Of a DNA stretch of 64,000 bases, positions 1-64,000 are shown piece after piece; the first letter of the stretch is position 1; every line of letters begins with the position of its first letter. Origin of the DNA: Muriicola sp. Z0-33 (GTDB lineage Bacteria; Bacteroidota; Bacteroidia; Flavobacteriales; Flavobacteriaceae); NCBI RefSeq assembly GCF_026126425.1, contig NZ_JAFMPW010000006.1, positions 62,001 to 126,000 of the forward strand, given 5' to 3'. The notes under the pieces were generated by a model. The model was not told the DNA's origin. It ran no database searches and worked only from the letters and a program-made list of their open reading frames with translations. A program made the translations under genes and the position numbers.

Positions 1-948
1 AACGTTACCAACAACCTGAGCGGCCTTGTGCTGTGTAAACTGATAAAAATTACACCTTACGGTTTTTAAACGATCAATTTTAATCTCATTTCCAAGGCTA
101 TCCTTCACCAGGTTACCATTTTCGTCTTCAAGGTATTCATATCCGTCCTTGATTTGTTTCTCTTTTATAAGCTGTTTTTCACTTATTTGTTCAGGAGTAA
201 TGTTAATGTTTCTGAAGGCTACCTGCATCTCATAATCATAATCTATATTCTTAAGAGGATTTGCATGATACTCTGTCCATAGATCATTAAGACCATATGT
301 ATTAAAATTCAACAATTCTTCTTCCAGACGCTCAGGAACAATCTGGTCTGTATCATTAACTACATTCACCTTAACATAATCCAATCCCTTTATGTGGGCC
401 AGTTCCATCTTTTCTTTAGTGTCGCTGAAACCCGGGTTGATTTCTTCCAGATACTTAAAATCTTCATAGGCATTCCTATAGTCAAATTTACTAGAGGCAT
501 TGGCCAGTAGATTATTGGCATTGCTATACAAATAATCTGATAATTCCTCTTTTGAAGCAAGGATATCCTCGTCATAATTGTTGAAAGAAAATCTGGCGTT
601 TCTGTTTTCATCAAATATTTGCAAGGGCAATAAGGGTCTAATACGTTCCTGAATATTTTTAAGCTGACTATAAGAAGTATAGATTGCTTCTAAATTAGCC
701 GGATTCCCATCATTTTTTAAAAAAGAGATATTCTGTAATTCTCTTTCAGTATTTTTCTGAAATGCTTCTTCTAAAATTAAGATATAAGGCTGATGGCTCT
801 TTTTATTCTTGTTATCGGAAATATTTCGCAGGGCATTATTGATTGCACTGGTGTAATTACCTGTGTTTACTGCTTCTTGGGTCTTTTTGACCCCTCCGCA
901 AGCGATCAAAAAAACCAATATCGAACTATAAAGTAGTGTTTTTTTCAT
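1..948 (-). CDS. Lipoprotein of unknown function, 3' end cut by window edge
   Basis: An open frame runs from the ATG at 948 to the left edge with no stop, giving 316 visible residues. The N-terminus is a lipoprotein signal: a Lys-rich start, a hydrophobic stretch and the lipobox LIAC with the cysteine near residue 17. The rest is a soluble, charged protein with helical, TPR-like spacing in its first half (NALRNISDNK, EEAFQKNTER). It should be anchored in the outer membrane or periplasm. I do not recognise the family. The next gene upstream on the same strand ends near 1076, so it may share its promoter or have its own in the 127-base gap. Confidence 0.85.
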   Translation of the reverse strand, partial: MKKTLLYSSILVFLIACGGVKKTQEAVNTGNYTSAINNALRNISDNKNKKSHQPYILILEEAFQKNTERELQNISFLKNDGNPANLEAIYTSYSQLKNIQERIRPLLPLQIFDENRNARFSFNNYDEDILASKEELSDYLYSNANNLLANASSKFDYRNAYEDFKYLEEINPGFSDTKEKMELAHIKGLDYVKVNVVNDTDQIVPERLEEELLNFNTYGLNDLWTEYHANPLKNIDYDYEMQVAFRNINITPEQISEKQLIKEKQIKDGYEYLEDENGNLVKDSLGNEIKIDRLKTVRCNFYQFTQHKAAQVVGNV

Positions 949-1075
949 GACGTTATCTTTTATGATTTTGTTGGTTAAATCCAATAGCTGTGCCAAAATG
1001 GACTTTTAACATAACGCAAAACGACTATCTATCGTATAAGTTCGATGAAATCCTTTATATGAATGTATTTTTACC

Positions 1076-2359
1076 TTATTCTGTAGTTAAAGCGGGTAGT
1101 AGTTTAGTGGATACCTCACCGAATCCTATCCGTAAGCCGTCTTTCTCACAAAACCCTTTCAAAGTAACGGTGTCCAGGTCATTGATAGACTTTCTTAATT
1201 CCCCATTGCTTAGCGTAATGGGTTGTGTTCCCTGCCATGCTAACTCTAACATGGAGCCATAGGAATCGGGGGTAGCCCCGGAAATAGTACCACTCCCCAT
1301 CATATCCCCGCTGTTTACTTTACAGCCGTTCACCGTATGATGAGTTAATTGTTGTGCCATTGTCCAGTACATATGCCTGAAATTGGATCGGGTAACCGTG
1401 GTAGGTTCTCCTTTATCGGGTGTAATGGCCACCTCAAGATGTATGTCATAGCTTTTATCACCCTTTTGTTGCAAATAGGGTAGTGGTTCAGGATCCTGAG
1501 CTGGACTAGGGACACGAAAAGGAGTCAGGGCATCCAGGGTGACTATCCAGGGAGATATGGAAGAAGCAAAGTTTTTCGCCAGGAAGGGGCCAAGGGGTAC
1601 ATATTCCCATTTCTGCATATCCCTGGCACTCCAATCGTTGAAAAGCACCAGCCCAAAAATATAATCCTCTGCCTCTTCAATAGGAATGGGCTCACCCATA
1701 ATATTGGCATCAGTAGTGATGAAAGCCATTTCCAATTCAAAATCAACCATTTTGGAGGCGCCGTATACCGGGCTCGTACTTCCTTTTGGAAGCGTTTGCC
1801 CCATTGGCCTTCTTATAGGCGTTCCACTGGGAATAATGGTAGAGCTTCTCCCGTGATAACCTACCGGTATATGTAACCAATTGGGCAACAGGGCATTTTC
1901 CGGATCGCGAAACATCTTGCCTACATTAGTAGCGTGTTCCTTACTGGAATAAAAATCGGTATAATCCCCAATTTGAACAGGAAGTTGCATTTCTACTTCA
2001 TCCATGGTAAACAATACAATTTTCTGATGTTCCTTATTGCCTTGTAGTTCCGGATTTCCACTGTCAAAAATTTCGCTAATACGGTTTCTCACCAATCGCC
2101 AGGTTTTTTTTCCATCGGATATAAAATCGTTTAAGGTGTCCTGTAGAAATATGTCATCGGTAAGCGGAATATCTTTAAAATAACCTAATTGATGCAGTGC
2201 GCCCAGATCTATGGCCTGATCTCCAATCCTTGTACCAATGGTGATTACATCATCTCTTGTCAGGAAAACTCCAAAAGGGATATTTTGAATAGGGAAATCA
2301 GAATTTTGAGGTACGGGAATCCAGGAAGTTTTGTGCGGATCATTAGATTTTTCGGGCAT
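1076..2359 (-). CDS. fahA: Fumarylacetoacetase
   Basis: Hydrolyses fumarylacetoacetate to fumarate and acetoacetate, the last step of tyrosine and homogentisate breakdown, in the cytoplasm. The 427 residues match the full length of eukaryote-type FAH. The metal ligands of the family are visible as D135 (YTDFYSS), E208 and E210 (DFELEMAF) and D242 (NDWSARD). The catalytic His is H142 in KEHATNVG. The blocks PVGYHGRSS and PIRRPMGQ are also typical. It starts with ATG at 2359 and is divergent from glyA. No other tyrosine catabolism gene is in the window. Confidence 0.97.
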   Translation of the reverse strand: MPEKSNDPHKTSWIPVPQNSDFPIQNIPFGVFLTRDDVITIGTRIGDQAIDLGALHQLGYFKDIPLTDDIFLQDTLNDFISDGKKTWRLVRNRISEIFDSGNPELQGNKEHQKIVLFTMDEVEMQLPVQIGDYTDFYSSKEHATNVGKMFRDPENALLPNWLHIPVGYHGRSSTIIPSGTPIRRPMGQTLPKGSTSPVYGASKMVDFELEMAFITTDANIMGEPIPIEEAEDYIFGLVLFNDWSARDMQKWEYVPLGPFLAKNFASSISPWIVTLDALTPFRVPSPAQDPEPLPYLQQKGDKSYDIHLEVAITPDKGEPTTVTRSNFRHMYWTMAQQLTHHTVNGCKVNSGDMMGSGTISGATPDSYGSMLELAWQGTQPITLSNGELRKSINDLDTVTLKGFCEKDGLRIGFGEVSTKLLPALTTE

Positions 2360-2470
2360 AACAGTATTGTTAATTTTCGTTTGATAAATTCCTGATCAAA
2401 TATATTATTTTCTTCTTATTAAAGGTATTCAATTTGTACTTTTACCGATCATTTAACAGAATTGAAAACT

Positions 2471-3742
2471 ATGCAACGCGACCATGAAATTTTTGACCTT
2501 ATAGAAGAGGAAAAAGAAAGACAAATCAACGGTATTGAACTTATAGCCTCCGAAAATTTTACCAGTGAGGCGGTAATGGAGGCTGCCGGATCTGTTTTAA
2601 CTAATAAGTATGCTGAAGGATATCCGGGAAAAAGGTATTATGGAGGATGCGAAGTTGTGGATAAAATAGAACAGTTAGCCATAGACAGGGCCAAAGAATT
2701 GTTTGGTGCTGTTTATGTTAATGTGCAGCCCCACTCGGGATCGCAAGCTAATTCTGCTGTTTTTCATGCCTGCCTTAGCCCGGGAGATACCATTCTTGGT
2801 TTCGATCTTTCGCATGGTGGCCATTTAACTCATGGTTCTCCGGTTAATTTTTCGGGCAAGCTGTATAATCCTGTTTTTTATGGGGTTGAGGAGGCTACCG
2901 GGGTATTGAATTATGACAAAATTCAGGAAATAGCTAATAAGGAGAAGCCTAAATTAATCATTGCCGGTGCTTCTGCCTATAGCAGGGATATGGATTTTAA
3001 AAGGTTTCGTGAAATTGCCGATAGTGTGAACGCCTTATTGCTTGCCGACATTGCTCATCCTGCTGGGTTAATAGCCAAGGGGATATTAAACGATCCTCTT
3101 CCTCATTGTCATGTGGTAACTACAACCACTCATAAGACCCTTAGAGGGCCCAGGGGAGGAATGATTATGATGGGGACAGATTTTGAAAACCCATTTGGCA
3201 TCCGATTGAAAAACGGAAACTTAAGAAAGATGTCTTCGCTGTTGGATCTTGCCGTTTTCCCTGGGAATCAGGGAGGACCATTAGAACATATTATTGCCGC
3301 CAAGGCCATAGCCTTTGGTGAAGCCTTGTCTGATAATTTCCTTCATTATCAGTTGCAGGTCAAGAAAAATGCCGCGGCCATGGCAGCCGCCTTTGTAGAT
3401 AAGGGATATAAAATTATTTCCGGAGGAACAGATAATCATATGATGCTTATAGATCTGAGAAATAAGAATATAACTGGCAAAGATGCTGAAAAAGCCCTGG
3501 TAAATGCGGATATTACAGCAAATAAAAACATGGTTCCTTTTGATGATAAATCTCCTTTTGTTACTTCCGGAATTCGCTTGGGAACTGCTGCAATTACCAC
3601 CAGGGGGCTCTTAGAGGATGAAATGGCAACAATTGTTGATTTCATAGATGAGGTGCTTACCAATCCTGAGGATGACAGCGTCTGTAATTCGGTAAAATTG
3701 CGTGTGAATAAATTAATGGGTCACAGACCTTTATTTAAATAA
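2471..3742 (+). CDS. glyA: Serine hydroxymethyltransferase
   Basis: PLP enzyme converting serine and tetrahydrofolate to glycine and 5,10-methylene-THF; the main source of one-carbon units. The protein has 423 residues from the ATG at 2471. A TTG nine bases earlier is in frame but adds nothing conserved. The PLP lysine is K222 in [14 protein letters not shown]. The substrate-loop signature IELIASENF lies near residue 22 and the tyrosine pair in GKRYYGGCE near residue 56. It is a single gene followed by a symmetric hairpin that separates it from the convergent gene downstream. Confidence 0.97.
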
Positions 3743-3756
3743 TAAGAGTGCCGTAA

Positions 3757-3792
3757 ATGGAAAACCAATAGCCCTAAATACTGGTTTTCCAT
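3757..3792. terminator. Bidirectional hairpin after glyA
   Basis: An 11-bp perfect inverted repeat (ATGGAAAACCA at 3757-3767, TGGTTTTCCAT at 3782-3792) with a 14-nt loop lies between the convergent stops of glyA and the next gene. There is no long T run, so a bidirectional terminator is inferred from position and symmetry. Confidence 0.6.
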
Positions 3793-3798
3793 TGTAAA

Positions 3799-4470
3799 TC
3801 AATGATTTAGCATGTACAAGTCGCCAGAAATAATAGATTTGTTGCAAAGATCATAGATCACGGCATCTTCTTCCGAGTCGAAATATAAACCCCAGAAAGC
3901 AAAGTAGTCCTTTTTGCTGCTATTTCCAGAATTTATATTGTTGAGCCTGTCGTCATTTTCGGGAAAATCTTCTTCGAAGACCGGGATGTAAATTTCGTAA
4001 GGAGCCTCAGTTAGTCCTTTTGTGAGGTGTACATAATTTTCAGCTATGGTTTTTATGATATTACCCAACTGCTCCTGAATACTATTGTGATATATTTTTT
4101 TAATAATAATTAAGGAATCGTCCAGCATAATTGTAAGTTCCTCAATATCTATAGGTAAAGTATTAAGTCGTTGTAATTCTATAAGCGAATTGGAAAACGC
4201 TGTTGCCACAGCAGTGGATTCATAATCCTCTGAGATTGCTCCCCAGGTACCTTTTTGAGCATGAAACAGGACTTCTACCAGTTCTATTTTACACTTCATC
4301 TCAATAACCAATTTCGCAAATTGCGTATTAGGAGAGCAATTAAAAATGCTTACTTCGGAAAAATGTTCTTTCTCCAAACTGCGTTTAAATGCGTCTAACC
4401 CTATAATTTGAGGGTTGCTGTCTAATTTCAGTTTGAGATTACTTTTAAAGTTGTTTTGATCTATCCGCAT
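3799..4470 (-). CDS. Unknown acidic cytoplasmic protein, 223 aa
   Basis: I do not recognise this protein. It has no signal peptide or membrane segment and is acidic. It seems to be alpha/beta in the first 110 residues (SEVSIFNCSPNTQFAKLVIEM) and helical afterwards (LIELQRLNTL, IQEQLGNIIKTIAENY), ending in a Trp/Phe-rich tail (DYFAFWGLYFDSEEDA). The ATG at 4470 is the only sensible start. Its upstream region holds several CCATAG/CTATGG half-sites and shares a spaced element with the promoter region of the LytTR gene at 8541. This suggests control by the neighbouring signalling genes. Function unknown. Confidence 0.8.
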   Translation of the reverse strand: MRIDQNNFKSNLKLKLDSNPQIIGLDAFKRSLEKEHFSEVSIFNCSPNTQFAKLVIEMKCKIELVEVLFHAQKGTWGAISEDYESTAVATAFSNSLIELQRLNTLPIDIEELTIMLDDSLIIIKKIYHNSIQEQLGNIIKTIAENYVHLTKGLTEAPYEIYIPVFEEDFPENDDRLNNINSGNSSKKDYFAFWGLYFDSEEDAVIYDLCNKSIISGDLYMLNH

Positions 4471-4475
4471 GCGTC

Positions 4476-4504
4476 ACCATAGTATTAAAATACACTTCTA
4501 TGGT
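4476..4504. promoter_or_regulatory. Inverted repeat ACCATAG-N15-CTATGGT, operator-like
   Basis: ACCATAG at 4476-4482 and its exact complement CTATGGT at 4498-4504 lie just upstream of the ATG at 4470. The same half-site recurs at 4543-4549. Position in the leader or promoter suggests a repressor-type operator; the binding protein is not known. Confidence 0.4.
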
Positions 4505-4531
4505 AAAATTAACGTTAATAGCTTACAGCTC

Positions 4532-4565
4532 ACTATATAAAAACCATAGAATTATTATGGTTTTT
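4532..4565 (-). promoter_or_regulatory. Spaced palindromic element shared with the LytTR promoter (copy 1)
   Basis: Consists of ACTATATA (4532-4539), the 14-mer CCATAGAATTATTA (4544-4557) and GGTTTTT (4559-4565). The same three blocks with the same spacing occur at 8588-8621. Here the core also forms a perfect stem (AAAAACCATA at 4539-4548, TATGGTTTTT at 4556-4565), so it could instead act as a hairpin terminator for the signalling genes upstream. It ends 62 nt upstream of the ATG at 4470. Confidence 0.5.
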
Positions 4566-4640
4566 ATTTTTTTTTTTGATGGTCTGTTGACTTCTAAAGA
4601 GGTTGGGAAGTGCCAAGGTAAAAGGATATATCAGAAAATA

Positions 4641-5309
4641 TTATATAAATCCCCTTTTTCTCGACTCGGTAATCAGGGCCTGATCGTTTTGCTTTTCAAC
4701 CCCAAATAGCATTTTCAATTGCCTTTTTCTATTCTCAATACCGGGTAGAGAAAGTGAGATATGGTTCACCATATCCTTTGTTTTAGTGCCTATGGAAAGG
4801 TAATATAGAATTTTTCTGTCGTTGTCGTCCAGGTGAATATTGTTCGCCATTCGCTTTCGAATAGCCTTCAAGGCCTTCTGTGTATAATAGGGTGGATTGT
4901 CTATGACCGTTCGTACCATGGTTTGAAGGCTTAGTTGGTCTATTTCGGACTTTACCATATAGCCTTCAGGGTCTACACTTTCCAGGATACTATTAATTCG
5001 GTAGTTATCGCTGAACGAGGACATAAATACAATTTTGGACGTTGGAGATACTTCTCTGGCAAAAATTCCCAATTCTTCTCCCGTTTGCTGAGGTTCTTCA
5101 GTGATCTGGGACAGTTGAATATCCAAAAGGATAATGGTAAATGGAATATTCTTGGCTGCATCCTGGATCTTTTGTTTGGCTTCATCAAAGGTTTTGGCCG
5201 TATCCATTTGGACGCTGAAGTTTTCAAATTTCGAATCTTCCAGAATAAACTTGTACCCAAGAGTAGTCATTTCATGATCGTCTACCGCTAAAATTTTAAC
5301 TACATCCAT
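4641..5309 (-). CDS. Response regulator with LuxR/FixJ-like output domain
   Basis: A receiver domain occupies about residues 4-130. Acid pocket D10-D11, phosphoacceptor D63 in IILLDIQL, the Ser/Thr switch near S97 and K120 in GYMVKSE are all present, so it should be phosphorylatable. The C-terminal 65 residues form a diverged helix-turn-helix of the NarL/LuxR type (NDRKILYYLSIGTKTKDMVNHI). It starts 19 nt after the stop of the histidine kinase gene, so the two form a two-component pair in one operon. Targets are unknown. Confidence 0.9.
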   Translation of the reverse strand: MDVVKILAVDDHEMTTLGYKFILEDSKFENFSVQMDTAKTFDEAKQKIQDAAKNIPFTIILLDIQLSQITEEPQQTGEELGIFAREVSPTSKIVFMSSFSDNYRINSILESVDPEGYMVKSEIDQLSLQTMVRTVIDNPPYYTQKALKAIRKRMANNIHLDDNDRKILYYLSIGTKTKDMVNHISLSLPGIENRKRQLKMLFGVEKQNDQALITESRKRGFI

Positions 5310-5328
5310 ATCTTCTGCAGTGCGCTTA

Positions 5329-7428
5329 TTATTTGTCCTTAGACACTAATTCTTTTTCCAAAGGAGATGTCGAATATACTAAAGGAATTTTAATTGTAAC
5401 CAGGGTTCCATCTCCTTTCGCAGAATTCACGGACCAGCTACCATTTATTTTTTCTACCCTGGAGCTGATATTTTTATGACCGATACCTTTTTTCCCTTTT
5501 TTGGGATCAAAACCTTTGCCGTCATCTTCTATTTGCACAAGCAGTACTTCCCCTTCTGCCGTAATATCCAGGAAAATGTTCTTTGCCGATGCATGTTTAA
5601 CACAATTCATTAAACATTCCTGTATAATCCTGTAGAGGTTGATAGTAATATCTGCAGACAGGTTATCCCAATCTATTTGTTCTTCATAGGTGAAACTGTG
5701 CTCTAAAGCAGCAGAATTTCCAACTGAGGTTAACAGTTCCTGGATAGAGATAATAAAGTTATGAAATTTTTGGTAGGCCGCATCGCTCAATTCATGGGAA
5801 ATAGTTCGTATCTCTTCCTGTACCTCCTGCAATTTAGAAATTGCGGATGATCTCATGGCAATAGCGTTTTCGTCTGTTTTTTGGTTAAGGCCCATAAGAA
5901 TCATGCGGGCTCCATTCATTTCTCCAAGAACCCCGTCATGTAGTTCTTCCGAAATCCGTTTTTGTTCAGATTTTTTTCCTTCCTCTATTTTTTGATTTTG
6001 AGCCATCATGAGACTAAAAATCTCGTTATTGGCTTCTTGCTGCTGCTGCTGAAATTTCAGTTTTTGATTCCTGATTCTTTGGGAAATAATTATAAAGATC
6101 AAAAGTGCTAAAAGAAATACCCCTAAAGCAATGCCGATCCACAACTGATTTTGTCTGGCTAAGACCAGATTTTCTGCTTCAACTTCTTCGGTTTCGAACT
6201 GTATGCGGGCAAACTTGTTTCGGACTTGCCGTTCTGCTTTCAACAGGCTATCGTTTAAATCGAAGTAATGAAGGCTAAATTCGGCCGAATTCCCGGGGTT
6301 TATTTTAGGAATCAAGGCCAGAGTTTCCAATAACCGGTCATTATTTTGGCTCAACTCTGCAAACTTTTTGGCTTCTAATGCATGGTGCTGAGCCCTGCCC
6401 GAATCTTTCCTGGCCAGATAAAATTCAGCCAGGTAATAATTGCTACCGGCAAGACCTTCAAGATCGTTCTCATTATTTCTAATATGAAGCGCTTGTTTAA
6501 ATTCACTTTCAATATTTTCAGGGTCACCTGCTTTAAATTTACAATACGCCCAATTATTTAATGCCCTGGCATATAACTTCGGAGTTTTAAATTGCAGGCT
6601 ATCAGTGGATAGCGTCCTTATAAAATTCGTTTTTGCTTCTTCAAAATTACCAAGTTCCCGGTGAACAACCCCAATATTGTTATACATTGCCAATTGAGTT
6701 GTGTTACTTCCCTCAATTTTTTGGAGATACTCAATTGCTGTATTATAATATTCCAAAGCCCGTTCATATTCTCCCAAATCCTTGGTTACTACTCCTAAAA
6801 GGTTAAAACAGCGGTATAGCATGGCATAATCCTCTAATGGTTTTAGAAACTCAATAGCCCTTATCGCGTTGCTTTCACTGCCAGTATAATCCTTTACTCT
6901 TGCTTGTAATCGGGCAATGTCATATAAAGTAATCCCGGCTTCCTCCTCCTGTCTAATGGATATGAAAATTTTTTGTGCATTGTTTAAGTAGAAAAAGGCA
7001 CTGTCTTTTAAATTTTCACGGTTAAAGAATGTACCCAGGTCCCAATCGGTAATTCCTATCCTTAAAGAGTCGTTTAATGCTCGCGCGAGTTTCCTGGTTT
7101 GCCTATTGGATTGCCGGAATTGAAGGGAATCCTGCAGGTCCAGAAAATTCCACTGAATCTTAGTAAGTTGACGGATTTTAGGAGTGTCATCTTGTTTCTT
7201 CTGTACCAGTGAATAGGCCTTATCCAAATAACGTCGCCGGTCATCAACGGAATTGGTGTTATTCTGAGACTGGTCAATAAATAAATCAACACTATCAGTT
7301 TGGGTGGCTGCATTGTCATACCGGCCCGCATTAGACTTGTTTTTACAGGAAAGAGTACAGCACAAAACCACACAAAAAAGAACCGTGAATATTGAAAAAC
7401 AGGAGTAAAAATTTCTCTTTTCAGTCAT
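5329..7428 (-). CDS. TPR sensor histidine kinase, NarX-like (HisKA_3)
   Basis: A 699-residue membrane kinase. The ATG at 7428 is the start (a TTG nine bases upstream is less likely). The N-terminus is a signal with a possible lipobox ending at C28 (TLSCK). About residues 90-380 are tetratricopeptide-like repeats, probably periplasmic. One membrane helix follows at about 430-450, then a Gln-rich coiled coil. The phosphoacceptor is H497 in SEELHDGVLGEMNGARM, typical of the HisKA_3 family. The HATPase domain has an N box (RIIQECLMNCVKHA) and a G box (EDDGKGFDPKKGKKGIG). It is cotranscribed with the response regulator 19 nt downstream. Confidence 0.93.
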   Translation of the reverse strand: MTEKRNFYSCFSIFTVLFCVVLCCTLSCKNKSNAGRYDNAATQTDSVDLFIDQSQNNTNSVDDRRRYLDKAYSLVQKKQDDTPKIRQLTKIQWNFLDLQDSLQFRQSNRQTRKLARALNDSLRIGITDWDLGTFFNRENLKDSAFFYLNNAQKIFISIRQEEEAGITLYDIARLQARVKDYTGSESNAIRAIEFLKPLEDYAMLYRCFNLLGVVTKDLGEYERALEYYNTAIEYLQKIEGSNTTQLAMYNNIGVVHRELGNFEEAKTNFIRTLSTDSLQFKTPKLYARALNNWAYCKFKAGDPENIESEFKQALHIRNNENDLEGLAGSNYYLAEFYLARKDSGRAQHHALEAKKFAELSQNNDRLLETLALIPKINPGNSAEFSLHYFDLNDSLLKAERQVRNKFARIQFETEEVEAENLVLARQNQLWIGIALGVFLLALLIFIIISQRIRNQKLKFQQQQQEANNEIFSLMMAQNQKIEEGKKSEQKRISEELHDGVLGEMNGARMILMGLNQKTDENAIAMRSSAISKLQEVQEEIRTISHELSDAAYQKFHNFIISIQELLTSVGNSAALEHSFTYEEQIDWDNLSADITINLYRIIQECLMNCVKHASAKNIFLDITAEGEVLLVQIEDDGKGFDPKKGKKGIGHKNISSRVEKINGSWSVNSAKGDGTLVTIKIPLVYSTSPLEKELVSKDK

Positions 7429-7498
7429 TACATACAAGATAGAAAAAAAGCCTTAAATGAAATATTTAAGGCAATTGGTTTTATCGTTGTTATAGGGC

Positions 7499-7663
7499 TT
7501 ATCTTCCGCCGCTACCTCCACTTGGTGGAAGATAATCATCATCGCTGGCAGACTTGTCTAATTTGTATAGGGCATCTGTCTCGTCAACAGTATTTTCTGG
7601 TTCGCATGAAATCATTCCTAAACTAAAAATTGCAATTGCTAATACACTTAGTACCTTTTTCAT
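7499..7663 (-). CDS. Small lipoprotein, 54 aa
   Basis: A short frame from the ATG at 7663 to the TAA at 7499. It encodes a lipoprotein signal (MKKVLSVLAIAIFSLGMISC, lipid cysteine C20), an acidic stretch (EPENTVDETDALYKLDKSASDDD) and a Gly/Ser-rich tail ending in GGSGGR. After processing only about 35 residues remain. It lies between the histidine kinase gene and the LytTR gene on the same strand. It could be a surface-exposed or sensed peptide for the neighbouring kinase, but that is inference. The signal sequence makes a chance frame unlikely. Confidence 0.75.
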   Translation of the reverse strand: MKKVLSVLAIAIFSLGMISCEPENTVDETDALYKLDKSASDDDYLPPSGGSGGR

Positions 7664-7809
7664 CTTCTTCTGTTTTTGGGATTATTTGTTTTGATTTGTT
7701 GTTCTGTAGCTAAACTAAGAAGGAGTACCCAAGGGTATTGTGTAAAAGAAAATGTTTTAGTAGATGAACAGCCTTTAGGAGTAATTATACTGTTTCTGTG
7801 AGAATTTAC

Positions 7810-8541
7810 TTAATTAAAGGAGGTAATTGTGTTTTTCGCAAGCAGTGTTTTAAGGTTATCTATGTTTTGCTTGTACGTTTTAGAAAAGGGGAGTTGCGTC
7901 TTTCCGGATTTCAAGGCACAAATAGCCTTGCCGTAATTTATCCTGGAAACATAATGCGTATTTAGAATATAACTCTGGTGAATTCTGATAAAATTATCAG
8001 GGAGTTGTTGTTCAAAGCTCTTTAAGGTCTTAAATGCGCTTATGGTTCGGCCATCGCGCATAATAAAATCCGTTGCATTATTATCGGCCTTTAGATAAAG
8101 GATATCTGCAGTTTCCAGGTATTGAAAATCCTTATACGATTTTAAGCAGAGTGTTTGAGAAACTACCTCTTTCGGCATGTTTTTGCGCAGCTTCAGAATG
8201 GTTTTCCTGATATCAAATTCGCTGTATGGCATTAACCAATAATCGAAGAAGTTATTCTTGAGTGCCTCATACGCGTATTCCTTGCCCCTGGAAATCCCAA
8301 TAACCAATGGTAATTCTTTGACATATTGGTGCAATTGAGTTACCATATGAAAATATTCGTATGCCGTTTCGTTGAGATTAACAAAAACTAAGTCCGGGAG
8401 GTGTTTAAGGATGGCATCCAGGCCGTCATGGCTATTTCTAGCCTGGGCTACACATAAAAAATCCCCGTAGTCTTCCAGATAATGCTCCAATTGGAGCTGG
8501 GAAGTGGCTTCAGAATCTATGATGGTATAGGTGTAGTCCAA
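7810..8541 (-). CDS. LytTR DNA-binding protein with degenerate receiver domain
   Basis: Residues 1-120 have the response-regulator fold but have lost key residues. The phosphoacceptor Asp is N55 (DLVFVNLN), the second acid of the pocket is S10 (IIDSE), and the conserved Lys is M104 (YWLMPY). Residues about 130-240 are a LytTR DNA-binding domain (DILYLKADNNATDF, NFIRIHQSYILN). It therefore probably binds DNA without phosphorylation control. There is no in-frame ATG near the start; an in-frame stop lies three codons upstream of the TTG at 8541, so TTG is the likely start. It may regulate itself and the unknown gene at 4470 through the shared upstream element. Confidence 0.88.
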   Translation of the reverse strand: MDYTYTIIDSEATSQLQLEHYLEDYGDFLCVAQARNSHDGLDAILKHLPDLVFVNLNETAYEYFHMVTQLHQYVKELPLVIGISRGKEYAYEALKNNFFDYWLMPYSEFDIRKTILKLRKNMPKEVVSQTLCLKSYKDFQYLETADILYLKADNNATDFIMRDGRTISAFKTLKSFEQQLPDNFIRIHQSYILNTHYVSRINYGKAICALKSGKTQLPFSKTYKQNIDNLKTLLAKNTITSFN

Positions 8542-8587
8542 TTCAACTTAATTTGAGGTACAAAGTAGTAATACAAAATGAGAAAGT

Positions 8588-8621
8588 ACTATATATTTAC
8601 CATAGAATTATTAAGGTTTTT
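8588..8621 (-). promoter_or_regulatory. Spaced element shared with the gene at 4470 (copy 2)
   Basis: ACTATATA (8588-8595), CCATAGAATTATTA (8600-8613) and GGTTTTT (8615-8621) repeat the blocks found at 4532-4565 with identical spacing; only the 4-nt and 1-nt spacers differ. This copy is a poorer palindrome, so the conservation is better explained by protein binding than by a hairpin. It lies 47 nt upstream of the LytTR gene start. Confidence 0.5.
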
Positions 8622-8691
8622 GTTATAAATCGTTGAAAATGAACTAGATTGAAGGAAATTTCTTTCAAAAATGAAATCTACTACGAACAAA

Positions 8692-10233
8692 TTATTGTAC
8701 TAGAAATTCGATTGCGCCAATATCCGGGGTTTCGGTTCTGTCCGTTCCAAAAATATCCAGGGGTACCAAGGCTGCCGCATCAGTGTCTGCAATATCTATG
8801 GCAAATGAAGATGAGCCTATTCTAAAATCGCTATTTGCAGTGTCGAGAAAGTTGGTATCTTCGTTGAGAATCAGGGTGTTGTAGTAGTCCGGATTGGTAA
8901 AATCGTAAAGTGGGTTATCTGCAAACTGATTGTTAAGATCCCGAAATTTCAACATAGAATTTTTAAATGTAAAGTTAAATGTCGCGCCTTCCATGGTGTT
9001 TAAAGATAGTTCCCTGGAGATGTTTCCATCTATGATGCAATTTGTAAAATTAGCAGCGATTAAATCACCAGTCTGTATTTCATTATTACCGTCGGTTTCA
9101 AAGTTACTGAGCTCCAGGGCTGTACCACTTCTAAAACCATTGCTCCAGTAGTTGGCAATTGTAGTATGAATAAATGAATACTCCCCGCCAAGAGAGCATT
9201 TAAGGGATGTATTTCCGGCATTGCCCAGGATAACGTTTTCGGCCTGAATCTCGGATTGTCTGGCCCAGATATTTATTGTGGCACTATTGTGTATCTGACT
9301 ATTTTTTATGGTAAGCGTTGGGATGGCGGATACTGAAAGTCCCTCTACCAGCATCCCAAGGGTGGCATTCTTAACGGTAAGATGATCAATTACATTGTTT
9401 AAACTACCCTGAGAAAGCCAAATTGTTCCCCATTGTCCCGGAACCTCGGAGAGCGCCGTTTCTAATCTGTCGCCTTCAAAGATTACCTCGTTTTCCATGA
9501 TCTCCGGATTGGTACTCAGACTTCCGTTAACTTGCAGAGTACCTCCCTGACCTATTAGCATCCCGGAATCTTTATGAAAGTGGACCCGGGTGCCTGCCTC
9601 GATGGTAAGAATTTTATTTTCGGCCACAGCAGCATAACCATAAATTACATAGGGTTTTTCATTATTGAAATTCAGTTGGTTATCCTGAAGGATAAAACCT
9701 TCAATTCTTATTTCATTGCCTTCTTCATCCAGCCCGAGAAACAGCGTTTCTTTACTGCCATCTGCCAATACCGAAGGATAAAGAAATACAGCATCTTTTA
9801 TAAGAGTTACGATAGGGACTTGCTGTAAATTGCTCCCAGAATCGAACTGTAGCAAGTCTGTATACAGAAATTCGTTTTGATTTGTCGGGGCAATGTCATA
9901 AGTAGTTTCGACAAAAATAAAAATACTGTCCTGGGCTAAGATGGGAATGTCTTCAAATGATTTACCGGGAATGCCATCAACATTCAGGCGGTAACTACTA
10001 GCTTCTCCTTGTGCTAATGCAATGGTCGGGATTAATATATCGTCCCGGCTTCTGTTATAAACTTTAAGGGTATAGGTGCTACTTCCGATATTTGTAAATA
10101 CAGTATCCAGAAATACAGTATCCTTAGAAAACTCTAGTCTGCCGGTACTAAAACCGTATTCAAAATCTTTTCTGCACGAACTCCAGAATATCATGAGTAG
10201 AACAATAGGAAGTAAACAGAAGTATGAGCGCAT
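8692..10233 (-). CDS. Lipoprotein with right-handed beta-helix fold
   Basis: A 513-residue secreted lipoprotein; lipobox WSSC puts the lipid cysteine near residue 20. After an N-terminal beta-sandwich-like part (GSSTYTLKVYNRS) come repeating short strands with Asn and small residues (IDHLTVKNATLGMLVEG, LTIKNSQIHNSATINIW), typical of parallel beta-helix (pectin-lyase-like) proteins. The end (DIFGTDRTETPDIGAIEF) matches a common close of such surface proteins. No catalytic residues can be assigned. It ends a run with the thioesterase and cyclotransferase genes, 6 nt after the thioesterase stop. Confidence 0.85.
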   Translation of the reverse strand: MRSYFCLLPIVLLMIFWSSCRKDFEYGFSTGRLEFSKDTVFLDTVFTNIGSSTYTLKVYNRSRDDILIPTIALAQGEASSYRLNVDGIPGKSFEDIPILAQDSIFIFVETTYDIAPTNQNEFLYTDLLQFDSGSNLQQVPIVTLIKDAVFLYPSVLADGSKETLFLGLDEEGNEIRIEGFILQDNQLNFNNEKPYVIYGYAAVAENKILTIEAGTRVHFHKDSGMLIGQGGTLQVNGSLSTNPEIMENEVIFEGDRLETALSEVPGQWGTIWLSQGSLNNVIDHLTVKNATLGMLVEGLSVSAIPTLTIKNSQIHNSATINIWARQSEIQAENVILGNAGNTSLKCSLGGEYSFIHTTIANYWSNGFRSGTALELSNFETDGNNEIQTGDLIAANFTNCIIDGNISRELSLNTMEGATFNFTFKNSMLKFRDLNNQFADNPLYDFTNPDYYNTLILNEDTNFLDTANSDFRIGSSSFAIDIADTDAAALVPLDIFGTDRTETPDIGAIEFLVQ

Positions 10234-10239
10234 GTTTTT

Positions 10240-10641
10240 CTAACTCTCCTTATCGGCAAATATTGCGCTGATCTCCCCTGAAATGCGCATTGGGCGAAAA
10301 GTTTTGGGGTCTAACAAGCACCAGGTAGTTTTAGATTCAAGAAGTAGTTCCCCGGTTTGCTCATTTCTCATCTCAACCACCCTGTGTGAAGTTGCCCCTT
10401 TAGTGGCAGCTATATAGGTTTTAAGAGTAATTACATCTCCTAATTTAGCAGCACCTTTATACGTGATATTGTGGTTTTGAACAACCCATATTACGGCATT
10501 ATTCAACTTTTCGGGAACACTTTTTTCCCAATGCTCTTTAGATATATCCTGAATCCACTGCACATATCTTACATTGTTAACATGATCAAGATCGTCCAGG
10601 TCTGCCTTTTTTACTGTTATTTTCTTTATAAATGGTTTCAT
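10240..10641 (-). CDS. Hotdog-fold acyl-CoA thioesterase (YbgC/FadM type)
   Basis: A single 4HBT domain of 133 residues. The active-site block is DLDDLDHVNNVRYVQWI, with the Asp-x-x-x-His-Val-Asn arrangement of the YbgC/4-hydroxybenzoyl-CoA thioesterase group. It probably hydrolyses an acyl-CoA thioester in the cytoplasm; the acyl group is not predictable. Its ATG overlaps the TGA of the glutamine cyclotransferase gene (ATGA), so translation is probably coupled. Confidence 0.88.
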   Translation of the reverse strand: MKPFIKKITVKKADLDDLDHVNNVRYVQWIQDISKEHWEKSVPEKLNNAVIWVVQNHNITYKGAAKLGDVITLKTYIAATKGATSHRVVEMRNEQTGELLLESKTTWCLLDPKTFRPMRISGEISAIFADKES

Positions 10642-11687
10642 GGGGCCTTTTTCTTTATCTGAACCTCAAATAATTTATCCCAATATTTCCCGGTAACAAA
10701 AAAAGTTTTTCTTTCCGGATGATAGGCCACCCCGTTTAATACCGCATCTGTATCGTTTGGTTTTTTAGTTTTGTTTTTTAATCCTCCAAAATTAATTACA
10801 CCCTCTATTGCCCCGCTGCCCGAATCTATTATCATCATACTTTCTTTTTGCCAAACATTAGCATAAAGTTTCCCGTCTACGTATTCCAGTTCATTGGCCT
10901 TGTTAAAAATAGATTTATTGGTAACTGTTTGTATAAAACCCTCTTCTACAAGTGTTTCAGGATTAAGCAACCATATTTTCTCGGTACCATCACTTTTAAA
11001 AAGTATTTCGCCGTTATTACAGAGCCCCCATCCTTCTTTACTTTGACCGTATTGAAAACTATCTGTTTTTTTAAAACTTTCCAGATCGTAAACAAAGCCA
11101 ATTTTACTGCGCCAGGTCAGTTGAAAAATTTTTCCATTGAGAATGGTAATCCCTTCACCAAAAAAATTGTTTTCCAGATCTATCTTAGCCAGGACCTCAC
11201 CAGTTTTATAATCTACTTTTCGCAGAGATGAATTGCCGTTTTTACCAGTTCCCTCATATAAAGTATCGTTATAAAACTCTAAGCCCTGAGTATAAGCAGA
11301 CGTATCGTGGGGAAACTCATTTAATATTTCATAGGTATATATCTCAGGGGCTTTATCTGCCAGCACCTTTATCTTTCTGGAAATATCTACTGTTTGACCT
11401 TCGAAATTTATTCTGGCATTAAGTACCTTGTTTCCCAGTTTTGCAACATCCAGTGTTATCTGATTATTTGTAGCATCCAGTTCTTTGCCGTCAATAGAAA
11501 AAGTAACTTCGTCTATTGTTTTATCTGCCTTATTGCTGATGTCAACAGCGATAGTTTGGTTGACCTGAAATTGTTTTTTGTTACCATCAATTCGGATATC
11601 GAAAAAACGGCTGGGATCCTTTTCTCCACCACAGGCTAATACAAAAAGAACAATGCTGCTGTATGCAATAAATTTGAGGGAATTCAT
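10638..11687 (-). CDS. Glutaminyl-peptide cyclotransferase (plant-type) lipoprotein
   Basis: A 349-residue lipoprotein (lipobox VLAC, cysteine about residue 19). An N-terminal beta-domain (about 25-105) precedes a five-bladed beta-propeller of the plant-type glutamine cyclotransferase family. Typical blocks are PHDTSAYTQGLEF, LYEGTGKNGNSSLRKVD, WGLCNNGE, NELEYVDGKLYANVW and LNGVAYHPE. It should cyclise N-terminal Gln to pyroglutamate on exported proteins, on the outside of the cytoplasmic membrane. It is first in an operon with the thioesterase and the beta-helix lipoprotein. Confidence 0.92.
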   Translation of the reverse strand: MNSLKFIAYSSIVLFVLACGGEKDPSRFFDIRIDGNKKQFQVNQTIAVDISNKADKTIDEVTFSIDGKELDATNNQITLDVAKLGNKVLNARINFEGQTVDISRKIKVLADKAPEIYTYEILNEFPHDTSAYTQGLEFYNDTLYEGTGKNGNSSLRKVDYKTGEVLAKIDLENNFFGEGITILNGKIFQLTWRSKIGFVYDLESFKKTDSFQYGQSKEGWGLCNNGEILFKSDGTEKIWLLNPETLVEEGFIQTVTNKSIFNKANELEYVDGKLYANVWQKESMMIIDSGSGAIEGVINFGGLKNKTKKPNDTDAVLNGVAYHPERKTFFVTGKYWDKLFEVQIKKKAP

Positions 11688-11742
11688 AGGTTTTTTTCAC
11701 TTTGAAAAGCAAGGTAATTCAATAAATTTAGAATCTAAAATA

Positions 11743-11773
11743 TTGCCTTAAAATTAAAAGGGTTGTATATTTG
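11743..11773 (+). promoter_or_regulatory. Bacteroidota promoter of the SRP RNA gene
   Basis: TTG at 11743-11745 and TATATTTG at 11766-11773 are separated by 20 nt, matching TTG-N19-20-TAnnTTTG. Transcription is predicted to begin about 6 nt downstream, at G11779, where the RNA fold begins. Confidence 0.8.
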
Positions 11774-11778
11774 CAGTT

Positions 11779-11879
11779 GGCAAGTCCTACACGACCAGCT
11801 CCTGCAGAATCCCCCAGGGTGGGAACGCAGCAAGGGTATGCGGTCGTAGCGGTGCGATGTAGGTAGCTTGCCTTTTTTT
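11779..11879 (+). ncRNA. ffs: Signal recognition particle RNA, small bacterial type
   Basis: An RNA of about 94 nt folding into one long hairpin: terminal arms GGCAAG (11779-11784) and CTTGCC (11867-11872). The apical domain holds the conserved CAGG / AGCA internal loop and a GGAA tetraloop inside GTGGGAACGC (11819-11828). A run of seven T at 11873-11879 acts as terminator. It binds the SRP protein Ffh to target membrane proteins during translation. Confidence 0.95.
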
Positions 11880-11995
11880 GTACCTGCTATTCAACAACAA
11901 AAATCGTATTAAGTTTAGTGCTTTCAATGGCCATGTAATAATCCGCACAGGTCCGATTTCCATTCTCACAGTTTTATTTGTTTATTTGTGCAATT

Positions 11996-12805
11996 ATGGA
12001 ACAAAGGGTTGTATTGATCACGGGAGGATCTTCTGGAATTGGCAAGGCCATCGGAACTTATTTAAAAGCTAAAGGCTTTAAGGTCTATGGCACTACAAGG
12101 AGCAAGCATAATTATCCTGGTTTTAATGACTTTAATCTTCTTGAGCTCGATGTATGTGAACCCCCAACCATAAAAACTGCTGTTGAAGAAGTTATTTCCA
12201 GGGAGGGTCAGATAGATATCCTTATCAATAACGCGGGTATTGGTATTACCGGGCCCATAGAAGAAACACCGCATAAGGAAATACTAAAGGCATTTGAGAC
12301 CAATTTACACGGCCCAATTCATGTAATTAAGGCAGTGCTTCCTTATATGAGACGGCGGGGATCTGGCCTGATTATCAATATAACATCTATTGCCGGTTAT
12401 ATGGGTTTGCCTTACCGTGGAATTTACTCTTCAAGTAAAGGAGCTCTTGGACTGATCACTGAAGCCCTGAGAATGGAAACTAAAAGTTTTGGCGTTCATA
12501 TCACCAATTTGGCACCTGGAGATTTTGCCACAAATATAGCTGCAGGGAGATATCATTCGCCAATCGGCGAAGTATCACCCTATAAAGAAGGATATGGAAA
12601 CACACTTCAAATGATCAATGAACATGTAGATAAGGGTGGCGATCCGGACATGGTGGCCAGGAAAGTACTTCAGATTATCAGGACCAGGAAGCCAAAGGTA
12701 CATTATAAAGTAGGTAGTCCGATGCAGAAATTCTCATTGGTATTAAAGCGGTTATTGCCCGATAAAGTGTATGAACGCCTGCTATTAAACCATTATAAGT
12801 TGTAG
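11996..12805 (+). CDS. Short-chain dehydrogenase/reductase
   Basis: A classical SDR of 269 residues from the ATG at 11996. An in-frame TTG 18 nt earlier is less likely. The cofactor motif TGGSSGIG lies at about residues 9-16, NNAG near 80, and the catalytic Ser with YSSSK near 150. The loop APGDFATNI and the C-terminal helices (KRLLPDKVYERLLLNHYKL) resemble the membrane-associated type acting on lipids or retinoid-like substrates. The substrate cannot be predicted. It stands alone between the SRP RNA gene and the transaldolase gene. Confidence 0.9.
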   Translation: MEQRVVLITGGSSGIGKAIGTYLKAKGFKVYGTTRSKHNYPGFNDFNLLELDVCEPPTIKTAVEEVISREGQIDILINNAGIGITGPIEETPHKEILKAFETNLHGPIHVIKAVLPYMRRRGSGLIINITSIAGYMGLPYRGIYSSSKGALGLITEALRMETKSFGVHITNLAPGDFATNIAAGRYHSPIGEVSPYKEGYGNTLQMINEHVDKGGDPDMVARKVLQIIRTRKPKVHYKVGSPMQKFSLVLKRLLPDKVYERLLLNHYKL

Positions 12806-12872
12806 TTTTGTGTACCGTTAAGAAGCTTAACAAAAACAAAGAATAAATTGTACTAATTAACAGGAGAAGCAT

Positions 12873-13526
12873 ATGAAATTTTTTATTGATACTGCAAATT
12901 TGGACCAAATACGTGAGGCACAGGAACTTGGTGTTTTGGACGGGGTAACCACCAATCCGTCATTGATGGCCAAAGAAGGCATTAGTGGACGAAATAATAT
13001 TTTAAAGCACTACGTGGACATTTGTAATATTGTAGACGGAGATGTTTCTGCCGAAGTGATTGCAACAGACATTGATGGGATGATTAAAGAAGGTGAGGAG
13101 CTTGCAGAATTACATGAGCAGATTGTTGTTAAAGTACCGATGATTAGAGACGGGGTAAAAGCGCTTAAATACTTTTCAGATAAAGGGATAAGAACCAATT
13201 GTACCTTAGTGTTCTCTCCGGGGCAGGCTTTATTAGCTGCAAAAGCGGGAGCAAATTATGTCTCTCCTTTCCTGGGAAGACTGGATGATATTTCTACCGA
13301 TGGTCTTAATCTGATTGCCGAGATCCGACTTATATATGACAACTACGGATTTGAAACACAGATACTTGCAGCATCTATAAGACATACTATGCACGTAATT
13401 GATTGTGCAAAATTGGGAGCAGATGTTATGACCGGGCCCTTGTCTTCAATTGATGGCCTGTTAAAACATCCACTGACAGATATTGGCCTGGAAAAATTTC
13501 TGGCTGATTATAAGAAAGGGAACTAG
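12873..13526 (+). CDS. fsa: Transaldolase / fructose-6-phosphate aldolase family enzyme
   Basis: A 217-residue TIM barrel of the small transaldolase family. The Schiff-base lysine is in VVKVPMI (about residue 86), and the N-terminal DTANLDQI and GVTTNPSLM blocks are typical. The block [12 protein letters not shown] has Phe where fructose-6-phosphate aldolase of E. coli has Tyr, which favours transaldolase activity: transfer of a dihydroxyacetone unit in the non-oxidative pentose phosphate pathway. Unusually for this genome a good Shine-Dalgarno (AGGAG, 12862-12866) precedes the ATG. Confidence 0.93.
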
Positions 13527-13544
13527 AAATAACGATTGCAAAAA

Positions 13545-13580
13545 AAACCCGGTAATCCATTCTATAGATTACCGGGTTTT
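13545..13580. terminator. Bidirectional terminator after the transaldolase gene
   Basis: A 13-bp perfect inverted repeat (AAACCCGGTAATC at 13545-13557, GATTACCGGGTTT at 13567-13579) with A-rich left and T-rich right flanks. It lies between convergent genes and should work in both directions. Confidence 0.9.
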
Positions 13581-13597
13581 TATTTTCTAATCTGTAT

Positions 13598-14977
13598 TTA
13601 GAAGGAAGACCATACGTTGGCAAAAGCATCAACGATAACACCATCTTTGCATATGATGCTTTTATTTGCATCGTAAACAACAAGGGTATGAGAAGCTTCC
13701 TCAAAATCTTCCGTCCAGAACTGCTCGTCCTTGTCTAAGCCGCTTGTTTCAACGATCGACTTCCAACGCAATTTGTCGGTTCTCATGTTTAAACCGATAA
13801 AGGTATATTCCGGATGCTCTTTCTTTAATTTGGCTATTCGTTTAGTGATATTCCTAAAGTGCTTCTGTTCTGCTCCTGACCAGAAGTAGAAAACCACATT
13901 TTTATTTGCAGTAATTTCTTTTAAAGACACCTTCTGATCATCAGTAGTATGCACAATAAAGTCTGGTAGTTCTTTTTCGGGCTGCATTTTTTTGATCCCT
14001 TCATACAGATTGGTAATTTCATCCATATGTCTGTTGTTCCCAGAGCGATCTTTAAATTCAGCTATAAAAGCGTGTATATTCTCTTCCTGATCTGGTTTAA
14101 GTAAATAGTTGACTGCAAAATGTCTGAACAAATTATCTCTTAATTCTGCTTGCTTAATCAGACTATCTGTAAGTTTTAACTTATGCCTGTTATAGTGCAG
14201 TTGGTTAGAAGCTATATTCATGTCTCCTCCGCAGTTGTCCTTACATTCCATATAGGCCAAATTTCCAAGATGGTAGATCATGAAATTATAATAGGGCCTT
14301 AAATAGGTAAGATCCTCATCCTTATAATTTATTTGTTTTCTGTAATCATAGAAATCTTTTGGAAGATGGTGTATGTCTTTTTCACCTTTGTTCCTCTTGT
14401 GGTAAAATGGATAGGCCTCTCTGGAGATATATGATTCGTAATTAATATTGGCCTTGGCTATATTGTATGCACATTCCGAAAGTTGCGTTTCTTTTGCAAG
14501 TGACTCTAAGGCCTGAAGTTTAGTTGCTCTTAATGAATCTGTCTTTGAAATAAACAAATTTGGTTCTAAATGGTAAAGAGAATAAACCATCTCTTTTTCA
14601 TTTTCGTGAACCAGAAACATCTCAATTAAAAAATTATTGACTTCTTCGCCAATTCCAGAAAAAACCAGAGATTCATCAAACTCAATTGTATTGAGCCTTA
14701 ATTGAATGCTATCGCCTTTTCCAAGGTACACAAACTGATATTCAGGATAATGATAGAAATGATGAAGCCCGGGCCGGACAGAATCCAGTTTAATACTAAA
14801 CCTGTTGCTCTCATCTAGTAATGCAGAATCAATAACCACATCTCCCCGGTAAAGGACGATATGATCACTGGTGGGATTTACAATTTCCCCGGCAAAAAAT
14901 ACAGTTGGTGACTCCTTTTTCTCTTCGTCACATGCCATCAGCAAGAAAAGTGAGAGACAAAATAAAAATTTATTCAT
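13598..14977 (-). CDS. Thioredoxin-fold lipoprotein lacking the CXXC motif
   Basis: A 459-residue lipoprotein from the ATG at 14977 (lipobox LLMAC); upstream in-frame codons add no signal. The middle is helical and unassigned. The last 130 residues have the TlpA/AhpC fold (LPDFIVHTTDDQKVSLKEI, VVFYFWSGAEQKHF, EYTFIGLNMRTD). Where redox members have WCxxC this protein has AEQKH, so it should not be a disulfide oxidoreductase. It may be a binding or structural protein of the periplasm. It is convergent with the transaldolase gene and has no operon partner. Confidence 0.88.
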   Translation of the reverse strand: MNKFLFCLSLFLLMACDEEKKESPTVFFAGEIVNPTSDHIVLYRGDVVIDSALLDESNRFSIKLDSVRPGLHHFYHYPEYQFVYLGKGDSIQLRLNTIEFDESLVFSGIGEEVNNFLIEMFLVHENEKEMVYSLYHLEPNLFISKTDSLRATKLQALESLAKETQLSECAYNIAKANINYESYISREAYPFYHKRNKGEKDIHHLPKDFYDYRKQINYKDEDLTYLRPYYNFMIYHLGNLAYMECKDNCGGDMNIASNQLHYNRHKLKLTDSLIKQAELRDNLFRHFAVNYLLKPDQEENIHAFIAEFKDRSGNNRHMDEITNLYEGIKKMQPEKELPDFIVHTTDDQKVSLKEITANKNVVFYFWSGAEQKHFRNITKRIAKLKKEHPEYTFIGLNMRTDKLRWKSIVETSGLDKDEQFWTEDFEEASHTLVVYDANKSIICKDGVIVDAFANVWSSF

Positions 14978-15047
14978 ATAAATATATCTGCCATATCGAA
15001 GCAAATCTAGTCAAACCTGAATCTTCGCGCTGTTAATAGGGCGTTAA

Positions 15048-16781
<1,734 letters not shown>

Positions 16782-16808
16782 TAGTGTTGGACCCCAAATC
16801 CCAATGCT

Positions 16809-17948
16809 ATGAATACCTACAGACTGTGCTTTGTACTAATGGCTGTTTTGGCCCTCAGTTGCACTAAAACTGAGAATTCTACCCCTATAGACGATGAAGG
16901 CCCAAATGCAGATGCTGATTATTCCGTGCTTATTGCGCATAATGGGGCGCTTTCTGAGACCTTACTTAATGCTAATGCCGAGGTTATTACTAAGGATCCG
17001 GTCAGTAGCCCTTTCCAAAGCATTACTTTACCCGAACATAGCTACCGAGATGGGTATAATATAAGTTGGTACACCACAAACCCGGATTGTACAGGGGAAC
17101 TCACAAAAGTTGATTTTAGTAGTTATGCTACGAAACAAATAGCAGTTTTTGAAGATTTACTCAACTGTGAATTGGTTGTGAAGTCTATAACGCATTCTGA
17201 CAATTCAATGTTCCTGGCCTATGCTGTACCAGGTACTGGGGTTGAGGATACCAGTTATTTTATTAGAACTGTTGATGCCAGCTCGGAAGAAATTACATTT
17301 ACAGATATTGAACTGGAGCTTGAACCTGTACAAATTGTCTTTGCTCTGAATAAAGTATTTATTCTTTCATTGGATGCCGATGAAGAAGACAAGTTTGCTC
17401 TGATTGTCTTTGATACAAATAGTGGAACCTTGGTTCATGAATTAAATCTGGATTATAGTGCCCAGAGAATATTTAAGACCGTTGATAATAATATTATGGT
17501 GAGCTATCCGGAATTGCACCTGGTCATCCATAGCAGTTCTATGGCAGTTACGGAAACAGTGCGCTATAATGAAGGCTTGGAGCCTAAATTTGGATATTCT
17601 GAAGTTTCCGTATTCGGTCCGGCCGGGAATTTATACTACCCAATGCCTACCAATTTGGATGAAACTGATTATCCCAATATTCCGGGAGTATATGATTTTT
17701 CTACAAATACTGCAGTACTATACTATTTTGAAAATTTCCTTACAGCATCTGAGCGGCAGTTCGAATTTGAAATTGGGGATACTACTATGGTATCTTATGA
17801 TACCGCCAATAACTTAATTCTTATAGGGTATCAAAAATCGAGCGACAGCAATAAGGGAGGATTGTTGAGGATTAAGCCAATTCCGGAACCAGCATTTATT
17901 GATAATATTGACCTGGACGGCGTTCCGAAGCAGATTTTCATAAACTAA
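16809..17948 (+). CDS. Unknown lipoprotein, 379 aa
   Basis: The N-terminus is a lipoprotein signal (lipobox LALSC, cysteine about residue 18), followed by an acidic linker. The remainder looks all-beta, with repeated pairs such as KVFILSLDADEEDKFALIVFDTNSGTLVHEL, which suggests a beta-propeller. I do not recognise a family or active site. It starts 27 nt after the stop of the ABC-F gene, so it may be cotranscribed, though no functional link is apparent. Confidence 0.8.
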   Translation: MNTYRLCFVLMAVLALSCTKTENSTPIDDEGPNADADYSVLIAHNGALSETLLNANAEVITKDPVSSPFQSITLPEHSYRDGYNISWYTTNPDCTGELTKVDFSSYATKQIAVFEDLLNCELVVKSITHSDNSMFLAYAVPGTGVEDTSYFIRTVDASSEEITFTDIELELEPVQIVFALNKVFILSLDADEEDKFALIVFDTNSGTLVHELNLDYSAQRIFKTVDNNIMVSYPELHLVIHSSSMAVTETVRYNEGLEPKFGYSEVSVFGPAGNLYYPMPTNLDETDYPNIPGVYDFSTNTAVLYYFENFLTASERQFEFEIGDTTMVSYDTANNLILIGYQKSSDSNKGGLLRIKPIPEPAFIDNIDLDGVPKQIFIN

Positions 17949-18021
17949 ATCCGCTGCTTCAAGGTCAGGAAGAAGCAAGCAAGAAATTCTGATGAATAGG
18001 TAGACTTCCCGGGAGTACTTA

Positions 18022-18735
18022 TCATAAGTACTTGCTTCGCCAAATAGCAGGATTAAAATTTTTCCCAAGTGCGAAGCCATAAAATATTACTATCGCGGCA
18101 ATAGATTTGAACATAAAGAAGAAAATGATCCAAAACTCTGCAGCCGAATTATTTTTCGAAAATAAACCGTCCGGGACCATCAGACTTACTGCATAACTCA
18201 TCAAAACCACCAATAGTGCAAGGTTAATAATATTCTTAAAAGGCCATACCAAAATCCTGCGAAAAGGATGTAAATCTTTCCCCCATTTATGGATGAGGTA
18301 GAAATAATCGTTACCAATAGGTGCAAAGAGTAGGGGATCATCTTTGTCTTCCAGTCTAAAGAGTTTGGAAGGAGCCATTATCTTATATCCCTGAATCTCA
18401 ATATCATGAAGCTCTTCTAACTTTTTAATCTTATTAATAGCCGCCAGAGGGATATCTCCTTTAAAATATGAAGTATTCAGGAAACGAAGTCGATAATCTA
18501 TACAAGTTTCTCTGATCTGATTAATATGGAAGATATTTTTTGTTTCTAATAAATCAAAATTGAAATCGTTGATAATTTCTCTTGAATTATTCGATAAGCT
18601 TTGCTGTATGCGTTTCTCCCGTTCATTATCCTTTTCCAGTAAGGCATAGACACTGGCCAGTAATTCTTCTTCAGAAATCGACTTGTCTCTTACCTTTGCC
18701 AGTTTGGTGGCGATATTTATTCTTTTAAATAGCAT
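18022..18735 (-). CDS. Unknown membrane protein, two TM helices
   Basis: A 237-residue protein with a charged, helical N-terminal region (about 1-100), a basic patch (HKWGKDLHPFRRILVWPFK) and two C-terminal membrane helices (NLALLVVLMSYAVSLMV and FWIIFFFMFKSIAAIVIFYGFAL). The long part is probably cytoplasmic. No family recognised. The stop codon overlaps a 9-bp perfect inverted repeat (18014-18032). Confidence 0.8.
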   Translation of the reverse strand: MLFKRINIATKLAKVRDKSISEEELLASVYALLEKDNEREKRIQQSLSNNSREIINDFNFDLLETKNIFHINQIRETCIDYRLRFLNTSYFKGDIPLAAINKIKKLEELHDIEIQGYKIMAPSKLFRLEDKDDPLLFAPIGNDYFYLIHKWGKDLHPFRRILVWPFKNIINLALLVVLMSYAVSLMVPDGLFSKNNSAAEFWIIFFFMFKSIAAIVIFYGFALGKNFNPAIWRSKYL

Positions 18736-18935
18736 AGGTTTTATAGCATTCTCTCAAAAATAGTAATTGCTAAAGGTCAAATCAATTCCAATTAGATAAA
18801 ATATATTGTTAATATTTTGTTAATTTCTATGAACTGCACAGTGCGCATAACAGATATCTAGTGCTAAATTGTATATTGTCGATATAATAATACCGTTCAT
18901 CGATATTGAATGACTACTTCAGATACCCCACCACA

Positions 18936-19478
18936 ATGAAATACTTAAGAGCCCCACTTTTTATCTTAAGCCTATTATGCGTTTGTACCATTACCGGACA
19001 GGGTTCGGAGGCCGAGCTGGATCGGTCTGTTGTGGACAATACAATTATTGAAAGCACTGAAGGCTCCGAGCATCACAAGACCTTATTGGCAGCGGTGAGA
19101 GCTGCAGATTTAGAAGAAACATTAGAGAGCGATGGTCCTTTTACGGTATTTGCTCCGTCAGATTTTGCTTTTAGGAAGTTATCCAAGGAAAAGATAGCGG
19201 CATTATTACTTCCCGAGAATAAAAAGGAATTAAAGGCCGTACTTTCTTATCATATTGTAGCTGGTAATTTAACCGCTTCCAAGATTTTAAAAGCCCTTTG
19301 CAGAGGCGAGGGTACTGCCAGTTTCACTACAATCCAGGGAGATGAAATTAGGGCCAGTATGGATGGGATAGACATCGTTTTAACAGATCGGAATGGGAAT
19401 TCTGCAAGAATTACTACTGCTGATGCCAACCAATGCAATGGAGTAATACACGTCATTGATAGTGTAATTATGCCATAA
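18936..19478 (+). CDS. Fasciclin (FAS1) domain protein, secreted
   Basis: A 180-residue exported protein from the ATG at 18936. It has an N-terminal signal peptide (FILSLLCVCTITGQG), then one FAS1 domain of about 135 residues. Typical blocks are HKTLLAAVRAADL, GPFTVFAPSDFAFRKL, LSYHIVAGNL and CNGVIHVIDSVIMP. FAS1 domains mediate adhesion in eukaryotes; the bacterial role is usually not known. It stands alone and is convergent with pheT, 12 nt away. Confidence 0.93.
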   Translation: MKYLRAPLFILSLLCVCTITGQGSEAELDRSVVDNTIIESTEGSEHHKTLLAAVRAADLEETLESDGPFTVFAPSDFAFRKLSKEKIAALLLPENKKELKAVLSYHIVAGNLTASKILKALCRGEGTASFTTIQGDEIRASMDGIDIVLTDRNGNSARITTADANQCNGVIHVIDSVIMP

Positions 19479-19490
19479 TCTATTTAAGGT

Positions 19491-21917
19491 CTATCTGAGT
19501 TCTGCACCGAGTTCCTTTTCGTACCGCTGTTGCAGTTTATTCATTATCTTATCTATTTGCTTATCTGTCAAGGTCTTCTTCTCGTCTTGCAACGTATAAC
19601 TTATGGCATAGGACTTTTTGCCTTCCGGTAATTTTTTGCCGGTATATACATCAAATAGATTGATATCTTTAAGTAACTTTTTCTCGGTTTGAACAGCTAT
19701 TTCATATACTTGCTTGAAAGTAATTTCATCTCCCAGGAGCAATGCAAAATCGCGTTTTACTTCAGGATATTTTGATAGTGGTTTAAAGATAATAGTCTGT
19801 TTTGCAGCTTTTTCTATTAATTTATCCCAATCAAAATCTGCGAATAGCACCTCTTGTTTTATATCAAAATGCTGAAGTATCTTTTTGTTCACAACGCCGT
19901 AATTTACCAGCGCATCTTTGCCATCGAAAAGTGTGATTCCTTCGGAAAATATAGGGTCTTCAACCGGGCAGGAGGTAACCGCAGATAAACCTAATCTGCT
20001 CATCACCAATTCTACAACTGCTTTTAGATAATAGAAATCCGTAGGCCTGTTTGCTTCCGTCCAACTATCTCTGAGCCTGTCTCCCGTAATTAGGAGGGTC
20101 AGATGTTGTTTCTCTAAATTCCCTTCTCTACCCTTGCTATACGTTTTACCATATTCGAAAAACTTAAGACGTGTTTTTTTTCTGTTTATATTATAGGAAA
20201 TAGCTTCCAGGCCAGAAAACAACATGGTTGATCTCAGCACTGATAAATCGTTACTCAGTGGATTTAATATTGCTACGGCTTTACTATTATCCAAGCCATC
20301 TATATAACCAGTGTATTCGGGATTACTTAGACTGTTTCCAAGGATTTCATAATATCCCTGTGCTGTCAACATGTTGCCGATAATATGCTGAAGTTTATGG
20401 CCCTCATGCTTGCTGGTACTGGCTACTGATGCATTTAACTTATTACCGAAAGCGACATTATTATATCCATAAACCCGTAGAATTTCTTCAATTACATCAA
20501 CTTCACGCTGAACATCTACCCTATAAAATGGAATTTCCAGTCCTAATCCTGATTCCGTGACACTTTTTGCCTGAATATCCAAAGAGGCCAAAATAGATTT
20601 GATAGTATCCCGATCTATTTTCTGCCCTATGAGTTTATCAATCTTCTTGAAGGAAAGAAATACCTGATAATTCTCCTTTTTTTTGGGGTAAAGATCAACA
20701 ATATCCGAGGTGATATCTCCTCCGGTTAGTTCTTTGATCAACACAGCGGCCCGCCTTAAAGCATATTCCACATTGTTGATATCTATACCTCTTTCATACC
20801 TGAAAGAAGCATCGGTGTTCAATGCATGTCTTTTGGCAGTTTTCCTGATGCCAACCGAATCAAAATATGCACTTTCTAGGAAAATAGCCTTGGTGCTTTC
20901 TGTTACTCCGGTATTAATGCCTCCAAATACCCCGGCAATACACATTGGTTTCTCCTCGTCGCAGATCATGAGATCATCTTCGTGCAGTTTGCGTTCAATG
21001 CCATCTAATGTCATAAACTTAGTGCCGGCAGCAAGCGTCTTAACGCTTATTTTATTACCGTATATTCTATCGGCATCAAAAGCATGTAAAGGTTGCCCAA
21101 GTTCATGGAGAACATAATTCGTGGCATCCACCACATTATTTATAGGTTTCAATCCAATTGCCCTTAACCTGTTTTTTAACCAGTCTGGCGATTGTTGAAC
21201 TATAAGGTTGCTAATGGTAATCCCACAATATCTGGGTGCAAGGTCGCTATTGGCTACTTCTACATCCATCTTAAGCGATCTGTTCAATACATTAAAGTTG
21301 CTTATAGAGGGGGTAATTAACTCCATAAGGACCTCTTTCTGCTTTAGGCCTGCTCTTAGATCTCTTGCTACCCCAAAATGACTCATGGCATCAGCTCTGT
21401 TGGGTGTTAATCCAATTTCAAATACCTGATCTTTTTCAATTTCAAAAACTTCAGAACAAGGGCTTCCGGGAACAAGACTTTCTTCCAGCACCATAATCCC
21501 GTCATGATCATCACCTAATCCTAATTCGTCTTCAGCACATATCATTCCATGGCTTTCTTCTCCTCTGATTTTACCTTTCTTTATGGTGAAAGGCTCACCT
21601 TCACCAGGATGCAAAGTGGTACCAATGGTAGCTACGGCAACCTTTTGGCCTTTGGCAACATTGGGCGCCCCACAAACTATTTGGACCGGATCTTTTGTCC
21701 CTATATCTACAGTTGTAAGTTTTAGTTTATCGGCGTTGGGATGTTTTATGCAACTTAGAACTTCCCCCACGACAACCCCCTCCAATGCCCCAACAATAGA
21801 TTCAAATGGAGTTATCCCTTCTACCTCCAGACCCAGGTCTGTTAATAGTTCAGCGGTCTGCTCTGCCGGCCAATCTAATCGGAGAAACTGTTTTAACCAG
21901 TTATAGGAAATATTCAT
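19491..21917 (-). CDS. pheT: Phenylalanine-tRNA ligase beta subunit
   Basis: 808 residues, the full bacterial length. Domains in order: B1 with EMAP/tRNA-binding OB fold (about 40-155, GEVLSCIKHPNADKLKLTTVDIG), the B3/B4 editing domain (TNYVLHELGQPLHAFDADRI), the B5 domain, the catalytic-like core (NPLSNDLSVLRSTML), and the C-terminal FDX-ACB anticodon domain (SKYPEVKRDFALLL). It forms the alpha2-beta2 enzyme that charges tRNA-Phe; the beta subunit binds tRNA and removes mischarged Tyr. pheS is not next to it. Confidence 0.97.
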   Translation of the reverse strand: MNISYNWLKQFLRLDWPAEQTAELLTDLGLEVEGITPFESIVGALEGVVVGEVLSCIKHPNADKLKLTTVDIGTKDPVQIVCGAPNVAKGQKVAVATIGTTLHPGEGEPFTIKKGKIRGEESHGMICAEDELGLGDDHDGIMVLEESLVPGSPCSEVFEIEKDQVFEIGLTPNRADAMSHFGVARDLRAGLKQKEVLMELITPSISNFNVLNRSLKMDVEVANSDLAPRYCGITISNLIVQQSPDWLKNRLRAIGLKPINNVVDATNYVLHELGQPLHAFDADRIYGNKISVKTLAAGTKFMTLDGIERKLHEDDLMICDEEKPMCIAGVFGGINTGVTESTKAIFLESAYFDSVGIRKTAKRHALNTDASFRYERGIDINNVEYALRRAAVLIKELTGGDITSDIVDLYPKKKENYQVFLSFKKIDKLIGQKIDRDTIKSILASLDIQAKSVTESGLGLEIPFYRVDVQREVDVIEEILRVYGYNNVAFGNKLNASVASTSKHEGHKLQHIIGNMLTAQGYYEILGNSLSNPEYTGYIDGLDNSKAVAILNPLSNDLSVLRSTMLFSGLEAISYNINRKKTRLKFFEYGKTYSKGREGNLEKQHLTLLITGDRLRDSWTEANRPTDFYYLKAVVELVMSRLGLSAVTSCPVEDPIFSEGITLFDGKDALVNYGVVNKKILQHFDIKQEVLFADFDWDKLIEKAAKQTIIFKPLSKYPEVKRDFALLLGDEITFKQVYEIAVQTEKKLLKDINLFDVYTGKKLPEGKKSYAISYTLQDEKKTLTDKQIDKIMNKLQQRYEKELGAELR

Positions 21918-22045
21918 CAGTTGGTTTTAGAGCCTCAAAGATAAAACAATGCAATCTTACATTCAATAGTGTAAGGATTGAAATACTTCATTTTTATTGT
22001 AAGTTCTACCGGCTTATTTCGATATTTGGAACATATAGGAGAATT

Positions 22046-23266
22046 ATGGTTAAAAAGATAATATTGGTATTTGTTTTTATTGGGTTCTTTGGATGCGAAA
22101 CGGTTAAAAAGGATCAATTGAAACAAGGAAGTTGGTTGGCGCATTTGGAAGTTATGGACGGGGAGAAATTGCCTTTCAATTTTAACCTTAGCAAAGTGGA
22201 TGAGTCTTTTGTTATGGAAGTCTATAATGCCGATGAAGTAATCACCATAAACGATATAGAAATTAAGCAGGACTCTATATATATCAGAATGTCTGTTTTT
22301 GAAGGATATATTGCCGGGACCTATACCCAAGAGAGCGTAGAGGGGAGTTATATTAAAGAAAGCCTTGATAGGGTAGTGCCTTTTAAAGCTGCCTATGGGG
22401 CGGCTCCAAGGTTTACATCCGCCCATCCTGGTACACAGGACATTTCCGGGATTTGGGAAACTGAATTTATTCCTGATGACGATGACCCTTATATTGCCAA
22501 GGGGATATTTACACAGAATAAACAACTTGTTAAGGGGACCTTCCGTACAACTACAGGAGACTACAGATATCTGGAGGGAATAGTCGATGGAGATTCTCTT
22601 AAACTTTCAACTTTTGATGGGGCCCATGCTTTTTTGTTTACAGCAAGGGTGACAGATAGCACACTTAATGGCGCGTTCTACTCTGGTAATCATTCTAAGG
22701 AAATTTTTACTGCCGTACGTAACGAAGATTTTGAACTGCCGGATGAAACCACTCTGACCTATTTAAAAGATGGTTACGATACATTCGAATTCAGTTTTCC
22801 GAATGAGGCAGGAGAACTAATTTCGTTAGGCGATCCTGAATTCCAGGGAAAGGCTACCGTAGTGCAGATCATGGGCACATGGTGCCCTAATTGCCTTGAC
22901 GAATCGAAATTTCTGGTAGATTATCTCAAAAAAAATAATAACCCCAATTTGAAAGTGATAGCCCTGGCTTTTGAATATGCCAGGACCAAGGAGGGTGCTT
23001 TTAAAGGAATACAAAGACTTAAAGACAGATTGGGGGTAGAGTATCCTGTTTTATTAGCACAATACGGCACATCCAATAAGAGTAAAGCGAATGAAAAGTT
23101 ACCGATGCTCAATCATGTACTTTCTTATCCAACTACCATATTTATTGACAAAAAAGGAAAGGTTAGAAAGATTCATACCGGTTTTAATGGTCCGGCAACT
23201 GGTGATAAGTACCTGGAATTTAAATTGGAGTTTGATACGTTTATAAAGGAATTATTGGACGAGTAG
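22046..23266 (+). CDS. TlpA-like thiol-disulfide oxidoreductase lipoprotein
   Basis: 406 residues from the ATG at 22046; the in-frame extension upstream overlaps pheT and carries no signal. It has a lipobox FFGC (cysteine about 15), a beta-rich N-terminal domain (about 20-240), then a thioredoxin fold with an intact WCPNC (about residue 275) and a cis-Pro block (LSYPTTIFIDKKGKVRKIHTGF). It should reduce or exchange disulfides in the periplasm, as ResA/TlpA proteins do; the partner is unknown. Confidence 0.92.
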   Translation: MVKKIILVFVFIGFFGCETVKKDQLKQGSWLAHLEVMDGEKLPFNFNLSKVDESFVMEVYNADEVITINDIEIKQDSIYIRMSVFEGYIAGTYTQESVEGSYIKESLDRVVPFKAAYGAAPRFTSAHPGTQDISGIWETEFIPDDDDPYIAKGIFTQNKQLVKGTFRTTTGDYRYLEGIVDGDSLKLSTFDGAHAFLFTARVTDSTLNGAFYSGNHSKEIFTAVRNEDFELPDETTLTYLKDGYDTFEFSFPNEAGELISLGDPEFQGKATVVQIMGTWCPNCLDESKFLVDYLKKNNNPNLKVIALAFEYARTKEGAFKGIQRLKDRLGVEYPVLLAQYGTSNKSKANEKLPMLNHVLSYPTTIFIDKKGKVRKIHTGFNGPATGDKYLEFKLEFDTFIKELLDE

Positions 23267-23326
23267 TAAGGTTTCGATTCCGCCTTAATTAATGCCCTGA
23301 CCCTTGTTTCAAATGCGCTGGAAAAT

Positions 23327-23361
23327 AAAAAGACCCCCTGGAAAATAGAAGGTCTTTTTTT
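23327..23361. terminator. Bidirectional terminator between TlpA-like gene and leuB
   Basis: Arms AAAAAGACC (23327-23335) and GGTCTTTTT (23351-23359) with T runs on both strands, located between convergent stop codons. Confidence 0.85.
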
Positions 23362-23377
23362 GGTGACTAAAATGTAA

Positions 23378-24496
23378 CTAAATGATGGTTGATTTTCCCA
23401 ACCCAATATTCTCTTTATTGATACTCTGAAAGTTATCAGAGTCTACTATGTTTCCGGCAATAAACTCTCCAACTTCATCTGTACTGTATTTACTTTTTAC
23501 ATCCAGATCGGGGGTGACAATGTTCTTTTTCATGGATTTGTAAATGGCATTGACCACGGATTGCGATTCTTCATCAAGCCCAAAATGATTTAGTAGCATT
23601 GCGGCCGACAAAATTGAGGCGATAGGATTGGCAATGTTTTTACCAGCAGCCTGCGGGTATGAACCATGTATAGGCTCAAACATTGCGTTGTTTTCCCCCA
23701 CGGAAGCCGAAGGTAAAAGTCCAATGGATCCCCCAATAACTCCTCCGACATCAGATAATATGTCTCCGAACATATTGTCTGAAAGTATTATATCGAATTG
23801 TTTTGGATTCAGAATTAATTGCATTGCCGCGTTGTCTACGAACAAGAATTCCAGCTCAACTTCTGGATAGCTTTCACCTATTTTACTAACAACTTTACGC
23901 CACAGTCTGGAGGATTCCAAAACATTCGCCTTATCTACCAGGGTAAGCTTCTTGCGCCTGCTTTTTGCCGCTTTAAAAGCGAGGTGAGCAATTCTGCTGA
24001 TCTCGTGTTCGGAATATTCACAAAGGTCAGAAGCCTTTGTCCCATCGTCGCTTAATTTTTTTTCACCGAAATAAATACCGCCTGTTAGTTCTCTGTAGAT
24101 AATAAAATCTGTTCCCTTGATCACCTTTTCTTTCAGGGTAGATTTTTTAATGATTGTTGGGAATATCTTTACCGGTCTTATATTGCTAAAAAGATCCAAT
24201 GCTTTACGCAGTCGCAATAAACCTTGTTCGGGTCGGATTTTGGCATCCGGATCCTTGTCATATTTTGGATCGCCTATCGCTCCAAATAAAACGGCGTCCG
24301 AATTTTTACATAATTCCAGGGTTTCTTCGGGAAGAGGATCACCTTTGGCCGAAATGGCACTTGCACCAACCAGTGCCCGAGTAAAAGTAAATTGATGTCC
24401 AAAGGTTTCTTCAACCGCCTGCAGGCATTTTACTGCCTGTGCTGTGACCTCGGGACCAATACCGTCACCGGGAAGCAATGCGATCTTTAATTTCAT
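23378..24496 (-). CDS. leuB: 3-isopropylmalate dehydrogenase
   Basis: NAD-dependent oxidative decarboxylation of 3-isopropylmalate, the third leucine-specific step. 372 residues. Visible motifs: LPGDGIGPEV at the N-terminus, RPEQGLLRLRKALDLFSNIRPVK for substrate arginines, YRELTGGIYFGEK, the metal site DNMFGDILSD, and the NAD site FEPIHGSYPQAAGKNIANPIA. Its ATG directly follows the leuA stop, without a gap, so the two are cotranslated. leuC and leuD are not in the window. Confidence 0.97.
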   Translation of the reverse strand: MKLKIALLPGDGIGPEVTAQAVKCLQAVEETFGHQFTFTRALVGASAISAKGDPLPEETLELCKNSDAVLFGAIGDPKYDKDPDAKIRPEQGLLRLRKALDLFSNIRPVKIFPTIIKKSTLKEKVIKGTDFIIYRELTGGIYFGEKKLSDDGTKASDLCEYSEHEISRIAHLAFKAAKSRRKKLTLVDKANVLESSRLWRKVVSKIGESYPEVELEFLFVDNAAMQLILNPKQFDIILSDNMFGDILSDVGGVIGGSIGLLPSASVGENNAMFEPIHGSYPQAAGKNIANPIASILSAAMLLNHFGLDEESQSVVNAIYKSMKKNIVTPDLDVKSKYSTDEVGEFIAGNIVDSDNFQSINKENIGLGKSTII

Positions 24497-25669
24497 CTAT
24501 GCCAAACTTTCCAGATTAATCTGACTTGCTACTACAATTTCATGAATATCCGCATCCTCTATTTCTTTTTTTCGGTCTGCGAATTTCAGAAACTCATCAT
24601 ACACCTTATCCAACTGAAGTTTGGTAAGTTCGTAACCAATATTTTTTGCCCTGTATGCCAGAGCAGCTCTTCCGCTTCTGGCCGTCAATACTATTGAAGA
24701 TTCGTTTACCCCAACGTCTTCAGGATCGATAATCTCATAGGTCTCTCTTTTTTTGATAACCCCGTCCTGATGTATTCCCGAGCTATGTGCAAAAGCATTA
24801 GAACCTACAATAGCCTTATTGGGCTGTACTGGCATTCCCATTTTCTGGGACACCATCTGGCTGGTACTATACAGCAATTTACTGTTGATCCCGGTATCGA
24901 GCGCCAAATGGGGATGTTGTCTTAAGATCATTACTACTTCCTCCAAAGACGTATTCCCAGCGCGTTCTCCTATCCCGTTAATAGTACATTCTATTTGCCG
25001 CGCTCCGTTAATTACTCCGGCAATTGAATTCGCAGTAGCCAGCCCCAGATCGTTGTGGCAATGACAAGACAGTATAGCCTTATCTATTCCCCTTACATTT
25101 TCCTTTAAATATTTCATTTTGGCCCCATACTCTTCGGGAAGGCAGTAGCCTGTAGTGTCAGGAATATTTAAGACTGTTGCACCCGCCTTTATGACTTCTT
25201 CACAGACGCGCGCCAGATATTCATTATCTGTTCGTCCTGCATCTTCTGCATAAAATTCAACATCCTCCACAAAACTTTTGGCATATTTGACGGCCTCCAC
25301 GGCCCTCTCAATGATTTTATCTCTGGTGGAGTTGAATTTGAACTTAATATGCGAATCGGAAGTCCCAATGCCGGTATGTATTCTGGGTCTTTTGGCATGT
25401 TTTATTGCCTCGGCCGCCACTTCTATATCCTTTTTTACAGACCTGGTCAGCCCGCAAACTGTTGCATTTTTGACCACTCTCGCGATTTCAGACACCGATT
25501 TAAAATCTCCAGGACTCGAAATTGGAAAGCCTGCTTCAATAATATCCACTCCCAATTGGTCTAGCCTTTCGGCAATGACCAACTTCTGTTTCGTATCTAA
25601 TTTACAACCGGGAACCTGTTCCCCATCTCTTAAAGTGGTATCAAAAATGTGTACCTTATCTTTACTCAT
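24497..25669 (-). CDS. leuA: 2-isopropylmalate synthase, short form
   Basis: Condenses acetyl-CoA with 2-oxoisovalerate, the first committed leucine step. 390 residues cover the TIM barrel and linker only. Motifs: [12 protein letters not shown] near residue 10, the metal histidines in [12 protein letters not shown], and [16 protein letters not shown]. The C-terminal allosteric domain that binds leucine in E. coli-type LeuA (about 520 residues) is absent. Feedback inhibition by the usual route is therefore not expected. A related homocitrate or citramalate synthase is possible, but the fused leuB argues for leucine. Confidence 0.93.
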
Positions 25670-25815
25670 TATTTTTACATAATTTTAGTCACCATTACGA
25701 ATATATAGTTAGCTTTTCAAAAGCAATTAGAACCATCGTGCTATTTACAACGTTAATTTAGTTTTTGACATAGATAATATCCTGAAATACAATTGTTTAA
25801 ATCTATCATTTTACG

Positions 25816-27360
25816 ATGACAACTGCCCATAAAGACGCCTTGTTTGTTCTGGTTAAATCCTTATCCAAATCGGAAAAGCGACAATTTAAATTATATGTCG
25901 GACGGTTAGGGGTGAATACAGATGCTAAATTTCTTGCGCTCTTCAATCTAATGGACAAAATGAAGAAGTATGATGAGCGTGTTATTCTGGACAGTGGAAT
26001 TGTCAAAAAAACGCAGCTCTCTAACCTAAAAGCCCATCTGTACAAACAAATTTTAGTAAGCCTTCGTCTTAATCCGGTTAACCAGAACATTCGTGTTCAG
26101 TTGCGGGAGCAGCTAGATTTTGCAACTATTCTCTATCAAAAAGGACTGTATAAGCAAAGCCTTAAAATACTGGATAAAGTAAAAGCAATCGCGATTGATA
26201 ATGAGGAGAAAAACATTGCTTACGAAATAGTTGAGTTAGAGAAAATAATTGAAACCCAGTATATAACAAGGAGTATCCCGGATAGGGCAGATGAACTTGC
26301 CGTGCAGGCTAAGGAACTGGCTGAACAGAATGTAATGACCAGCAAACTCTCTAACCTCTCCCTGCAATTATATGGCATGATGCTCAAAGTGGGTTATGTC
26401 AGGAGCGATGAGGACTATCGAAAAGTGGAGCGGTATTTTGAAATGCACCTGCCAGAATATCGAATAGAGGATTTAGGTTTCAGGGAAAAGTTGTGGCTGT
26501 ATAAAGCGCATTTATGGTACAGCTTTTTACTTCAGGACTTCCTATCCTGTTATAAATATTCCAGTAAATGGGTAGATCTCTTTTATGAGAATAAGGAGAT
26601 GATTTATCTTAACCCGGTTTTCTTTCTTAAGGGGAACCATTATTTGCTAGAATCTCTGTTTTTTGTAAAATACAGCTCCCAGTTTAAAGCTAGCCTGGAG
26701 CGATTGGAGGCTAAAATTAGTGAAAAAGACTTTCCCAAAAATGACAATATCAGCTCCCTGGTATTTCTTTACGTAAATGCAAACAAACTTAACCTGCATT
26801 TTCTGGAAGGCACCTTTGAAAAAGCCCTGTATTTGGTGAGAATCATAGAATATGGTATAGCCAAGCACCGAGACAGAATAGACGAGCATCACATAATGGT
26901 ATTGTATTATAAGATCGCCTGTCTCTACTTTAGTATTGGCGATAACAAAACCTGTATTCAATACTTAAAAAAGATCATCAATAATAAAAACCTGAAGATG
27001 CGGGAAGACCTTATGTGCTTTGCAAGAGTTCTGAGCTTAGTGGCGCATTATGAGGCAGGTATGGATTATCATTTGGAAATACAACTTAAAAGCACATATA
27101 AGTTTCTTTTAAAAATGAACGACCTTCATGAAGTGCAAAAGGAGATGATCAAATTCTTAAGGGGCCTTGGAGATATTTATCCACATGAGCTGAGAAATGA
27201 ATTTCAGAAGTTGTACGATCAATTAAAGAAATATGAGCATCATCCTTATGAAAAACGCGCTTTTTTATATCTCGATATTCTTTCCTGGCTAGAAAGTCAC
27301 TTGCAAAACAAACCGGTTGCACAGATCATAAGGGAAAAAGCAATGGCCGCTACTCGTTAA
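25816..27360 (+). CDS. Helical-repeat protein of unknown function
   Basis: A 514-residue cytoplasmic protein with no signal or membrane segment. It is almost wholly alpha-helical, with TPR-like periodicity (TILYQKGLYKQSLKILDKVKAIA, IACLYFSIGDNKTCIQYLKKII). The N-terminal block KSLSKSEKRQFKLYVGR is distinctive; I know similar unnamed proteins from other Bacteroidota but no assigned function. A scaffold or protein-interaction role is likely. It is divergent from leuA, and its 3' end overlaps the DUF4252 gene by 11 nt tail to tail. Confidence 0.85.
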   Translation: MTTAHKDALFVLVKSLSKSEKRQFKLYVGRLGVNTDAKFLALFNLMDKMKKYDERVILDSGIVKKTQLSNLKAHLYKQILVSLRLNPVNQNIRVQLREQLDFATILYQKGLYKQSLKILDKVKAIAIDNEEKNIAYEIVELEKIIETQYITRSIPDRADELAVQAKELAEQNVMTSKLSNLSLQLYGMMLKVGYVRSDEDYRKVERYFEMHLPEYRIEDLGFREKLWLYKAHLWYSFLLQDFLSCYKYSSKWVDLFYENKEMIYLNPVFFLKGNHYLLESLFFVKYSSQFKASLERLEAKISEKDFPKNDNISSLVFLYVNANKLNLHFLEGTFEKALYLVRIIEYGIAKHRDRIDEHHIMVLYYKIACLYFSIGDNKTCIQYLKKIINNKNLKMREDLMCFARVLSLVAHYEAGMDYHLEIQLKSTYKFLLKMNDLHEVQKEMIKFLRGLGDIYPHELRNEFQKLYDQLKKYEHHPYEKRAFLYLDILSWLESHLQNKPVAQIIREKAMAATR

Positions 27361-27877
27361 CTATTCCTGGGGTTCCGGACCCAAATTGCTGAATTAGCCC
27401 GGAGGAGAGCTTTTCAAATTGGTTGTTCTTTGCCAGCTCCCTTACTTTCACAGGGTCAAAATCTCCATTGAAATACAAGAAAGAACCCCTTATGTTATTG
27501 TTATTATAGATCAGGATTTCTTTGACCGAATTGCGCTTTTCACGAATGGATACTACATTTCTTTTTAGTTCATCATTTTTTCTGAACACCTCAATAAAAG
27601 AATTGCCGGTAATATTGTTCATTTGGTTATTAAGAAAGCGTGTTCTCGCAGGGGTTGTACTTGGAAATTGCATATACCTCAGATCCTTTGTATTGCCAAC
27701 AAGGGCGTTCATCTCCGGGGAAATACCGCTAACCAAGGACAACATTACGCGTGGCACGCGTATGGCCATTACTTTATCGTCATTTTTATGAGCATTGTAG
27801 AAATTGTCAATCGAATTATAGCTACTACAAGAAGCCGCCAATAATACGCCAATAATAAATAGTGTTCTTTTAATCAT
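27350..27877 (-). CDS. DUF4252 lipoprotein
   Basis: 175 residues from the ATG at 27877, which begins a clear lipoprotein signal (MIKRTLFIIGVLLAASC). The frame is open further upstream but without a signal. The body matches the DUF4252 pattern: a short helix (IDNFYNAHKND), a strand (VMAIRVPRVMLSLV), and the later ILIYNNNNIRGSFLYFNGDFDPVKVREL. Function unknown; members are small exported proteins. Confidence 0.82.
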   Translation of the reverse strand: MIKRTLFIIGVLLAASCSSYNSIDNFYNAHKNDDKVMAIRVPRVMLSLVSGISPEMNALVGNTKDLRYMQFPSTTPARTRFLNNQMNNITGNSFIEVFRKNDELKRNVVSIREKRNSVKEILIYNNNNIRGSFLYFNGDFDPVKVRELAKNNQFEKLSSGLIQQFGSGTPGIVNE

Positions 27878-28020
27878 GGTATAGTGTTCTTTATATTTCA
27901 TTCTCAGTAATTCAAATACCATGCCTATCTCTTTCCTATGCAATAAAGTTGGCGGCTGGTAATTTCATTTTTAGATATAAACATCCCAATGAATTACGTC
28001 TCCTTTAAAGTAATAAAAAA

Positions 28021-28719
28021 TCATAAACCTGCCTGCCAGAGCACATCCGAAGGGGGTGGTGCGACGATATTTACCTCTACTTTTTGGACAGGATGTATAA
28101 ACGACAACTTTCTCGCATGCAGATGTATGCTCGCATCTGCATTGCTTCTGTCAAATCCATATTTTAAGTCGCCTTTAATAGGGCAACCTATTGCTGCCAA
28201 TTGCGCCCTGATCTGGTGATGCCTCCCGGTTTCCAGGTGAATTTCCAGTATAAAATAATTGTCTAGTTTCCTGATAATTTTATAGGTCAGAATTGCTTTT
28301 TTAGCCCCCTCAACCTCCAGTTTATGAGCATAGGACTTATTCTGCCTGGGGTTGCGTACCAACCAATGAATAAGGGTGTCTTCACTTTTGTCAGGTCTGG
28401 ATTTAACGATGGCCCAATATGTTTTTGTAGCTTCTTTCTGCGCAAAAATTTTATTGAGTCTGGCTAGCGCTTTAGAGGTCCGGGCAAAAACCACTATACC
28501 CGATGTTGGCCGGTCTATTCTATGCACTACGCCTAAATAAACGGCACCTGGCTTGTTGTACTTTTTTTTAATGTACAGCTTTACTATTTCACTAAGGGGA
28601 AGGTCTCCTGTTTTATCTCCCTGAACAATATCTCCCGGACGTTTGTTAATAGCGATAAGGTGATTGTCTTCATACAATACCTGGAGGTTATCTGCCGTGG
28701 AAATTCGTTTGGAGGTCAC
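28021..28719 (-). CDS. RluA-family pseudouridine synthase
   Basis: Isomerises uridine to pseudouridine in RNA. The catalytic Asp is D69 in VHRIDRPTSG when counted from the GTG start at 28719. That GTG overlaps the lspA stop by one base (TAGTG) and begins just before the conserved region DNLQVLYEDNHL. The frame is open to a possible start at 28776, which would overlap lspA by 57 nt. The end of the fold (LETGRHHQIRAQLAAIGCPI) is present, and there is no S4 domain. The target base is not predictable. Confidence 0.92.
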   Translation of the reverse strand: MTSKRISTADNLQVLYEDNHLIAINKRPGDIVQGDKTGDLPLSEIVKLYIKKKYNKPGAVYLGVVHRIDRPTSGIVVFARTSKALARLNKIFAQKEATKTYWAIVKSRPDKSEDTLIHWLVRNPRQNKSYAHKLEVEGAKKAILTYKIIRKLDNYFILEIHLETGRHHQIRAQLAAIGCPIKGDLKYGFDRSNADASIHLHARKLSFIHPVQKVEVNIVAPPPSDVLWQAGL

Positions 28720-29216
28720 TACAGTGCTATTTTTTGTTGTCTGAAAATCAGAAATAAAATAAACAACATCCCACAACTAATAGAGACGTCGGCCATATTG
28801 AAGATTCCGGTTTTAAGAACACCAAGTTTAATTTGAAAGAAGTCGGTCACAGATCCATACATTACCCTGTCCCACAAATTGCCAATACCTCCTCCAATAA
28901 CAAAAGCAAAGGCGATTACCAGGCGATAGTCCATTCCTGTTTTTTGCAACAGTCTTATAAGAAGTGCAAGCAATACCATTAAAGGTAGCAGTTGAAGAAT
29001 TATAATTTTCAATGTAGGAGATAGCTGGTCTCCAATACCCAGCATTGCGCCAGTATTCTCTACATTGGTTAAAATCAGGTGATGCTCCAGGACTTCTATA
29101 TAATCTGATGGGTGAACATTTTTTCTCACCAAATCTTTGGAGATCTGATCACAGCTGATATTAAGAATAACTACAGCCAGTATTCCTAGTCCTCTAAGTT
29201 TTTTTTGAGCTCTCAT
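28719..29216 (-). CDS. lspA: Lipoprotein signal peptidase II
   Basis: The aspartic protease that cleaves lipoprotein signal peptides in the cytoplasmic membrane. 165 residues from the ATG at 29216 (a TTG lies 9 nt upstream). Four membrane helices are visible. The catalytic Asp residues are D116 (GNLWDRVMYG) and D125 (VTDFF), and NTGAMLG precedes them. Its activity serves the many lipoproteins encoded here. It is coupled to the RluA-type gene downstream. Confidence 0.96.
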   Translation of the reverse strand: MRAQKKLRGLGILAVVILNISCDQISKDLVRKNVHPSDYIEVLEHHLILTNVENTGAMLGIGDQLSPTLKIIILQLLPLMVLLALLIRLLQKTGMDYRLVIAFAFVIGGGIGNLWDRVMYGSVTDFFQIKLGVLKTGIFNMADVSISCGMLFILFLIFRQQKIAL

Positions 29217-29241
29217 AGGGGTCAATACAACTGTAGTCTAA

Positions 29242-30060
29242 TCAGTACTGTTCTTCATCACTTGGAAAATCCAGGTTTTTAACATCCTGGACATAATTGG
29301 ATATTGCCGCACCCATCTCCTCGTATAAGTTCATATAACGGCGTAAAAATCTTGGGTTAAATTCATGAGTCATCCCCAACAGGTCATGGATGACCAATAC
29401 TTGTCCGTCTGCATGTTTGCCGCCCCCAATACTAATAGTTGGGATAGAAATACTTTCGGATACTTTCTTTGTTAATTCGGCTGGAATTTTCTCCAGAACA
29501 ATGGCAAAACAACCCAGTTTCTCAAGAGTTTTTGCATCGTCCATTAATTTTTCAGCTTCGTCTTTGTCTTTGGCCCTGACCGTATATGTTCCAAATTTGT
29601 AAATAGATTGAGGGGTTAATCCCAAATGCCCCATGACCGGGATTCCTGCGTTTAGAATCCTTTTTACGGACTCCTTTATTTCTATCCCTCCCTCTACTTT
29701 AACGGCATGCGCTCCACTTTCTTTCATAATTCTGATGGCAGATCTTAGGGCCTCTTTGGGATCACTCTGATAACTTCCAAAAGGGATGTCAACTACCACC
29801 AGAGCTCTGTTTACGGCCCTAATTACTGATGAGGCATGATAAATCATTTGATCCAGGGTGATGGGTAAAGTAGTTTCATGTCCGGCCATCACATTGCTGG
29901 CAGAATCACCAACCAGGATAACATCCACATTTGCGGCATCAACAATTTTTGCCATGGAATAATCATATGCCGTAAGCATGGAGATTTTCTCGCCCTGCTT
30001 TTTCATATCCACTAAAGATTTTACGGTAACCCTCTTGAATTCCTTTTTTGCTGTCGACAT
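29242..30060 (-). CDS. panB: 3-methyl-2-oxobutanoate hydroxymethyltransferase
   Basis: First step of pantothenate synthesis: makes ketopantoate from 2-oxoisovalerate and methylene-THF. 272 residues from the ATG at 30060, the usual length; upstream in-frame codons look non-coding. Motifs: [35 protein letters not shown] (metal Asp), [16 protein letters not shown] and the late [23 protein letters not shown]. It lies 25 nt upstream of lspA on the same strand, so it may head a panB-lspA-pseudouridine synthase operon. Confidence 0.97.
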
Positions 30061-30172
30061 GCTACAAAATTTAATTGGGCTAAATGTAAGGAGTTTTGGT
30101 GAGATAGTACCACAGATCCCAAGGGGGATTATATTTCGTTTTTTTGAGTTATTTTTGGACAAATTGTAAAAA

Positions 30173-30628
30173 ATGAAAAGATTACTATTGTTGTTTTTAC
30201 TATTGTCGATTGTTCCACTTTCCGCTCAGGGTACGGCAGAGGAAGCCGTTCAAAAAACAATTGAGACCTTCTTTGAGGGTTTCCACCAGCAAGATTCTGT
30301 AGTTATGTTGTCTACAGTTGGCGATGATCCCATACTGCAAACCATTGGAAATAATAAAGAAGGCCAGTTGAGAATCAGGCAGGAAAAATTTGATCGACTT
30401 ATACAATCTATAGTGTCTATTCCCGATTCTATAAATTTTCAGGAAAAAATAAAGTCGTACAGTATTCAGATAGATGGAGCTATGGCCAATGCCTGGACGC
30501 CCTATGAATTCTGGATTAATGATAAATTCAGCCACTGTGGTGTAAATTCCTTTCAGTTGTTCAATGATGGGGAAGGATGGAAGATTATTTATCTGGTAGA
30601 TACCCGGCGAAGGGACGACTGCCTGTAA
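30173..30628 (+). CDS. Exported NTF2-like (SnoaL/lumazine-binding type) protein
   Basis: 151 residues with a signal peptide ([20 protein letters not shown]). The rest matches the NTF2-like cone fold: helix [17 protein letters not shown], then strands with [28 protein letters not shown] and [13 protein letters not shown]. Such proteins bind or act on small ligands; nothing more specific is visible. It is 59 nt ahead of the DUF1080 gene on the same strand and may be cotranscribed. A TATTTTTG element at 30150-30157 precedes it. Confidence 0.85.
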
Positions 30629-30687
30629 TACTCCCAATTTTAGATTTATTTAAAGAGAAGTTGAAAACAAGAATTGATTATCTACAT

Positions 30688-31629
30688 ATGAAAACGAAAT
30701 TTATATTGTATTCGGTTATTACCTTTATGATTTTATCATTGTCACCTGCGATTATCTTCGGACAGGATGAAAATCCGTTGGAAGGAAGATGGAACCTCTC
30801 CATTTCTCAGGAAGGCAAAGAATTACCATCCTGGTTAGAAATCCGGCATTCAGGGACCAATACGTTGGTGGGCCGCTTTGTTTACGCATTCGGCAGTGCC
30901 AGGCCCATTGCTGAAGTTAAATTACAGGATGGGAAGTTTAGCTTTGAAATACCACCCCAGTGGGAGCCAGGTAAGACCAATATGAAGTTCGAAGGAGCCT
31001 TATCAGGTGAAAAGTTGATGGGTACTATGGTTTATACCGATGGTAAATCTTACGATTGGGAGGCATCAAGGTCCCCGGAATTACCACACAACGCCAACCC
31101 GGTTTGGGGAGAATCTACGGCGCTGTTCAATGGCAAGGATTTGTCCGGATGGCAGGCAATGGGAGAGAACCAATGGCAAGTGACAGATGGTATTTTAACA
31201 AGTCAAAAATCTGGCGCTAATCTGGTTTCGGATCAAAAGTTTACAGATTTTAAGTTAAATGTGGAATTTCGTTATCCAGAAGGCAGTAATAGCGGTATCT
31301 ACCTCCGCGGCCGATATGAAGTACAAATAGCAGACAACAAGGGGCTGGCACCTTCCGATATCTATTTTGGAGGGGTGTATGGATTTCTTACTCCCAATGA
31401 AATGGTAGCCAAAGCAGCAGGGGAGTGGCAGACTTATGAGATTACACTTATTGGTCGCAGAGTGACCATAGTGGGTAACGGCAAACAAATTATTACAGAT
31501 CAGATTATCCCTGGAATGACCGGAGGTGCCCTCGATAACAATGAGGCGGCACCCGGACCGATATTAATTCAGGGAGACCACGGCCCTGTGGAATTTAAGA
31601 AAATAACTATAACACCTGTTAAAGGGTAA
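30688..31629 (+). CDS. DUF1080 protein, 3-keto-glycoside hydrolase-like
   Basis: 313 residues from the ATG at 30688 with a signal peptide (FMILSLSPAIIFGQ). An N-terminal beta-domain of about 110 residues precedes a concanavalin-like DUF1080 domain. Typical blocks are LFNGKDLSGWQAMGENQWQV, FKLNVEFRYPEGSNSGIYLRG and ILIQGDHGPVEFKKI. Members of this family cleave 3-keto-disaccharides or 3-keto-glycosides. It is probably periplasmic. It faces a Tat-exported Gfo/Idh/MocA oxidoreductase gene 5 nt away; such oxidoreductases can make 3-keto sugars. Confidence 0.9.
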   Translation: MKTKFILYSVITFMILSLSPAIIFGQDENPLEGRWNLSISQEGKELPSWLEIRHSGTNTLVGRFVYAFGSARPIAEVKLQDGKFSFEIPPQWEPGKTNMKFEGALSGEKLMGTMVYTDGKSYDWEASRSPELPHNANPVWGESTALFNGKDLSGWQAMGENQWQVTDGILTSQKSGANLVSDQKFTDFKLNVEFRYPEGSNSGIYLRGRYEVQIADNKGLAPSDIYFGGVYGFLTPNEMVAKAAGEWQTYEITLIGRRVTIVGNGKQIITDQIIPGMTGGALDNNEAAPGPILIQGDHGPVEFKKITITPVKG

Positions 31630-31634
31630 GGCCG

Positions 31635-33098
31635 CTATATTTTCCAGCCCTCTCTATAGGTTCTGCCTACAAATTGGTTCGCTTCTTCCTGATTGGTGAT
31701 TCTCATGTTTTCGCCATCCCAAAGCAACTTTTTTCGGGCAAAGAATTCCATCTTTCCTTCAGAATTTTCCTTCTGCAGCATATAACTTCTTATGGCCAGG
31801 TTACCCATTAGTACTGTTTCTGTCATAGGCCCGGCATAATCAAACGAGGAGGTTAATCCCAAATGCTCGGGACTGTTAAAACCGGCTTTACATGCGTCTA
31901 CCCATTTGCGTTGATGGCCGTATTCAGGTTCTTTATTATCCTCTACTTCCGGACCAAATTCTGTAGTTCCGTCATTCAGGTAAAGTTTTGGCATAATAGG
32001 AGAACTGTCGTTAATATTTGTAGAGATAATCCCCTTATCACCGATTATTAGTACCCCATTGCTACTATTTTTACCGCCAATATCGTGGTCTGCCGGAATA
32101 ATGTCCGGATGTGAAGGTCTTATTCCTCCATCACTCCATGTCATTTCTATGGGAGACTTACTTTTCTCTGTAGCGTCAAAATGCAGGGTAATAAATGAAG
32201 AAGGAGGGCAACCTTCCGGATGATAATCGGCATTCCACATTTGGGTGTAAACAGACCCCACACTGCATTCTGCATCAGTTGGATACTTAAGACCCAGTGT
32301 CCTGAAAGGAATGTCTATAAGGTGGCAGCCGACATCCCCAAGTGCTCCGGTTCCATAATCCCACCATCCTCGCCAGTTAAATGGATGCAGGTTGGGAGTG
32401 TACGGACGGGCTGGGGCCGGCCCCAGCCAAAGGTCCCAATAAAGATCTTCTGGTTTCTTTGAAGCATCTGGTTCGGGCATGGCATAACCTTGAGGCCAAA
32501 CGGGTCTGTTGGTCCATACCTGTACTTTTGAAATATTACCTATTACACCAGAATCAACCCATTTCTGCACCATTCCTAATAGCGGATTAGAACCACCCTG
32601 GTTCCCCATCTGAGTAACAATTTCATTACTGCGTGCCATTTCTGTCAGCATTCTGGCTTCTCTGATGTTATGAGTCATAGGTTTTTGAACATAAACATGT
32701 ATTCCTCTTTCCATAGCGAAGGCTGCTGCAGGTCCATGAACATGGTCAGGAGTAGAAATGGTGACCGCGTCCAACCGCTCTTTCTCTAACATTACTCTGT
32801 AATCATGATATAATTTTGCCTTGGGAAATCTTTCTACTGAACGTTTAGCAGACCCCGAAAAATCCACATCACATAGGGCAACCACCTTTTCCCTGCCGTT
32901 TACCGAGGCATTATAGATGTCACTAGATCCTTTGCCGCCTGCACCTATTGCGGCCAGACGAAGTCGGTCACTAGGTGCAACATATCCCACGCCACCCAGT
33001 ACATGTCTGGGAACAATAAATATAGACGAGGCGACAGTTGCTTTTTTCAGGAATGACCTTCTTGAATTATTTTTTTTGGATGAGGGTGATTGTTTCAT
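31635..33098 (-). CDS. Tat-exported Gfo/Idh/MocA oxidoreductase
   Basis: 487 residues. It starts with a twin-arginine signal (SRRSFLKKATVASS). A Rossmann domain follows (LRLAAIGAGGKGSSDI), then the family Lys in YVQKPMTHN, where QKP replaces the usual EKP, and the Trp-rich substrate domain (NLHPFNWRGWWDYGTGALGDVGCHLID). Tat export implies the NAD(P) cofactor is bound before transport. Such exported enzymes act on glycans or glycosides. It is convergent with the DUF1080 gene, which suggests a shared sugar-oxidation role. Confidence 0.92.
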   Translation of the reverse strand: MKQSPSSKKNNSRRSFLKKATVASSIFIVPRHVLGGVGYVAPSDRLRLAAIGAGGKGSSDIYNASVNGREKVVALCDVDFSGSAKRSVERFPKAKLYHDYRVMLEKERLDAVTISTPDHVHGPAAAFAMERGIHVYVQKPMTHNIREARMLTEMARSNEIVTQMGNQGGSNPLLGMVQKWVDSGVIGNISKVQVWTNRPVWPQGYAMPEPDASKKPEDLYWDLWLGPAPARPYTPNLHPFNWRGWWDYGTGALGDVGCHLIDIPFRTLGLKYPTDAECSVGSVYTQMWNADYHPEGCPPSSFITLHFDATEKSKSPIEMTWSDGGIRPSHPDIIPADHDIGGKNSSNGVLIIGDKGIISTNINDSSPIMPKLYLNDGTTEFGPEVEDNKEPEYGHQRKWVDACKAGFNSPEHLGLTSSFDYAGPMTETVLMGNLAIRSYMLQKENSEGKMEFFARKKLLWDGENMRITNQEEANQFVGRTYREGWKI

Positions 33099-33198
33099 TG
33101 TGTATTTATCTTTTTCTGATTGGTTAGGTAATAAATGTAAGAAAAATTCGGACTAAGAATAAAATTTTAATCGTATGCGCATTAAAAGAGATATGAAA

Positions 33199-34644
33199 TT
33201 AACAATCACTTAGAAATACCCCAACGGCAAGGCCGCCTTCAGAGGTCTCCTTATATTTGGCATTCATGTCTTTGGCGGTTTCCCACATGGTATCCACCAC
33301 TTTATCCAGGGGTACCTTAGCGTGTTTTGGGTCAGCGTCTAATGCAAGTTCCGCTGCATTTATAGCTTTTATGGCCCCCATCGAATTGCGTTCTATACAA
33401 GGCACCTGAACCAATCCTCCAATAGGATCGCATGTGAGCCCCAGATGATGTTCCATGGCAATTTCTGCGGCTACCAGCACTTGTTCAGGAGTACCTCCTA
33501 GTAGTTCTGTCAGCGCAGCCGCTGCCATTGCTGAGGATACTCCAATTTCCGCCTGACAACCGCCCATTGCAGCAGAAATGGTTGCCCCTTTTTTAAAGAT
33601 GCTGCCAATTTCACCTGCCACAAGTAGAAACTTTTTAATATGTTCAAAATTGGCATCGTGATTTTCAATGACCATATAATACATCAAAACAGCAGGAATT
33701 ACCCCGGCACTACCATTTGTGGGTGCAGTTACTACCCTTCCCAAAGAGGCGTTAACCTCATTTACACTCAGTGCGAAACAACTAACCCACTTCAGGATTT
33801 GCCTGAACTTAACCTCGGTTTTTCTTATGGTTTGCAACCAGGTTTCTGGTGTATCATAGGGGAGATCTCCTATTAAATTTTGATGCATATCATATGCACG
33901 TCGACGGACATTTAAACCGCCTGGTAAAATGCCTTCAGTGTGGCATCCTGTATATATGCATTCTAACATGGTATCCCATATTCTATGTAATTCATGGTCA
34001 ATTTCGGTATCAGTCCTTAAAGCTCTTTCGTTTTGTAAGACGATTTCGGAGATAGATCTTGCTTGTTGATGACAGTGATGCAATAAGTCTGTGCCTTTAG
34101 CTATTGGACAGGGGAATTCATTAAAATTGGCGATATTACGTTTTGCATTCTTTCTATCTTCCACAACTACAAATCCACCGCCAATAGAATAATAGGTGTT
34201 CGATTTTTTTTGACCACTTTCAAGAATTGCTTCAAATTTCATCCCATTGGCATGAAATGGCAGAAATTTCCTGTGGAATAGTATGTCGGATTTATGATCG
34301 AAACCAAGAGCCCTTTCCTTACCAAATAACAGGGTTTTGGTTTCCTTAATTTGACGAACTATTTTTTGTATGTGATCTACAGGAACAAGCTCCGGATCTT
34401 CACCTGCCAGACCCAGCATAACAGCATAATCTGTGGCATGACCCTTACCGGTAAGTGAAAGGGAGCCATACATATGTACTTTTAGTGAAGTAACTTTTTG
34501 GAATAGATTCCTTGCTCTCAGTTCCGAGATAAAGCGCTCTGCTGCACGCCAGGGACCCAGGGTATGTGAACTGGATGGTCCGACCCCTATTTTAAGCATG
34601 TCAAAAATGCTGATGCATTCTATTCGTTTATCCAAATTGGCCAT
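33199..34644 (-). CDS. sdaA: L-serine ammonia-lyase, iron-sulfur type
   Basis: Deaminates L-serine to pyruvate and ammonia using a [4Fe-4S] cluster. The single-chain form has the beta domain first (FDMLKIGVGPSSSHTLGPWRAAE) and the catalytic alpha domain after about residue 170 (TAPTNGSAGVIPAVL, GGCQAEIGVSSAMAAA, CDPIGGLVQVPCIERN). These blocks carry the cluster cysteines. ATG at 34644 is chosen; another in-frame ATG lies at 34662. It may balance the glycine/serine pool with glyA, but they are not linked. Confidence 0.95.
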   Translation of the reverse strand: MANLDKRIECISIFDMLKIGVGPSSSHTLGPWRAAERFISELRARNLFQKVTSLKVHMYGSLSLTGKGHATDYAVMLGLAGEDPELVPVDHIQKIVRQIKETKTLLFGKERALGFDHKSDILFHRKFLPFHANGMKFEAILESGQKKSNTYYSIGGGFVVVEDRKNAKRNIANFNEFPCPIAKGTDLLHHCHQQARSISEIVLQNERALRTDTEIDHELHRIWDTMLECIYTGCHTEGILPGGLNVRRRAYDMHQNLIGDLPYDTPETWLQTIRKTEVKFRQILKWVSCFALSVNEVNASLGRVVTAPTNGSAGVIPAVLMYYMVIENHDANFEHIKKFLLVAGEIGSIFKKGATISAAMGGCQAEIGVSSAMAAAALTELLGGTPEQVLVAAEIAMEHHLGLTCDPIGGLVQVPCIERNSMGAIKAINAAELALDADPKHAKVPLDKVVDTMWETAKDMNAKYKETSEGGLAVGVFLSDC

Positions 34645-34795
34645 AAAAGTAAAGATAGACATTATGCACAATGATATATTCTTACATTCTAAAAATTGCA
34701 TAGCACTTTATCTTGGCATAAGATGGGATCATCTTGTTTTAAAGGGCTGGAGGGGAAAATTTGATTAAATAAAATTTGTTCTAATTCTACATTAA

Positions 34796-34836
34796 TGACA
34801 TCCTGTCAGTTTTGCAGCGTTGGCATGTTGTTTGAC
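34796..34836 (+). promoter_or_regulatory. dnaK promoter region with inverted repeat and sigma-54-like element
   Basis: TGACA-tcc-TGTCA (34796-34808) is a short perfect inverted repeat. It is followed by TGGCAT (34821-34826) and TTTGAC (34831-34836). The pair resembles the sigma-54 pattern TGGCAC-N5-TTGC, but with TTGA at the -12 side. No CIRCE element is seen. A heat-shock control site is inferred from position only. Confidence 0.4.
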
Positions 34837-34888
34837 ATTTACCTACCGATGATTATAAAATTGAAAGCACTAATATAAAATATAAGAA

Positions 34889-36799
34889 ATGAGTAAAATT
34901 ATTGGAATAGACTTAGGAACAACCAACTCCTGCGTCTCTGTAATGGAAGGTAACGAGCCCGTTGTAATTCCAAATGCAGAAGGAAAACGTACTACACCTT
35001 CTGTTATAGCGTTTGTTGAAGGCGGTGAAATTAAAGTGGGAGACCCCGCCAAAAGACAGGCGGTTACTAACCCTCACAAAACCATATATTCCATAAAAAG
35101 ATTTATGGGAAATAAATTTTCCGAATCTAAGAAGGAGGCAGATAGAGTACCTTATAATGTAGTAAAGGGAGATAATAACACGCCCAGAGTTGATATTGAC
35201 GGAAGGCTTTATACTCCTCAGGAATTGTCTGCAATGATTCTCCAGAAGATGAAGAAGACTGCAGAAGACTATCTTGGGCAGAGTGTAAGTAGCGCGGTGA
35301 TTACCGTACCTGCTTATTTTAATGATGCTCAGCGTCAGGCTACCAAAGAGGCAGGTGAAATTGCCGGACTTAAAGTAGAGCGGATTATCAATGAACCTAC
35401 GGCTGCATCATTGGCTTATGGTTTAGATAAGAAAAGTATTGATCAGAAGATTGTAGTATTCGATTTTGGTGGCGGAACTCATGATGTATCTATCCTTGAA
35501 CTTGGAGATGGAGTATTTGAAGTATTGTCTACCGATGGTGATACGCATTTAGGAGGTGACGATGTAGACCAAAAGGTTATAGACTGGTTGGCAGAAGAGT
35601 TTAAAAAAGATGAGGGGATAGACCTGCGTGAAGATGCAATGGCTTTGCAACGTTTAAGAGAAGCCGCAGAAAAGGCAAAAATAGAATTGTCTTCCTCTGC
35701 CCAGACAGAGATTAATTTACCTTATGTAACTGCAACGGCTTCAGGTCCTAAGCACCTGGTGCGCAGTCTTTCAAAGGCAAAATTTGAACAATTAATTGCA
35801 GATTTGGTAAAGCGAACTATAGAGCCATGTGAGACTGCTCTGAAGTCTGCCGGATTGTCTAAAAGCGATATTGACGAAATTATCCTGGTGGGAGGTTCTA
35901 CAAGAATTCCGGCCGTACAGGAAGCTGTTGAGAAATTCTTTGGTAAAAAACCATCCAAAGGTGTAAACCCCGATGAAGTAGTTGCTGTTGGTGCAGCTAT
36001 TCAGGGAGGTGTACTTACCGGGGATGTAAAAGATGTTTTACTATTGGATGTGACACCTCTATCTCTTGGGATTGAGACCATGGGAGGGGTGCTTACAAAG
36101 TTGATAGATGCCAATACTACCATTCCTACCAAGAAGTCGCAGGTATTTTCCACAGCAGCTGATAACCAGCCTTCTGTAGAAATCCATGTTCTTCAGGGAG
36201 AAAGGCCTATGGCAACTGATAATAAGACTATCGGAAGATTTCATTTAGACGGTATTCCACCTGCACCCAGGGGAACACCTCAGATTGAAGTTACATTTGA
36301 CATAGATGCCAATGGGATAATTAAAGTATCCGCTACAGATAAGGCAACTAATAAGACCCAGGACATAAGGATTGAGGCTTCTTCTGGTCTGACGGAGGAG
36401 GAAATTGAAAAGATGAAGGCCGAAGCGGAGGCGAATGCCGAAGCGGATAAGAAAGCCAAGGAGACTGCTGACAAATTAAATGAGGCAGATGGAATGATTT
36501 TCCAGACAGAAAAGCAACTCTCCGAATTTGGTGATAAATTATCGGATGATAAAAAGAAACCTATAGAAGATGCCTTAGCCGAATTGAAGACGGCTTATGA
36601 AACCAAGGATTTAGAAGTTATTGCTCCGGCTCTTGATAAAATAAATGAAGCCTGGAAAGTAGCCTCTGAAGAAATGTACAAGGCACAAGCAGAAGCCCAG
36701 CAGGCCGGATCGTCAGCCAATGGAGAGGAAACTGCAGCCAAGGATGGGGATCAGGAAGGAGATAATGTAGAAGATGTAGACTTTGAGGAAGTAAAGTAA
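34889..36799 (+). CDS. dnaK: Chaperone DnaK (Hsp70)
   Basis: ATP-dependent chaperone, 636 residues. The nucleotide-binding domain begins with [16 protein letters not shown], and the phosphate loops [16 protein letters not shown] and [13 protein letters not shown] are present; the phosphate-2 motif has His where most DnaKs have Thr (GGGTHD instead of GGGTFD-like). The linker [16 protein letters not shown] leads to the substrate domain and a helical lid. The tail is acidic ([14 protein letters not shown]). dnaJ and grpE are not adjacent. Confidence 0.98.
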
Positions 36800-36820
36800 T
36801 TCTGCTCCCTTTAATAATTT

Positions 36821-36855
36821 AGACCCGCTTACTATTTAGGTAATGCGGGTCTTTC
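36821..36855 (+). terminator. dnaK terminator
   Basis: AGACCCGC (36821-36828) pairs with GCGGGTCT (36845-36852), extended by TTAC/GTAA, and is followed by TTT. Confidence 0.8.
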
Positions 36856-36914
36856 TGTTGAATTAGGCACACAATTTGTTCTAGGTTCTTACGTTATGCA
36901 TTAATTTTACAGAT

Positions 36915-37856
36915 ATGAAGAGAAATTACCCCCAAAATGTTATTTTATCTTTCTTAACAGCAGTTGTTCTGCTGTGCTCTGCTATGGGCTTAGCACAGGC
37001 GCCGAGAATTTTTACCGTGCAGGATTTTGAATTGACTGGAAAAGTGAAGTCTTGCCAGGTTATTACCCCTTACGGTAAGGAAACTTTTGAATTTAATGAG
37101 GCAGGATTACTCACAAAATCTATTACGAGTTTTAATGAGCAGGATTATGATATTACCTATTACAAATATCAGGGTGAAGAGTTATCTGAACGAAGAGATG
37201 AGATATACAGAGACGGGGTATTTGACAAGTCTGTATCTATGGCCCATTTATACCATATAGATACCACATCTACCAAGAAGATTACAGAGAAAATAGTAAC
37301 CTATGATGAAGATTTTATTGATAAATATGAGTATCAGTACAACTTAGAGGACAGGCTGGTAAAAGTTATCAGGTCTAATAATGAAGGACTGGATGAGACG
37401 CTTATAGAGTATACCAATTATAAAAGCGAAAACACGGTTACGCATTACCTCAATGGCGTTATCCAGAAATCTGTAAGAACATCCGATAATAAAAAGAAGA
37501 ATAGCGACAAGCAAAAAATTGAACTTATAAAGGAATTCCTTGAAGGGCTTCCGGTTAAAGCAATAGAGAATTCTTATGACGCCCAGGGAAAGCTGTTATC
37601 ACAACAGTATTTTGTTTACGATAACCAAAAGAAATCGTTTACGCCAGACCAATTGATCAGTTATAATTACGACGAGATGGGCAGGCTAATTGGAAAACTG
37701 ACCGAGGCCAACGGCATAACGAATGAGCAGGAGTTTATATATCAATTTGACAATGGAGAGAGTGGTAATTGGGTGAAAAAGATAGTTACTCCTGAAAACG
37801 CCTTTACCACAAGAAAAATAGCATATTACCCTGAAGAAACCGAGGTAGATGAATAG
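36915..37856 (+). CDS. Exported YD-repeat-like protein
   Basis: 313 residues with a signal peptide (VILSFLTAVVLLCSAMGLAQ). The rest is made of beta hairpins of the pattern seen in YD/RHS-type repeats: YGKETFEFNEAGLLTKSI, YEYQYNLEDRLVKVIRS, YNYDEMGRLIGKL, FIYQFDNGESGNWVKKI. No toxin tip or ligand-binding motif is visible. It is probably a periplasmic or surface protein of unknown role. Confidence 0.82.
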   Translation: MKRNYPQNVILSFLTAVVLLCSAMGLAQAPRIFTVQDFELTGKVKSCQVITPYGKETFEFNEAGLLTKSITSFNEQDYDITYYKYQGEELSERRDEIYRDGVFDKSVSMAHLYHIDTTSTKKITEKIVTYDEDFIDKYEYQYNLEDRLVKVIRSNNEGLDETLIEYTNYKSENTVTHYLNGVIQKSVRTSDNKKKNSDKQKIELIKEFLEGLPVKAIENSYDAQGKLLSQQYFVYDNQKKSFTPDQLISYNYDEMGRLIGKLTEANGITNEQEFIYQFDNGESGNWVKKIVTPENAFTTRKIAYYPEETEVDE

Positions 37857-37916
37857 AAGACTTTCAGCTTCCGGTCTTATAACCTGGGAGCGTGCCGGAA
37901 TAGCATCCCAATAATT

Positions 37917-38486
37917 TCAGAGCCTGTTTGCCGCTCTGTCTATCCATTCCTGTTTTAATATACCATAGCAACAAGTATTTCTTTTATATCCATCCAATAG
38001 GTAAACGTTGGCCCTTAAAACACCTTCTAATATTGCCCCAAGTTTTTCTACAGCTTTCCTGGAACGAATATTACGTTCGTCTATTCTGAATTCTACTTTT
38101 TCAAAACCCATAGGGCCAAATGCATGGTTGAGCATCAGCAACTTTATCTGATCGTTCAGACCACTCCCTTGGAAAGCCCTGCCGATCCAGGTAGCTCCAA
38201 TATGTAATACTTTGTTTCCCCAATCAATGTGCATATACCTGGTGCTCCCTGCAAACTTCTGATTTTTCTTATCGTAAATAATAAAGGGGATGGCTTGTTT
38301 GTTTTTGTGCTGTTCTAAGGCCTTTTCAACATAATTAGCCAGACCCTCTCTGGTCTCAATATCTGCTGGAGAATATTGTACCAGCTTTTCTTCGGCTGCT
38401 ATTGCATAGAGATGATGAAAATTGTCAAGTGATAATGGCTTTAAAAGCGCAAAATCGTTTTCAAGCACAAAGGACGCTTCACTCAT
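37917..38486 (-). CDS. GNAT-family N-acetyltransferase
   Basis: 189 residues of the RimJ/RimL-like GNAT group. The acetyl-CoA region is WIGRAFQGSGLNDQIKLLMLNHAF, followed by FEKVEFRIDERNIRSRKAVEKLGAILEGVLR. The acceptor could be a protein N-terminus or a small amine. Its ATG overlaps the stop of the upstream esterase gene (ATGA), so both are cotranslated. Confidence 0.9.
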   Translation of the reverse strand: MSEASFVLENDFALLKPLSLDNFHHLYAIAAEEKLVQYSPADIETREGLANYVEKALEQHKNKQAIPFIIYDKKNQKFAGSTRYMHIDWGNKVLHIGATWIGRAFQGSGLNDQIKLLMLNHAFGPMGFEKVEFRIDERNIRSRKAVEKLGAILEGVLRANVYLLDGYKRNTCCYGILKQEWIDRAANRL

Positions 38487-39124
38487 ACCAATTCATTGAT
38501 TAATGCTTTTTTTATTTCATGTTTCCCGGTAAAAGTAATCAGTTCGGCATTTTTAGGAAAGAGTGTTTCAATTTTTTGTTTTTCCATTTGCATACGATCA
38601 GGCGTTAAATATTCATCAGCATCACCTACTATTACTTTTATTTTTACTGACGGGGGCAGGAATTCAAAATCTTCATATTCCAGTTCAGCCGGGATACCTC
38701 CGGCATAAAGAACCATTTGCTGGCATCTTATCTTGCGTTTTGCCACCCAGCGCATCGCAACAGACACGCCTTGTGAGTATCCCAGGATAATCAGCTTGCA
38801 ATCATCAGGGATGGTTTCATTGGTATAAAGAGTATCGAGATAATTGAGCACATTCTCCAGGGCTGAAGCTGTATCATCTTTGGTGAGCCAGCTTGCTCCT
38901 ACATGCCTGTATTCATTATTCAGATAGTATTTTGAAGGGGCCTGAGGCGCAATAATGTAATTTTCCTCTGCAGGTAGTTCATCAAAATATTTCAGAAAAT
39001 ACCGGCTTAAATATCCAATACCATGAAAAACGATCCAGACATTTTTAGTTTTATCAGATAATTCATTTAGTGTAGAGTAGCTGTTATTGCTTGTGTAGCT
39101 AATAAGATTTTCCTTGGTATTCAT
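38483..39124 (-). CDS. Alpha/beta hydrolase, phospholipase/carboxylesterase type
   Basis: 213 residues with an alpha/beta hydrolase fold. The nucleophile Ser is in GYSQGVSVA (about residue 118), the acid probably in VGDADEYLTPD, and the catalytic His in FTGKHEIKK near the end. The opening VWIVFHGIGYLSRYFLKY holds the oxyanion HG. No signal, so cytoplasmic. It is first in a two-gene operon with the acetyltransferase. Confidence 0.9.
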   Translation of the reverse strand: MNTKENLISYTSNNSYSTLNELSDKTKNVWIVFHGIGYLSRYFLKYFDELPAEENYIIAPQAPSKYYLNNEYRHVGASWLTKDDTASALENVLNYLDTLYTNETIPDDCKLIILGYSQGVSVAMRWVAKRKIRCQQMVLYAGGIPAELEYEDFEFLPPSVKIKVIVGDADEYLTPDRMQMEKQKIETLFPKNAELITFTGKHEIKKALINELV

Positions 39125-39166
39125 AAATCAAATATAATGTAATGGCAGAAGTTTTACCCGTTTGTG

Positions 39167-39174
39167 TAATTTTG
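39167..39174 (+). promoter_or_regulatory. TAATTTTG element ahead of the men genes
   Basis: Matches the -7 consensus TAnnTTTG and lies 16 nt before the thioesterase ATG at 39191. No TTG is visible at the usual distance upstream, so support is partial. Confidence 0.4.
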
Positions 39175-39190
39175 CCCAAAACTTAGCTAA

Positions 39191-39613
39191 ATGAACCAAT
39201 ACAAGGAAAAGATACTTAAAGTTTGTAATGATATCAGAAAGAACACCCTCTTGGAAACTTTGGAAATGGAATTCACAGATGTAGGAGAGAATTTTTTGGT
39301 GGCAAGGATGCCCGTTAATTCTAAGGTGCATCAACCAGACGGGGTCTTACATGGAGGAGCAACAGTAGCTTTGGCAGAAAGTGTAGGTAGTGCAGCATCT
39401 TATGTGTTTTTGGATGGGCAAAAATTTTATGTTCGTGGTATAGAAATTTCTGCAAATCATGTTAGGAGTATCAAGGAAGGTGATGTTTTTGCCAAGGCCA
39501 TTATTCTTCATAAAGGAAAAACTACCCAACTTTGGGAAATAAAGATAACGGATGAAGAAGGCCAGCTTATTTCCCTTTGCAAACTAACTACAATTGCGCT
39601 ACCAAGAGAATAA
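39191..39613 (+). CDS. menI: Hotdog thioesterase, probable DHNA-CoA thioesterase
   Basis: 140 residues of the PaaI/YdiI hotdog group. The active-site block HQPDGVLHGGATVALAESVGS contains the catalytic Glu. It resembles the E. coli 1,4-dihydroxy-2-naphthoyl-CoA thioesterase. Its stop is immediately followed by menF, which supports the menaquinone role over a phenylacetyl-CoA role. Assignment rests on context as much as on sequence. Confidence 0.8.
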   Translation: MNQYKEKILKVCNDIRKNTLLETLEMEFTDVGENFLVARMPVNSKVHQPDGVLHGGATVALAESVGSAASYVFLDGQKFYVRGIEISANHVRSIKEGDVFAKAIILHKGKTTQLWEIKITDEEGQLISLCKLTTIALPRE

Positions 39614-39614
39614 A

Positions 39615-40673
39615 ATGTTTCTAGATCTCCTTAAGAAGGCTGAGGCCCATTACCAGAAATGCCTCCCTTTTGTTCTTTATAGAAAGCCCGAAGAAACGAA
39701 AGTGCTGGGAATATTTCAGAACAATAATCAGTTACACACAACTGCGAAATACGAGGATTCAGGATTTGTATTTGCACCTTTTGATAGTCATGGGACAACT
39801 GTGCTAATACCGCCAGACGAGCAGATCATAGCAGAGTATATTACTCCCCGGGAAAAGACAAAATCATTTAAATGGGATGGCTCAAATGCATCAGAAAAAA
39901 GTAAACACCTCGAACGTATTTCAGAGGCCCTAAAACAAATAAACACCGGAAGAATTAAGAAAGTAGTGCTTTCCCGGAAAGTTGAGGTAGCTGTTTCAGC
40001 AGACCCATTGGCTATATTTCAGGAGATCCTCAGTCTATACCCCAGGGCTTTTTGTTACCTCTGGTTCCATCCGGCCGTTGGAGTTTGGTCTGGAGCCAGC
40101 CCGGAAACCTTTTTAAATATTTCCAATGGAAGGTTAACTACTATGTCTCTTGCAGGTACAAAGCGGGTAAATGAAAATGATTTACCTGAATGGGGGAGTA
40201 AGGAGATAGAAGAGCAGGGCATGGTTACCTCATATATACTAAATGTTCTTGGTACTTTAATCAGCGGTATAAAAGCGTCCAATGTTGTTTCGGTAAAGGC
40301 GGGTAATCTTTGGCACCTAAAATCAATAATCTCTGGAAATATGAAGAATATTTCCTTAGAAGCCGTTATAGAAGCACTTCATCCTACCCCAGCGGTTTGC
40401 GGTCTTCCCTTACTGGAAGCTCAGAGGTTTGTTAGTGAGCACGAATCATATGACAGGGAGTACTATAGTGGATTTTTAGGGGAACTAAATATGGGAGGCA
40501 ATATGAGTACTCAATTATTTGTTAACCTCCGTTGTTTGAAAGTTCAGGACGAGTTGGTCAATTTGTATATTGGCGGTGGCATCACCAAAGATTCTATACC
40601 GGAAAATGAGTGGCTGGAAACCCATGACAAAATGGAGATTATGGGACGGGCATTATTTAATTCCCAGGATTGA
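39615..40673 (+). CDS. menF: Isochorismate synthase
   Basis: Converts chorismate to isochorismate, entry to menaquinone. 352 residues from the ATG at 39615, one base after the menI stop. Chorismate-binding blocks: RIKKVVLSRKVEV, FCYLWFHPAVGVWSGASPETFL, MSLAGTKR, HPTPAVCGLP and ESYDREYYSGFLGEL. It is shorter than E. coli MenF because the N-terminal part is reduced. An EntC-like siderophore role is less likely because menD follows. Confidence 0.95.
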   Translation: MFLDLLKKAEAHYQKCLPFVLYRKPEETKVLGIFQNNNQLHTTAKYEDSGFVFAPFDSHGTTVLIPPDEQIIAEYITPREKTKSFKWDGSNASEKSKHLERISEALKQINTGRIKKVVLSRKVEVAVSADPLAIFQEILSLYPRAFCYLWFHPAVGVWSGASPETFLNISNGRLTTMSLAGTKRVNENDLPEWGSKEIEEQGMVTSYILNVLGTLISGIKASNVVSVKAGNLWHLKSIISGNMKNISLEAVIEALHPTPAVCGLPLLEAQRFVSEHESYDREYYSGFLGELNMGGNMSTQLFVNLRCLKVQDELVNLYIGGGITKDSIPENEWLETHDKMEIMGRALFNSQD

Positions 40674-40704
40674 TTGGTAGGCTAGGGCTTCCGTTGTATT
40701 TTTG
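40674..40704 (+). promoter_or_regulatory. Putative menD promoter
   Basis: TTG at 40674-40676 directly after the menF stop and TATTTTTG at 40697-40704, 20 nt apart, match the Bacteroidota promoter. The predicted transcript start near 40710 would leave only a few bases before the menD ATG at 40713, so the mRNA would be nearly leaderless. Confidence 0.55.
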
Positions 40705-40712
40705 TAACACCT

Positions 40713-42437
40713 ATGAAGTATTCCAGTATCCCCTCTGCGCAAACTGTAGTTTATCATTGCAAATCCAGAGGTATTAAAGACGTTGTAATTTCCCCTGGTT
40801 CAAGGAATGCACCATTGACCATTGGTTTTGCGGAAGACGACTTTTTCAGCTGCTATAGCATTGTAGATGAAAGATGCGCAGCTTTTTTTGCTCTTGGAAT
40901 TTCCCAGCAGATCAGACGTCCCGTTATCCTCGTTTGTACATCAGGAAGCGCATTACTAAATTATTATCCGGCGATTTCAGAAGCGTATTACAGCGATATT
41001 CCCCTGGTGGTAATTTCGGCAGACAGACCACAGTATAAAATTGATATTGGAGATGGGCAAACTATAAGGCAGGAAAATGTCTTTAAGAATCATATAGGGT
41101 ATTCTGCTAACCTTAAACTGGATCCTGAATTTAATTTAGAAATTGGTAAAGAAAAGTCTCTAAGTAAACAAGAAGTTCAGGATTTCAATGATGATGAATT
41201 AAATAAAGCTTTGCTCATTGCAACATCGCATCGAACTCCTGTGCATATTAATGTGCCCTTTGAAGAGCCCTTATATGAAACTTTAAAAATTCCTACGGTA
41301 GTTCCCAGCTTAGACAATCCAAATACATCAGAGGATTCCTCATCGGATGATATTCAGAAATTCATTGAAATCTGGAATAGAGCTGATAAAAAAATGATTC
41401 TGGTAGGAACACATTATCCGGAACAGATAGACACCCAAATATTAGAGAAATTAGCGAAAGATGATGCTGTCCTGGTATTTACAGAAACGACATCCAATCT
41501 GCATCACCCGACTTTCTTCCCAAGTATTGATAGCATTATCGCCCCAATAGAAAAGAAAGAGGATAGGGATGAGCATTTCAGGAAATTACAGCCCAGTGTT
41601 TTACTAACATTTGGAGGTATGATAGTATCTAAAAAAGTAAAGGCTTTTTTAAGAGCGTACCCACCTGAACATCACTGGCATGTAGACTCAAAAAAGGCGT
41701 TTAATACTTTCTTCAATCTTAGTCATCATTTTAAAAAAGATACGTCGCTCTTCTTTAAAGAACTATTAAAAAATCCCTCGGTCAGACAGAGTGATTATTA
41801 TAATTATTGGGCCGGTATAAAAGACCATTATGTTGCAATGCGGAAGCGTTATTTAGATGAAATCCCGTTTACAGATATGTTGGCTTTTGCTACTATCATG
41901 AAACAGATTCCCCTGGGGTATCAATTGCAGTTGGCAAATAGTTCAACAGTAAGATATACCCAACTTTTTGATGTACACCCTTCATTAAGGGTCTTCAGCA
42001 ACAGAGGAACCAGCGGGATAGATGGGAGTACTTCCACAGCGATTGGGGCGGCTCTTTACAATGAGAACCCTACGCTATTGCTCACGGGCGATCTGAGTTT
42101 TTTTTATGATAGTAATGGTTTCTGGAATGATTATATACGCCCGGATTTCAGAGTAATTGTAATCAATAATGGAGGAGGGGGTATTTTTAGAATATTACCG
42201 GGGAAAGGAGCCACTGCCCATTTTGAAAAGTATTTTGAAACGGTACACGATCTTAAGATAGAAAGACTCTGTGCATTTTATGATCTGGAATACAGCCTGG
42301 CTGATGATGTTGTAAATCTTAATAGTAGTCTGGCACAATTTTATGAACCATCTTCTCGTCCTAAACTGTTGGAAATAAGAACACCAAGGGTCAAAAATGA
42401 TGAAATTTTGCTTAACTATTTTGATTTTATATCTTAG
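40713..42437 (+). CDS. menD: SEPHCHC synthase (MenD)
   Basis: Thiamine diphosphate enzyme joining isochorismate and 2-oxoglutarate (second step). 574 residues. Motifs: VVISPGSRNAPLTIGF, the ThDP glutamate in VDERCAAFFALG, LVCTSGSALLNYYPAISEAYYSDIPLVVISADRP, SNRGTSGIDGSTSTAIG, and the ThDP/Mg site GDLSFFYDSNGFWN with VIVINNGGGGIFR. Catalytic features are intact. Confidence 0.97.
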   Translation: MKYSSIPSAQTVVYHCKSRGIKDVVISPGSRNAPLTIGFAEDDFFSCYSIVDERCAAFFALGISQQIRRPVILVCTSGSALLNYYPAISEAYYSDIPLVVISADRPQYKIDIGDGQTIRQENVFKNHIGYSANLKLDPEFNLEIGKEKSLSKQEVQDFNDDELNKALLIATSHRTPVHINVPFEEPLYETLKIPTVVPSLDNPNTSEDSSSDDIQKFIEIWNRADKKMILVGTHYPEQIDTQILEKLAKDDAVLVFTETTSNLHHPTFFPSIDSIIAPIEKKEDRDEHFRKLQPSVLLTFGGMIVSKKVKAFLRAYPPEHHWHVDSKKAFNTFFNLSHHFKKDTSLFFKELLKNPSVRQSDYYNYWAGIKDHYVAMRKRYLDEIPFTDMLAFATIMKQIPLGYQLQLANSSTVRYTQLFDVHPSLRVFSNRGTSGIDGSTSTAIGAALYNENPTLLLTGDLSFFYDSNGFWNDYIRPDFRVIVINNGGGGIFRILPGKGATAHFEKYFETVHDLKIERLCAFYDLEYSLADDVVNLNSSLAQFYEPSSRPKLLEIRTPRVKNDEILLNYFDFIS

Positions 42438-42473
42438 GGCGTAATTAACTATTTAACTAGTAACACTACCATT

Positions 42474-42818
42474 ATGAGCAGTAAAAGAGATGATTTAATT
42501 GCGCTTTATGCCAAAGACATTAAAGCGAAATTTGGCGAGTCACCAGACATGGATTTACTTACCAAAGTAACCATCGGATTAGGGCCATCCATATACAATA
42601 TGGATTCTTCAAAAGTATCGGGCTCAGACGATTCCGAATTACAGACAGTAAAGAATAATTTTCTGATCAAGAAATTAGGGCTTTCTGATGATCCCGGCCT
42701 CATGGAAGCTGTCAGAAGTGTCTTGAATACCTATGGCGTTTCTGAAAGAAATAAATATCGTGCCGTGGTATATTATATGTTGGCCAAACATTTTAATAAA
42801 GAGTCGGTTTACAATTAG
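42474..42818 (+). CDS. DUF2853 family protein
   Basis: 114 residues, all helical, no signal. Opens SSKRDDLIALYAKDIKAKFG and ends YRAVVYYMLAKHFNKE, matching DUF2853, for which no function is established. It sits between menD and the CvfB-like gene and is followed by a strong terminator, so it closes the menI-menF-menD unit. Confidence 0.88.
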   Translation: MSSKRDDLIALYAKDIKAKFGESPDMDLLTKVTIGLGPSIYNMDSSKVSGSDDSELQTVKNNFLIKKLGLSDDPGLMEAVRSVLNTYGVSERNKYRAVVYYMLAKHFNKESVYN

Positions 42819-42839
42819 ACCAACAGGAAATTTAAATTA

Positions 42840-42876
42840 CCCTGAAACTGAATCGTATTGGTTTCAGGGTTTTTTT
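42840..42876 (+). terminator. Terminator of the menI-menF-menD unit
   Basis: CCCTGAAAC (42840-42848) and GTTTCAGGG (42861-42869) form a 9-bp stem followed by seven T (42870-42876). Confidence 0.92.
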
Positions 42877-42985
42877 ATGCCTGCTGTCATTTATTACTGC
42901 TACTGGCCTGTTGACCTATCTTCACTGAAGTCATTTTAAGGGGTATTAAATTTACAATTGCCGCTATATGACGTACCTTTGATTC

Positions 42986-43816
42986 ATGATAGAACTTGGC
43001 AATTATAACACCCTTAAAATTCTCAGGGGTACCAGCGTAGGATTGTTCCTTGGAGATGATGATGTGGATGATTTACTGCTCCCTAATAAGTACGCTCCAA
43101 CAGATTTTGAGATAGGTGATGAAATCAGGGTATTTTGTTATCTGGATCATGAAGAAAGACCAATAGCAACTACTTTAGACCCTTTCATAAAAAGAGACGA
43201 ATTTGGTTTTATCAGGGTTGCCGAGGTTAATGAATATGGCGCATTTATGGATTGGGGATTAGAAAAGCACCTTTTGGTCCCATTTCGTGAGCAGCGCATA
43301 AGAATGAATCCGGGAGAGTGGTACGTAGTTTATTGTTATCTGGATGAGAAATCGTTTCGGCTGGTTGCATCAGCAAGAGTAAATAGATTCCTAAGTAAAG
43401 ATCATCCCAAGTATCGCGTTAATGATGAAGTGCAGTTGTTGGTATCCAGAAAGTCGGATTTGGGGTGGGATGTAATTGTAGACAATCAGTTCAAAGGGTT
43501 GGTTTTTAGCAATGAAGTTTTTCAGCAGATTAAAGTAGGCGACAGGCTAGCGGGATTTGTAAAGAACGTAAGACCCGATGGAAAGCTAGATATAACCTTG
43601 CAGCCTATTGGGCTGGTTAAACTAGATCCGGCAGCCACACAAATTTACGACAGACTATTGGAAGAAGGCGGGGTATTGAATATTCATGATAAATCATCTC
43701 CCCAGGATATTATGGCAATGTTTCAGATGAGTAAGAAGACCTTTAAACGAGCAATAGGTAGCCTGTACAAACAAAGAAGAATTGAAATAAAGGAAGATGG
43801 CATTTATAAAATCTAA
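42986..43816 (+). CDS. S1-domain RNA-binding protein, CvfB-like
   Basis: 276 residues: tandem S1-like OB domains (LKILRGTSVGLFLGDD, FGFIRVAEVNEYGAFMDWGLEKHLLVPF, GWDVIVDNQFKGLVFSNEVF) and a C-terminal winged helix (DIMAMFQMSKKTFKRAIGSLYKQRRIEI). It matches the CvfB/YitL family, which affects virulence or translation in Gram-positives. A TACCTTTG element (42974-42981) lies 4 nt before the ATG, so the transcript may be leaderless. Confidence 0.92.
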   Translation: MIELGNYNTLKILRGTSVGLFLGDDDVDDLLLPNKYAPTDFEIGDEIRVFCYLDHEERPIATTLDPFIKRDEFGFIRVAEVNEYGAFMDWGLEKHLLVPFREQRIRMNPGEWYVVYCYLDEKSFRLVASARVNRFLSKDHPKYRVNDEVQLLVSRKSDLGWDVIVDNQFKGLVFSNEVFQQIKVGDRLAGFVKNVRPDGKLDITLQPIGLVKLDPAATQIYDRLLEEGGVLNIHDKSSPQDIMAMFQMSKKTFKRAIGSLYKQRRIEIKEDGIYKI

Positions 43817-43929
43817 GTTATTTAAAATCTACATCAAAAAACCATATTTTGGTTGCAAAACTTCATACCTTGCGGATTATAAGGATTTTAAGTACATTTA
43901 TGCCATAAGACCCCTAAACCTAAAGACAT

Positions 43930-44526
43930 ATGCCATTTATTGAGGAAAGCGATTTACTTGAATTGCATAAAGATATCGATAAGGCTCAGATAATTAATGA
44001 GCGTTTATTAGATCAAATAAAATTTAAAAACAAGGAACTAAAGAGAAGTAAACTTCAGCGAAATATTCTTGCTGGTTTTACTACACTTTTCCTAATAGGG
44101 ACCCTGGCATTATTTTCTTTTACGGCAGGGCTGAGCAGTTCCAAAAGTTTGGATAACCAGAATTTATTGGTTTCCATAGATAGTCTAGATGCGGTTAAGA
44201 CGCGTATTAATAATCTTAGTCAGCAAAACGAAGAGTTGAGCCTTGTTAAGGAATTTTACCTTGCAAAGAACTTTTTGGAAAAGGAAAAAATTTACTCTGT
44301 TCAAATAAAATCCTTTGTCGATAATAACGTAACCCTTGCTTCAGAAGCTTTGACCAACACCATGTTCGTAAAGACTAATCCTTTTTATTCTTACTCATTA
44401 GGGAATTTTGGCACCCTCCAGGAGGCCCAAAAATTTAGAAAAGAATTGGTTGATATGGGATTCAGGGATGCATTTGTAGCTTCTTATAAGGATGGCAAGC
44501 GTCTGAAAATTGAAGATCCTTATTAA
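43930..44526 (+). CDS. Membrane protein with C-terminal SPOR-like domain
   Basis: 198 residues: a coiled-coil cytoplasmic start (about 1-45), one membrane helix (NILAGFTTLFLIGTLALFSFTAG), a coiled coil, then about 75 residues resembling a SPOR domain (KIYSVQIKSF, YSYSLGNFGTLQEAQKFRKELVDMGFRDAFVASY). SPOR domains bind denuded peptidoglycan at division sites. The assignment is by pattern. menA begins 2 nt after its stop. Confidence 0.75.
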   Translation: MPFIEESDLLELHKDIDKAQIINERLLDQIKFKNKELKRSKLQRNILAGFTTLFLIGTLALFSFTAGLSSSKSLDNQNLLVSIDSLDAVKTRINNLSQQNEELSLVKEFYLAKNFLEKEKIYSVQIKSFVDNNVTLASEALTNTMFVKTNPFYSYSLGNFGTLQEAQKFRKELVDMGFRDAFVASYKDGKRLKIEDPY

Positions 44527-44528
44527 TT

Positions 44529-45437
44529 TTGTCGAGTTTTAGAGCCTGGCTAAGTGCGGCCAGATTGCGCACACTTCCACTTTCAGTTTCAGGAATTCTT
44601 GTTGGTACGGCTCTTGCCAATTTTCATGGGTACCATAATACTACGGTACTTATTCTTGCTCTTTTAACTACAATAGGTTTCCAAATTACCTCCAACTTTG
44701 CCAATGACTATGGTGACGGGGTTAAAGGCACTGATAATGAAGACAGGATAGGTCCTGCCAGAGCCTTGCAGAGTGGCATTCTGGATAGAAGGCAACTTAA
44801 AAAAGGGATTATTTACTCTATTGTCATCAACCTGGTGCTGGTTATGGCTCTGCTTTACACAGCATTTGGAATAGAAAATCTAAACTATATTTTTGTGTTT
44901 ATGGCCTTGGGAGCAGCCAGTTTATGGGCTGCAGTCCGATATACTGTTGGGGAAGGAGCTTATGGATATAAAGGCCTGGGAGATGTATTTGTATTTATTT
45001 TTTTTGGTCTTGTAGCGGTGCTGGGAACCCTGTTTCTCTTCACCAGTTTTTTGGAGTACAAAGCCGTATTTCCTGCCATTACTATTGGATTATTGAGTAC
45101 AGCGGTTCTTAATCTGAATAACCTGCGCGATCTTGAATCTGATAAAAGAGCAAAAAAAAATACATTAATTGTAAAACTGGGACTAAAGAATGGGAAAGTG
45201 TACCATTACCTTCTTTTGATTATTTCATTTGTGAGTCTGTTTTACTTTGTTTTTACAGAATATAACTCGTGGAGCAATGCGATTTGTTTTTTGGCATATC
45301 TACCAATTTTACTGCATTTTAGAACGGTTTATTCCATTAAAGATCCGGTTTTGTTTGATCCGGAGCTTAAGAAACTTGCCTTGAGTACATTTTTGCTGGC
45401 CTTGCTCTTTTATATTGGTTATAATAATTTTTTGTAA
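44529..45437 (+). CDS. menA: 1,4-dihydroxy-2-naphthoate polyprenyltransferase
   Basis: UbiA-family integral membrane enzyme that attaches the polyprenyl tail to 1,4-dihydroxy-2-naphthoate. 302 residues, about eight membrane helices. The first Asp motif is NFANDYGDGVKGTDNEDR (about residue 58) and the second is NLNNLRDLESDKRAKKNTL (about residue 195). The start is TTG at 44529; no in-frame ATG is near, and the family N-terminus (AWLSAARLRTLPLSVSG) begins right there. Confidence 0.95.
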   Translation: MSSFRAWLSAARLRTLPLSVSGILVGTALANFHGYHNTTVLILALLTTIGFQITSNFANDYGDGVKGTDNEDRIGPARALQSGILDRRQLKKGIIYSIVINLVLVMALLYTAFGIENLNYIFVFMALGAASLWAAVRYTVGEGAYGYKGLGDVFVFIFFGLVAVLGTLFLFTSFLEYKAVFPAITIGLLSTAVLNLNNLRDLESDKRAKKNTLIVKLGLKNGKVYHYLLLIISFVSLFYFVFTEYNSWSNAICFLAYLPILLHFRTVYSIKDPVLFDPELKKLALSTFLLALLFYIGYNNFL

Positions 45438-45474
45438 ATTTGAAGGGACAGAAACTCCTAAAACCACACCCGCT

Positions 45475-46230
45475 TTGGAACAACCTATCAGGATTCTTAT
45501 AGTAGAAGATAATGTTATAATTGCTGATGACATGCAATCTATGCTTGAGGAAATTGGCTATGTAATTGTAGACAATGTCATTGTTTACGAACAAGCCGAA
45601 GAAGTATTAAAAAACAATGAGGTAGACCTGGTTCTAATAGACATAATTCTGGCTTCCGATAAAACGGGGATCGATTTAGGAAAACATATCAGAGAGAACT
45701 ACAACATTCCTTTTATTTTCGTTACCTCCAATTCTGACAGAGCAACGGTAGAAAATGCCAAGACCGTGAAACCAAACGGGTATTTGGTTAAACCATTTGA
45801 ACAGCAAGACTTATATACTTCCATAGAAATTGCACTTTCTAATTTTGATTTTTCTAAGAAGTCCGGTGGAGCAGCAGCGCCTGATATGGGAGAAGAAAAG
45901 ATAGTCTCTAATTCGGTATTAAAGGATTCTATTTTTGTAAAGAAGCAACATCTGTATTATCGAATTCAGTTTGGAGATATTCAATTCATAAAAGCGGATA
46001 ATGTATATCTGGAAGTTAACACGGTAGACAAAAAGTTCCTGGTCCGTTCCCCATTGAAAGACTACCTTGGGAAGCTTCCAAAAAATAAATTCTACCGCGC
46101 GCATAAGTCGTACATCGTTAATGTAGACCATATTGATGCCATAAACTCAAAGGATATAATGATTAACAATACCTTGATCCCAATATCCAAGGACTTTAAA
46201 GAGTTTATAATTTCTGCAATGAACTCCTAA
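45475..46230 (+). CDS. LytTR response regulator
   Basis: A receiver (about residues 5-120) with intact E11-D12, phosphoacceptor D56 (LVLIDIIL) and K106 (YLVKPFE), then a LytTR DNA-binding domain (IQFIKADNVYLEVNTVDKKFLVR, KFYRAHKSYIVNVDHI). There is no ATG upstream of the receiver; TTG at 45475 gives MEQPIRILIVEDN, and a further TTG at 45415 would overlap menA. Unlike the LytTR protein at 7810-8541 this one should be phosphorylatable. The kinase at 47003 is the likely partner, though a 772-nt gap separates them. Confidence 0.9.
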   Translation: MEQPIRILIVEDNVIIADDMQSMLEEIGYVIVDNVIVYEQAEEVLKNNEVDLVLIDIILASDKTGIDLGKHIRENYNIPFIFVTSNSDRATVENAKTVKPNGYLVKPFEQQDLYTSIEIALSNFDFSKKSGGAAAPDMGEEKIVSNSVLKDSIFVKKQHLYYRIQFGDIQFIKADNVYLEVNTVDKKFLVRSPLKDYLGKLPKNKFYRAHKSYIVNVDHIDAINSKDIMINNTLIPISKDFKEFIISAMNS

Positions 46231-46344
46231 TTGCCATTATACTTTCTTTGACTTTCTACAACAAGCAAAGCAATACTACCTTGTAGGCTGTAAATATCTT
46301 GGGGTTTAATTGACCACAACTTTTAGCCCATACACAACATTTTA

Positions 46345-46375
46345 TTGTTAGAACATTTATTGCAAACTACTTTAG
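46345..46375 (+). promoter_or_regulatory. Promoter-like pair inside the 772-nt gap
   Basis: TTG at 46345-46347 and TACTTTAG at 46368-46375, 20 nt apart; the second box matches TAnnTTTG in all but one base. It points at the hairpin terminator 50 nt downstream. Confidence 0.4.
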
Positions 46376-46380
46376 CACTG

Positions 46381-46460
46381 TAGTTAAAGCGATTATAATT
46401 TTTCATTTTCATATAGTGTTCTCGTAAAAGAGTCCTGTCAAAAACGATAGGGCTCTTTTT
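46381..46460 (+). ncRNA. Candidate small RNA, about 80 nt
   Basis: Predicted from a promoter-like pair just upstream and a terminator at its end; there is no coding frame in it. The interior is A/T-rich and unstructured apart from the final hairpin. It could instead be the 3' untranslated tail of the LytTR gene. No known RNA family recognised. Confidence 0.3.
46426..46460 (+). terminator. Hairpin terminator in the gap
   Basis: AAAAGAGTCCT (46426-46436) pairs with AGGGCTCTTTT (46449-46459) with one G-T pair and a T run; the loop is 12 nt. Confidence 0.8.
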
Positions 46461-47002
46461 AATTTATATCTGTCGTCAGAAGATCTTACCGAATTCAGGA
46501 TAAAAGGGAAAAATGGCGATAATGAAAAATTCCATGAAAAGTCAAAATCATCGATGAAATGCACTTTATGTCTTATAAACTTGCTTTCACAACAGAAATT
46601 GGCACTTACACAACAATATTCACAAAACAACTATTCTACTCACTACTTTTGAAACAACCCAAATCTCATCATTTTTTTAGCGGTTAACCAGGAGTTAACA
46701 GGTAGTTTACGGCTGGCCATAATGCAGAATATTAATTATGACCCGCATTAAATCGACAGTTTTCAGAAAGAACACTAGAACGTCCGAAATTGTATGGTAA
46801 TATTAACAATGCGGCGTAACCGTTGTACGGAAATTTGGTGGGAAAGATGCAAATTTAATCGTTCACCACATATTAATTTCTAATGACAACAATTGAGATA
46901 GCTCGCCGTTTTATTAGTGCATGTAAAACTGAGGCGACCTCCTGGATTTTATAAGGGAGAATCGTCGTTTGAAAATGATTAAATAGATTTTTTTGGCATG
47001 TT

Positions 47003-48964
47003 ATGGCAAAGTCGCTTGGCAATTTTTTATTCTTAGTATTTCTTTTAAACGCAACAGTATCTTTCTCCCAAAGTCTTGAAAGTTCGGAGCAGAATCTGTT
47101 GAGGAGTTTTAAAGGAACCTACGGTTCTTCTGAAAAATTTCAGTTCTTCTTTACCACTGTAAACCGCTATAGCGAGAATTCTGCTTATGATTGGTTAGAT
47201 GAGGTAAACAGATTACTGGTAAATGCGGAAAAGGAGGAAGAAGAGGCGGATATTCACAATTATAAACTCATGCAATCCCAGATATATTTTGATCTTGGGG
47301 ATTATGATAAGAGTATAGCTATTGCCAGGGACTTGTATACCACCAAAAGTCTATTAGACCTTCCCACCAAAGAAATCTTATTAGATCTGATCGATAATAA
47401 TTATGAACAACTCGAATTCTACGATAAACAGGTGGAGATCAGGCAGGAGAAACGAGATTTGGGGCTGACCGAGAAAATTACTTTCTATGATATTTATTCT
47501 AACCTGGGGTTACATAGAGACGCCATGAACGACTACATCATGGAAATGAAAAAGACCACCGATGACGGAGATCTTTTTGGCCTGGGAGTATATAATAATA
47601 ACATTGGTAAGTTCCTTTTGTTAGATGGCTCTGCATCTGTGGCCCTGACAAGTTTTAATAAAGCTAAGGGCTATGTAGATATCTATTTAAATGATCTGAC
47701 AAAAGTCAAAACTGAAAAAAATATAACAGATGCCAATCTGTTAAGAGGTATTATTCAAGGCAATATTGGTCAGGCCAATATTCAATTGCGTAAATACGAG
47801 GAAGCATTACCGTATTTGGAAAACGGGATCGCCATAATTCGCGAGAATAAAATAGGAATATATTCTATCGATGTTATAGAATTTACCCTGGCACTTTCAG
47901 AATCCCATTTAAAATTAGGGAATATTGAGAAGGCCAAGGAGTATTTGGATACCGACTTAAACCTGGTCAAAACAGACCATATCTACAAGAGAAACAGATT
48001 ACTGTCTATGTATTACGACGGGATCCAGGATTATAAGAATGCCACCTTCTTTCTTCAAAAGAACATGCGTATTAATGATTCAATAGATAAAACAGATACT
48101 TCTTTAAAAAAACAACAGCTCGCAACAATTGTCGCACAATACGAGGTAGAAGATGTAAGACGATCTCTGGATAAAAAGAGAATGGAAATGGAAATAAAGG
48201 ATATAGAAATGCAGGCTAAGGATGAGCGAATAAACCTGGTATTTATATCACTTATTTTTACCTTACTGGGTTTTGCAGGCCTTGTATATGCTTATTTAAA
48301 AAGTATTAAAAACCAACGTCTTATTGCGGAGCAGAAACACATTATTGAAAATTCTCTGGTAGAGAAAGATTCGCTGCTCAAGGAAATTCATCACAGAGTA
48401 AAGAATAACCTTCAAATGGTATCGAGCCTCCTTAGCCTGCAAACTAAGAATACACGCAGTAAGGCAGCCATAGAAGCCCTTGAAGAAGGAAAAACCAGGG
48501 TGAAGGCCATGGCACTGATTCATCAAAAACTATATCAGAACGACGACCTTTCTGTTATTGAAATGCAGGGGTATATAGAGAGTCTGATCAACAGTGTCCA
48601 ATCCGTATTTAAGAAAGGCGGACATAATATTAATATCACCATCGATGCAGAAGGGGTAGAGTTAGATATAGACAGGGCCATCCCATTTGGTCTAATACTC
48701 AACGAATTGGTTTCTAATTCTTTTAAGTATGCATTTCCAGAAGAAAATGATGATGGTAAAATTTATATCCATTTAAGGAAGAATGGGGAACACGGTTTCT
48801 TTGAGTATACCGATAATGGTATTGGCCTCCCTGAAGATTCAGAAGAACGTGCAGGTTCTTCAATGGGAATACGTTTAATGAACCGTCTTGTGAATCAGCT
48901 CCAATCTACCCTCAATATTGATAAAACTTCTGAAGGAGTTCGTTTTTGGTTTAATTTTAAATAA
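47003..48964 (+). CDS. TPR sensor histidine kinase, HisKA_2 type
   Basis: 653 residues. Signal peptide (FLFLVFLLNATVSFSQ), a periplasmic TPR-like region (about 30-370), a coiled coil, one membrane helix (411-432), then the HisKA_2 dimer domain with phosphoacceptor H464 (KEIHHRVKNNLQMVSSLL). The HATPase domain has PFGLILNELVSNSFKYAF (N box) and YTDNGIGLPEDSEERAGSSMGIRLM. Kinases of this type commonly pair with LytTR or CheY-like regulators in Bacteroidota. The LytTR gene upstream is the nearest candidate. Confidence 0.93.
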   Translation: MAKSLGNFLFLVFLLNATVSFSQSLESSEQNLLRSFKGTYGSSEKFQFFFTTVNRYSENSAYDWLDEVNRLLVNAEKEEEEADIHNYKLMQSQIYFDLGDYDKSIAIARDLYTTKSLLDLPTKEILLDLIDNNYEQLEFYDKQVEIRQEKRDLGLTEKITFYDIYSNLGLHRDAMNDYIMEMKKTTDDGDLFGLGVYNNNIGKFLLLDGSASVALTSFNKAKGYVDIYLNDLTKVKTEKNITDANLLRGIIQGNIGQANIQLRKYEEALPYLENGIAIIRENKIGIYSIDVIEFTLALSESHLKLGNIEKAKEYLDTDLNLVKTDHIYKRNRLLSMYYDGIQDYKNATFFLQKNMRINDSIDKTDTSLKKQQLATIVAQYEVEDVRRSLDKKRMEMEIKDIEMQAKDERINLVFISLIFTLLGFAGLVYAYLKSIKNQRLIAEQKHIIENSLVEKDSLLKEIHHRVKNNLQMVSSLLSLQTKNTRSKAAIEALEEGKTRVKAMALIHQKLYQNDDLSVIEMQGYIESLINSVQSVFKKGGHNINITIDAEGVELDIDRAIPFGLILNELVSNSFKYAFPEENDDGKIYIHLRKNGEHGFFEYTDNGIGLPEDSEERAGSSMGIRLMNRLVNQLQSTLNIDKTSEGVRFWFNFK

Positions 48965-48988
48965 ATTAGAGCAACCAATAGTTGCTTT

Positions 48989-49669
48989 ATGGAAATTAAA
49001 TTTTTAGGCCACGCTTCTCTCCTTATTACCATTGGAGAATCCAGACTACTTGTAGATCCATTTATTAGCGGGAACGAAAAAGCTGCTAATATCATTGATG
49101 TTAATGCATTACATCCTGACTATATACTACTAACTCATGCACATCAGGATCATATTCTGGATGCCGAAAGTATTGCGAAAAGATCTGGAGCTACCATTGT
49201 TAGTAATTATGAAATCGCTACCCATTACCAGACTAAAGGTATTAATGTACATCCAATGAATCATGGTGGCAATTGGTCTTTTGATTTTGGTACACTTCGG
49301 TACACCAATGCCATTCATACTTCTTCCTTTCCAGATGGGTCTTATGGCGGACAACCGGGTGGATTTATAATAAGTACCGAAGAAAAACAGGTTTATATAG
49401 CAGGAGATACTGCGCTTACCATGGATATGAAACTGATTCCCATGACCTTTAAGTTAGATCTTGCCATTTTGCCAATAGGAGATAATTTTACAATGGGAAT
49501 TGAGGATGCAGTGATTGCTTCCGATTTCATACAATGCGATAACATCCTGGGCTACCATTATGACACTTTCGGGTATATTGAGATAGATCATAAACTTGCC
49601 GTTAAGAGTTTTGAAAATGCAGGTAAGACGCTTCATCTTTTACCCATAGGAGCGTCATTGGTGGTATAG
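48989..49669 (+). CDS. UPF0173 metal-dependent hydrolase (MBL fold)
   Basis: 226 residues of the metallo-beta-lactamase fold, UlaG/UPF0173 group. Metal ligands are in LLTHAHQDH (H50, H52, D54, H55), later in YIAGDTA and in GYHYDTFGYIEID. N-terminal MEIKFLGHASLLI is typical. Cytoplasmic; substrate unknown. It follows the kinase by 24 nt and may be cotranscribed. It abuts the convergent SDR gene. Confidence 0.9.
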   Translation: MEIKFLGHASLLITIGESRLLVDPFISGNEKAANIIDVNALHPDYILLTHAHQDHILDAESIAKRSGATIVSNYEIATHYQTKGINVHPMNHGGNWSFDFGTLRYTNAIHTSSFPDGSYGGQPGGFIISTEEKQVYIAGDTALTMDMKLIPMTFKLDLAILPIGDNFTMGIEDAVIASDFIQCDNILGYHYDTFGYIEIDHKLAVKSFENAGKTLHLLPIGASLVV

Positions 49670-50470
49670 TTATACTACCTGACTTCTTAAAACTACTTTG
49701 TGAAGTAATTTGGGAAAAAAACGCTTTAGATACACCCCTTTAATTTCTTTTCTACCTATATAAGCCTCATATTTTTTTTTGGCTATTGCTTTGAGCATTT
49801 TTCTCGCAAAATCCTCAGGGGGTAAGCCATTAGCGGTACCCGGGTCGTTTACTTTCTTTAAACTTCCATCTCCAATAAAGGCATTTATTGCTACATTGGT
49901 CCGAACAAATCCCGGGCAGATAAGCGTAACATCTATCCCGTGTTTCTGGTGTTCCATCCTCATAACATCAAAAAAGCCATGCAAGGCGTGTTTTGCACCG
50001 CAATAGCCAGAACGCAAGGGAGAACCAAATTTTCCCATTAAACTGGTGACTACAACGTAATGGCCGCTCTTATTGGCTAAAAAATGAGGTAGTATGGCAT
50101 TAGAGAGTGCAACCGTACCCAAGTAGTTGATGTCTACCAATTTCTTAAAAACTTCAAATTTTGTGTCAATGATGTAAGACCTCTGACTTATACCAGCATT
50201 ATTTACCAGGATATCAATCCGCGAAAACAATTGAATCGCGCTCTCCACAATCTTTGGCATTTTGGAGTGTTCAGACAGATCCAGGGGCAGCACCCTTACA
50301 TTTTCTGGAAACTGGCACTTGGATTTTACCTCTTCAAGAGCAGTGGCATTTCGGGAAGATATAATAATTCTACTTCCATATTTATTGAGTTCATAGGCAA
50401 GTGCTTCCCCTATGCCGGAAGATGCGCCGGTAACCCAAACTACTTTGTTCGCAAATTGTGTCATATGCAT
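49670..50470 (-). CDS. Short-chain dehydrogenase/reductase
   Basis: 266 residues with a classical SDR fold: TGASSGIG (about 14-21), NNAG near 91, active-site Ser in VVTSLMGKFG, and YCGAKHA as the YxxxK. The C-terminus is basic and hydrophobic (YLKRFFPKLLHKVVLR), suggesting membrane association as in DHRS7-type enzymes. Two close ATGs (50470 and 50464) are possible starts. It is the only minus-strand gene inside the men region and is divergent from menC. Confidence 0.9.
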   Translation of the reverse strand: MHMTQFANKVVWVTGASSGIGEALAYELNKYGSRIIISSRNATALEEVKSKCQFPENVRVLPLDLSEHSKMPKIVESAIQLFSRIDILVNNAGISQRSYIIDTKFEVFKKLVDINYLGTVALSNAILPHFLANKSGHYVVVTSLMGKFGSPLRSGYCGAKHALHGFFDVMRMEHQKHGIDVTLICPGFVRTNVAINAFIGDGSLKKVNDPGTANGLPPEDFARKMLKAIAKKKYEAYIGRKEIKGVYLKRFFPKLLHKVVLRSQVV

Positions 50471-50512
50471 AATTTAAGAGGTAAAATATACTTAAATTTG
50501 ATCGCAATCAGC

Positions 50513-51565
50513 ATGAAAGCGTCGTATAGAAAATACATACTGGATTTTAAAGTTCCCGGGGGAACATCAAGAGGCATACTTACCCAAAAAGAGACATGGT
50601 TTTTAGTTCTGAAAGACAGATCAAAATCTGGTATAGGCGAATGTGCTATTTTCCGTGGTCTTAGCGCAGATGATTGCCCTGAATATGAAGACAAGCTTAA
50701 ATGGGTTTGTGCAAATATTCAATTAGGACCGGCCAAATTATTGAGCGCCTTAACAGACTTTCCAAGTATCCAATTTGGTATTGAACAGGCCTTTTTGTCA
50801 CTGCAGTCTGAAGATCCGTTTATTTTAATCGATTCAGATTTCACAAAGAAAAAAGCAGGAATAGAAATTAATGGCCTGATCTGGATGGGAACAGAGGCCT
50901 ATATGCAGGAGCAGATTGGCAAAAAAATAGAACAGGGATTTAGTTGTCTTAAACTAAAGATCGGAGCGCTAGATTTTAGTCAGGAAATTAAATTGTTGGC
51001 CGCTATCAGGAAGCAGTACTCTTCTGATGAAATAACCATAAGAGTAGATGCCAATGGGGCGTTTAAGACGGATGAAGCGCTGGATAAACTGAAGATTTTG
51101 GCCCAATACGATTTACATTCCATAGAGCAGCCAATTAAAGCAGGAAACATAGATGACATGAAGGAGCTATGCGGGTTAACTCCACTCCCCATTGCCCTGG
51201 ATGAAGAACTTATTGGTGTTTTTGATGTAACATCTAAAGAAAAAGTGTTACAAACCATAAGGCCACAGTACATAATTTTAAAACCTAGTCTGGTTGGCGG
51301 TTTTGCCGGCTGCAGGGATTGGATTAACTTGGCCGCTAAATTTGACATTGACTGGTGGGTAACCAGTGCTTTGGAAAGCAATATTGGACTTAATGCCATT
51401 GCACAATGGACATATTCTCTTGGAAATAAATTGCCACAGGGCCTAGGCACCGGTAGTTTGTTTGATAATAATTTTGAGAGTCCCTTAAATGTTGCTGACG
51501 GAACGCTATTTTACAATTCGGCTGCTAGCTGGCAAGATAATTTAATAGAACAACTATGTATATAG
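50513..51565 (+). CDS. menC: o-Succinylbenzoate synthase
   Basis: Enolase-superfamily dehydratase making o-succinylbenzoate. 350 residues from the ATG at 50513. The catalytic set is complete: K147 and K149 (CLKLKIG), metal ligands D179 (RVDANGAF), E205 (IEQP) and D230 (ALDEEL), and K257 (IILKPSLVGG). Dipeptide epimerases share this set; the men neighbours decide for MenC. Its 3' end overlaps the CPBP gene by 10 nt. Confidence 0.93.
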   Translation: MKASYRKYILDFKVPGGTSRGILTQKETWFLVLKDRSKSGIGECAIFRGLSADDCPEYEDKLKWVCANIQLGPAKLLSALTDFPSIQFGIEQAFLSLQSEDPFILIDSDFTKKKAGIEINGLIWMGTEAYMQEQIGKKIEQGFSCLKLKIGALDFSQEIKLLAAIRKQYSSDEITIRVDANGAFKTDEALDKLKILAQYDLHSIEQPIKAGNIDDMKELCGLTPLPIALDEELIGVFDVTSKEKVLQTIRPQYIILKPSLVGGFAGCRDWINLAAKFDIDWWVTSALESNIGLNAIAQWTYSLGNKLPQGLGTGSLFDNNFESPLNVADGTLFYNSAASWQDNLIEQLCI

Positions 51566-52518
51566 AACAAGGTTTTAAAGCGCTTCATGAAGGATGGAGG
51601 TATTTGGTAGGATTTTTATTCGTACTAATAGGATGGCAATTTATTGGGGCAATTCCTCTCCTGGCCATATTGGTAGCCAAGTCTGTTAAATCAGGGAGCA
51701 TGCCGTCCGATTTAGGAGGGATGTCCGATCTTCTGGGGTCAAATTTATTTCTGTTTTTAATGTTGCTGACATTTGTTGTTGCCCTTTTTGTGTTGTTCTT
51801 AACGGTTAAATTTCTTCATAAACAAGACTGGAAAACTTTAACAACAGCCAGGAAGAAAACAGATTGGAAGAGAATATTTTTTGCTTTCGGATTATGGAGT
51901 GTTGTTTCTATTATTTTCATTGGCATAGATATAGCTTTGTCCCCCCAAAATTACGAGTGGAATTTTCAACTACTGCCTTTTCTGACCTTATTCGTTATCG
52001 CCGTTATATTCATCCCATTGCAAACAAGTTTTGAAGAGTATTTTATGCGTGGATACCTGATGCAGGGCATTGGAGTGGCAGTTGGGAATAGATGGGTGCC
52101 ATTGCTGTTTACATCTTTCCTGTTTGGCATTCTTCATATACTAAATCCGGAAGTAGAGAAGTTGGGATATGGCATCATGGTCTTCTATATGGGAACCGGC
52201 CTTTTTCTTGGTATTCTAACTTTAATGGACAAAGGCCTGGAACTTGCTTTGGGCTTTCATGCTGCCAATAATTTAACCGCTGCGCTTTTGGTCACAGCAG
52301 ATTGGACGGCTTTCCAGACCCATTCTGTATATAGAGACATATCGGAGCCCGCATTGGGGTGGGATGTTTTTCTTCCTGTATTGGTAATTTATCCTATTTT
52401 ACTTTTAATCATGGCCAGGAAATATGGGTGGAGCAATTGGAAGGAAAGATTAACTGGCAAAGTCCTGAAAGTAGAAGCCATTGCAGAATCAGACTCAAAT
52501 GAAAGACTCATCGAATAA
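51556..52518 (+). CDS. CPBP-family intramembrane metalloprotease
   Basis: 320 residues with about eight membrane helices. The Abi/CaaX protease motifs are present: E160-E161 with R165 (FEEYFMRGYLM), H194 in FGILHI, and the later GFHAANN. Some members process prenylated proteins, others give bacteriocin immunity; the substrate is unknown. It overlaps menC at the start and menE at the end (20 nt), so all three are translated together. A link to menaquinone is not evident. Confidence 0.92.
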   Translation: MYIEQGFKALHEGWRYLVGFLFVLIGWQFIGAIPLLAILVAKSVKSGSMPSDLGGMSDLLGSNLFLFLMLLTFVVALFVLFLTVKFLHKQDWKTLTTARKKTDWKRIFFAFGLWSVVSIIFIGIDIALSPQNYEWNFQLLPFLTLFVIAVIFIPLQTSFEEYFMRGYLMQGIGVAVGNRWVPLLFTSFLFGILHILNPEVEKLGYGIMVFYMGTGLFLGILTLMDKGLELALGFHAANNLTAALLVTADWTAFQTHSVYRDISEPALGWDVFLPVLVIYPILLLIMARKYGWSNWKERLTGKVLKVEAIAESDSNERLIE

Positions 52519-53572
52519 TATCCATCCTTCTTTCAGATTAAACGGAATCTCCTATTCTGCTGAAGAACTAAATGAGGTGGCGTACAGCCTTGTAAAGGAA
52601 GGACAGGATCATGAGATAGAGGTTGGAGATTTCCTATTAGACTGGCTTTCAGCTTCAGATACCTTGCAGGTTAGCACTTCCGGCTCTACAGGGCCACCCA
52701 AAGTAGTTCGTCTGCACAAAAAACATATGAAGAATTCGGCAATAGCAACAGGAGACTATCTGGGGCTAAAAGCCAATGATACGGCTTTATTGTGTTTGCC
52801 GATGAGCTATATTGCAGGGAAAATGATGATGGTCAGGGCCCTGGTCCTGGGTTTAGATCTGCATTATATTATCCCGTCATCCTCTCCTCTTAAAAACACC
52901 GCAAAACAGTTCAATTTTGCCGCTATGGTCCCTAACCAGCTCAAAAATGATATCGGTGAAATTGAGAGGGTCCAAAAACTAATTGTAGGGGGCGCAGCTA
53001 TTTCTGAGACCTTAAAGAATTTGATAATTGATAAGGCCAATGACATCTATGAAACATTTGGGATGACAGAGACCATTTCGCATATTGCCATGAGAAAGCT
53101 CAGTGGGGGTCACAGTCAGAAGAACTTTAAAACCTTGAACCATATTGCGATCGCTACAGACCAACGTAAGTGTTTGCTGATAAAGGCTCCCCAAATTGGT
53201 GTTGAAGAATTAATTACCAATGATATGGTAACTATTGTTTCTGATGCAGAATTTAACTGGCTGGGCAGGATAGATAACGTTGTCAACTCCGGAGGGGTGA
53301 AATTGCATCCCGAAAAAATTGAAGCAAAGCTAGAGTCATTCTGCGCCGGAAGATTTTTTGTAGCCGGTGAACCAGATGAATCACTTGGGGAGAAGTTAGT
53401 ATTGGTAGTAGAAGGCGATCCGGAACCTGAGCAACTGTTTGCTAAGATTAGATTGATTGAAGACCTGGAAAAGTTTGAGGTACCCAGATCTATTCATACG
53501 CTGCCCAATTTTGTAATGACCAGCAGTGGTAAAATTAACAGAAAAGAAACACTGAAACTTATATCAGCATAA
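52499..53572 (+). CDS. menE: o-Succinylbenzoate-CoA ligase
   Basis: Adenylating enzyme forming o-succinylbenzoyl-CoA. 357 residues, about 100 shorter than MenE of E. coli or Bacillus, mainly at the N-terminus; the core motifs are intact: STSGSTGPPKVVRL, YETFGMTETISHIA, WLGRIDNVVNSGGVKLHPEKIE and the catalytic Lys in SSGKINRKETLK. The start ATG at 52499 lies inside the CPBP gene. Confidence 0.94.
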   Translation: MKDSSNNIHPSFRLNGISYSAEELNEVAYSLVKEGQDHEIEVGDFLLDWLSASDTLQVSTSGSTGPPKVVRLHKKHMKNSAIATGDYLGLKANDTALLCLPMSYIAGKMMMVRALVLGLDLHYIIPSSSPLKNTAKQFNFAAMVPNQLKNDIGEIERVQKLIVGGAAISETLKNLIIDKANDIYETFGMTETISHIAMRKLSGGHSQKNFKTLNHIAIATDQRKCLLIKAPQIGVEELITNDMVTIVSDAEFNWLGRIDNVVNSGGVKLHPEKIEAKLESFCAGRFFVAGEPDESLGEKLVLVVEGDPEPEQLFAKIRLIEDLEKFEVPRSIHTLPNFVMTSSGKINRKETLKLISA

Positions 53573-53651
53573 TCAGAATTACCGGGTCTTAATGATGCCA
53601 ATATTTAATTTTAGTATATCTTTTGAGCATATACTCGTAAAAAGCAATTTT

Positions 53652-54998
53652 ATGAATCGCACAATTACTCTTCTTTTACTGTTCCTATGTTTATCATTAC
53701 AAGCCCAGCGTGTATTACCAGAAAGTGAGCGGGCAAAAGTGATAGATGAAATCCTGGAAGACCGTTTTAATAATCTGCTTCCTGAGCTTATGGACCGGAC
53801 TGGAATTGATATGTGGTTACTTATATCCCGAGAGTACAATGAGGATCCTGTCTTAAGGACTATGTTACCCGCAACATGGTTAAATGCGCGAAGGAGAACA
53901 ATTTTGTTGTTCTATCGCAATAAGGAAAATAATACTATTGAAAAGCTGGCTGTTGCCCGATACGATGTAGGTAACAATATTACCTCTGCCTGGGACAAAG
54001 AAAAGCAGCCAGATCAGTGGAAGCGCCTGATAGAGTTGATAGCTGAGCGAAATCCAAGTAAAATTGCACTTAATTTTTCTAAGGACCACAATATAGCGGA
54101 TGGGCTGGATAAGACAGATTATGATGAATTTATGCAAAACCTGCCAAAAGCGTTTCACAAGAATGTGGTGTCTGCGGAGCAGCTAGCTGTTGGTTGGATA
54201 GAGACCAGGACAAAACGTGAAATGGTCATCTATGATCAATTGGTAGATATTACGCATGATATCATTGAAGAGGCCTTTAGTGAACAAGTGATAACGGCAG
54301 GAATTACCACCACAACTGAAGTAGAGTGGTGGATGCGTCAAAAAGTTACCGATATGGGTTTGGAAACCTGGTTTCATCCCACAGTAGACATACAACGCAG
54401 CAGTGAAAATCTAGTGAGTCATTTATATTCATTTTCGGGAAGGCCGGATGATATGGTCATTTTACCAGGAGATTTGTTGCATTGCGATTTTGGGATAACC
54501 TATTTACGATTAAATACAGATTGCCAGGAACTGGCTTATGTACTTAAACCAGAAGAAACCCAGGCCCCTGAATTTCTCCGCAATGGCTTAAAGGCCGGGA
54601 ACAGGGTGCAAGATTTTCTAACGAGGAATATGATAAAGGGGAGAACAGGCAATGAGATTCTGGCTACTGCGCTGCAACAGGCGAGGGCAGCCGGACTACA
54701 ACCTGCTATTTATACTCACCCATTGGGAATGTATGGACATTCTGCAGGGACAACCATTGGCATGTGGGATTCCCAGGACGGCGTGATGAAAGATGATGGG
54801 GAGAATTATCCCCTTAACCCCAATACGGTTTATGCAATAGAGTTGAATACAACAATCACAATTCCGGAATGGAAAAGGGATATAAGAATAATGCTCGAGG
54901 AAGCCGGGTTCTTCGGGGAAGAGGGGTTCAGATATGTTAATGGAAGGCAAACAGACTTATTGCTGATCCCTAGGGTTAAAAAACATCAGGGCAACTAG
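53652..54998 (+). CDS. Exported M24 family metallopeptidase
   Basis: 448 residues from the ATG at 53652 with a signal peptide (ITLLLLFLCLSLQAQ). Creatinase-like N-terminal domain, then the pita-bread fold. Metal ligands likely the two Asp in HCDFGITYLRLNTDCQ, His in HPLGMYGHSAG, and Glu in YAIELNT and FGEEGF. An Xaa-Pro aminopeptidase or related role in the periplasm is likely. It starts 79 nt after menE and may have its own promoter. Confidence 0.9.
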   Translation: MNRTITLLLLFLCLSLQAQRVLPESERAKVIDEILEDRFNNLLPELMDRTGIDMWLLISREYNEDPVLRTMLPATWLNARRRTILLFYRNKENNTIEKLAVARYDVGNNITSAWDKEKQPDQWKRLIELIAERNPSKIALNFSKDHNIADGLDKTDYDEFMQNLPKAFHKNVVSAEQLAVGWIETRTKREMVIYDQLVDITHDIIEEAFSEQVITAGITTTTEVEWWMRQKVTDMGLETWFHPTVDIQRSSENLVSHLYSFSGRPDDMVILPGDLLHCDFGITYLRLNTDCQELAYVLKPEETQAPEFLRNGLKAGNRVQDFLTRNMIKGRTGNEILATALQQARAAGLQPAIYTHPLGMYGHSAGTTIGMWDSQDGVMKDDGENYPLNPNTVYAIELNTTITIPEWKRDIRIMLEEAGFFGEEGFRYVNGRQTDLLLIPRVKKHQGN

Positions 54999-55031
54999 AA
55001 TTTATAACAGGTGATCTTGACCACGGTTGTG

Positions 55032-56660
55032 TTACACTTGCAACACTCCCATATTAAATGCCTTCTCTATCGGCGCATTATTCGCCGCTTCAATTCCGGT
55101 TGAAATCCATTTTCTGGTATCCAAAGGATCAATTACGCCATCTGTCCATAAGCGAGCTGCTGCATAATACGGAGAGCTTTGGGTATCATATCGCTCCTTA
55201 ATTTCTTTATAGAGCGCCTCCTCTTTAGCCGTGCTGATCTTTTCTCCTTTTTTTAAGAGCGAAGCTTTTTCTATTTGCAGTAAGACCTTAGCTGCTGAAT
55301 TACCGCCCATAACCGCTAATTCTGCACTTGGCCAGGCCATTATAAGCCTGGGATCATAAGCTTTACCGCACATCGCATAATTCCCGGCGCCATAGCTGTT
55401 TCCTATAACCACTGTAAATTTGGGAACAACAGAATTACTAACTGCATTCACCATTTTGGCACCATCCTTAATTATGCCGCCGTGTTCACTTTTACTTCCT
55501 ACCATAAAGCCTGTGACATCTTGTAGGAAAACCAATGGAATTTTCTTCTGATTACAGTTGGCAATAAATCTGGTGGCCTTATCAGCAGAATCTGAGTATA
55601 TAACCCCTCCGAAACGCATTTCGCCCTGTTTGGTCTTTATCACTTTGCGCTGGTTGGCTACTATGCCAACTGCCCATCCGTCTATGCGGGCATAACCGGT
55701 TAATAGTGTTTTACCAAAGCCCTCTTTGTATTGTTGAAATTCAGAATCGTCTACCAGGCGCTTAATGATCTCGAGCATGTCGTATTGTTCTGTCCGGGTG
55801 TCTGGCAGAATACCGTAAATTGCCGAAGTGTCTTCTTTAGGAGGGAGTGCTTTGTCCCTGTTGAAACCTGCATAATTGGGAGTGCCGAGTTTATCTATTA
55901 AATTTTTAATAGTGTCCAGGGCATCTTTGTCATCTTTTGATTTATAATCTGTTACGCCACTTATTTCACAATGCGTTGTGGCCCCACCAAGGGATTCATT
56001 ATCAATATCTTCGCCTATTGCAGCTTTTACCAAATAACTGCCAGCAAGAAAAATGCTTCCCGTTTTATCTACAATAAGCGCCTCATCACTCATTATTGGC
56101 AGGTAGGCACCACCAGCCACGCAACTCCCCATAACTGCAGCTATTTGGGGTATTCCCATACTGCTCATCACTGCATTGTTGCGGAAAATACGGCCAAAGT
56201 GTTCTTTATCCGGGAAGATCTCACTTTGCATGGGAAGATAAACTCCTGCACTGTCTACCAAATAAATTATAGGTAGTCTGTTTTCCATTGCTATTTCCTG
56301 CGCTCTTAAATTCTTTTTGCCGGTAATTGGAAACCAGGCACCGGCTTTTACTGTTGCATCATTGGCAACTACTACGCATAATCTGCCTTTGACATGACCA
56401 ATTTTTATTACAACACCACCAGAGGGGCACCCACCGTGTTCTTCATACATACCTTCACCCACTAATGCCCCAATCTCTATAGCGTTATTTGAATTATCAA
56501 GGAGATAATCTAAACGTTCTCTGGCCGTCATTTTTCCCTGGGCATTTTGTTTTTCAATTCTTGATTTACCGCCGCCTAGTTTTACCTTTACCAGTCTTTT
56601 CTTTAAATCTGAGAGTAGTAGTTTGTTGTGATCTTCGTTTTTGTTGAAGTTGATATCCAT
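55032..56660 (-). CDS. mccB: Acyl-CoA carboxylase carboxyltransferase (beta) subunit
   Basis: 542 residues from the ATG at 56660. Two crotonase-like halves: KMTARERLDYLLD and GGCPSGGVVIKIG early, acyl-CoA-binding GSCVAGGAYLPIMSDE, and carboxybiotin-binding VFLQDVTGFMVGSKSEHGGIIKDGAKMV and VIGNSYGAGNYAMCGKAYDP. Overall pattern fits methylcrotonyl-CoA carboxylase (leucine breakdown) better than propionyl-CoA carboxylase. The biotin-carrying alpha subunit is not in the window. Confidence 0.9.
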   Translation of the reverse strand: MDINFNKNEDHNKLLLSDLKKRLVKVKLGGGKSRIEKQNAQGKMTARERLDYLLDNSNNAIEIGALVGEGMYEEHGGCPSGGVVIKIGHVKGRLCVVVANDATVKAGAWFPITGKKNLRAQEIAMENRLPIIYLVDSAGVYLPMQSEIFPDKEHFGRIFRNNAVMSSMGIPQIAAVMGSCVAGGAYLPIMSDEALIVDKTGSIFLAGSYLVKAAIGEDIDNESLGGATTHCEISGVTDYKSKDDKDALDTIKNLIDKLGTPNYAGFNRDKALPPKEDTSAIYGILPDTRTEQYDMLEIIKRLVDDSEFQQYKEGFGKTLLTGYARIDGWAVGIVANQRKVIKTKQGEMRFGGVIYSDSADKATRFIANCNQKKIPLVFLQDVTGFMVGSKSEHGGIIKDGAKMVNAVSNSVVPKFTVVIGNSYGAGNYAMCGKAYDPRLIMAWPSAELAVMGGNSAAKVLLQIEKASLLKKGEKISTAKEEALYKEIKERYDTQSSPYYAAARLWTDGVIDPLDTRKWISTGIEAANNAPIEKAFNMGVLQV

Positions 56661-56736
56661 GCTAAAATTTACGTTTCTTAACACCTATAAAGATAAGGAG
56701 TATAATTGACTAACTTTGACAAAAATAAATTCACAT

Positions 56737-57720
56737 ATGACAAAAACAATAGGTTGGGGAATCATAGGCTTGGGTAATATTGCGCACAGCTTTGCAAAAG
56801 ATCTGGAACTCGTTAATGGAGGCCGACTGGTTGGCGTGGCCTCAAGAAGCCTGGACAAGGCCGTTGAATTTGGAAATCTGTATAAGGCCGACTATCAATT
56901 TGGCAGTTATGAAGAATTATTTCGGTGTAAGGAAATAGATGTTGTTTATATCGCCACCCCCCATACATCGCATGCAGAATTGTCTGTTATGGCCATGAAT
57001 ATGGGAAAGGGTGTTTTATGCGAAAAACCATTTGGAATTAACTCTCTTGAGGTAGAGAAGATGATTGCGGCTGCAGAGCAGAACGGAGTATTTCTAATGG
57101 AAGCCATGTGGAGCAGGTTTAACCCCTCAATAAAAAAAGTGAAGCAGCTTATTGCTGAAGGTAACATTGGAAAAGTAGGCTACCTTCATGCAGACTTTGC
57201 TTTTTACGCCCTGGACCGCAGTGAGCAGGGGAGATTATTAAATCCGGCGCTGGCGGGTGGTTCTCTTTTGGATATAGGGATTTATCCTATCTTTTTATCG
57301 TATCTCATGTTGGGAAGTCCTGATAGTATAGAGGCTATTTCTAATTTTCATACTACAGGGGTTGAAGTACAAACATCTATGATATTCAATTACCCTTCGG
57401 CCCAGGCATTGCTATATAGTGGTTTAAATTCCAATTCTGAAATGAAGGCCCAAATAGCAGGGAGTGAAGGCAGTTTATTTCTTCATTCGCGCTGGCACCA
57501 ATCTCAAGGCTATTCTCTGGAAAAAGATGGAGAACTGCATCAATTTGAATTGCCTACAACTGGTAAAGGCTATTCACATGAAATAGAAGAAGTACATCAT
57601 TGCCTTAATCAAAATCAGAAGCAAAGTAAACTTTGGTCGCTTGAAGACAGCCGAAATCTTATGGCCATCATGGATGAGATCAGACAGAAATGCGGCATTA
57701 GCTTCCCTTCGGAAGTATAA
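56737..57720 (+). CDS. Gfo/Idh/MocA family oxidoreductase
   Basis: 327 residues, cytoplasmic. NAD(P) site GWGIIGLGNIAHSFAKDL at the start, the conserved EKP (VLCEKPFGINSLE, about 96) and the substrate His/Asp region LLDIGIYPIFL. Resembles trans-dihydrodiol dehydrogenase-like members. The ATG at 56737 is preferred over a TTG 21 nt upstream. Substrate unknown; unrelated in position to the Tat-exported member at 31635. Confidence 0.9.
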   Translation: MTKTIGWGIIGLGNIAHSFAKDLELVNGGRLVGVASRSLDKAVEFGNLYKADYQFGSYEELFRCKEIDVVYIATPHTSHAELSVMAMNMGKGVLCEKPFGINSLEVEKMIAAAEQNGVFLMEAMWSRFNPSIKKVKQLIAEGNIGKVGYLHADFAFYALDRSEQGRLLNPALAGGSLLDIGIYPIFLSYLMLGSPDSIEAISNFHTTGVEVQTSMIFNYPSAQALLYSGLNSNSEMKAQIAGSEGSLFLHSRWHQSQGYSLEKDGELHQFELPTTGKGYSHEIEEVHHCLNQNQKQSKLWSLEDSRNLMAIMDEIRQKCGISFPSEV

Positions 57721-57789
57721 AGTTTAGTAAAACCACTTAAAATATCCTCTAAAATTTACGATATTTGAGATTCAGCTAAACCAACTAAC

Positions 57790-57972
57790 ATGGGAATGAA
57801 TAAAAATACAGTCTTGGCATGGGCCACTTTTATAATGATAATTGTTGGCCTTGGTCTAATGGCACTAGGGGCCTTTAGATATGATGATGTTGCTGGCTGG
57901 GGATTTGGAGCAGTAGGTTTGGGATTCTTTGCCGTTGCATGGGTATTTAATGCCCTGAAGGGCCGGGTATAG
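57790..57972 (+). CDS. CAL67264-type small membrane protein, 60 aa
   Basis: Two membrane helices (LAWATFIMIIVGLGLMALGAF and GWGFGAVGLGFFAVAWVFNAL) joined by RYDDVA. I recognise it as the small membrane protein family named after CAL67264, found in Flavobacteriia; function unknown. A second ATG two codons in is also possible. Confidence 0.85.
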   Translation: MGMNKNTVLAWATFIMIIVGLGLMALGAFRYDDVAGWGFGAVGLGFFAVAWVFNALKGRV

Positions 57973-58168
57973 CATTTACAATCAGGAATGCTAGATAGTT
58001 GATTTTTTTGAAGTTGTATTATGTTTTGCCTACTGATCTGTTTGGGATTTACAGAACCTCAGGCATCCGTTAGATTGCCGAAACCCTATGTACTACTTCA
58101 TGTTAAAAGTTAAATACACACTTCTATTTTCTTAATATTCAACAAACTATTTACAGAATAAATACATT

Positions 58169-59860
58169 ATGAGCGACGATAAGAAAGTGATTTTCTCCAT
58201 GTCCGGGGTTACAAAAACCTATAAGAATGCTAATACTCCGGTAATTAAGAACATTTACCTAAGCTTCTTTTATGGTGCTAAAATTGGAATTCTGGGGCTG
58301 AATGGCTCTGGTAAATCTACCTTGCTCCGAATTATTGCCGGAGAGGATAAGAACTATCAGGGAGATGTTGTTTTTTCTCCTGGATATAATGTTGGCTATC
58401 TGGAGCAAGAACCCCAGCTTGATGAAGATAAAACAGTACTTGACATTGTTAAAGAGGGAGTAGGAGAGACCGTTGCTATTCTGGACGAGTATAACAAAAT
58501 TAACGAGATGTTTGGTTTGCCCGAAGTTTATGAAGATGCGGATAAGATGCAAAAATTAATGGACAAGCAAGCCGAACTCCAGGATAAAATAGATGCCTCC
58601 AACGCCTGGGAGCTGGATACCAAACTGGAAATTGCCATGGACGCCCTGAGAACCCCGGAACCAGACAAGAAAATTGCCGTACTTTCCGGAGGAGAACGCA
58701 GAAGGGTGGCGCTGTGTAGATTATTGCTTCAGGAACCGGAAATATTGCTCCTGGATGAACCTACCAACCATTTGGATGCGGAGTCTGTGCATTGGTTAGA
58801 ACATCATCTGGCACAATATAAGGGAACCGTGATTGCGGTAACGCACGATAGATATTTTCTGGACAATGTTGCTGGGTGGATTTTGGAATTGGATCGTGGA
58901 GAAGGTATTCCCTGGAAAGGAAACTACTCTAGCTGGTTAGACCAAAAATCCAAGCGACTAGCCCAGGAACAAAAGCAGGCCGGGAAACGTCAAAAAACAT
59001 TAGAACGTGAACTAGAATGGGTGAGACAGGGAGCAAAAGGAAGGCAGGCTAAACAAAAGGCAAGACTAAACAATTACGATAAACTCCTTAGCCAGGATCA
59101 AAAAAAGCTGGATGAGAAACTGGAAATATATATACCTAACGGACCACGCTTAGGTACCAATGTCATCGAAGCAATTGGGGTAAGTAAAGCATATGGCGAG
59201 AAACTCTTGTATGAAGATCTGAATTTTAAATTACCCCAGGCCGGTATTGTGGGCGTAATAGGGCCCAATGGTGCAGGGAAAACAACCATTTTCAGAATGA
59301 TAATGGGAGAAGAACAACCAGATGATGGAGAATTTAAGGTAGGGGAGACCGCAAAAATAGCCTACGTGGACCAAAGTCACTCTAATATCAATAGGGATAA
59401 AACCATTTGGGAGAATTTTAGCGACAGCCAGGAATTAATAATGATGGGTGGCAGACAAGTAAACTCCCGTGCCTATTTAAGCCGGTTTAACTTTTCCGGA
59501 AGTGAACAGAACAAGAAAGTAAGTATGCTCTCGGGGGGGGAAAGAAACAGGCTGCACCTGGCGATGACATTAAAAGAAGAAGGAAACGTGCTATTGTTAG
59601 ATGAGCCTACTAACGATTTGGATGTGAACACCTTAAGGGCTTTAGAAGAAGGATTAGAAAACTTCGCAGGTTGTGCGGTTGTGATCTCTCATGACAGATG
59701 GTTCCTGGATAGAATTTGTACCCATATATTGGCCTTTGAAGGGGATTCTCAGGTATATTTCTATGAGGGGTCATTTACAGACTATGAAGAGAACAAGAAA
59801 AAACGCCTGGGCAAAGATATCATGCCCAAGCGTATTAAATATAAAAAATTAATAAGATAA
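58169..59860 (+). CDS. ettA: Energy-dependent translational throttle protein EttA
   Basis: ABC-F protein of 563 residues, full family length. Both domains are complete: GLNGSGKST and GPNGAGKTT P-loops, LSGGERRR and LSGGERNR signatures, [11 protein letters not shown] and [11 protein letters not shown] Walker B. The linker (KQAGKRQKTLERELEWVRQGAKGRQAKQKAR, about 270-300) contains the P-site tRNA interaction motif. EttA binds the ribosomal E site and gates the first peptide bond according to ATP/ADP. It contrasts with the ABC-F at 15153, which has only one intact site. Confidence 0.95.
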   Translation: MSDDKKVIFSMSGVTKTYKNANTPVIKNIYLSFFYGAKIGILGLNGSGKSTLLRIIAGEDKNYQGDVVFSPGYNVGYLEQEPQLDEDKTVLDIVKEGVGETVAILDEYNKINEMFGLPEVYEDADKMQKLMDKQAELQDKIDASNAWELDTKLEIAMDALRTPEPDKKIAVLSGGERRRVALCRLLLQEPEILLLDEPTNHLDAESVHWLEHHLAQYKGTVIAVTHDRYFLDNVAGWILELDRGEGIPWKGNYSSWLDQKSKRLAQEQKQAGKRQKTLERELEWVRQGAKGRQAKQKARLNNYDKLLSQDQKKLDEKLEIYIPNGPRLGTNVIEAIGVSKAYGEKLLYEDLNFKLPQAGIVGVIGPNGAGKTTIFRMIMGEEQPDDGEFKVGETAKIAYVDQSHSNINRDKTIWENFSDSQELIMMGGRQVNSRAYLSRFNFSGSEQNKKVSMLSGGERNRLHLAMTLKEEGNVLLLDEPTNDLDVNTLRALEEGLENFAGCAVVISHDRWFLDRICTHILAFEGDSQVYFYEGSFTDYEENKKKRLGKDIMPKRIKYKKLIR

Positions 59861-59884
59861 CTGCTCTCTTTGTTTGCAATACTA

Positions 59885-61273
59885 TTATTGCTTCAAAGGT
59901 TGCTGCATAGTCTGCTGTATCTGATTTTCAATCTTCTCTTTGTCCCCGACAACAATAAGGGTCATGTTCTCCGGCTTAATGTATTTCTTGGTCATCTCAC
60001 GGACTTTTTCCGGAGTAACCGCATGCATGTTTTTGACCTTATTGGTCAGAAATGACTCATCCAGATCATGGGTGTCTAGAAATATCAATTGCCCAATTAT
60101 CCCATTCGGTGTTGAATTTTGAAGTACATATATTCCCGATTCATAGTTTATGATGCCATCCAGTTCCTCCTGGCTGGGCGGTTCGGTCTGTAGCTTCTCT
60201 ATTTCTTTTTTAATCTCGGTCAATGAAGCTCCGGTATGCTCTGTAGTAACATCTGCCACCTGATACCACACCCCGGATTTATAATTGGCCTGTAAACTGC
60301 TGTAGGGCGAATAGGTATATCCTTTATCTTCCCTGATGTTACTTGTAATTCTAGAGGCAAATGAACCTCCAAGTATAGAATTAGTAACGTCTAAAGCAAT
60401 ATAGTCAGGATCAGATGGGTCTGCTACAGGAAGACCATAATATATTGTTGACTGGGGTGCCCCAGGACGATCTATTATCTTCACCTGGTTTGCAGTAACC
60501 GGCTGGGCAATAACATAATTGGCCTCTTTACCTTTTCTCCAGTCTCCCAGGGCTCCTTCAACCGACTTTGTAACTGCTTCCCTGTCAAAGTTGCCAGCCA
60601 CGTAAACGGTGGTTCTGAGGGCTCCAAAATTTTCATCATAGAACTTTTGTATTGCTTCTACAGTATATGAATCTATTTGTGCCTCTGTAGGGAATACTCT
60701 TCCATAGGGGTGATCCGGATAAAGTTCCGCAAAGAAATCCCTGTTGGCTTGTGATTGTGGAGTAGACAGATTTACGGCCAAATTCCGTTTCATATCATTC
60801 TTTAATCGCTCTAATTCTTCCGCTGGCCATTTTGGAGATTTCAATACTTCTGCCATCAATGCAATAGCATCAGGGGCAAATTCGTAAAGTACAGAAGAGC
60901 TTATCCTGGAGGTATGGACTCCAACCCCAATATTGAGGTTCCCGCCCATTCCGGCCATTTCATCGGCGATCTCTTTTGCTGTTTTGGTTGTAGAACCTTC
61001 CTCCAGCAAGTCTGCCAATAAATCTGATAACCAAACCTGGTCTTCCTGTTCGTCTATATTTCCGGTTTTAATGCTAATACGAATGTTAGCCTTGGGGATA
61101 GACCCGTATGGTACCATTACAAGAGTAAGCCCGTTATCATAGGTAACTACTTCTTTTTTTGGTAATGTAAAGTTTTTGGGTTCGCCTCCCTTTGGAGGTT
61201 GTTCTTTTTCCTGCGCGTTCACAAGAGACAGGGAAAATAGAAATGCTATGAGGTAAATTGCTATATTTTTCAT
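59885..61273 (-). CDS. M16 peptidase-like subunit without zinc motif
   Basis: 462 residues from the ATG at 61273 with a signal peptide (IAIYLIAFLFSLSLVNAQ). M16 fold, but at the zinc site (about residues 81-94) it reads WLSDLLADLLEEGS instead of HXXEH, so it is the inactive partner. The Arg/Tyr pair typical of such subunits may be in the C-terminal half (NIREDKGYTYSPYSS). It lies 4 nt after the active M16 gene and should form a heterodimer in the periplasm. Confidence 0.93.
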   Translation of the reverse strand: MKNIAIYLIAFLFSLSLVNAQEKEQPPKGGEPKNFTLPKKEVVTYDNGLTLVMVPYGSIPKANIRISIKTGNIDEQEDQVWLSDLLADLLEEGSTTKTAKEIADEMAGMGGNLNIGVGVHTSRISSSVLYEFAPDAIALMAEVLKSPKWPAEELERLKNDMKRNLAVNLSTPQSQANRDFFAELYPDHPYGRVFPTEAQIDSYTVEAIQKFYDENFGALRTTVYVAGNFDREAVTKSVEGALGDWRKGKEANYVIAQPVTANQVKIIDRPGAPQSTIYYGLPVADPSDPDYIALDVTNSILGGSFASRITSNIREDKGYTYSPYSSLQANYKSGVWYQVADVTTEHTGASLTEIKKEIEKLQTEPPSQEELDGIINYESGIYVLQNSTPNGIIGQLIFLDTHDLDESFLTNKVKNMHAVTPEKVREMTKKYIKPENMTLIVVGDKEKIENQIQQTMQQPLKQ

Positions 61274-61277
61274 GTAA

Positions 61278-62669
61278 CTAGTTTGTTTTTTCGTTTTCTG
61301 CAAGTAATGGGTTAACTTCCAGGATAGTCCTGTTAGTAGCGATAAGATAGTCGTCAATGACACTTTTAACTGTTTCCGGGCTTATTTTCTTGAACTCTTC
61401 CTCAAGCGTATTAATTCTTTGCGGATCATCATCAAAAAGTGCAAAACTGCAGAGTAAATCGGCTCTCCCCAAACCAAATGTACCTCCAATATTATCGTAT
61501 AATTGTGATCTTATTTTTACAATAGCACGGTCTATCATCTCCTGTGAAATACTCGTTTTCAGCTCTGTCATAACCTCCTCAACTGCGTTAAGAATATCTT
61601 CTTTTGAAGTTTCCTGGTCATAAGTTAGGTTATACATCCAAAGCATGGGGCCATTATAATTAAACATATTCCCCAAATAATTGATACCACCATTTACATT
61701 AGATGTATATCCATTATCCTTTACTAATTTCTGGGCAAGAAGGCTGTTATCACCTTGTACTAATATCTGATCCAGAAGTCCCATTGCATAATACTCCGGC
61801 GTATTTCTTTCGGGCATATGATAGGCGAGGGCAATTGCAGGTTTATTGGCCAGAGAATCATTTTTTACAAATGTTTTTTCCTCCGTTTGTTTAGGCTCTG
61901 AAATATCTGGTTTCTCAGGCAATTCCGATGCAGGAATGTTTCCGAAGTACTTTTCAATCCACTCTTTTGTTTCCCCGACTTCAAAATCTCCAACTATAGA
62001 AATAGCCGCGTTGTTTGGTGCGTAATAGGTTTTAAAGAAACTGGCAACATCCTCAAGATTTGCAGCGTCTAAATCTTCCAGATCGCCGTAGAAGTTATGT
62101 GCGTTGTACCAATTGGTGTTGGCGTATTGTGGCATGTCTAACCAGGGAAAGCCTCCATAGGGCTGATTAAGCACATTGACTTTAACCTCGTTTTTCACCA
62201 CTCCTTGCTGGTTGGTGAGGTTATCCTGACTTATATCCAGACCCCGCATTCTGTCGGCTTCTGCCCATAACATGGTCTCCAATTTGTGGGAGGGGACTAT
62301 CTCAAAATAGTTGGTAAAATCAAAACGCGTAGAACCATTTAAGACTCCTCCGTTCTGTTGAACAAGTTTCACAAATTCCATTTTACCCAGGTTTTTTGAA
62401 CCCTGGAACATCATATGTTCAAACAAATGGGCAAACCCAGTTCGGTCCTTGGGTTCTATTCTGAAACCAATATTATAATATACTGCTACTATTGCTGTTG
62501 GTGACGTTTTATCCTGGGAAAGAATAACCTTGAGCCCGTTATCCAGTTTGTAATATTCTACCGGTACTTTGAACTCTGACATCTCGTTCTTCTTATCCGT
62601 TTCCTCGGCGCAACCCAGGACAAAAGCTGCCGAGAGGCCGAGTAGTAGTAATCTAAAAGATAATTTCAT
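61278..62669 (-). CDS. M16 zinc peptidase, lipoprotein
   Basis: 463 residues. Lipobox VLGC (C20). Zinc motif H81-L-F-E84-H85 with the third ligand E161 (VVKNEVKVN) in the expected range. Middle block GFRIEPKDRTGFAHLFEHMMF is typical of pitrilysin/processing peptidase-like enzymes. It degrades peptides, probably in a closed chamber with the inactive subunit encoded next. Confidence 0.95.
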   Translation of the reverse strand: MKLSFRLLLLGLSAAFVLGCAEETDKKNEMSEFKVPVEYYKLDNGLKVILSQDKTSPTAIVAVYYNIGFRIEPKDRTGFAHLFEHMMFQGSKNLGKMEFVKLVQQNGGVLNGSTRFDFTNYFEIVPSHKLETMLWAEADRMRGLDISQDNLTNQQGVVKNEVKVNVLNQPYGGFPWLDMPQYANTNWYNAHNFYGDLEDLDAANLEDVASFFKTYYAPNNAAISIVGDFEVGETKEWIEKYFGNIPASELPEKPDISEPKQTEEKTFVKNDSLANKPAIALAYHMPERNTPEYYAMGLLDQILVQGDNSLLAQKLVKDNGYTSNVNGGINYLGNMFNYNGPMLWMYNLTYDQETSKEDILNAVEEVMTELKTSISQEMIDRAIVKIRSQLYDNIGGTFGLGRADLLCSFALFDDDPQRINTLEEEFKKISPETVKSVIDDYLIATNRTILEVNPLLAENEKTN

Positions 62670-62775
62670 TGATGAAGTTTTAATTATTAGTTGATTTTGA
62701 AAGATTAAATATTAAATATGTTTAGCTTTTAGTAAGACTCAGAAGCAGCGCCAATGTTACATAATTTTATTCGTT

Positions 62776-63582
62776 TTAATAGGATTTATCAGGGTACCAA
62801 TCCAATAGCACTACTTCAATCTCCGGATCCGATGCATTTACCAGGGCTTTAAACTTGTTTACATCGCTGATGTTAGGTCTGCCCCTGTAATGATATGGAT
62901 ATACTTGCCTCGGTTTAAATTGCAATACGGCATCGGCTGCACTTTCTTCGGTCATAGTATACGGTAAATTCATACAGATGAATGCCTTATCTATGTTTGT
63001 TAACTCCCTCATTTCCGGAATATCCTCTGTATCGCCAGAAAAATACAAGCGTTGCGGCCCCAAATTAATAATATAGCCATTACCTCGGCCTTTTTTATGA
63101 AAGTTTAACGCTTCCTCTCTTAAATTATACATTGGAACTGCTTCTACCAATATGCCAAACCTTTCCTTAGACTCCCCATTGTTAAGTACATCTATTAGAG
63201 GAGTGAATTCTTTAGGTAACAATTCAGCAACCGCCCTGGGAGCAATTATTTTTGCTACTCCATTGTCTAGTTCTTCGAGAGTTTCCAGGCTCAAATGGTC
63301 ACCATGGATATCGGTAATCAGAATGAGATCAGCCCTCTTTTGGCCTTTAAATGCGGCAGCACCCCCTACAGGGTCTATATATATGGTAATATCTCCCCAT
63401 TCTATTATAGCCGTGGCATGTTCAATTGGCACTATTTTTAATGAAGGTACTTCATCTGAACTTTGGGTAATAACCGTTGTATCTGTCTTATTTTGCTCAT
63501 TTTTAGGGCCTTCCTTGCATGCTATTAGCGCTGAAAGACAACAAAATACAGGAATATATTTTTTTTTCATTTTTTTAGGCAT
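62776..63582 (-). CDS. MBL-fold metallohydrolase lipoprotein
   Basis: 268 residues, lipoprotein signal (PVFCCLSALIAC). Metallo-beta-lactamase-like fold: VPIEHATAIIEWGDITIYIDPVGG, metal site ITDIHGDHLS, then YFSGDTEDIPEM and YPYHYRG. The first metal motif has D-I-H-G-D-H where HxHxDH is usual, so one ligand differs. Substrate unknown. An alternative start is the ATG at 63570. Confidence 0.9.
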   Translation of the reverse strand: MPKKMKKKYIPVFCCLSALIACKEGPKNEQNKTDTTVITQSSDEVPSLKIVPIEHATAIIEWGDITIYIDPVGGAAAFKGQKRADLILITDIHGDHLSLETLEELDNGVAKIIAPRAVAELLPKEFTPLIDVLNNGESKERFGILVEAVPMYNLREEALNFHKKGRGNGYIINLGPQRLYFSGDTEDIPEMRELTNIDKAFICMNLPYTMTEESAADAVLQFKPRQVYPYHYRGRPNISDVNKFKALVNASDPEIEVVLLDWYPDKSY

Positions 63583-63786
63583 TTTTAATTAAAACTCCTG
63601 AAAGCCCTTTATTTAGGTAGGTTTGAGAACTATAAACCGTATAAAGTTACAATTTGCTGTAGTCAAATTTAACAGAAAATCGATTTTTTTCAATCTAAAA
63701 AATCTAAATGAAAATATTAACCGTATATAGACTGAAACAAACAAACAATTTAAACCAGAATTAAAGAGTAATTAATTTTTAACATT

Positions 63787-64000
63787 ATGACTGAAACAAA
63801 AAGTAATAACGGATTGAAGGTAATTGCAGGATTATTGGCTGTAGTTCTTTTGGGTACGATTATCTACACTGTAAGTCTTTATCAGGACAAGAAGAAGACT
63901 ACTAATATGTTGACTCAGGAAAAAGAGTTGGTAGTAGAAGACCTAAATAGCTTGAAGTCAGAATATGACAAAGCCATTCTTGAAAGCAATGCTACTAATG
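63787..64000 (+). CDS. Membrane coiled-coil protein, 3' end cut by window edge
   Basis: An open frame from the ATG at 63787 to the right edge, 71 residues visible. A short cytoplasmic start is followed by one membrane helix (LKVIAGLLAVVLLGTIIYTVSLY) and a charged coiled coil (MLTQEKELVVEDLNSLKSEYDKAI). Family not recognised from this fragment. The upstream stretch 63583-63786 is AT-rich and holds no other gene. Confidence 0.75.
   Translation, partial: MTETKSNNGLKVIAGLLAVVLLGTIIYTVSLYQDKKKTTNMLTQEKELVVEDLNSLKSEYDKAILESNATN

Follow-up and report, generated by a model that had tools for sequence, protein, structure and literature searches.

The two copies of a spaced sequence element described here are one conserved promoter module, composed of a dyad, a third box and a -7 box at a fixed distance. 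The shared element is a conserved promoter switch, and the protein that operates it is probably a two-component regulator of the neighbouring genes. The switch would govern the LytTR gene, the gene of a 223-aa protein and, in related marine bacteria, a varying group of genes similar to defence or conflict enzymes. The window, i.e. the whole stretch of DNA that was analysed, comprises 64,000 nucleotides of Muriicola sp. Z0-33 and contains the following features of the cluster:

3799-4470, minus strand: gene of a 223-aa protein without Pfam match, syntenic in relatives, proposed constant target of the circuit
4476-4504, minus strand: further dyad ACCATAG-N15-CTATGGT, located at the expected transcription start or directly behind it, noticed in the window only
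4504-4511, minus strand: -7 box TAATTTTA of the promoter of the 223-aa protein gene, in the column shared with the -7 box of LytTR promoters
4532-4565, minus strand: candidate operator of the 223-aa protein gene, dyad AAAACCATA-N7-TATGGTTTT with third box ATATAG (own-genome model match E 6.3e-13)
4641-5309, minus strand: NarL/LuxR-type response regulator, 222 aa, proposed reader of the dyad (Pfam Response_reg 1.8e-4, below Pfam's cut-off)
5329-7437, minus strand: TPR sensor histidine kinase, 702 aa (Pfam TPR_12 3.2e-15, HATPase_c 8.8e-11)
7499-7663, minus strand: gene of a small peptide of 54 aa, putatively secreted or lipid-anchored, that may serve as the kinase's input
7710-7717, minus strand: -7-like box TAGTTTAG of the peptide gene, a conserved column
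7753-7807, minus strand: three direct repeats AAT(A/T)CTCnCAnAA with period 21, candidate LytTR operator
7810-8541, minus strand: LytTR regulator of 243 aa, whose receiver has Asn in the phospho-acceptor position (Pfam LytTR 2.5e-17)
8561-8567, minus strand: -7 box TACTTTG of the LytTR promoter, in the same column of promoter alignment A1
8588-8621, minus strand: candidate operator of the LytTR gene, dyad AAACC-n-TA-N7-TA-n-GGT(AAA) with its axis near 8608 and third box ATATAG at 8589-8594 (own-genome model match E 2.0e-14)

A preliminary description of this DNA had placed the two copies at 4532-4565 and 8588-8621, 62 and 47 nt upstream of minus-strand genes. Positions and distances are correct, and the copies are identical at 30 of 34 positions. 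Its argument that such a match is unlikely to arise by chance held as well: when one mismatch is allowed, the window contains CCATAGAATTATTA twice, compared with a mean of 0.04 in 100 shuffles, none of which contained two, and the motif ACTATATA-N(0-12)-CCATAGAATTATTA occurs twice in the 4.15-Mb genome, both times in the window. The extra dyad at 4476-4504, which had been pointed out too, is present but is not counted in the conserved module, because no counterpart was seen in the promoters of relatives.

Named genomes were searched with the LytTR protein, which yielded 67 loci. These are flavobacterial by their titles except for a few labelled only Bacteroidetes, Bacteroidia or Flavobacteriales, and include Eudoraea, Muriicola, Poritiphilus, Zeaxanthinibacter, Maribacter, Muricauda/Flagellimonas and others. 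Most loci with DNA that reaches far enough share one gene order, namely upstream gene, LytTR gene, kinase, response regulator and 223-aa protein gene. In this gene-order comparison, the upstream gene was not found in L021, L033, L060, L065, L067 and L068, nor the 223-aa protein gene in L065 and L067; L007 has a fragmentary kinase, the kinase of L042 is farther away, and kinase and regulator lie apart in L030 and L032. From these loci, 66 LytTR promoters and 50 promoters of the 223-aa protein gene, the window included, were aligned into an ungapped profile. When the same sequences are scored with it, 62 of the 66 and 48 of the 50 exceed 15 bits; below this value are L064, L065, L067 and L068, which hold the four most distant LytTR genes, and L022 and L068 for the 223-aa protein gene. 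The element is thus kept at both genes in relatives; its loss there had been named in the preliminary description as an observation that would speak against a regulon.

The common form of the module is AAACC-n-TA-N7-TA-n-GGTTT, a box CTATAG or CTATGG, and then TA..TTTG at constant distance, and the geometry from the dyad to the -7 box is fixed at both genes. Three clade forms occur (alignments A1, A3 and A4), and within one genome both promoters broadly follow that of the clade. The -7 box agrees with the sigma-A consensus TAnnTTTG, which is located at -12 to -5 in the sections of PMC9723704 used here; the dyad is therefore centred near -53, with the third box at about -39 to -34. In the promoter profile, there is little information around -33, and the layout of the module suggests an activator-dependent promoter.

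Further sites were collected with three sequence-only models (R1, R2 and R3), which were searched in whole genomes, that of L037 being left out. At least one match was present in every one of the 29, 17 and 14 cluster-carrying genomes searched, nearly all of which had also given sequences to the models. Among 119 relatives, searched with stricter filters, R1 matched in eight at E 0.001; six of these carry the 223-aa protein gene, and the other two (G010 and G034) gave partial, weak matches. A degenerate pattern yielded 61 matches in 30 genomes, some of which are both strands of a single site, compared with 2 for the backward control. The genome of Muriicola sp. Z0-33 itself has a third site on contig 22 (E 2.7e-9), before a three-gene operon whose products are a protein of 624 aa, one of 235 aa that starts like a lipoprotein and a peptide of 70 aa that ends in CPCPDGGWSWLCCP, and a weak fourth site on contig 11 (0.01), before a ferritin-like and TIR operon and without a -7 box at the expected column. 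The first protein of the third-site operon has a match in 5 of 397 family genomes, the fifth (G113) being a C-terminal piece only. The element stands before this operon in the Muriicola genome and in G108, and this operon in the genome of Saonia flava is locus L165. In two of the four genomes with a near full-length homologue (G323 and G075), no element was detected before the operon, the DNA examined having neither an R1 nor an R2 match there up to E 1.

Sixty sites were fetched, most of them with E up to about 1e-4 and some weaker, while several matches between 1e-5 and 1e-2 were left out. Fifty of the 60 lie outside genes and at most 400 bases upstream of a same-strand ORF of at least 100 aa, a same-strand upstream position that 609 of 11,473 random placements in the same loci share (5.3%). 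Copies scattered without relation to promoters, the other observation that had been named as speaking against a regulon, are therefore not what is found. Among 22 partial matches that had not been scored on the -7 box (L104 included), 20 carry it at the expected column, and 0 to 4 do so at each of five control columns. A few weak extra sites (L173 and L174) are not placed before a gene. Clustering identified two of the 60 (L193 and L211) as promoters of the 223-aa protein gene itself, leaving 58 further sites.

The kinase and the response regulator have the make-up of a NarL/LuxR-type two-component system, with a HisKA_3/HATPase kinase and a receiver-HTH regulator that has an acceptor Asp. The HisKA_3 match of the kinase (1.9e-4) is just below the Pfam cut-off and that to HATPase_c above it, and NarL-type NCBIfam models match most of the regulator's length, below cut-off. 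Asp10, Asp11 and the acceptor Asp63 of the regulator are kept in all 52 of 52 sequences. At the acceptor place of the LytTR protein (position 55), Asn is found in 58 and Asp in 3 of 68 aligned sequences. The 223-aa protein has homologues in 22 of 149 family genomes, and none were found in viral contigs; besides lacking a Pfam match, it has a sole NCBIfam match that is sub-threshold and irrelevant. Its AlphaFold2 model, based on 43 aligned sequences, has a mean pLDDT of 78.9 and no Foldseek match in the PDB at E 0.001 or better. The best VIA-align result (Z 4.2, 3.6 A over 108 residues), with proteins titled sex pheromone precursor, is in a range that the tool calls common.

Behind the LytTR gene, the three direct repeats at 7753-7807 form a second element. 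Their periodicity is pronounced (lag-21 score of 0.20, the next best being 0.05), and they exceed 20 bits in 62 of the 67 sequences, scored in-sample, with L056, L059, L061, L065 and L068 below this value. The Muriicola genome has a single match to the repeat pattern, without mismatch, at 7758-7805, and across 30 genomes the 25 matches with one mismatch or none are all within the cluster; at two mismatches, 36 matches are found versus 23 for the backward control, and such matches are therefore meaningless. According to the parts of PMC6193735 drawn on here, LytTR sites are direct repeats mostly 12 bases apart, with 9-base repeats in Streptococcus mutans. The stretch 7753-7807 has the layout of LytTR direct repeats, with a period of about 21 bases and a predicted -7 box after them. 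As this triple repeat matches the published layout, LytTR seems to have a target of its own, namely the direct repeats.

The peptide ORF lies between the LytTR stop and the kinase gene and has a signal- or lipobox-like start. A comparable ORF is present in 59 of 61 loci by a loose rule, the ORF of L038 looking spurious. The tail of the peptide is variable and often acidic; some loci have it in tandem repeats (five copies each in L028 and L042), and CxxC-containing tail ends occur in part of the Maribacter group. A conserved small ORF with a signal-like start beside a kinase may point to peptide-based quorum sensing, for which the peptide would have to be exported and sensed; the peptide would then most likely be the input of the kinase.

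Two regulators could be considered for the dyad. The preliminary description had proposed a regulon covering the 223-aa protein and LytTR genes, probably with autoregulation, which would make the LytTR protein its reader. A regulon with a common operator is borne out, but the assignment of LytTR as its reader is probably wrong: the element is an inverted repeat, and the LytTR-type direct repeats sit elsewhere. Direct repeats about 21 bases apart were not found in the shared element at 4532-4565 and 8588-8621, and the promoter logo has a weak 22-base direct repeat in some sites only. Locus L022 is a single case in which dyad and regulator helix have changed together. The dyad of its 223-aa protein gene reads AAATAC...GTATTT on about the same axis, and the arms of its LytTR dyad are GTATTT and AGATTC, only one changed arm being kept. 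The two perfect matches to this dyad form in the L022 genome are the two promoters, and two matches with one mismatch are at control level. The recognition helix of the L022 regulator is unlike the others compared, and its DNA-binding domain differs by 52% and its receiver by 33% from the nearest one. The LytTR DNA-binding domain of L022 differs by 14% from those of L025 and L026, both of which have ordinary dyads, and the direct repeats of L022 are ordinary. Because dyads and regulator helix changed in L022 while LytTR domain and repeats did not, LytTR is probably not the reader. The two proteins are not told apart as reader by a partial distance test that covered 44 genomes: the correlation with the site is 0.37 for the regulator and 0.27 for the LytTR DNA-binding domain, and 0.28 and 0.34, respectively, without L022. 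Locus L056 has a Maribacter-type regulator helix but a CCATG/CCTTA site. Overall, we consider the NarL-type regulator the clearly better candidate for reading the dyad. The half-sites of the dyad are 15 bases apart centre to centre by our own count, farther apart than those of NarL sites, which speaks against this candidate.

It is unlikely that LytTR itself binds the shared element to regulate its own gene and that of the 223-aa protein, with the NarL-type regulator acting elsewhere. Such binding would agree with the LytTR gene being a constant target, with the correlation between sites and LytTR DNA-binding domain distances and with the 22-base direct repeat AAACCwTA/AAAtCTATA that the logo permits in part of the sites, yet it leaves aside that the dyad is symmetric, that a separate 21-base triple repeat of LytTR layout is unchanged in L022 despite the changed dyads, and that the dyad is missing from L064 and L067 although both have weak repeats and a LytTR gene. 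Reading by LytTR through the 22-base direct repeat inside the dyad element was also considered as a candidate and is set back by the 21-base triple repeat. Less probable again is a joint switch at the dyad promoters, in which the NarL-type regulator would occupy the dyad and LytTR the third box; the box is conserved at a fixed distance and a partial correlation with the sites remains for either DNA-binding domain, but the box is unlike the 21-base repeat unit before the peptide gene. A terminator hairpin or mobile repeat in place of an operator is highly improbable and was rejected, as the downstream gene has its -7 box at a fixed distance from the element, the sites precede genes, only two exact copies occur in the genome and the dyad is imperfect at LytTR, against which stand the hairpin and T run that 4532-4565 forms on the plus strand behind the response regulator gene and the few weak extra sites not before a gene.

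The genes downstream of the further sites were assigned with Pfam, homologues being added by clustering. They encode Peptidase_S8 (L160, L179, L191 and L194; homologues at L197 and L210), caspase C14 (L189), trypsin with an endonuclease/phosphatase domain (L188), trypsin below cut-off (L212), TIR (L196 and the weak L104 site), patatin (L158 and L166), DNA/RNA endonuclease (L194), endonuclease/phosphatase (L205 and L218), YLATT with a metallo-beta-lactamase protein just below cut-off (L181; PADLOC LmuA 1.8e-15), HNH and CoiA (L157), a defence-type reverse transcriptase (L159; PADLOC RT_UG19 4e-124), nucleoside phosphorylase (L161), IrrE peptidase (L186), tyrosinase (L155), a C39 ABC exporter (L195) and FAD oxidase (L199; homologues at L166 and L201). 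Seven sites (L156, L182, L184, L185, L187, L192 and L212) precede an operon of a TPR kinase and a LuxR-type regulator, with the kinase only at L192, where the contig ends. Counted by hand, the presumed operons at 20 of these 58 sites include a gene for a protease, nuclease, lipase, TIR, reverse transcriptase, nucleosidase or the like, and many other sites have downstream genes without family. Subtilases gave 42 matches in 14 Muricauda-type genomes, five of them under the element; as the 35 fetched stretches are about 0.3% of the DNA of those genomes, we estimate that about 0.14 would be expected. PADLOC matched subtilase in five and CARF3 in four of 72 regulon proteins, with additional single matches, and restriction methyltransferase models in two of 90 control proteins among the matches listed (25 of 70 families), two sets that are not cleanly comparable. 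A defence role of the regulon is a plausible interpretation. The promoter module offers a sequence handle for new effector genes, many of them without known family. This regulon of relatives, the third site in the Muriicola genome, the peptide gene and the second element go beyond the preliminary description.

We consider it fairly likely that the element serves as operator in an activator-dependent promoter and is controlled by the cluster's own two-component pair, with a feedback loop through the LytTR repeats. Each step of the circuit is proposed because of position and conservation. The TPR sensor kinase (5329-7437) would phosphorylate the NarL-type response regulator (4641-5309), a dimer of which would sit on the dyad near -53 and recruit RNA polymerase to target promoters with a -7 box and little conservation around -33. 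The LytTR and 223-aa protein genes would be constant targets, and variable targets elsewhere in the genomes would include effector-like enzymes. LytTR, without a phospho-acceptor Asp, would bind the three 21-base direct repeats behind its own gene and drive the peptide, kinase and regulator genes, which would close a positive loop, and the small secreted peptide would feed the kinase. More broadly, the cluster may be a peptide-based cell-to-cell signalling system of marine Flavobacteriaceae, with a fast-changing peptide that the TPR kinase would sense, two interlocked positive loops that the NarL-type regulator and LytTR would form via two distinct operators, and lineage-variable conflict or immunity effectors that join by gaining the dyad promoter, an interpretation that is tentative and, taken as a whole, rather doubtful. 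To our knowledge, both peptide signalling and a dedicated transcriptional control of immunity-type effectors have hardly been described in Bacteroidota, and no description of the element or circuit was found in the literature searched, which excluded most subscription journals. With its exactly defined operators, two regulators whose targets can be told apart, a candidate signal and a constant but uncharacterised output protein, the circuit can be tested link by link with reporters and single deletions in culturable relatives.

Several known systems share parts of this arrangement. The domain types, the conserved acceptor Asp and the inverted-repeat operator are as in NarL/LuxR-family two-component systems with a HisKA_3 kinase, whereas the TPR sensor, the partner LytTR regulator and the many lineage-specific targets set the present cluster apart. 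Autoinducing peptide circuits of Firmicutes (agr and the like) have a small secreted peptide gene next to a kinase-regulator pair, with feedback. The same gene neighbourhood is seen here and a similar feedback is proposed, with a peptide that would be released and sensed, but the peptide, kinase and regulator are of other families and the host is Gram-negative. For AgrA and the LytTR Regulatory Systems (LRS) of S. mutans, the sections of PMC6193735 and PMC4227749 used here describe direct repeats upstream of the promoter and propose positive feedback. The LytTR domain and direct repeats with a period of about 21 bases upstream of a promoter are common to these systems and the cluster, with three repeats here and two in the sections cited. 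In contrast to both, the repeats lie behind the LytTR gene and precede the peptide-kinase-regulator set and not the LytTR gene's own promoter, the LytTR gene itself stands under an inverted-repeat operator, and the acceptor Asp is replaced by Asn. The neighbours of the LytTR gene are peptide, kinase and regulator genes, with no LRS-type membrane inhibitor gene beside it. Finally, several downstream genes have effector domains (caspase, trypsin, TIR) like those of the conflict and immunity systems in PMC7159879 and PMC8195603. The portions of these two papers considered here mention neither a common promoter element nor such a circuit, whereas the link between the genes of the present set is transcriptional.

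The promoter element, in which the dyad is combined with a third box and a -7 box, precedes the same operon in two genera, namely in Muriicola sp. Z0-33, where it is the third target, and in Saonia flava (locus L165):

L103:6996-9809, contig 22 of Muriicola sp. Z0-33: third-target operon, also present in L165

The operon encodes two proteins, one of 624/652 aa and a lipoprotein-like one of 235 aa, together with a peptide of 69-70 aa that has the C-terminal end CPCPDGGWSWLCC.

A small gene is located behind the LytTR gene, and Muricauda-type loci contain another small ORF, placed between the peptide and kinase genes:

window 7499-7663, minus strand: ORF for a small secreted or lipid-anchored peptide, with counterparts at the equivalent position of related loci
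~290-370 nt behind the LytTR gene (L043, L044, L047, L048, L050, L058, L069): extra small ORF, ending C-terminally in DDREL, DDRKL, DDRQL or DEREL

The peptide of 7499-7663 and its relatives (e.g. L028, L042, L037 and L053) share a conserved start and a hypervariable tail, which carries tandem repeats in some species and CxxC in others. This peptide family is a candidate signal pro-peptide.

The weak fourth site of the Muriicola genome is adjoined by another gene:

L104:4773-5747, contig 11, strand opposite to the ferritin-like/TIR operon: AbiH-type gene (Pfam AbiH, 3.5e-30)

An operon with a TPR-type kinase recurs under the dyad (L156, L182, L184, L185, L187, L192 and L212), with a 204-aa LuxR-type regulator beside the kinase wherever the contig extends far enough. 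This operon would constitute a further two-component system, driven by the one in the LytTR cluster, i.e. the TPR kinase and NarL-type regulator.
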